This document shows positions 1 through 25,685 of a stretch of DNA of 25,685 nucleotides, piece by piece. A model generated the notes under the pieces. It made no database searches. It had not been told where the DNA came from and saw only the letters and a list, made by a program, of their open reading frames with translations. Origin of the DNA: Hondaea fermentalgiana. Taxonomy: Eukaryota > Sar > Bigyra > Thraustochytrida > Thraustochytriidae. Where the stretch lies: assembly GCA_014084085.1 (NCBI GenBank), contig NPFB01000224.1, positions 9,201-34,885 of the forward strand. Direction: 5' to 3'. The number at the start of each line of letters is the position of its first letter. Position 1 is the first letter of the stretch. The translations under genes and the position numbers were made by a program.

Positions 1-371
1 AGCGCAGCTGCTGCTGCACGGGCGGCCAGCCCCCTCCGACGACCGCGGCGCCGGCCTGGAAGCGCGCGGGCGTCGCGCCGGGGCGAGTCGACTCGCCCCG
101 CCTCGCCTCGCCTCGATTTGGGCTGGAATTGCAATGCGAGAGCGTGCGAGAGAAAATGTAAAAGGAAAGAGGTAAAAGAAAGAAAGGAAGAAAAGGAAAA
201 GGAGAAAGGAGGAAGAAAGAAGGAAAAGAAAAGGAAAGAAGGACGAGGCGCGGCGGCGGCAGCCAGCAGAAGCAACAGGCCGAGCAAACCCGCAACCAGC
301 AAACCCAAATCAAGCCAACTCAGAAACACGCAAGCAGCAGCAGCAGCAGCAGCAAGAAGAAAAGAAGCAAG
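1..371. promoter_or_regulatory. Upstream region and 5' leader of glutamine synthetase gene
   Basis: No gene is visible here. The left part is GC-rich with CGCCT-type repeats around 95-115. From about 150 the coding strand becomes strongly purine-rich (AAGGAAAG/GAAGAAA runs). A CAG repeat at 334-353 ends 18 bases before the glutamine synthetase ATG. The open frame that starts at 118 is low-complexity Lys/Glu and is a by-product of the purine run. The purine-rich stretch is probably the transcribed 5' leader, but no TATA box was seen. Confidence 0.4.
334..353. repeat. (CAG)n microsatellite in the glutamine synthetase leader
   Basis: Six to seven perfect CAG units lie immediately 5' of the purine-rich AAGAAGAAAAGAAGCAAG sequence that leads into the ATG at 372. 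It is non-coding in the glutamine synthetase frame. Confidence 0.8.
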
Positions 372-1427
372 ATGCCCGACTACGTCCTCGCCGAGTACGT
401 CTGGATTGACGCCGATGGCGGCTACCGCTGCAAGACCCGTGTGATGCACGGCAAGAAGACCGTCAAGCTCGGCGACCTCCCCTCGTGGAACTACGATGGC
501 TCCTCGACCGGCCAGGCCCCCGGTGAGGACTCCGAGGTCATCCTCGAGCCCCAGGCTGTCTACGTCGACCCCTTCCGCGGCGGCAACAACGTGCTCGTCC
601 TCTGCGACACCTACACCCCCCAGGGCGAGCCCATCCCCACCAACACCCGCGCCCCCGCCAAGGCCATCTTCGACATGGACACCTCGCTCGTCCCCTGGTT
701 CGGCATTGAGCAGGAGTACACCCTCTTCAAGGACGGCACTCCCCTCGGCTGGCCCAAGTCCAAGGCGCGCGCCTTCGGCGGCCCCACCGTCCAGCTCGGC
801 TACCCCGGACCCCAGGGCCCGTACTACTGCGCTGCCGGCGCTGACGTCGCCTTCGGCCGCGAGATCGTCGAGGAGCACCTGGCCATGTGCCTCGAGGCCG
901 GCCTCAACGTCTCTGGCATCAACGCCGAGGTCATGCCCGGCCAGTGGGAGTACCAGGTCGGCCCCTGCGTCGGCATCGACTCCGGTGACCACCACCACAT
1001 GTCGCGCTACATCCTCAACCGCGTCTGCGAGAAGTACGGCGTCGTCGCCTCGCTCGACCCCAAGCCCGTCCCTGGCGACTGGAACGGTGCCGGCTGCCAC
1101 ACCAACTTCTCCACCAAGCCCATGCGCGAGGAGAAGGACGGCTACGAGAACTACATTGTCCCCGCCATCGAGCGCCTCGGCCAGAAGCACGCCGAGCACA
1201 TCGCCGCCTACGGTGAGGGCAACGAGCTCCGCCTTACCGGCGGCCACGAGACCGCCTCTATTGACGAGTTCTCCTGGGGTGTCGCCAACCGTGGCGCCTC
1301 GGTCCGCGTCGGCAACCAGACCAAGGAGGAGGGCCGCGGCTACCTCGAGGATCGCCGCCCGGCCTCCAACATGGACCCGTACCGCGTGACCTCTATGATC
1401 TTCCACACTACGTCGATCGATGTGTAA
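372..1427 (+). CDS. Glutamine synthetase, type II (GSII)
   Basis: Makes glutamine from glutamate, ammonia and ATP; this is the entry point of nitrogen into amino acids, probably in the cytosol. The protein has 351 residues, typical of eukaryotic GSII, with no N-terminal targeting extension. Visible motifs: the beta-grasp signature [11 protein letters not shown] (from residue 39), the metal-site segment FGIEQEYTL (about 112-120), [12 protein letters not shown] in the ATP/glutamate region, [12 protein letters not shown] (about 238-250), [14 protein letters not shown], and the C-terminal [10 protein letters not shown]. The start is the first ATG in frame, after AGCAAG (A at -3), and the product matches the family from its first residues. 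Codon use is extreme: almost every third base is C or G, stronger than in any neighbour, as expected for a highly expressed gene. It is followed by 1.3 kb without a gene and does not share a transcript with the transporter downstream. Family assignment is near certain. Confidence 0.98.
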
Positions 1428-2736
1428 AACCTTCAATAATTTCCGTTTTCTGTGAACCACGATTAGATTTTTTTTGTCATGCATGCGCCTGCTCAACTTC
1501 TTCGAATTCGTTCAACTATGACGTTTTCACGGGAAAACCTGGAGCACTTGCAGAACAATCTGTTCCATCCTTGTGCGGCTTGGCTAAGTTTGGCTCGAGC
1601 ACATTCTCTTCCGCAGCCCTTTCTCATAGTTCATCGGCCACGTCGTACTCCAGCGTATAGATACGTTCATTTCTTATCAACGGCCGACCATCTTGGAATT
1701 CGAGCACATTTTCCTTTCTCTGCCACTCAACGCAACTTGCGCGAGATCTTCGGTGCTACCCACCTCTTCCTCCTATCGAGCAAGCATCCAAGCTAAGCCA
1801 AGACAAATCAAGACAAGTCAAGACAAATCCTCGCAGCCATCATTCTCATCTCACGAGCAAACTTCTGCTGCAAGTGCAACCGCAACCAACCATCATCGCC
1901 CATCTCAAACCGAACCTCCGAACGCTCATTCTCGCGCCAGTGCCAAGCTTAGTGATCTCGCGATCATCGCTTTCTGTCTACGCTTGCAGTTGCAGTTGCT
2001 GTGCTGCTCCGCCACGTGCCGTGCCGTGAGCCGGAGGGGGCCTCCGAGCCTGCCGTGAGCGAGGGGTGGCGCTTGCTTTCCTCTCCTCCAAACAAGTTCA
2101 TCAATTCTGTCCTCTCCGGGGTCTTCCGAGCTAGCTCGCCTTCTTCTTCAAGGCTGCGGCGCCACTGGCAGTGGCCGCTGCCGATCCTTGATCGATCCTT
2201 CGATCATTTACATCTCTCCAGGTCCAACTTGTGCCCGCGCCGCATCGCCTCCGGGGTTTCTTAGATCATGATTGGCTGGCCAGGCGTGGCCGCCTTTTGT
2301 GGTGGCGGGGTGCTGGATGGTTTAGTCCACTTTGGTTGGTCGCCAGTTCTACTGCCAGCTGACTGATCGACTGATCGACTGCCAGATCGACTGTTGTCTC
2401 CTACCTCTGCTGGCCTGCCTGGCTCTCTCTCCCTCCCTGTATGTATGTGTGGCTGGTTCTTGCGCAATGCGACATAGACCGAAGCGCCAGCGCCTCACGC
2501 CCGGTGAACGCCAACCAGCGGCGCGCCGCCAGATCCGAACACGCTCGCTGCCTGGTCCGCGACCGCGCGCGACCGCCCCACGCGCTGAACGAACACCGCG
2601 CACAGCAGCGCGACGCCGCCTCGCCTCGCGAGCGAGCGAGCAAAGGCGCATATCGACAGGAGTCGCGAGCGAGCGAGCAAGCAAGCGAGCAAGCGAGCTA
2701 GCGAGCTAGGTCGCTCGCACGCTCGTTCACGTGAAA
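1428..2736. other. Intergenic: 3' end of glutamine synthetase and upstream region of MATE gene
   Basis: About 1.3 kb with no convincing gene. The first ~100 bases are AT-richer (ATTAGATTTTTTTTGTC) and probably hold the glutamine synthetase 3' UTR. Short open frames on both strands give compositionally odd peptides without recognisable domains. Around 1796-1828 an imperfect CAAGACAAATCAAGACAAG repeat is visible. From about 2340 the sequence carries GACTGATC-type repeats, and from 2630 GCGA/AGCA tetranucleotides run up to the next start codon. Confidence 0.5.
2664..2710. repeat. Degenerate GCGA/AGCA tetranucleotide repeat in MATE 5' leader
   Basis: An array of GAGC/GAGCAAGC units with small substitutions ends 26 bases before the MATE ATG. 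It contains the AGCAA unit also seen in the leaders of other genes in this window. Confidence 0.7.
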
Positions 2737-4458
2737 ATGGCGCAGGTTGGCGTCCAGGACGACGACCGCCTTGACAGAGGCCTGCTCGCAGGGCACGCCG
2801 ACGACGCGGTGAACGGTATTGAGACCAACGCGGACGGCGAGGACAATGGCGTCGCCTCCAGGCCCGAGGACGTCGAGTTTTGGCATGAAATGAAGGAGCT
2901 CAGCGTGCTCTCTCTCCCCGTCGCGCTTTCCACCCTCTGCCGCCTCGTCATCATTAACACCGATACCGCCTTCCTCGGACATCTCGGCAAGAAGGAGCTC
3001 ACCGCCGCTAGCTTTGGAAACACCTGGAATCAGTTCCTCAGCAACATTGTCTTTGCACCCGGATATGCCCTCAACTCCCTCGGAAGCCAGGCCATTGGCG
3101 CCGGTAACCCCAAACTTGCTGGTGTGTGGCTCCAACTCGCCATCTTCATCACCACCATCATGTGCATCCCCGTTCTCGCAGGATACCTCCTCACCAAGCC
3201 CGTCGTCGCACTCATGGTCAACTCCGATGGCGTGCCCGAACTTGCCCAGGAGTTCAACAACGTCTCCATGCTCGTCCTCTGGCCCATGGTCATGTACATG
3301 ATCATCCGCCAGTACTTTCAGTCCATGCAAATCGTCACACCCGCCATGGTCGTCTCCGGCCTCACTGTCGGCGTCAACTATGCCATGAACTACGTCTTCG
3401 TGCCTCCTGACGGCCTCTTCCGCTGGGGTATCAAGGGAAGTCCTTTTGCCACCTTCCTTTCCATGCTCTTCCAGATCGGATGCTTTACCACCTACACTGT
3501 CGTCATTCGCGGCTACCACAAGCCCTACTGGGGCGGATGGTCCTGGGACTTCCTCGCAAAGTCCCGCGTCGCCCGCTTTTCCAAGATGGTCCTTCCCATG
3601 GCTGTCGGCATTGTCCTCGAAAACTCGGGCCTTCAAATGATTTCCTTCTCCACCGGTCGCATCGGTACCGAGGAGAACCGCGAATCTCTCATCGCCGGTA
3701 ACGCCATTCTCGCCAGTCTTTGGGGCGTCCTCTGGTCCCTCTATTGGGGCTGCGGTCTTGCGCTCCAAGTCCGCGTCGGCGCCTACCTCGGCCAAGGCAA
3801 CGTCTACGGCGCCAAGCTTGTTGCACGCATCTCCATTGTCCTCGTCGTCATCATTTGCTTCCTCGTCGGCCTCTTCACCTTTCTCTTTCGCGTTCAGATC
3901 GCAAAGCTCTTCTCCACCGAGCAAGAGGTCATCGACGTTGTCGATGGCGCCATGTATGCCCTCGTCATTGACTACTTTACGGCATGCATGGCTCTTTGTG
4001 CCGTCAACCTTCTCGAGGCCATGGCGCAGAACCGCATCCTTGCCTTTACCCTTTCCGCCGGCATGTGGTGTGTCCAGGTCCCCTGCGCACTTCTCTTTGC
4101 CTACAAGATCCCCTACTTCAAGGACCACCCTGTTCGCGGCATCTGGATGGGCCAGGTTTGCGGCGAGGTCTTCAAGCTTGTCATCCTCTGGACCTACATT
4201 GCTCGTCTTGACTGGGACCAAATGTGCAGGGAGGCAAAGGAGCGCTCAGAGGCCAACGAGACCACCGATGAGGCTGACGAGCAGCTCGAGCACCTTCTCG
4301 AGGAGGAGGATCCCGCCTTTGAGGAAGAGTCCCAGGCCATCCCCATCGCCCGCTCTCACCACCTCGACACCGCCGAGGCCATCGCCTCGTCCATGCAGGC
4401 GGGATCGCCGAGCCCCTTTATTGGCTCTCGCTCCCCCAAGTTTGTTCGCCAAATGTAA
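2737..4458 (+). CDS. MATE-family multidrug/metabolite efflux transporter
   Basis: A predicted membrane antiporter of 573 residues that would export organic cations or metabolites using a proton or sodium gradient. After a hydrophilic N-tail of about 50 residues comes the MATE core: SLPVALSTLCRLVIINTDTA in the first helix, GHLGKKELTAAS, then about twelve hydrophobic segments in two pseudo-repeats, including NYAMNYVFVPPDG and the second-half segment LPMAVGIVLENSG. An acidic, Ser-rich cytoplasmic tail of about 70 residues follows (EQLEHLLEEEDP near its start). The start is the ATG in GTGAAAATGG, with A at -3 and G at +4; the frame is open two codons further upstream but only from a GTG. Substrate and membrane (plasma, vacuolar) cannot be read from sequence. 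It is single-exon and transcribed in the same direction as its neighbours, with separate flanking regions of 0.7-1.3 kb. Confidence 0.95.
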   Translation: MAQVGVQDDDRLDRGLLAGHADDAVNGIETNADGEDNGVASRPEDVEFWHEMKELSVLSLPVALSTLCRLVIINTDTAFLGHLGKKELTAASFGNTWNQFLSNIVFAPGYALNSLGSQAIGAGNPKLAGVWLQLAIFITTIMCIPVLAGYLLTKPVVALMVNSDGVPELAQEFNNVSMLVLWPMVMYMIIRQYFQSMQIVTPAMVVSGLTVGVNYAMNYVFVPPDGLFRWGIKGSPFATFLSMLFQIGCFTTYTVVIRGYHKPYWGGWSWDFLAKSRVARFSKMVLPMAVGIVLENSGLQMISFSTGRIGTEENRESLIAGNAILASLWGVLWSLYWGCGLALQVRVGAYLGQGNVYGAKLVARISIVLVVIICFLVGLFTFLFRVQIAKLFSTEQEVIDVVDGAMYALVIDYFTACMALCAVNLLEAMAQNRILAFTLSAGMWCVQVPCALLFAYKIPYFKDHPVRGIWMGQVCGEVFKLVILWTYIARLDWDQMCREAKERSEANETTDEADEQLEHLLEEEDPAFEEESQAIPIARSHHLDTAEAIASSMQAGSPSPFIGSRSPKFVRQM

Positions 4459-5168
4459 ACTGGCACGGCAACTGTTGCCTATCCGTCCTGTGAATGCCTT
4501 TCTTCTTTTTTCTTTCTCACCCACGCTTTTGCCTTGCTTTTAGGCACAGACAAGAAAAAATGCATCATTACCATCATTCTTTAATCGTCCCGTGCCTTTG
4601 CGCCCGTTCGCGATTATGTCTGTCCTTTTGATCCGTCTCTCGACGGGAGGCAAAGAAGCGAAGAAGAAAGAGCACGTCCGCGCATGCGCACTCATTGCTA
4701 GTCCTCGTCACGAGAATAATCGTCGTATCATGTATAGCAAGCCAAGCTAACATCAGTCGCCTTGCCCAAACTGATCTTCTTCTTTGCAATCAACTAATCC
4801 TCCATGACCTTGCCCTGCCCCAACACCCTTGGTTCGCTTCGTCATCGATTCTCAACCCTCTTGCCAAAAAAAATACCAGCCTTGTCAACGACGATCCCAA
4901 CTCGCATTTTTCGTGCACGATACCTCACAACGGCCATATTGAGCGCGTATGTGCGCCATACTTGATGTCAGATCATCACCTACTTTTCGACCCAAAACAG
5001 TAGCAAGCAGCAGCAAGAGAGAGCGCCACACGCGGACGGGCGGGCGGGCGGACGGACAGACGGACAAACGCACGTGTTGATTGCCGCGCTTCTGCCTGGG
5101 GGAGCGGGGGCTCTCCTCTTCGTGTGCGAGCGAATCGTTCTCCTCCCGGCCAAAAGAGACATCATAAC
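4459..5168. other. Intergenic between MATE gene and three-module protein gene
   Basis: About 700 bases without a supportable gene. The first part is T-rich and probably the MATE 3' UTR (TTCTTCTTTTTTCTTTC near 4500). The middle is AT-richer than the coding DNA. Just before the next gene lies a GGGC/GGAC/GGACA repeat. Small open frames on both strands show no domain or composition suggesting a protein. Confidence 0.5.
5034..5068. repeat. GGGC/GGAC tetranucleotide repeat upstream of three-module gene
   Basis: A run of four-base units drifts from GGGC to GGAC to GACA, ending about 100 bases before the ATG at 5169. Confidence 0.7.
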
Positions 5169-8018
5169 ATGGAAACCAAGCCGATGACGCGCTCCTTGGT
5201 CCTTGACACATTACAAGGAGACAAGAATTCCTCGCGCGTAGACAGTGCAGCTATGTGCTCGATCGCGAGTCGCGACGGCTCCAACGCCGTCGCGGTGTCA
5301 AGTTCACAGGCAAAACAACTCAGGAGCATCTTCACAAAGTATTGCAATTATGGCGCCCCGCAGCAGGTAAAGCGGCCTGAGCGCTTGACGGGACCAAAGT
5401 TTGAGCGTCTGCTGCGTGATACAAATCTCTTTCCAATGCTATCAGAGCAGCAACGCCACCTTTTTCGAGCCCTTTACCTCGATGACATGGACATGCAAAT
5501 GGACTTTTCGGACTTCCTCCGTGCTCTTGGCCATATTTCAGCCTCGAGCCTTGCCAGTCAGCCCAGAAAATCTTCGAGACCTGCTTTTTCTCCTTCAGCG
5601 CCGTCGCCTCGATCATTTTCAAGAGCGGTGCATCGTCTTCTTGAAGAACACTTGAATGTATGCAACCAAATTGAGGAAAGCACCGCTTCCGTTGACCCTC
5701 TTCACAGTGAAAATTCTCCAAGCAAGGTGTTTGACCATGACGAGAGCAACTCGCCGCAAGATATCAACTCGCCAATCGCGCCAGCTGAAGATGGATCTGC
5801 AAACGCCGACCATTTCTCTTCAGAGTGCAGCAACACCGAAGATCAGCCTCACGAGGAGCACCAAAAGAGTGTCGCCCATCTCACTGAGAGTTCTGCTCTT
5901 GATTCCCATCGAGTCGACGAAGCACCTCTCTCGATGCACAGCGTGGGTACTTTTGAGAGCGGTCACGGTCTTTTGGTTTCACCGTGCAGCCGCGACGCAG
6001 ATTTTGAGGAAGCCGACTCTGAATCGACTACCAGTACGCAAGCCTTTACGCTCGCTTCGGACGCCTTTCCTCTCGACCCTGCTTCTGCCATCTTGCGCAA
6101 ACCTGTCGGTCCCGAGCTTGTACAGATCGGTGCGGCAGAGGTTGAGCTGTTACACAACATATTCGAGCAGTATGCCCCGCATTGGTGTTCTGGTGCAGGC
6201 AAAGATTTTTTGGCACGGCGATGCTTGCGCTCGCGTCCTTTACACGCGACTTCGCCAAAACGCTCTTCGCTCAAACGTCCTCGCTTCATCTGGACAACGT
6301 CCATGTGCTTTGGTGGCTTTGCCAGCTTTGCCCAAGACTATCAAATCGCAAGTGCAGACAACAAGGATCTTAAAGCAGCCTTTTTGGCAACGCTTGGCAT
6401 TCAACAACGTCAGCTTTGGCATCGCGCTCTTTCCTTTCATGACTTTGTTCGTGCAGCAGCTGGGCTCGTGACCCTCCAGGCCAAGCGAAAATCTTCCGAA
6501 ACGAACGCTTTTACAACTTTTGAAAAGTCCATGCAACAACTCATTCAGACGTGCCAATCATGTTTCATACCGCAGTGTACGCTTGGGATGAGCAACCAAG
6601 AAGGAGAAGAAGACTGTGCTTCTTGCGCAGATCCTTATGCAATTGTCCGCGTCATTCCTCACACGCTGCCCAGCGTTTGCCGTCAAGATCCCGCCTCACA
6701 CCGTCTTCTCGAAGACGCTCGCACCTCCCTTCAAGCCATATTCAATCACTACTGCGAACATAAATCCGTCACCAAGACGAGCTTGGAGCCATGTCGAGGA
6801 GCTCGTTGCGCGGGTCCTCAGCCGTTACTGCCTGAGACTGCCTTTATGGCGTTTTGCAAAGACTTTGAACTCTCACCACGCTTTCTTAGCGAAGTCCAGC
6901 TCACTTCGCTTTTTCAAATTCAGGCGCGAAGAATGTTAGATTCACGTCGTGAGGGAGGGGTGCGCATCGCCATTGGCACCACCAGCGATTCAGACCCTCT
7001 CGAAGCAAAGCGAATTTCTTTCCCTGCATTTGTAGCTGTGCTCGCTCATGCAGCCATCAAGGCGCTCTCGAGGTACCCGTACGAGCGCCTCGCCTCCACA
7101 CCGCATGAAAAGATCGCGCTTCTCTTCAAGCGTATGCAGGTCTCTCAAGCCTTTGCAGACATTCTCGGTCCCACTGCTGCTCTGCAGCCGAATCTTTACA
7201 CCCGAAAGGAATCCGCCGCAAACGCTGTTTCTGCACATGAATGCGACCATTTGCGCCTCCGACGAAAAGCAAGCAGACCCGCTTCGCTCTTGTCTAACGC
7301 CTCGACCTCTTCGTCCTCTTCGTCCTCTTCGACCTCCTCCATCTCGACCGTGGTTTCTCCTGGCGCCTTGGCAGTCCCCTCGCAGCTCTGCGCAATACCG
7401 CCTCAGCACGTCCCGCCGGGACTCGCTACGTCGGCCTCGTCCTCGTCCTCGTCCTCGTCCTCGACCTCGTCTGCGGCCTCCGGAACGTCCACGTCGTCCT
7501 CGTCGCGGCCGTCTCTGACGACGACATCGGCATCGGCGGCGCCTTCAGGGCTCGCAAGCTCGTCGACCTTTTCTGTCCTGGCGAGCCTTTCCGAGGCGTC
7601 CGAGGCCGTTGAGCGCCAAGCCGAGCGTCGCAGAAAGCTGCAGCGCGACTACGACCGCGCCCTGCGCCGGAAACAAGCGCGTCGAAGGGCGGCGGCACTT
7701 CACGAACACCCCCGTCGCGACCAGCAGCAGCAGCAGCAGCAGCGACACCAACTTCGCGCTGGTGGCCTTGGCCCAGGCGGCGTGGCAGCAAGCACTCGCA
7801 GAGCAAGGCCTGTGACGTACGCGTCTACGGCCTCCACGACTGCTGCGCGCAGACCGAAACCGGAGCCCATACGCTCGCTTTTCGCGCCCAGGACGCGAGA
7901 CGCGCCTCGTCGCCCAGTCCACGCCCCGGCGACCAAGACCGCAGCGGATATTCGCCTTGCCGTCCACGAGCTTGACAAGCTCACTCTCGAGGAGAAGATT
8001 GACCTTGCCTTGCGTTGA
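5169..8018 (+). CDS. Unrecognised 949-residue protein with three EF-hand/p25-alpha-like modules and a C-terminal coiled coil
   Basis: I do not recognise this as a named protein. Three diverged copies of one module are visible at about residues 47-130, 320-437 and 514-640. Each has a first helix of the form L-x-x-I-F-x-x-Y (LRSIFTKYC, LLHNIFEQY, LQAIFNHYC), a second element F-x-x-x-x-x-D (FERLLRDTNL, FASFAQDYQI, FMAFCKDFEL), and a last helix M/S-F-x-D/A-F (MDFSDFLRAL, LSFHDFVRAA, ISFPAFVAVL). The layout recalls the p25-alpha/TPPP fold and degenerate EF-hands, with no calcium loop obvious. Serine-rich linkers, two poly-Ser tracts (about 711-727 and 754-770), a basic/acidic helix (about 807-844) likely to be a coiled coil, and seven glutamines (852-858) follow. 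The start is the ATG in CATAACATGG; an earlier GTG in frame is unlikely to be used. A cytoskeletal or flagellar role is an inference from the p25-like pattern only. The stop is 58 bases before PSMD9. Confidence 0.8.
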   Translation: METKPMTRSLVLDTLQGDKNSSRVDSAAMCSIASRDGSNAVAVSSSQAKQLRSIFTKYCNYGAPQQVKRPERLTGPKFERLLRDTNLFPMLSEQQRHLFRALYLDDMDMQMDFSDFLRALGHISASSLASQPRKSSRPAFSPSAPSPRSFSRAVHRLLEEHLNVCNQIEESTASVDPLHSENSPSKVFDHDESNSPQDINSPIAPAEDGSANADHFSSECSNTEDQPHEEHQKSVAHLTESSALDSHRVDEAPLSMHSVGTFESGHGLLVSPCSRDADFEEADSESTTSTQAFTLASDAFPLDPASAILRKPVGPELVQIGAAEVELLHNIFEQYAPHWCSGAGKDFLARRCLRSRPLHATSPKRSSLKRPRFIWTTSMCFGGFASFAQDYQIASADNKDLKAAFLATLGIQQRQLWHRALSFHDFVRAAAGLVTLQAKRKSSETNAFTTFEKSMQQLIQTCQSCFIPQCTLGMSNQEGEEDCASCADPYAIVRVIPHTLPSVCRQDPASHRLLEDARTSLQAIFNHYCEHKSVTKTSLEPCRGARCAGPQPLLPETAFMAFCKDFELSPRFLSEVQLTSLFQIQARRMLDSRREGGVRIAIGTTSDSDPLEAKRISFPAFVAVLAHAAIKALSRYPYERLASTPHEKIALLFKRMQVSQAFADILGPTAALQPNLYTRKESAANAVSAHECDHLRLRRKASRPASLLSNASTSSSSSSSSTSSISTVVSPGALAVPSQLCAIPPQHVPPGLATSASSSSSSSSSTSSAASGTSTSSSSRPSLTTTSASAAPSGLASSSTFSVLASLSEASEAVERQAERRRKLQRDYDRALRRKQARRRAAALHEHPRRDQQQQQQQRHQLRAGGLGPGGVAASTRRARPVTYASTASTTAARRPKPEPIRSLFAPRTRDAPRRPVHAPATKTAADIRLAVHELDKLTLEEKIDLALR
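7298..7505. repeat. Coding TCG/TCC repeats (two poly-serine tracts)
   Basis: Two clusters of TCGTCC/TCGTCCTCT units, near 7298-7350 and 7431-7505, encode runs of serine with occasional threonine or alanine inside the three-module protein. They probably mark a disordered linker. Replication slippage here would change protein length without breaking the frame. Confidence 0.75.
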
Positions 8019-8076
8019 GCGCTTCGTTCATCGTGGTCATCCCTCCCCAAGAAGAAAAAAGGAGGACAAGAACAAC

Positions 8077-8796
8077 ATGAGTTTTGACACGCTTCGCAAT
8101 GAGCTCCTCGAGCTGCAAGAGCAAAAGAAGCGCAATGAGGATGAAGCCATGGCTCTTCTCGACGAACTCAACTCCCCGGGCGCCGATGGCTCTCCTCCCG
8201 TCGGCCTGACAGGAAACCTCGTCGACGAGGAGGGTTTTCCCCGCGCGGACATTGACATTCCAAGAATTCGCAAGCACAGAAACCGTCTCGCAATCCTCAA
8301 GACGGATCGCAAAACCCTCGAAGCTCAAATCGAGGACAAGCTTCATGCCTTGCACGAGGCTCAACGCAATGCTCCAGACGACGACGACGACAACGATGAT
8401 AAGAATGGAGACCACCAAGCTGGCCGTAATCAGGCTCGCAATGGCGACGCTCTGGTCGAGCCTGCTCAGGCCATGCGTCTCGCGCAGGGTACGCAAGGCG
8501 AGGGTGACGACCTTGTTCCCTTGGCGCTTGTCAATGAGGTCTTTGCAGGATCTCCCGCTGAGCAAGCTGGCCTTGAGGAGGGTGATCGCATCGTTCAATT
8601 CGGAAGTGTTTCGTACTTGGCTGGAAGCCCTGACCCGCGCCCAGACCTTAGTGCATTTGCTGCCGAGGCAAGTAGTCATTTTGAGCAACCTATTGCGGTG
8701 CGCGTCTTCCGAGGAGATGCCACCGTTCCCCTCGAGCTCGTGCCTCGTCGCTGGGAAGGCCATGGCGTGCTGGGCTGCCACATCGTTCCATTGTGA
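8077..8796 (+). CDS. PSMD9: 26S proteasome assembly chaperone PSMD9/Nas2 (PDZ protein)
   Basis: An assembly chaperone that in yeast and animals binds the ATPase Rpt5 during building of the proteasome base and leaves before the 26S particle is complete. The protein has 239 residues, close to the usual size. The N-terminal half is helical and charged (LRNELLELQEQKKRNEDEA) and contains the family-typical segment LVDEEGFPRADIDIPRIRKHR (as two blocks joined around residue 50-70), then LKTDRKTLEAQIE. An acidic Asp-rich linker (about 105-115) leads to a PDZ domain from about residue 143 (LVNEVFAGSPAEQAGLEEGD, then IVQFGSV). The C-terminal half ends HIVPL. The start is the ATG after AACAAC; an open frame extends 40 codons upstream but overlaps the previous gene's end and has no family similarity. 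Only 58 bases separate it from the upstream stop codon, so its promoter must lie in the preceding gene or the two share a transcript. Confidence 0.93.
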   Translation: MSFDTLRNELLELQEQKKRNEDEAMALLDELNSPGADGSPPVGLTGNLVDEEGFPRADIDIPRIRKHRNRLAILKTDRKTLEAQIEDKLHALHEAQRNAPDDDDDNDDKNGDHQAGRNQARNGDALVEPAQAMRLAQGTQGEGDDLVPLALVNEVFAGSPAEQAGLEEGDRIVQFGSVSYLAGSPDPRPDLSAFAAEASSHFEQPIAVRVFRGDATVPLELVPRRWEGHGVLGCHIVPL

Positions 8797-8993
8797 GTAT
8801 TTTTGCTAGCAGTCATACAAGCCATCGTATCACGCATGCCCATGATATACATTACAAGTAAAAACAAGGTCTTGTGCTTCTTATTCTTTTTTGTTTCGAA
8901 AAGCAATAAAAGGCCTTCCCGATCCGACCAATTGCTTTCAACACAGAAATAAAATTCATCAATCACAGAGCAGGCCTACACGAGGTTACAACG

Positions 8994-9248
8994 TTACTCG
9001 TCATCTCGCTCGAGCAGACTTTCAATCTCCATGAGCTCCCGTTCCTTGCGAGCAATACCTTGAGCTGTATCGGGCAAAACAAATCCGGGCCCGGTGCCAC
9101 GTATCCGCACAAAAACCTGAGATCCTTGCTGCAGCGCTTCTCGAAGCGCGCCAAGCTCCTTTGTCAGTTTTTCATGCGCCTCCAGCAGCCGCAGACGGTC
9201 AGACTTGGCAAGTTTACGCTGCTCTTGTCCGCCTTGCTGCGCTTCCAT
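8994..9248 (-). CDS. Small coiled-coil protein, possibly beta-prefoldin-like
   Basis: The predicted protein has 84 residues. It consists of a charged helix (about 10-40, KLTKELGALREAL at its end), a short hairpin-like segment VFVRIRGTGPGFVLPDT, and a second charged helix ending ELMEIESLLERDDE. Helix, beta-hairpin, helix is the plan of beta-type prefoldin subunits, and the size and pattern recall the small prefoldin-like PAQosome subunit ASDURF; this resemblance is from memory and weak. The start is the ATG in AAAGGATGG (A at -3, G at +4). The frame is open a further eight codons from a TTG only. It lies tail-to-tail with PSMD9, with 197 bases between the stops. It could instead be the 3' exon of a longer gene, since no upstream exon was identifiable. 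Confidence 0.55.
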   Translation of the reverse strand: MEAQQGGQEQRKLAKSDRLRLLEAHEKLTKELGALREALQQGSQVFVRIRGTGPGFVLPDTAQGIARKERELMEIESLLERDDE

Positions 9249-10156
9249 CCTTTGAAAAGCTGCAGAGCGCAATCTCGATCCGCTTCCAGCGCTCGTGTTC
9301 TCCTTGGAGGGCGTGGTCCTGCTGCGCCTTGCTTTGCTTTCTTTTACTTTGCTTTGCTTTGCTTTGCTTGGTTTTACTTTGCTTGCCTGCTGCTGACAAT
9401 CAAACGTCGCAATGGGGGCTGCACACCAACCTCAGCAGCCTTGCACGACCTCGAACACCAAACGCACGCAAAGACTCTCCGTCGTCGCGCCGGCTCCGCC
9501 CTTTCGCTCCTTGCTTCTTGGTCTTTGCTTGGTCTTCGCCAGCGATACCTCAAAACTCCGTGAATAGGGTACCTACCAATTTCACCTCAAAACTTTTACC
9601 TTTTTACTGTGACTAATATTTAGTCTACTCCTATGCAGAGGAACGGAAGAGGAACGCCGACCCAAGAAAGTTTTGCTCGACGCCCATATCAACGCGGGAA
9701 GGTGCGGCCAGTGGAGGATAGGGCGAAGCGCCACTAGAGGCGGGCAAAGATCAAAAGTCACAGAAGAAGAAGAATCGAGCGAGCGCGACAAGCAACAACA
9801 ACAACAATCGACGTATCCGAGGAGGCGCACTCGCTCCCCGTCGCGCTCGCACGCCCGCGCCCAACCCGTAGGCGGCGAAGGCGCCCGCGCACACGCCGAG
9901 CAAGGCGGCACAAGCACCAGGTAGGTTGGAGATCGGTCGGTCAACTCGCGCGCGCACACGCGCAAGGGGAAGGGCTCGGTCGCGCGCCGTATCCCTCGCT
10001 CGCTCGCTTGGCTAAAACGCGCACTAACCCTCCCTCCCTCCCTCGCTCTCTCGCGCGCGCACAAGCTCGGCGGCACGAGGGCGGCCGTGACGCATTGGCT
10101 CTGCACAGCACAGCAAAGCAGAAGCAGAAGCGAAGCAAGCAAGCTCGCGAACTACA
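9249..10156. promoter_or_regulatory. Divergent upstream region between small coiled-coil gene (-) and CapZ alpha (+)
   Basis: About 900 bases with no convincing gene. It holds a TTTGC repeat near the coiled-coil gene, an AT-rich patch around 9590-9630 (TTTTTACTGTGACTAATATTTAG), and GC-rich CGCGCGC/GCTCGC stretches before CapZ. The reverse-strand frame through 9582-10142 gives a Cys/Arg/Ser-rich low-complexity peptide and is not supported. The two start codons face away from each other, so both promoters should lie here. Confidence 0.45.
9328..9385. repeat. (TTTGC)n pentanucleotide repeat
   Basis: GCTTT/TTTGC units run almost without break, with one TTTTAC interruption on each side. On the coding strand of the small coiled-coil gene this reads as AGCAAAGCAAAG, starting 80 bases upstream of its ATG. 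Confidence 0.8.
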
Positions 10157-11032
10157 ATGGCTTCCTTTGCTGACGAGGATGAGGAGTACCCCGAGGTGAC
10201 CGACGAGGAGAAGCTCGCCATCGCGTCGCAATTCCTGCTGCAGTCGCCCCCGGGCCAGATCAAAGAGGTCCTCAGGGACCTCAAGAACCTTTGCTCAGAG
10301 GACGTTCTCGCAGAGGATGTAGTCGCCGGCGTCTTCCACAGATACAACAATGCTACCCAGCAAGTCATCGGCAGCATTGTCTGTGACGAGGCCACCGAGA
10401 TCGACGAGGGCCACTACCTGGACCCGGCCTCGCAGTCCACCGTCCACGTGGATCACCTGCACCACAAGGTCATCAACGAAAATGCTTCTGATGATGTTCC
10501 GCCTCCAGATTTTCCCGAAGAGGCCATGGAGATGCGTGAGGCTGTCGAGCACGAGCTCAACGAATACATTGGCGAACAGTACGTCAAGGGTACAACCACG
10601 CTCAGTGTTGTCTGCTCCAAAGACGGCTACGAGCTCGTAGTCCTCATTTCTGGCGAAAAGATTAATCTGAAAAACTACTGGTCCGGCCGCTGGCGCTCCC
10701 GCTTCGTCGTTAACATCAACGACTGCTCGCTCTCTGGCTTTGTCAAGATCAACTGCCACACTTTCGAGGACGGCAACGTCCAGCTGGACACGAGCAAAAA
10801 CGTTAGCGACATCAAGCTCTCCTTTGATAACTCCGCGTCGCTCGGTGTCGCCGTGCGCAAGAAGATCGTAAGCATCGAGTCCAAGGTCCAGGACTCTCTC
10901 GAGGACATGTATGTCAACATGAGTCAGGAGGCATTCAAGGATATGCGCCGCGCGCTGCCCATCACCCGCCAAAAGATGGACTGGAGTGGCGCTCAGATGC
11001 AGCTTGCCAAGGGCTTTTCCAAGTCCAAGTAG
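10157..11032 (+). CDS. F-actin-capping protein subunit alpha (CapZ alpha)
   Basis: One half of the CapZ heterodimer that caps the fast-growing barbed ends of actin filaments; the beta partner is not in this window. The protein has 291 residues against about 286 in animals. Family landmarks appear in order: the N-terminal VTDEEKLAIASQFLLQSPPG, DHLHHKV in the central region, NYWSGRWRSRF (about residue 173-183), FEDGNVQLD (about 203-211), and the C-terminal LPITRQKMDW, which precedes the actin-binding amphipathic tentacle QMQLAKGFSKSK. The start is the ATG in TACAATGG, preceded by an AGCAAAGCAGAAGCAGAAGC leader repeat. It is single-exon. No catalytic or regulatory oddity was seen. It is convergent with the HAD gene on the right and divergent from the small coiled-coil gene on the left. 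Confidence 0.97.
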   Translation: MASFADEDEEYPEVTDEEKLAIASQFLLQSPPGQIKEVLRDLKNLCSEDVLAEDVVAGVFHRYNNATQQVIGSIVCDEATEIDEGHYLDPASQSTVHVDHLHHKVINENASDDVPPPDFPEEAMEMREAVEHELNEYIGEQYVKGTTTLSVVCSKDGYELVVLISGEKINLKNYWSGRWRSRFVVNINDCSLSGFVKINCHTFEDGNVQLDTSKNVSDIKLSFDNSASLGVAVRKKIVSIESKVQDSLEDMYVNMSQEAFKDMRRALPITRQKMDWSGAQMQLAKGFSKSK

Positions 11033-11509
11033 CTGCCGAATTTTCTTTTTCTTTTCCCCTGGATTACGCGGTCTCACTCTGCGTTTGTGACGACTCTGCA
11101 GAAGGACGAGGAGGCATTGTCGTCGCTGCCGTCGAAAGCTTGCCCCAGAGAGTTGCCGCACCAGGTCAACTCTCTTTCCTCGAGCGCACAGCGCAGCGAA
11201 AGTTGCAATTAACTAACAAAAGAAGGGGCGCCGTGACATGCATCATCTTGAGTCAAAACCTGTTTTATCAAAAAAAAAATTCTTTTTCTCTAAAAATGAC
11301 CCTGAATGAGCAAGAGGGAAAGCATGTGTCTGTGTATGCATGCGCGCTCGTTGGCTACACAAATGGAAAAGAAGCGTGTAAGCTGCTGCAGGTGAAAGCT
11401 TCTTCTTTTTTTTCTTCTTCTTTATCTTGGCGCATTTCGGCTGTCTCTGATCGTTCCCGTGCTTGCACAACGTACCAAACGCGCGCGCGTACCGTGTACG
11501 CGCGCATGC
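11033..11509. other. Convergent 3' regions of CapZ alpha (+) and HAD gene (-)
   Basis: The 477 bases between two facing stop codons contain A/T-rich tracts (TTTTATCAAAAAAAAAATTC near 11262, TTCTTCTTTTTTTTCTTC near 11400) that probably hold the 3' UTRs and polyadenylation sites of both genes. Open frames on either strand are short and without domains. A strong inverted repeat lies at the right edge and is listed separately. Confidence 0.5.
11483..11505. repeat. Perfect 10-bp inverted repeat with 3-base loop just after the HAD gene stop
   Basis: The arms GCGCGCGTAC and GTACGCGCGC are exact reverse complements around the loop CGT. The repeat begins four bases downstream of the TGA of the reverse-strand HAD gene, so it would form a very stable GC hairpin at the start of that mRNA's 3' UTR. 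Confidence 0.8.
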
Positions 11510-12526
11510 TCATTTCGTGGAAGACGATGATCCTGCCTTGGACAATTCTTCGTGCAATGGAAGAACTAGCTGCTCAATCGCATCCCATACACCTGGGACA
11601 ACAAAATCTGCATTGTTGGTGTCTTGACCTTGCTTAAAGACGCCAGTTTCAAGAAGCACGCTACGAAAGGGATCACCGGCGTTGTTGGCGCCTGCCACGT
11701 CTGCGTCTGGATTGTCACCAATCATAAATATGCGTTCCAACGGTCCATCGTGCTGCTTTTCGAGGATCTTGCGCGCAAAGTCAAAGGTTACAACGTGCGG
11801 CTTGCCAAAACGGTTCACCTTGAGCTCCGAGGTCCCACCCGTCGTCTTACGGAAAAGGGCCGAAAGCGTCTCAATAAAGGCACCCTGAGCGAGTCGAGGG
11901 TGCGGGTATGACGAGGCGTAAATGAAGTCGTCATTGGAGTTGTAAAGAGGAACCACCTGGGTACGATGCGTTGGGTCGACTTCCGGCTCGCCCGAGCTCA
12001 TTCGCACGGGATCTCGCCCGAGCAAAATGTCCAGACAGACCTGAACCTCAATGTGCCAGTCTGCAGGATCGTGCATAACGACCAAAGCCTCGATGGGATC
12101 CTCATGGTGATCGTCGTGAGGATGTGGGGACGCTGCGCGAAACGAATAGAGCTCCGGGTGAAGCGCGTGAAAGGCCTGTGGTGTCGTCACCCGTTCGAAG
12201 CCGTAAGCTTTGGCCACGTCGACCTCTTCGCGGCAGCCCAAGATCATCACGCGCTTCTTGCCGAACTCGGGCACAAGTTGCTGCATGGGGCTGTGCGCGA
12301 GAACGACCTGCGCAGGGTCTACCGGGACCTCGAGACGATCTGAGAGCCTGCGTGCGCGGACGCTTTCCAAATGGCCTCCTCCATTTGTCAGGAATACGTA
12401 CGGGACGCCCACGCTCCGCAACTTTTGCACGGCCTCTCGAGCGCCCGCGAGCACCTCCTTGCCGCGCACAAGGACACCGTCGATGTCGAAGCACACGCCC
12501 ACACGCGACGGCGCTCCGCGAAGCAT
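11510..12526 (-). CDS. HAD-superfamily hydrolase, CECR5/HDHD5 type
   Basis: A predicted HAD phosphatase-like protein of 338 residues with the four class motifs: motif I FDIDGV with Asp14 and Asp16, motif II FLTNGGG (Thr47/Asn48), the motif III lysine in RFGKPH (Lys242), and motif IV IGDNPDADVAGA with Asp271 and Asp276. The large cap inserted between motifs II and III, the FLTNGGG form, and the sequence LYNSNDDFIYAS before the motif III region suggest the TIGR01456/CECR5-like group, whose animal members are mitochondrial and of unknown substrate. No mitochondrial presequence is visible; the protein begins only 13 residues before motif I. The start is the first ATG in frame; a GTG two codons earlier and an in-frame TAG about 65 bases upstream bound the frame, so a short targeting exon further upstream cannot be excluded. 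All catalytic aspartates are kept, so it is probably active. Its promoter region is shared with the PRL1 gene. Confidence 0.9.
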   Translation of the reverse strand: MLRGAPSRVGVCFDIDGVLVRGKEVLAGAREAVQKLRSVGVPYVFLTNGGGHLESVRARRLSDRLEVPVDPAQVVLAHSPMQQLVPEFGKKRVMILGCREEVDVAKAYGFERVTTPQAFHALHPELYSFRAASPHPHDDHHEDPIEALVVMHDPADWHIEVQVCLDILLGRDPVRMSSGEPEVDPTHRTQVVPLYNSNDDFIYASSYPHPRLAQGAFIETLSALFRKTTGGTSELKVNRFGKPHVVTFDFARKILEKQHDGPLERIFMIGDNPDADVAGANNAGDPFRSVLLETGVFKQGQDTNNADFVVPGVWDAIEQLVLPLHEELSKAGSSSSTK

Positions 12527-13159
12527 TGGCACCCGCGTCCACTCTTTGCGCGTACAACAAGGCCAAGGAAGCCTCGTGGCTCGAAGCTCCTAGATAATCG
12601 CGCTCAAGGGCCTTGGCGTTCTGCTCGAGGCCTCGAGCGAGTCGCAGGGCCGCTTGCGGCTTTCAAGGTCACAAGACAAAAGACAAGTTGGGTGAGATGC
12701 GAGATACACATTAGATCACACACACGCACGCACAGAGGCAGGGAAAATGGCAAAGCACCAAACTCTTGCGTGCCGAGACAGACCAGCAGCGACGCGAAGC
12801 AGAGCGCATTCAACCGAGGAGAGCTTGAATCAAATTCATAGAAAACACGCGGATGACTTTACTCTCAACCTATCAGGCCGAATCTGCTCCTTCCCTCGCT
12901 GCACAACCGTGGCGTGTTGAAAGCCTTTTTCTAGGCCTACTACTACATCATAACCTTTGCATTTCCATCGTGCACGCCAGAAAGACGCGCTCATGGCCAG
13001 CCAGACAGCACGGCCTTGCTCTGTTCTGCCTCGGGGCCACGTTCTCGGGCTCGTCCGGGCTGGCCTCGTCGCGTCTGGTCTGCGTCGATTTTCCCTCGAA
13101 AACGCCGGGCGAACGGAGTTCGAGCAGGACGAGTCCCTCAACCCGGGCCGCCTGCCGAA
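12527..13159. other. Divergent region between HAD gene and PRL1, up to the gap
   Basis: No gene part can be assigned with confidence. Frames are open into the gap on both strands, but none of the peptides matches the N-terminus expected for a PRL1/PLRG1 protein (a VFRSLKRTHD-like segment). It probably contains the promoter and leader of PRL1 and possibly its first coding bases. A CA-rich stretch (ACACACACGCACGCACAGAG) lies near 12719. Confidence 0.4.
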
Positions 13160-13259
13160 NNNNNNNNNNNNNNNNNNNNNNNNNNNNNNNNNNNNNNNNN
13201 NNNNNNNNNNNNNNNNNNNNNNNNNNNNNNNNNNNNNNNNNNNNNNNNNNNNNNNNNNN
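13160..13259. other. Assembly gap of exactly 100 N
   Basis: One hundred consecutive N characters. A round 100 is the usual placeholder for a gap of unknown size, so distances and reading frame across it mean nothing. It removes the 5' part of the PRL1 gene. Confidence 0.99.
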
Positions 13260-14667
13260 CGGCGTCGGCCTCGCGGGTGGCGCCGGCGAGCTGCGCGCGG
13301 CCAGGGAGCGCCGCAAGCGCGTCAAGACCGCGACGGAGTACGCCGACATGGCCGTACTCGCGACCGCAGCAGCACGCCGCGATAAAGCGCAGCAGCAGCG
13401 TAAAGACGACCAACGCGAGGCGGCAGCAGCAGCAGCAGCAGCAGCAGCGGCTGACGCGAGTGCGAGCCTCTCGCGCCCGCTTGCGCTCGAGGACCAGAGC
13501 CAAAAGGACCCAGCAAGCGCACAAACCGAAGAAACGAGGCTCGTGGCCGTGGACCCCAAGAGCGCCAAACGCGAGCGCAATGACAGACTGCGAAGACTCG
13601 GTGCCGCAGACTTTGTCGAGCAAGAGTCGCGAGCGCTGCAAACGAGACGCAAAGCGCCAGAGCCCATCAAGCCGGAATGGCATGCCCCGTGGAAGTTGCA
13701 CAAGGTTCTCCCTGGACACCTTGGGTGGGTGCGATGCGTCGCTGTTGACCCCTCGAATCGATTCTTCTTCACTGGCTCTGCCGACAGGACCATCATTTGC
13801 TGGGACCTGGCCACAGGCGAGCGCAAACTCACGCTTACTGCACACTCTCATGGCGTGCGGGGGCTCGCCACCAGCGCAAAGTACCCCTATCTCTTTAGCG
13901 TTGGCGAAGACAAGACAGTCAAGTGCTGGGATCTCGAAACGAACCGCGTTGTCCGAGACTACCATGGCCATCTTCAGGGCGTCCACTGTGTTGCTATGCA
14001 TCCTACACTCGATGTTATCGTCACGGGCGGCCGGGACGCTGCTGCGCGCGTCTGGGACATTCGTACACGTAAAGAGGTGCATCTTCTTACGGGCCATGAA
14101 GACAGTGTGGAATCGCTCATTGTGCAGTCTGCTGATCCTCAGATCATAACGGGCTCCATGGACAAGACAATCAAACTTTGGGATCTTGCCGCGGGCAAGG
14201 TCCTCACTACGCTAACAAACCATAAAAAGGGAATTCGCGCACTCACGCGTAACCCGCGCGAATTCTCCTTTGCCTCTGGCGCCGCGGACTGCATCAAGAA
14301 ATGGCAATGCAAGGACGGCCGTTTCATGCTCAACATGCCAGGGCCAGGAGCGATCATCAACGCTCTCTCGGTCAACTCGAGCAATGTTCTCTTCTCGGGC
14401 GCCCAGGACGGCACAATGCAGTTCTGGGATTGGGCCAGTGGGCACTGCTTTCAGTCATTCCGAACAACGCCGCAGCCCGGGTCTCTCGATAGCGAAGCCT
14501 GTGTACTTGCGTCTGCGTTTGACATGACGGGCTCGCGACTTATTACGTGCGAAGCTGACAAGAGCGTCAAGATTTGGCGCCAAGACCGCGACGCCACAGA
14601 GGAAAGTTTCCCTCTTCAGTGGGATCGAGATGCTGCGGCCAAGGCTCTCTTGGACAATCGATACTGA
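13260..14667 (+). CDS. PRL1/PLRG1 (Prp46) spliceosomal WD40 protein, 5' partial
   Basis: A core component of the Prp19-associated (NineTeen) complex of the spliceosome, acting in the nucleus. The readable part has 468 residues. It begins in an Arg/Ala/Gln-rich linker with an eleven-alanine tract, then the diagnostic block [14 protein letters not shown] followed by [18 protein letters not shown], and seven WD40 repeats to the end (for example [55 protein letters not shown]). The C-terminal [10 protein letters not shown] and [13 protein letters not shown] are also typical, and [13 protein letters not shown] ends the protein as in animal and plant PRL1. The start codon is missing: the N-terminal conserved segment of the family lies in or beyond the gap. 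Codon reading starts at 13261. The WD40 part looks fully functional. Confidence 0.95.
13420..13452. repeat. Coding (GCA)n repeat: poly-alanine tract in PRL1
   Basis: A GCG(GCA)n run encodes about eleven consecutive alanines in the linker between the N-terminal region and the WD40 propeller. In another frame it reads as poly-Gln. A similar CAGCAGCAG lies 25 bases earlier. Confidence 0.8.
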
Positions 14668-15272
14668 TCCTTTTGCTTGGTTTCTCTTTGAGGCTCAGCT
14701 TTGGAGCAGCGATTTTGTTGGAACGGAAGAGAAAAAACAATTGTTCCTTATAGTTAGTTAGTTAGTCTGCGGCGAGTGGCACAGAGCTGTGTCACAGCGT
14801 GTCGGCTCCCGAGTTGCTGCGGCCAACAAGAAATAACATTTTATTCGTTCGCCCTTCCCCACCCTCCACCAAAAAATAGAAGTCGCTCCAAGCAGCAGAG
14901 CTGACATCAGATAAAAGACTCACACACAAATACACATAAACGTAGCTACCACGCTGGGGTCTTGATGAATCTGCCTCCACTTTGGGTCGCCGGATTGGTA
15001 TCACGATGGAGGATATGGTTGAGGACGCACTGCTGGCGCTGTCCATCGAGTCTAACCTTCTCTTGAGGCGCCTCCTCTATTGCGATGGCATTAGCAACTG
15101 CCACCCCAAGAAAAACTCGGACGATGACGTTCCTCTTTATTTTGTATGGTATACCAACAGACGCGGAGGCAAGATCAGAAAGAGACGCACAAAGAGGTCG
15201 TTTGCACACTACGCCGCATTCTATAGAGCGTAGTAATTAGACAGTTCCTTTTGAATAGACTAGGCAGAAAAA
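14668..15272. other. Convergent 3' regions of PRL1 (+) and ACT-PFKFB (-)
   Basis: About 600 bases, AT-richer than the flanking genes, probably holding both 3' UTRs. A (TAGT)n run lies at 14751-14766. Short frames on both strands (for example an ATG frame of 75 codons from 15006) show no domain, and several begin only at GTG or TTG, so none is called. Confidence 0.5.
14751..14766. repeat. (TAGT)n tetranucleotide repeat
   Basis: Four tandem TAGT units lie in the presumed 3' UTR of PRL1. Confidence 0.7.
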
Positions 15273-17816
15273 CTATATCTCGTACTCTTTCATTTCCCAC
15301 GAGCCGCCGAGCGTTGGCGTAATCTCAATGAGCTTGTGGAGAGGGACCTTAATTTTCATGGCCTCTTCGACAGGGGCACCAAGAAAGTAGGCCAAGAGGA
15401 CCTGGATGCAGCTGACATGCGATACAATAAGACAGGGTGCCGTCTGCTGCTCAATTTCAATCAGCACGGGCTCGAGGCGCGTGACTAAGTCCAGATATGA
15501 TTCACCTCCGGGGAATCGATGCGTGTATGGATGGCGCTTCCAAGACTCGTAAAAGTCAGGATTGAGCTTTTGGATGGCGTCCATGGACAAACTGCCCAGC
15601 TCACCCTTGTTGAGAGGATTGAGCATGGGGCAGAGCTCGACGACCGTCGAACCATCAATCAAAGACTTGGCGATGTCCGCGGTCTGCTTGGCACGAGGCA
15701 ACGTTGAGCTGAGAAGTTTCATGACAGCTCCCCTCTGCCGCGTACCGTCTGCCTTGCGGACCTCGCGTCGCCGTTCCGAGTGGAAGATGCGTTCCGAGAG
15801 GCCGTCCGCACCAACGTCGACGAGGTTCGGCATCGACTTGAAGGCGCTGCCCAGAGGGTTCGAGATGTGCGCACCTTCACCAGCCTGCTCTTCCACAAAG
15901 GACTCGGCATCGTCGGCGTCCTCGTCATCGCGGACCCAAAGGGCCGTCTGAAGCCACCGCGCAAGTCGTTGCGCGAACTCGTGCCCGAGCTGGCTGAGCC
16001 CCGAGGCCTTTGACTCTGTAGATGGATCGAGAAAGTCAAACTCCGCGGGCCAGTGCTTCATGGAGGAGATGCGCGAGTCTTCGGCGAGACCTGCGCGCAC
16101 AAAGTAGATAGGCCGTAGACCCACGTGCAGAGACAACATGTAGGGAAGAATACTGCGCGCCAGACGACCGTAGATCTTGTTGGCCAGCATCTTGCTCGAC
16201 ATATTGTAAATCTTAATGTAGGATACATCCTCGTCCACGGGCTCGTACACCCTCTCATATGCCTCGATGCGTGCGCGGAGATCACTCAGGGCCTGGCGCT
16301 CATCCATGCCCATGAAATCCGGCGAATTGCGCACTTTTGATAATAGATTCTCCAAGAGAACTTCCTCATCATCGCAAATTACCTCAATGAAACACACGCT
16401 GGCAATGCCCTTGGCCTGGTCCACAATCCAGCGCCGCCGCTCAATTGTGCTGTTGGTCGCGTCGAAAATGCCTACAGCTGTTTGTTTGCTCTTTTGCAAA
16501 AAGTGCAACAGATCGCTCAGCGCTCGATTCGCAGCTTCTTGACGCACACGTGAGCCCTCCTCGTTGGACTTCTCGAAAAAGTTTGCATTGTCGTTGCCCG
16601 TGCTCTCCGTACTGTTTCGCCGCTCCCGGCGATACTTGCCAGCGTTGAAAATGCGCGCGCGACTGTTGCGCCAGCACAAAAAACGTTTGAGCTTGCGTGC
16701 GGTGAATGACTTGCCGCGAGCGGGAAGACCGACCATGACAATCACCAGCTTGCTGGCATCCTTTGTCAACGCACCACGCTCGTTCATGATCATGAGCGTG
16801 CGGCTTCGGCTCGTCTCGCGACTTCCATGGTAGTAGTCGCCGCCTCCCACGCTGTTACTGCTGCTGCCGACGGGCGTGAGACCCAAAGAGGCGGCAAAGG
16901 CAGGGCGCACAGGCAGCCCGCTCGATGACTTGACGCGCGCCATGATGCTAGCGCTAGAGGCCGGCCGTGGTGGTGGAGGAACAAAGACGCTCGGGCTGGC
17001 AGACTCGCCTTCCTCTTCGGGCAGACTGGCCGTCTCTTCCACAATAGTTGCGGCGGTCGAGGGGCTTCGCGCAAACGTTTGCGCTGCAGATTTCACGGAG
17101 AGAGCATCGTCTGTGACATCCGAAAGATAGTCTTCATCGCGCGTGGTCATGACCGTCTCGGCGAGACCGCCTGCCTTGAAGTTGCCCATAGTGCACGAGA
17201 GGACGTGCTCGACCTCCTCGACGCGAAGGCACACATTGACCCAGTTGTTGTCGGTATTCTTTACATCAAAAACGTTAAAGGCGCGGTCGCCGCGACTTCG
17301 GTTCACTTGCGCGAGAATTTTGATGCCTAGATCCACCTCGATCAGCGAGGCCACCTTGCCCAGGACTCCAGGCACGTTCTCATTCACGACGCAGAGACGC
17401 AGGGGCGCCGTTTCCCGGTAGATCTTGCCCGTGCTCGAGTTGAAGGCCCCCAGCGACGCGCTCCTTACGCCGGGAATCTGCTCCACCTCGGCGACGATGG
17501 CCGCGGTCTGGTCGTGCGCCACCTCGATATCGACCACCTGGAAAACGAGGTGTCCTCGGGCCTTGCACGTGTTCCCGACAATGTTGAGCCCCAGGGTCCC
17601 GATTCGGGTCGTCACCTCGGCCAGCAGGCCGGCGCGGTCCTCCTCCACGATACACAATCTTTGCACGCTCACGTGCGGCATTTCCGCGGAAAGTCCTCGC
17701 TCCAGAGGTTTCTCAAACATGGAGCTGCCCAGGTCGCTCGGCGAGCTCGCCAGGCCGGGCCGCGTCGGCGCCGAGAGCGACCGGCTGCTCCTGTTGCCGT
17801 CTTCCGCTGCGTCCAT
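15273..17816 (-). CDS. ACT-ACT-6-phosphofructo-2-kinase / degenerate fructose-2,6-bisphosphatase fusion
   Basis: The predicted protein has 847 residues. Two ACT domains come first: residues 50-122 (EEDRAGLLAEV, then LGLNIVGN) and 138-210 (NENVPGVLGKV, then GIKILAQV; the latter closely follows the ACT of SerA). A 140-residue Ser/Pro-rich linker follows. The 6PF2K domain (about 355-568) keeps Walker A GLPARGKS (Lys369), FNAGKYRR (390-397) and FDATNSTIERR (Asp452), so it should make fructose 2,6-bisphosphate from fructose 6-phosphate and ATP. The phosphatase domain (570-835) is recognisable by SSTLPRAKQTA, FPGGESYLDLVTRLEPV and LLAYFL, but the RHG motif reads VRAG (Ala575), the LNEID glutamate position is Pro734, the GRIGGDS segment is lost, and about 75 acidic/Ser-rich residues are inserted. 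His800 is kept. The start is the ATG in GCGACCATGG; upstream codons are open only from a GTG and translate a repeat. Family call certain; loss of phosphatase activity is inferred. Confidence 0.95.
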   Translation of the reverse strand: MDAAEDGNRSSRSLSAPTRPGLASSPSDLGSSMFEKPLERGLSAEMPHVSVQRLCIVEEDRAGLLAEVTTRIGTLGLNIVGNTCKARGHLVFQVVDIEVAHDQTAAIVAEVEQIPGVRSASLGAFNSSTGKIYRETAPLRLCVVNENVPGVLGKVASLIEVDLGIKILAQVNRSRGDRAFNVFDVKNTDNNWVNVCLRVEEVEHVLSCTMGNFKAGGLAETVMTTRDEDYLSDVTDDALSVKSAAQTFARSPSTAATIVEETASLPEEEGESASPSVFVPPPPRPASSASIMARVKSSSGLPVRPAFAASLGLTPVGSSSNSVGGGDYYHGSRETSRSRTLMIMNERGALTKDASKLVIVMVGLPARGKSFTARKLKRFLCWRNSRARIFNAGKYRRERRNSTESTGNDNANFFEKSNEEGSRVRQEAANRALSDLLHFLQKSKQTAVGIFDATNSTIERRRWIVDQAKGIASVCFIEVICDDEEVLLENLLSKVRNSPDFMGMDERQALSDLRARIEAYERVYEPVDEDVSYIKIYNMSSKMLANKIYGRLARSILPYMLSLHVGLRPIYFVRAGLAEDSRISSMKHWPAEFDFLDPSTESKASGLSQLGHEFAQRLARWLQTALWVRDDEDADDAESFVEEQAGEGAHISNPLGSAFKSMPNLVDVGADGLSERIFHSERRREVRKADGTRQRGAVMKLLSSTLPRAKQTADIAKSLIDGSTVVELCPMLNPLNKGELGSLSMDAIQKLNPDFYESWKRHPYTHRFPGGESYLDLVTRLEPVLIEIEQQTAPCLIVSHVSCIQVLLAYFLGAPVEEAMKIKVPLHKLIEITPTLGGSWEMKEYEI

Positions 17817-17885
17817 GGTCGCGCGGTGCTCCTCGTCTCCCGCCAGCGCCGCTCGCCTCGGGAGATCGCGCGCTGCCCGCCCGCC

Positions 17886-17919
17886 TGGATGGATGGATGG
17901 ATCGATGGATGGATGGATG
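17886..17919. repeat. (GGAT)n tetranucleotide repeat in ACT-PFKFB leader
   Basis: About eight GGAT units with one GATC interruption begin 70 bases upstream of the ATG of the reverse-strand fusion gene. If an upstream GTG were used it would encode a HPSI-type repeat, which argues against that start. Confidence 0.85.
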
Positions 17920-18955
17920 TTTGAAATGGATGTTTGCCTGGATCGATGCTTCGATGTTTCCGATGGCCAGGCTCGCCCTGCCCTAAGCACGCCGGCCCTT
18001 CCCGGCGCCGCCCGCAGACGCTCCGGCGCGCGCGTGGGGCCGCGAGCGCGCGTGAGGCGGCCTCCCGCGCGTGCGTTCTGTGCGTCGCGCGCAGGCTCGA
18101 AGCGCGTCTGCCGCGGCCTGACGTGAGTGCCGCGCGAGGAGCGCGGATCGATCCTTTCCCTCTCTCTCCCTGTCGCCCGGAGGAGGAGGAGGCCGCCGCC
18201 AAGTGGGCTATCCGGCGCCGCCGCACTGGCGCAAACGCCGCCGCAAGTGCGCTATCCGCGCATTCCGCAGTGCACAAAAACCCCGCCGCACACCAGCATC
18301 AATCAATGACGGCCGCGCTCGGAGTCATGATGCAGGCCGAGAGGTTCATGGCGAGCGAGCACCGCGACGAGGATCGCGGCGGGTCGCGGAAATCGCGCGC
18401 GTGTGCGGCGGACTCGGGCCTGACAGGAAGGGCTTTCTCTTCGAGAGGGGCTGCGGCTTGCTCGATTGGTGTCGAGATTCGCTGGTCTGGACGGAGGAGC
18501 TTTCATGGCAGCAACAGGAGAACAAGTCAGCCTTGGGAGCGCGAGCAAGCAAGCACCAAGGCGGCAACGAAGAGGATCTTGCCGGGCGGGGGAGAGTTCG
18601 CTTACTGCTGACGGCTGCGGCCTGCAGCTGCAGGTGACGAAGCGAGCAAGAACCTGCATCGCGGCCAGAGGCAGCAAACAGACTTGGTCGTTGCGAGGAC
18701 GGAGGCGTAATCGTCCCCGACAGGGTCCCGAACGTGGGCTCGACTTCCACAAGCGGCTCATGACCAAGGCCACAACGTTTGGCTGCCGCACGATGCGGCT
18801 CGACACCATGGTGACCGGCGGTTGCCATTGGTTGGAGGATCTTGATTGCGACAAACAATGCTGACCGTTCTCTTCCTGCCAGCCATTCACAGGGTCAGCT
18901 GCAGGTCAAGCAGCAGCAGAGAACGAGGACGAGGATGATGTGGCTAGGTAGGGCC

Positions 18956-18980
18956 TGACTGACTGACTGACTGACTGACT
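18956..18980. repeat. (GACT)n tetranucleotide repeat
   Basis: Six tandem GACT units lie about 260 bases downstream of the ABHD17-like stop codon (reverse-strand gene), in DNA without a gene. Confidence 0.85.
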
Positions 18981-19116
18981 GGTTGGCTGGCGGGAAGGTG
19001 ACATTCGAGGTCAGCCAAGCATCGTGTGGCGTAGCTGAGTTTTGCATTTTGCAGTATGTGTGGGCGTGCTGCAGAGAAAAGACCGTCGCCATGCAAGAAG
19101 TTGTGGTTGACTCATC

Positions 19117-19148
19117 CTCTCTCTCTCTCTCTGTCTGTCTGTCTCTCC
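19117..19148. repeat. CT dinucleotide / TCTG tetranucleotide compound repeat
   Basis: A CT run passes directly into (TGTC)n. It lies downstream of the ABHD17-like gene in its presumed 3' flank. Confidence 0.8.
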
Positions 19149-19236
19149 TCATTCTCATTCTGTGGCAAAGATGACAAGTCAAGAATCTGATGACAAGATG
19201 GATTAGAAAAAAGAAACAGTCAGACACAACACAAAT

Positions 19237-20211
19237 TCAGCCAACGACGAGACGCATCTCCTGCTCGGAGGGGGCGCCAACCATGGTCTCTGGTGCTGGC
19301 GGCGCAGGCGCCCCCGAGGCATCCGTCGCGGTCGGAGCCGCGGCAGAAGAATCGATGGATTGCAGAAACCGTCCCACTGCGGGATAGTAGACCTGCGGAT
19401 AACGCTCGACAATGTCATTGTGGCCTGCGCCCGCGATCCACAAGGTGTGGCGACGGTCCGCAGGAACCTTGTTGGCGAGGTCCTTGCCGTGATGTACACC
19501 AACCTGGTCGTCGTCCTCACCATGCACTACGAGGACCGGACACTCGACATTCTTGATGCGGTCGATGTTCGGATATATGTCACAGCAACACAAGGGCCCG
19601 CGGTTGTCGACGAGGACGCGGAGCCCGGACTTGATGGGGGAATGCAGGATGAGGCCCGCCACCTTGCGTCTGGAAGCAAGCCAGCAACTTGGGCCTGAAC
19701 CCACAGACTGGCCCATGAGAACGAGCTGCGTGCCCGCATCATCGACGAGATTCTTGGTGACGTACTCATACGCAGCCTCGATATCGGCGTAGGTGTCTTC
19801 CACGCTTGGTTTTCCTGACGATGCGCCATAGCCGGAATAGTCGTATGCAAAAACATTTACTTGCGCGAGCTGGCACAGCTGAATATACCCTTCCCGCATA
19901 CTCCCACAATCGGCTGCGTTGCCATGTGAAAAGAGAACGGTAAGCTTGGCGCCCGGGTGTCTGTACAAAAAGCCTGGGATAAAGTTGCCGCGCGTCGTGC
20001 GCATTATGTTTACGTGCACGTCCGGAAAAGGCGAAAAGACCACCTCCGGGTCAAGAACCCATTGAATTTCTGACGGATCCACGGAAGATGTTCGCAGCTC
20101 GTACAGCGGCGGATGCGGCGGAACAAAGGTCAGTGATGCTGCCACGGAGGCTGGGTTACATTTGTGCTCCACCGTGAGCATATAGCAGATTTGCGAGAGC
20201 ACGCCGCCCAT
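19237..20211 (-). CDS. ABHD17-type alpha/beta hydrolase (candidate protein depalmitoylase)
   Basis: A serine hydrolase of 324 residues resembling ABHD17/FAM108, which in animals removes palmitate from membrane proteins such as N-Ras. The catalytic triad is complete: nucleophile Ser169 in GQSVGSG, acid Asp234 in HGEDDDQV, and His264 in AGAGHNDI. Family blocks VLFSHGNAADCG (oxyanion side), AYDYSGYGASSGKPS and LHSPIKSGLRV are present. The N-terminus reads MGGVLSQIC: Gly2 and Ser6 fit the N-myristoylation consensus and Cys9 could be palmitoylated, replacing the Cys cluster that anchors animal ABHD17. A conserved FVPPHPPLYEL follows. The C-terminal 35 residues are Ala/Pro-rich and unlike the family. 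The start is the ATG in ACGACGATGG; an open frame runs 167 codons upstream but is Arg/Ser-rich without similarity. It shares its upstream region with the royal-jelly-like gene. Confidence 0.92.
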   Translation of the reverse strand: MGGVLSQICYMLTVEHKCNPASVAASLTFVPPHPPLYELRTSSVDPSEIQWVLDPEVVFSPFPDVHVNIMRTTRGNFIPGFLYRHPGAKLTVLFSHGNAADCGSMREGYIQLCQLAQVNVFAYDYSGYGASSGKPSVEDTYADIEAAYEYVTKNLVDDAGTQLVLMGQSVGSGPSCWLASRRKVAGLILHSPIKSGLRVLVDNRGPLCCCDIYPNIDRIKNVECPVLVVHGEDDDQVGVHHGKDLANKVPADRRHTLWIAGAGHNDIVERYPQVYYPAVGRFLQSIDSSAAAPTATDASGAPAPPAPETMVGAPSEQEMRLVVG

Positions 20212-20849
20212 CGTCGTTGTCGGTGTGCAAACCTCGAAGCGGACGCGACCGTCCCTCACGCGACCTTTATCTTCCTCTTCTTGAGAATGGAACTTCGCGA
20301 GCACGCTCGCTCGGTGTCTACACCTGCCACAGTTTGCTTGCCCGCCCAACAGCCTCGAGCGACCCGCCTCGCGCTTGGAGTTGGGGGCGCGCGAACGCCG
20401 CCGAGATTGCCTTCGCTGTTGCTCTCTTCGAGCAGACAGACACCCAGCCAGCCTGGAGGTCTGCGAGTCTCGCGCGCGGAGTGTGCGCGAGCAAAGACCC
20501 GAGGGTGGAAGCCCCGTAGCTGCCCCTAGCGGCGCTGCCCGCGCGAGCTCTCGCAGCCCTTGTGCGCGCACGCGCGAATGGCGCTTTGGACGCAGAGCGG
20601 TGGGGCCTAAAAGCGGTAAGAAGGCAAAATCGAAATTTAGTGCCTCAGACCCGTTGAACTGTTGCAGTACTAGTGCGACATCGGGCTGCACTGCGAAAGC
20701 CCATTCGTTCACTCATTACCTCTTCGCGAGCGGGAGGCTTTGAGCTTGTCTGCCTGCTGACAATCGAGCCTTGCCCAAACGTCGCGTCGCGTCGCGTCGC
20801 GTCGTGTCGTGTCGTGTTGCGTTTGCGTTGCGTTGACTTTAGCAAAAGG
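20212..20849. promoter_or_regulatory. Divergent promoter region between ABHD17-like (-) and royal-jelly-like (+) genes
   Basis: The 638 bases between two outward-facing start codons must hold both promoters. No TATA box was seen. A GTCGC/TGCGT pentanucleotide repeat occupies the end nearest the royal-jelly-like gene. The reverse frame that continues the hydrolase upstream and the forward GTG frame that continues the secreted protein upstream overlap here and are both unlikely to be translated. Confidence 0.45.
20781..20836. repeat. (GTCGC)n to (TGCGT)n pentanucleotide repeat
   Basis: About eleven five-base units drift from GTCGC through GTCGT to TTGCG. The array ends 14 bases before the ATG of the royal-jelly-like gene, so it lies in its leader. 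Confidence 0.85.
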
Positions 20850-22193
20850 ATGCCGCTGCTTGGGACGCGTGCGGAGCGGATGAGAAAGAAGCGCAACACA
20901 TGGGCGCGTAATGCAAGGATGGCGGGCCCGATGGGCCTCGTGCTACTCGCGCTGGTTCTTGCGAGCGCTCCAACGCAAATTTTTGCGGAGAGCTCCGCAT
21001 TGGATGCGCAGTTTAGCCCTGGCGACGACCTCGCGGATGAGGTCGAGAAAGAAATTCGCAGGTTCGCACGTGAAGCTGCCGAGCGCGCAGACACTGAAGC
21101 GCGCGAGAAGCCCATCTTCAAAGATCGATCGACGCCGCCGTTATGGCAGGCCAACAGCACCGTGAGCACCTTTGCCGAGATACAGGACGCCCCTACCAAG
21201 CTTGCCGTGGAGGCCAAATCCGGACGCGTCTTTTTTGCTCCTCATGCCTTTTCGGCACCTGATCGCGAGCAGGGGCAGGGATTCCTCAGCGAATGGGTGG
21301 AGTCCAAACAACAGGCAATCGCTTTCCCGTCCGAGGAGTTTCAGGATGAGATTCGCCAGGGCATCGCAGCACTTGCCATGGACAACATTCGTGGATGGCT
21401 TCTCGTTCTCGACGCTAACCCGTACATTTATGCGGGGCCATCCGTTCTCTTTGTCGTAGAAGTTGCCTCTGGAAACGTATTACATCGCTTCGAGCTTGAT
21501 GAACAGCTCGTAGGGGAGATCACACCAACGAACATGGTTATCTGTCCTCGTTCCCAATTTGTCTTTATTGCAAACAACGGAGCGCATAGCGGCGTCCCGA
21601 GTCTCCTCGTGATTGATATTCACGTGTGGAAGGTTCGAAAACTTCTCGAGGACCACGAGGCCGTGCAACAGCGAGATGTTCTGCCCATTCTTAACAACAG
21701 GGAGCCGATCGAATACCCTTGGCGCTTCGGTTTGACATCACTCGCAATCGATGCGCGTAACAAACGTCTGATTCTGGGATCAATGTTTGGCGATCTGCTC
21801 TACAGCATCCCTCTGCGCACCCTTCAGGCTGCGACTCGCTCGCTGCCCGAAGACGAGCTCTGGGCACAGGTGCAGATTCTTGGACCCAAGACGGTTTCGG
21901 ACGCGATCGATGTGGATCCTGCCACGGGTAATATTTATGTGACGGACTTTGAGCATTCGGCGTTGTCGCTCATCGAGCCTGCCCAGGGCTGGTCTGTGAT
22001 GACCCTTGTCCAAAGCGAAGATCTTCTTCGGTGGCCATCAGACCTCGTCATTGTCAATGGACATGCCTACGTTGCATGTTCCGCGCTCGACAAGATCATG
22101 GAAGGGGACCACAAGATACGCGCAGGGCCGTTTCATATTCTGCGAATGCCTCTGTATAAGGAGGCTCCAGTGCCTGTTCATGATGAGCTGTAA
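20850..22193 (+). CDS. Secreted major royal jelly protein/yellow-like beta-propeller protein
   Basis: The predicted protein has 447 residues. A basic start (RMRKKRNTWARNARM) leads into the hydrophobic segment GLVLLALVLASAP and a likely cleavage after IFA, so it should enter the secretory pathway. After a charged 60-residue stretch with a possible glycosylation site (NST), the rest matches the MRJP/yellow plan: RGWLLVLDANP (the W-x-L-D block), LFVVEVASGNVLHRFEL, SLLVIDIHVWKVRKLL, LTSLAIDARNKRLILGSM with LYSIPLRTLQ, SDAIDVDPATGNIYVTDFE, and WPSDLVIVNGHAYVACSAL near the end. The function of non-insect members is unknown; insect relatives act in cuticle pigmentation or as food proteins. The first ATG at 20850 is used here, but ATGs at residues 11, 24 and 28 are possible; the one at residue 24 gives the most compact signal peptide. 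Family assignment is by pattern and fairly secure. Confidence 0.8.
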   Translation: MPLLGTRAERMRKKRNTWARNARMAGPMGLVLLALVLASAPTQIFAESSALDAQFSPGDDLADEVEKEIRRFAREAAERADTEAREKPIFKDRSTPPLWQANSTVSTFAEIQDAPTKLAVEAKSGRVFFAPHAFSAPDREQGQGFLSEWVESKQQAIAFPSEEFQDEIRQGIAALAMDNIRGWLLVLDANPYIYAGPSVLFVVEVASGNVLHRFELDEQLVGEITPTNMVICPRSQFVFIANNGAHSGVPSLLVIDIHVWKVRKLLEDHEAVQQRDVLPILNNREPIEYPWRFGLTSLAIDARNKRLILGSMFGDLLYSIPLRTLQAATRSLPEDELWAQVQILGPKTVSDAIDVDPATGNIYVTDFEHSALSLIEPAQGWSVMTLVQSEDLLRWPSDLVIVNGHAYVACSALDKIMEGDHKIRAGPFHILRMPLYKEAPVPVHDEL

Positions 22194-22378
22194 TGCAAAG
22201 GCGTCTTGGCAACGGACGACGACAGAGAAGCATTTGTTTTTTTGAGAAAGAATGCGTAAAAGCGAAGGAAAAAATAAGAAAATAAACGTTGAAAAAAGAC
22301 ATGCAAAGCAGAGTACAGCAAAGTAAAGCTTTGAGCAGCTTTGCATGAGCAGCGCGCAAAGCGAAAAGCAAAGCATCT
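22194..22378. other. Short convergent 3' region (royal-jelly-like + and PhyH-1 -)
   Basis: Only 185 bases separate the stop codons. The forward strand is A-rich (GGAAAAAATAAGAAAATAAACG) and offers AATAAA near 22280 as a possible polyadenylation signal for the forward gene. AAAGC/GCAAAG units and a small GCAAAG...CTTTGC inverted repeat lie at 22317-22345. Confidence 0.5.
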
Positions 22379-23272
22379 CTACAGATTTGAAGCGACGCGC
22401 CAGTGCTCGGGCTGGGTTCCGCTCACCTGACGCGACTTGAACTTCCACAGATTACGGACGAATGTTTCTTTGTACTCGTCCTCCAGATTGTCGTGACCGG
22501 CAAAAACTTCCTCCATGAGCTCGTCCGGAATGGAATGGAAACTGCAGTCGCTGCTGGCGTAGTGGCATGAGATCGCCTTGCGGAAGCCCTGCGTCGCGTT
22601 TCGCCCGCTGCCGTGAATGAGCAGAGGATGAAAGAAGACGCAGTCGCCCTTCTCCATCTCCAGGAAGACGCGTTTATCCATGTTGATTTCATCCTTGACG
22701 CCGTGATATAGTTTGTTGACGCCACCCTCCCATTCAGGGTTTCCATGCGTCAAAAGCGAACCCTTGTGCGATCCAGGAATGACGGCCAGGCAGCCATTGT
22801 CGCGATGAATGTGCTCCATCGCTACCCACGTGGCGATGATCTTATTCGCTGGGCGAAGCGGAAAGTAGTACAAGTCCTGGTGCATGGGGTGCCGCGAAGT
22901 GCCAGAGCCAAGATCAGGCGGCTTGTTGATGAGCATTGTATGAATCGAGCGGACATTGTCGCCTGTGAATTTCTTCACATAGTCGAGCATTCTCTCATTT
23001 TTACAGAACTCGAATAGGACTGGTTCGTCCTGAAAGTCCTGGATCTTGGTCACGTCCTTTGTAGACTTGATCGTGCCCTTGCGTCGCGCCAGCTCAATGT
23101 CCTTCATGACCAGCATCGAGCTCGGGCGTTCTGCCTTGCCATTGCACAGATCCTCGAACCTCTCGAGAAAGACGTTCAACTCTTCGTTGCTGAAAAGCTT
23201 GCGCACCACGAAGAAGCCGTCCTCCTCATACTTTCTTCGCAGCTCCGCCAAGGTCGCCTCGTTGGTGGCCAT
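22379..23272 (-). CDS. Phytanoyl-CoA dioxygenase (PhyH) family protein, copy 1
   Basis: An Fe(II)/2-oxoglutarate-dependent oxygenase of 297 residues. The metal triad is visible as His131-x-Asp133 (MHQDLYYF) and His220 (LLIHGSGRN), and Arg231 in GFRKAIS is placed to bind 2-oxoglutarate. DGFFVVRKL (about 18-26) and NKPPDLGSGTSRHP precede the first metal ligand; GCLAVIPGSHKG is the family's central block. These are kept as in human PHYH, including an ending in -NL (VASNL here), but the terminus is not a standard peroxisomal SKL and no PTS2 is evident, so location is open. Substrate could be phytanoyl-CoA or another acyl-CoA or small molecule. It starts at the ATG in GGCCACCATG-type context on the reverse strand (CAT at 23270-23272). 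It lies head-to-tail with its paralogue, which is about two-thirds or more identical by eye, with 554 bases between them. Codon use is less GC-biased than in copy 2. Confidence 0.93.
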   Translation of the reverse strand: MATNEATLAELRRKYEEDGFFVVRKLFSNEELNVFLERFEDLCNGKAERPSSMLVMKDIELARRKGTIKSTKDVTKIQDFQDEPVLFEFCKNERMLDYVKKFTGDNVRSIHTMLINKPPDLGSGTSRHPMHQDLYYFPLRPANKIIATWVAMEHIHRDNGCLAVIPGSHKGSLLTHGNPEWEGGVNKLYHGVKDEINMDKRVFLEMEKGDCVFFHPLLIHGSGRNATQGFRKAISCHYASSDCSFHSIPDELMEEVFAGHDNLEDEYKETFVRNLWKFKSRQVSGTQPEHWRVASNL

Positions 23273-23350
23273 ATTTGTCTGACCCCTTGGCAGATTACTG
23301 ACTTGTCACCAGGGGACAATGGCGCCGCCTGTGCCCCCATGCGAGTGCTG

Positions 23351-23379
23351 AGGCAGGCAGGCAGGCAGGCAGGCAGGCG
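23351..23379. repeat. (GGCA)n tetranucleotide repeat in PhyH-1 leader
   Basis: Seven GGCA units begin 79 bases upstream of the PhyH-1 ATG (reverse strand reads TGCC). Confidence 0.85.
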
Positions 23380-23617
23380 GGAGTCTGCTGCGCGTGCGCG
23401 GACTGTTAGGCGTCTGCACAGAGCGGCCTCGGCCAGCTGGCGAGCTCCACGCAAGTCCGACTTCTCTCGAGCGAGCGAGTGAGTGGGTGAGTGGGCGCGG
23501 TTTTCGCGACGCGTGTCGCAAACTTGGACCGCAAGTCAAGACAAGATAAGACAAGCAAGCAAGAAAAAAAAAGTGCTGCTAGATGCACGTGGCATAAAAT
23601 GAGATAAGATGAGGCGC

Positions 23618-23625
23618 TATTTATA
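23618..23625 (-). promoter_or_regulatory. Candidate TATA box for PhyH-1
   Basis: The reverse strand reads GGTATAAATAG, a consensus-like TATA element about 350 bases upstream of the PhyH-1 ATG. It sits in an AT-rich island within GC-rich DNA, which makes it stand out, but no transcription start is known. Confidence 0.35.
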
Positions 23626-23699
23626 CCACAGAGAGCTGCATTTCGGGACGCAACGCCTCTCCTCGCTACGCTGCGAGACGATGCCCGTCAGAGCCCGGT

Positions 23700-23728
23700 T
23701 TGCGTTGCGTTGCGTTGCGTTGCGTTGC
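23700..23728. repeat. (TGCGT)n pentanucleotide repeat
   Basis: Five to six perfect TGCGT units lie about 100 bases beyond the PhyH-2 stop codon. The same pentamer ends the repeat at 20826-20836. Confidence 0.85.
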
Positions 23729-23826
23729 TTCGTGCCGCAATCAGAGAGTACCCCAGTCAGGAAGCAGGCCAGTCAGCTAGCCAAAGGTGGAGAGGATTAA
23801 TGAAGAAACGGGGGATGAAGCAACAA

Positions 23827-24726
23827 TCACAGGCTCGACTGGACATTCCAGTGCGGCAGCTGCTCGCCACGGACCTGTCGCGAGCGAAGAGCGAAGCTCT
23901 CGCGCACAAGCTGCTCCTGCATTTCACGAGGGATCTCGTCTTGGCCCGCGAAAAAGTCGTCCATGAGCTCTTGCGGAACGTGGTCAAACTCGCACTCGGC
24001 GCTAGCGTAATGCGCTGAGATAGCCTTGCGGAAACCCTTGGTCGAGTTACGGCCGCTGCCGTGAATGAGCAGAGGGTGAAAGAAGACGCAGTCGCCCGCC
24101 TCCATCTCCAGGTAGACGCGCTTCTCCATGTCGATATCGCCCTTGACGCCGTGGTACAGCTTGTTGACGCCGCCCTCCCAATCGGGGTTGCCATGCGTCA
24201 GGAGCGGGCCCTTGTGCGATCCCGGGATGACGGCCAGGCAGCCATTGTCGCGATGAATGTGCTCCATTGCCACCCACGTGGCGATGATCTTATCCGCTGG
24301 CCGGATCGGAAAGTAGTGCAGGTCCTGGTGCATGGGGTGCCGCGAGGTGCCGGAGCCAAGATCAGGTGGCTTGTTGATGAGCATGTTGTGGATCGTTCGC
24401 ACCGTCGAGCTGCCCACCATGGCCTCCACGTAGTCGAGCATCTTGTCGTGCTTGCAGAACTCGAACATGACCGGGTCGTCCTGGAAGTCCTGAATCTTGG
24501 TCACATCCTTGCTGGACTTGATCGTGCCCTTGCGGCGCGCAATTTCAATGTCCTTCATCACCGTCATGCCCTGGGCGCGCTCGACCTTGCCGGCGCAGAT
24601 ATCTTCGAAGCGGTCGAGCCAAACCTGGAGCTCCTCCGGCTTGAGCAGCTTCTTCACCACGAAGAACCCGTCGCGCTCATACTGCTCCCGGAGCTTGGCC
24701 ACCTCCGCCTCGTCGAGCTTGGGCAT
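23827..24726 (-). CDS. Phytanoyl-CoA dioxygenase (PhyH) family protein, copy 2
   Basis: A 299-residue paralogue of the neighbouring PhyH gene, with all oxygenase residues in place: His133-x-Asp135 (MHQDLHYF), His222 (LLIHGSGRN) and Arg233 (GFRKAIS). It differs mainly at the N-terminus (MPKLDEAEVAKLREQYERDG), in the region after DYVEAMVGSSTVRTIH (one residue longer) and at the C-terminus (LPHWNVQSSL). The C-terminus is again not a standard peroxisomal SKL. It starts at the ATG in GCAAGGATGC; upstream in-frame codons are open only from TTG. Third positions are more C/G-rich than in copy 1, suggesting higher expression or a different age in the genome. The order and orientation show a tandem duplication. 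Activity on phytanoyl-CoA specifically is not provable from sequence. Confidence 0.93.
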   Translation of the reverse strand: MPKLDEAEVAKLREQYERDGFFVVKKLLKPEELQVWLDRFEDICAGKVERAQGMTVMKDIEIARRKGTIKSSKDVTKIQDFQDDPVMFEFCKHDKMLDYVEAMVGSSTVRTIHNMLINKPPDLGSGTSRHPMHQDLHYFPIRPADKIIATWVAMEHIHRDNGCLAVIPGSHKGPLLTHGNPDWEGGVNKLYHGVKGDIDMEKRVYLEMEAGDCVFFHPLLIHGSGRNSTKGFRKAISAHYASAECEFDHVPQELMDDFFAGQDEIPREMQEQLVRESFALRSRQVRGEQLPHWNVQSSL

Positions 24727-25685
24727 CCTTGCTCCTCTCTCTCCAATCCTGGAACAGCTCTTCTTCGCCAACAAATTATCTCTCTCTTCAAGCTTTGCCT
24801 CGCGATTCGTCGACCGGGCGACTGCGTTTGGGGACTGCCTTCGCGCCTGCTTCCTGCTGCTCCTGCACGAGCTCCAGCGTCAGCCCTGCTCTGCGCCTTG
24901 CGCCTTGCCCTAGCTCGCGAGCCGCCTCTTCCGTGCTGCCATGGCTGGCTGGCGCATGTCCGTCCGCACACTGGCGCATCCGCCGCGGCCAAGTCGACCT
25001 CTCGCCGCGCAAGTGCGGAATGCCGCTTGCGCGCCGCAAAGGCCCCGCCCAGCTGGCGCCGCGCGACGGTCCAGACCGCGCCCTGTCCGTCACCGCGCCG
25101 TCCCGGGGCCGCCGCGCCTCGCCGGGCCTGCTTTCCGTCGAGTCTGCCGCGGCTTTTGGGACGGGGACGGGGCGAGGCGCACACTCCGGGCCCGCAGTTC
25201 GAGGAAGACTGCGGGCGCGCTGTGGGCGGCGCCTGCACTGCAGCTGCTGCTGCGCTGCCGGCGGAAGTGAGACTCATGTCAAAGCAGCAAAGTCGGAACG
25301 CGAGAACAGCCGCAGCGCAGCCAGCTGATCTTATCCTGCCTCAGGCTGAGATAGATCATGATGGCAGACGCGAGACCGCCCGCTCATTGCGCGGTCCGAG
25401 CGGAGGGGAACAGAGCCACGTCGGCCGGCGACATCGCCACGGCGATTGGCGGCCACGGCTGCGGAGCCGGCCGCGCGCGAGGAGAACAGAAGTGAAGAGT
25501 GCGAGACGGCGGCGGCGGCGGACGCGAGTGTGTCGAGCAGCAGCAGGGGGGGAGGTAAGCTGGCCCTAGGGCGGGGCTAGGGAGGGAGGGGGTCGACCAG
25601 GCTGGAGATCGGCGCCGCGTTCCAATCTCGTTCTGTTTAGCCGAATCCGAGGGTCCCGAGTGCTGTGGAGAAGGGGGGGGGGGGG
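24727..25685. other. Right-end region upstream of PhyH-2
   Basis: About 960 bases with no supportable gene. Near 24730-24750 the strand is CT-rich (GAGAGAGGAGC on the coding side of PhyH-2), probably its leader. The rest is very GC-rich with CpG-rich and GCAGCTGCTG-type stretches. A forward open frame crosses it from inside PhyH-2, but within PhyH-2 it is only the antisense of the real gene. A GGAGGTAAGC near 25551 could be a splice donor, without any exon to attach it to. The window ends in 13 G. Confidence 0.45.
25673..25685. repeat. Terminal G homopolymer (13 G)
   Basis: The last 13 bases are all G, preceded by AA. A sequence ending at a homopolymer is a typical assembly stop or sequencing artefact. 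Confidence 0.85.

What the first reader, a model, noticed from the sequence alone, without database searches (positions are those of the whole stretch)
15273..17816. ACT-ACT domains fused to PFK-2/FBPase-2: a possible amino-acid sensor on fructose-2,6-bisphosphate synthesis
Seen: one open frame carries two ACT-type domains, a disordered linker and a complete 6PF2K/FBPase2 pair, with no stop or frame change between them. Known: animal PFKFB has short regulatory N-termini and plant F2KP has a starch-binding N-terminal domain; ACT domains bind amino acids in enzymes such as SerA. ACT2 keeps the NENxPGVL loop that in E. coli SerA (HENRPGVL) holds a serine-binding Asn, while the second ligand Asn (LGLNI) is kept in ACT1 rather than ACT2 (GIKI). 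Inference: the tandem could form one composite amino-acid site and set glycolytic flux by nitrogen or serine status. I know of no described ACT-PFKFB fusion.
Basis: partly seen in the sequence, partly recalled or inferred. Interest (0 to 1): 0.85.

Follow-up and report, generated by a model that had tools for sequence, protein, structure and literature searches.

The report
Amino-acid-sensor fused to PFK-2 kinase
A protist, probably a thraustochytrid, has an enzyme that should make the glycolysis-activating signal fructose-2,6-bisphosphate fused to two amino-acid-sensor-like domains, while the half that would destroy the signal has lost key catalytic residues, so sugar burning may be tied directly to amino-acid supply.

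Summary
The 847-residue frame (15273-17816, minus strand) is real. It holds two ACT domains, a disordered linker, a 6PF2K kinase domain that keeps 32 of 32 conserved positions, and an FBPase-2 domain. Its RHG nucleophile reads RAG (A575) and the acid Glu reads P734, so the protein is probably a kinase only. The same genome holds a second 6PF2K protein with the opposite pattern: checked phosphatase residues intact, 7 of 32 conserved kinase positions changed. Sixteen ACT-bearing proteins, the window's included, form one clade in a kinase tree, inside a 71-row clade without the nucleophile His; the fusion is inherited, not an artefact, and probably arose once. The ACT pair is closest to phosphoglycerate dehydrogenase (SerA). 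Of the two serine-type sites that a SerA-like ACT pair would form, the window keeps one Asn pair (N147 of ACT2, N78 of ACT1) and has lost the other (D60/K166); its four closest complete relatives share this, while six distant relatives keep both sites (one with Asp at one position). The composite-site idea is therefore supported by residues. Ligand, direction of control and pairing geometry are untested. No description of an ACT-PFK-2 turned up in the library searched.

The parts
15273..17816 (-). ACT-ACT-6PF2K-pseudoFBPase-2 gene, 847 aa, single frame, stop TAG
17448..17675 (-). ACT1, residues 48-123
   Evidence: Pfam ACT E 7.2e-8 over its cut-off; bab-bab in AF2 models
17181..17408 (-). ACT2, residues 137-212
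   Evidence: bab-bab in AF2 models; own-PGDH ACT matches residues 102-189; no separate Pfam stretch here
17583..17585 (-). N78 of ACT1, equivalent of E. coli SerA Asn364 (kept half of site B)
17376..17378 (-). N147 of ACT2, equivalent of E. coli SerA Asn346 (kept half of site B)
17637..17639 (-). D60 of ACT1 at the Asn346 position (site A, changed)
17319..17321 (-). K166 of ACT2 at the Asn364 position (site A, lost)
16812..17180 (-). disordered linker, residues 213-335
   Evidence: pLDDT under 50 at 214-327; 22-33% identity to P0004-P0006 and 59% to P0002, against 67-69% and 89% for the kinase
16113..16811 (-). 6-phosphofructo-2-kinase domain with its N-terminal helix, residues 336-568
   Evidence: Pfam 353-565 E 6.5e-63; 32 of 32 conserved positions
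15276..16112 (-). FBPase-2 (histidine phosphatase) domain, residues 569-847, predicted inactive
16089..16097 (-). R574-A575-G576 in place of the catalytic RHG
15615..15617 (-). P734 in place of the catalytic acid Glu
15735..15920 (-). insert, residues 633-694, within the FBPase-2 domain, mostly predicted disordered
   Evidence: pLDDT under 50 at 634-692

Best explanation
The gene encodes a monofunctional 6-phosphofructo-2-kinase, that is, a fructose-2,6-bisphosphate synthase. Its N-terminal ACT pair, of SerA type, most likely binds one small amino acid, serine being the first candidate, at a single site made by the ACT2 loop (N147) and the start of the second ACT1 strand (N78). Binding would change the ACT-kinase arrangement and so set the rate of F2,6BP synthesis; by analogy with SerA I lean to inhibition when the amino acid is plentiful. 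The domain that would hydrolyse F2,6BP is catalytically dead. Breakdown would fall to the second, ACT-less 6PF2K/FBPase-2 protein of the same genome, whose checked phosphatase residues are intact and whose kinase residues are partly changed. The likely target is the genome's single PFK-1 gene, of animal type. Shown: architecture, its inheritance, retention and loss of motif residues, and the presence of the other genes. Inferred: every activity, the ligand, its sign, and the pairing of the two ACT domains.
For: Architecture and fold. Same architecture in the Aurantiochytrium-named transcriptome protein P0002, in P0005 (also held as a transcript) and in proteins of other sources. One ACT clade in the kinase tree (16 rows, SH-aLRT 96), inside a 71-row clade (99) with no His at the nucleophile column. 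Kinase: 32 of 32 columns conserved in at least 95% of 119 rows. Phosphatase H to A and E to P; 25 of 39 conserved columns kept against 33-39 in 37 live rows. Paralog: phosphatase 34 of 39 and all 15 invariant positions kept; kinase 25 of 32, where the 119 other rows score 30-32. SerA as nearest ACT kin. SerA serine contacts (His344, Asn346, Asn364'): PMC6300728 section 9. Site pattern. ACT domains better conserved than the linker. PFK-1 matches muscle-type PFK over residues 10-739, E 4e-202.
Against: No ligand, activity or expression data for this gene. PDB hits of the ACT segment are weak (E 0.023-0.19) and the ACT tree is poorly resolved (5 of 32 inner branches starred). Position 344 (His in E. 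coli, Tyr in M. tuberculosis) is Asn here, so the carboxylate contact is uncertain. Foldseek and VIA-align do not superpose the two ACT domains together on known ACT pairs (rmsd 10 A or more), so a SerA-like pair within one chain is not shown. Fold comparison does not single out SerA: AHAS, RelA and NikR score as high or higher. Loss of the FBPase-2 nucleophile is older than the ACT fusion by the tree, so it is not part of what the ACT domains brought. Asp, the residue of D60, is a serine ligand at that position in the M. tuberculosis enzyme, so site A is lost mainly on its K166 side. Two relatives, P0008 and P0009, do not keep site B's pair. Some ACT domains, mammalian PGDH's among them, no longer bind serine (PMC6300728).
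Confidence: 0.5

Rival explanations
1. The ACT pair is only an oligomerisation module. It holds PFK-2 subunits together, as ACT domains do in some proteins, and no longer binds a ligand.
For: One of the two expected sites has lost its residues in the window and its four closest complete relatives; the review passages seen say ACT domains of mammalian PGDH no longer bind serine; position 344 is not His or Tyr in the window.
Against: Both Asn of site B are kept in those same five proteins and in 5 of 6 of the distant group, with Asp, as in the M. tuberculosis enzyme, in the sixth. A pure dimer contact gives no reason for that.
Confidence: 0.25
2. The ACT pair senses a different ligand (branched-chain amino acid, glycine, threonine, or a non-amino-acid metabolite) rather than serine.
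For: AHAS, RelA and NikR score as high as SerA in fold comparison; for the relative P0047 Pfam's AHAS-type ACT model scores best among ACT models.
Against: Sequence searches lead to PGDH, and the own PGDH carries the same N-x-N-V-P-G loop.
Confidence: 0.3
3. The protein is still bifunctional, through another residue taking over the phosphatase chemistry.
For: The second active-site His (H800) and the Arg of the SSTLPR motif are kept; the domain is conserved among close relatives (65-92% identity, residues 695-847, four comparisons).
Against: Both the nucleophile His and the acid Glu are gone; of 15 positions that are invariant in the 37 live rows, five are changed (at A575, P734, W759, Q790, Q805).
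Confidence: 0.05
4. The frame joins two separate genes or is an assembly fusion.
For: No RNA-seq of this organism was available; 105 of 121 proteins scanned (the own paralog among them) show no ACT pair.
Against: The same order of domains in transcriptome-derived proteins (P0002, P0005) and in proteins of other sources; one open frame with no stop.
Confidence: 0.02

Closest known systems
Animal PFKFB1-4 (bifunctional 6PF2K/FBPase-2)
   Same: Same order of 6PF2K and histidine-phosphatase domains; best PDB hits PFKFB2, E 1.7e-63
   Different: ACT pair and long linker at the N-terminus; RHG is RAG and the acid Glu is Pro
PFK-2-like proteins of oomycetes, diatoms and dinoflagellates
   Same: Share the lost FBPase-2 nucleophile (mostly RAG or RPG) and lie in the same 71-row clade
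   Different: None of the 55 rows of that clade outside the ACT group matches the ACT-pair profile
Plant F2KP and yeast Pfk26 (recalled, not tested)
   Same: PFK-2 with its own N-terminal regulatory part (plant), or with a lost FBPase-2 His (yeast)
   Different: The N-terminal part is not an ACT pair
D-3-phosphoglycerate dehydrogenase (SerA) ACT domain
   Same: Closest ACT by sequence; serine-contact Asn pair kept at one of two sites
   Different: Two ACT domains in one chain, N-terminal rather than C-terminal, on a kinase of another pathway step
SerB2 of Mycobacterium avium, with a serine-bound ACT structure
   Same: Matched by Foldseek over the length of the ACT segment (5jlp, E 2.5e-6)
   Different: No sequence kinship shown; superposition poor (rmsd 10.3)

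Membership tests
6-phosphofructo-2-kinase (PF01591) | profile match over its cut-off | tested here: met
   212.5 bits against 27
6-phosphofructo-2-kinase (PF01591) | conserved catalytic-core residues (Walker A GLPARGK, DATN, and others) | tested here: met
   32 of 32 columns conserved in at least 95% of 119 rows
6-phosphofructo-2-kinase (PF01591) | 2-kinase activity | not testable with these tools
   needs purified protein
FBPase-2, active histidine phosphatase | nucleophile His in RHG | tested here: not met
   A575
FBPase-2, active histidine phosphatase | catalytic acid Glu | tested here: not met
   P734
FBPase-2, active histidine phosphatase | second active-site His | tested here: met
   H800
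ACT domain, ACT1 | profile match and beta-alpha-beta-beta-alpha-beta fold | tested here: met
ACT domain, ACT2 | Pfam profile match over cut-off | tested here: not met
   no separate Pfam stretch in this protein
ACT domain, ACT2 | beta-alpha-beta-beta-alpha-beta fold | tested here: met
   AF2 model, strands and helices at 95-166 of the segment
SerA-type serine site | Asn346 of one ACT with Asn364' of its partner | tested here: met
   site B N147 + N78; site A (D60 + K166) not kept
SerA-type serine site | carboxylate ligand at position 344 (His in E. coli, Tyr in M. tuberculosis) | tested here: inconclusive
   N145 in ACT2, as in the own PGDH; the role of Asn is unknown
SerA-type serine site | side-by-side ACT pair with the site at the interface | tested here: inconclusive
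   no coordinates to measure; superpositions over both domains poor
Bifunctional PFKFB | catalytic residues of both activities in one chain | tested here: not met
   kinase residues kept, phosphatase residues lost; activities not assayed

The most novel reading that the evidence does not exclude
A direct amino-acid gate on the fructose-2,6-bisphosphate signal: an ACT pair captured from serine biosynthesis, trimmed in this lineage from two ligand sites to one, controls a kinase-only PFK-2, while a second protein with a decayed kinase and a live phosphatase removes the signal. The classic bifunctional enzyme would thus be split between two proteins, with amino-acid supply read only by the synthesis arm, in oil-producing marine protists.
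Probability: 0.35. Interest if true: 0.87.

Novelty: new variant of a known kind. Interest (0 to 1): 0.72.

Why it matters
F2,6BP is a main switch of glycolysis in animals, fungi and plants (recalled). Known inputs, as I recall them, are hormones, phosphorylation and sugar or energy metabolites; I know of no PFK-2 with a built-in amino-acid sensor. Here the sensor type, a definite candidate site with four named residues, and a natural control set (relatives with both sites, with one, or with the other) make the idea directly testable. Thraustochytrids make oils when nitrogen is short (recalled), so a nitrogen-to-glycolysis link would also matter in practice.

Tried and rejected
Rejected: an active FBPase-2 half (H and E lost); a chance or assembly fusion. 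Led nowhere: region searches with the ACT pair alone returned four proteins each, the query included, all ACT-PFK-2, so no free-standing relative or donor was found. The genome-contig scan with the own PGDH gave two Ruminococcus loci. The 35-row ACT-domain tree is too short to resolve origin: PGDH rows fall among tandem ACT rows, AHAS and PDT rows sit on long branches, and ACT1 and ACT2 do not separate cleanly. Foldseek and VIA-align confirm the ACT fold but not the family: AHAS, RelA, NikR and SerA all score high; a family that is not listed there is not excluded. Papers: ACT domain with 6-phosphofructo-2-kinase, one paper, unrelated by title and abstract start; with phosphofructokinase-2, none; with PFKFB, three, unrelated by title and abstract start; PGDH with Asn346/Asn364, none; PFK26 with PFK27, none. 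Of the listings I opened four papers. PMC6300728: passages and all of section 9. PMC5825098: passages; it aligns two diatom PFK-2 proteins with human PFKFB2 and discusses the kinase; the passages seen mention no lost phosphatase residue, and its alignment figure was not seen. PMC7698632: one passage; a probable 6PF2K gene is up 7.12-fold in the cold in the thraustochytrid Oblongichytrium; which gene is unknown. PMC11793985: passages, general background. The taxon id 87120 given in the MMETSP title resolves to a fungus in NCBI taxonomy, so 'Aurantiochytrium' rests on the cut-off record title alone, and 'thraustochytrid' for the window's unnamed organism is inferred from 77% identity to that record.

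Rows dropped: only 120 of 708 hits are listed, so all family counts concern these 120 plus the own paralog. The kinase tree used 116 of 121 rows: P0066, P0077, P0116 and P0120 failed my segment cut and I left out P0106, an odd fusion. 'Dead' in that tree includes two rows with a gap at the nucleophile column (P0056, P0070). One search held three empty rows (P0077, P0116, P0120) through an indexing slip; one search repeats it with them mended (119 rows plus paralog, P0066 still out) and gives the same scores for window and paralog.

Full report
What is there. The minus-strand frame 15273-17816 encodes 847 residues from ATG to TAG without interruption, in a 36.0-Mb, 238-contig genome. Pfam finds ACT (59-115), 6PF2K (353-565) and His_Phos_1 (698-843), all over their cut-offs. 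The second ACT is not found by Pfam in this protein, but the AlphaFold2 model of residues 45-222, made with 15 relatives (three of them incomplete there), has mean pLDDT 91.2 and the beta-alpha-beta-beta-alpha-beta order twice; the full-length model agrees and gives very low confidence at 214-327 and 634-692, as expected of disorder.

The phosphatase half is a pseudo-enzyme by sequence. The RHG motif, which carries the nucleophile His, reads RAG (A575), and the acid Glu reads P734; that these two residues are the nucleophile and the acid is recalled knowledge of PFKFB. Of 39 columns conserved in at least 85% of 37 proteins with an intact nucleophile, the window keeps 25, the own paralog 34, and the live rows 33-39; the seven rows of the window's own group keep 24-25 and seven distant ACT-PFK-2 rows only 12-16. 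The kinase half is intact by the same kind of count: 32 of 32 columns.

The second gene. The own genome shows two 6PF2K matches. The other (L002 1201-3369, 722 aa) has no ACT hit, keeps all 15 positions that are invariant in the 37 live phosphatases, the nucleophile His335, Glu487 and His553 among them, and scores only 25 of 32 on the conserved kinase columns, where the 119 other rows score 30-32. Its changes include the N and G of the FNxGxYRR motif. So the two halves of the ancestral bifunctional enzyme look divided between two proteins. This is inference from residues; the paralog's branch is long (2.08) and its kinase may still work.

Relatives. A profile of the ACT pair, built from 13 complete tandems, matches 16 of 121 proteins: those 13 and P0003, P0007 and P0052, which lack ACT1 in whole or part. 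In a kinase-domain tree of 116 rows these 16 are one side of a branch (SH-aLRT 96), inside a 71-row branch (99) in which no row has His at the nucleophile column. Oomycete, diatom and dinoflagellate proteins are among the 71 by their source names, and so are proteins of Amorphochlora and Balamuthia. In all, 37 of the 120 listed hits keep the His. The simplest reading is that FBPase-2 was lost first and the ACT pair was gained once afterwards; the tree is a quick one and unrooted, so this needs caution. Three ACT groups appear: seven rows with the window, called thraustochytrid-type here after the Aurantiochytrium-named P0002; two rows (P0008, P0009); and seven distant rows (P0029, P0047, P0049, P0052, P0053, P0060, P0061), in which Pfam finds no phosphatase domain.

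Origin of the ACT pair. The own-genome search with the whole protein hits itself, the paralog, and, over residues 102-189, the ACT of the own D-3-phosphoglycerate dehydrogenase (34% identity, E 7.2e-7). The best ACT-bearing NCBIfam model is PRK11790 phosphoglycerate dehydrogenase (E 1.2e-7). In the PDB all six sequence hits at E up to 1 are PGDH, five over ACT1 and one over ACT2, each weak. The ACT tree cannot resolve the matter. SerA kinship is likely, not proven.

The ligand site. In E. coli PGDH serine is held by His344 and Asn346 of one ACT and Asn364' of its partner; in M. tuberculosis by Tyr461, Asp463 and Asn481' (PMC6300728, section 9). If the two ACT domains pair in that way they give two such sites: A = ACT1 loop + ACT2 strand start, B = ACT2 loop + ACT1 strand start. 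Among 13 complete tandems: the five thraustochytrid-type rows have N-N at site B and no Asn at either place of site A (D/K, D/K, Q/A, C/T, Q/R). The six distant complete rows have N-N at both, except one Asp at the loop of site B. P0009 has N-N at A and N/R at B; P0008 has L/K at A and N/K at B. The two members of site A agree in Asn state in 13 of 13 rows and those of site B in 10 of 13, against 7 and 6 of 13 for the two positions inside ACT1 and inside ACT2. The rows are related, so this is at most a few independent events, but it is what a cross-domain site predicts. Position 344 is Asn in the window's ACT2 (N145), as in the own PGDH. Against it: the models do not superpose over both ACT domains with any listed ACT pair at under 10 A, and I had no coordinates to measure the N78-N147 distance.

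Target. The own genome shows one PFK-1 gene, with two PFK domains in one frame, most like muscle-type PFK (E 4e-202). Reading the printed alignment, the positions that I recall as the F2,6BP site of human PFKM (R471, 528-532, R566, E629, R655, H661, R735) are kept, with TISNN for TVSNN, while the MGG at 573-575 reads QGR and 662-664 differ in two of three. The site list is from memory.

Mechanism and confidence. Near certain: an inherited ACT-ACT-PFK-2 protein. Very likely: kinase only. More likely than not: the ACT pair binds a small amino acid at one site. Perhaps one in three: that it is serine. The sign is a guess; feedback inhibition by a plentiful amino acid would let glycolysis rise when nitrogen is short, which would fit oil storage in these organisms (recalled).

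Novelty. No paper describing an ACT-PFK-2 turned up in three searches of the open-licence library; subscription papers are not covered. PFK-2 with added N-terminal regulatory parts and PFK-2 with a dead phosphatase are both known kinds (recalled), so this is a new variant of a known kind.

Noticed in passing
L002 1201-3369 (+), G000:C171: Second 6PF2K/FBPase-2 gene with intact phosphatase residues and 7 of 32 conserved kinase columns changed.
   Followed up: partly
proteins without ACT in the 71-row clade (such as P0013, P0015, P0023): A large clade of PFK-2 proteins, with oomycete, diatom and dinoflagellate members, in which the FBPase-2 nucleophile His is replaced, mostly by Ala or Pro, also by Ser, Thr or Leu.
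   Followed up: partly
L018 1-2244 (-), G000:C113: One open frame that reads by eye as prephenate dehydratase, prephenate dehydrogenase and the start of an aminotransferase; only its ACT was matched to a profile, below the cut-off.
   Followed up: no
window 20850-22193 (+): Protein matching the Major royal jelly protein family (PF03022, E 7.5e-8), unusual outside animals as far as I recall.
   Followed up: no
window 22379-23272 and 23827-24726 (-): Two neighbouring, similar PhyH (phytanoyl-CoA dioxygenase) genes, probably a tandem duplication.
   Followed up: no
window 12853-14667 (+): Frame that reads by eye as a WD-repeat protein and contains a run read as X, a masked or unknown stretch.
   Followed up: no
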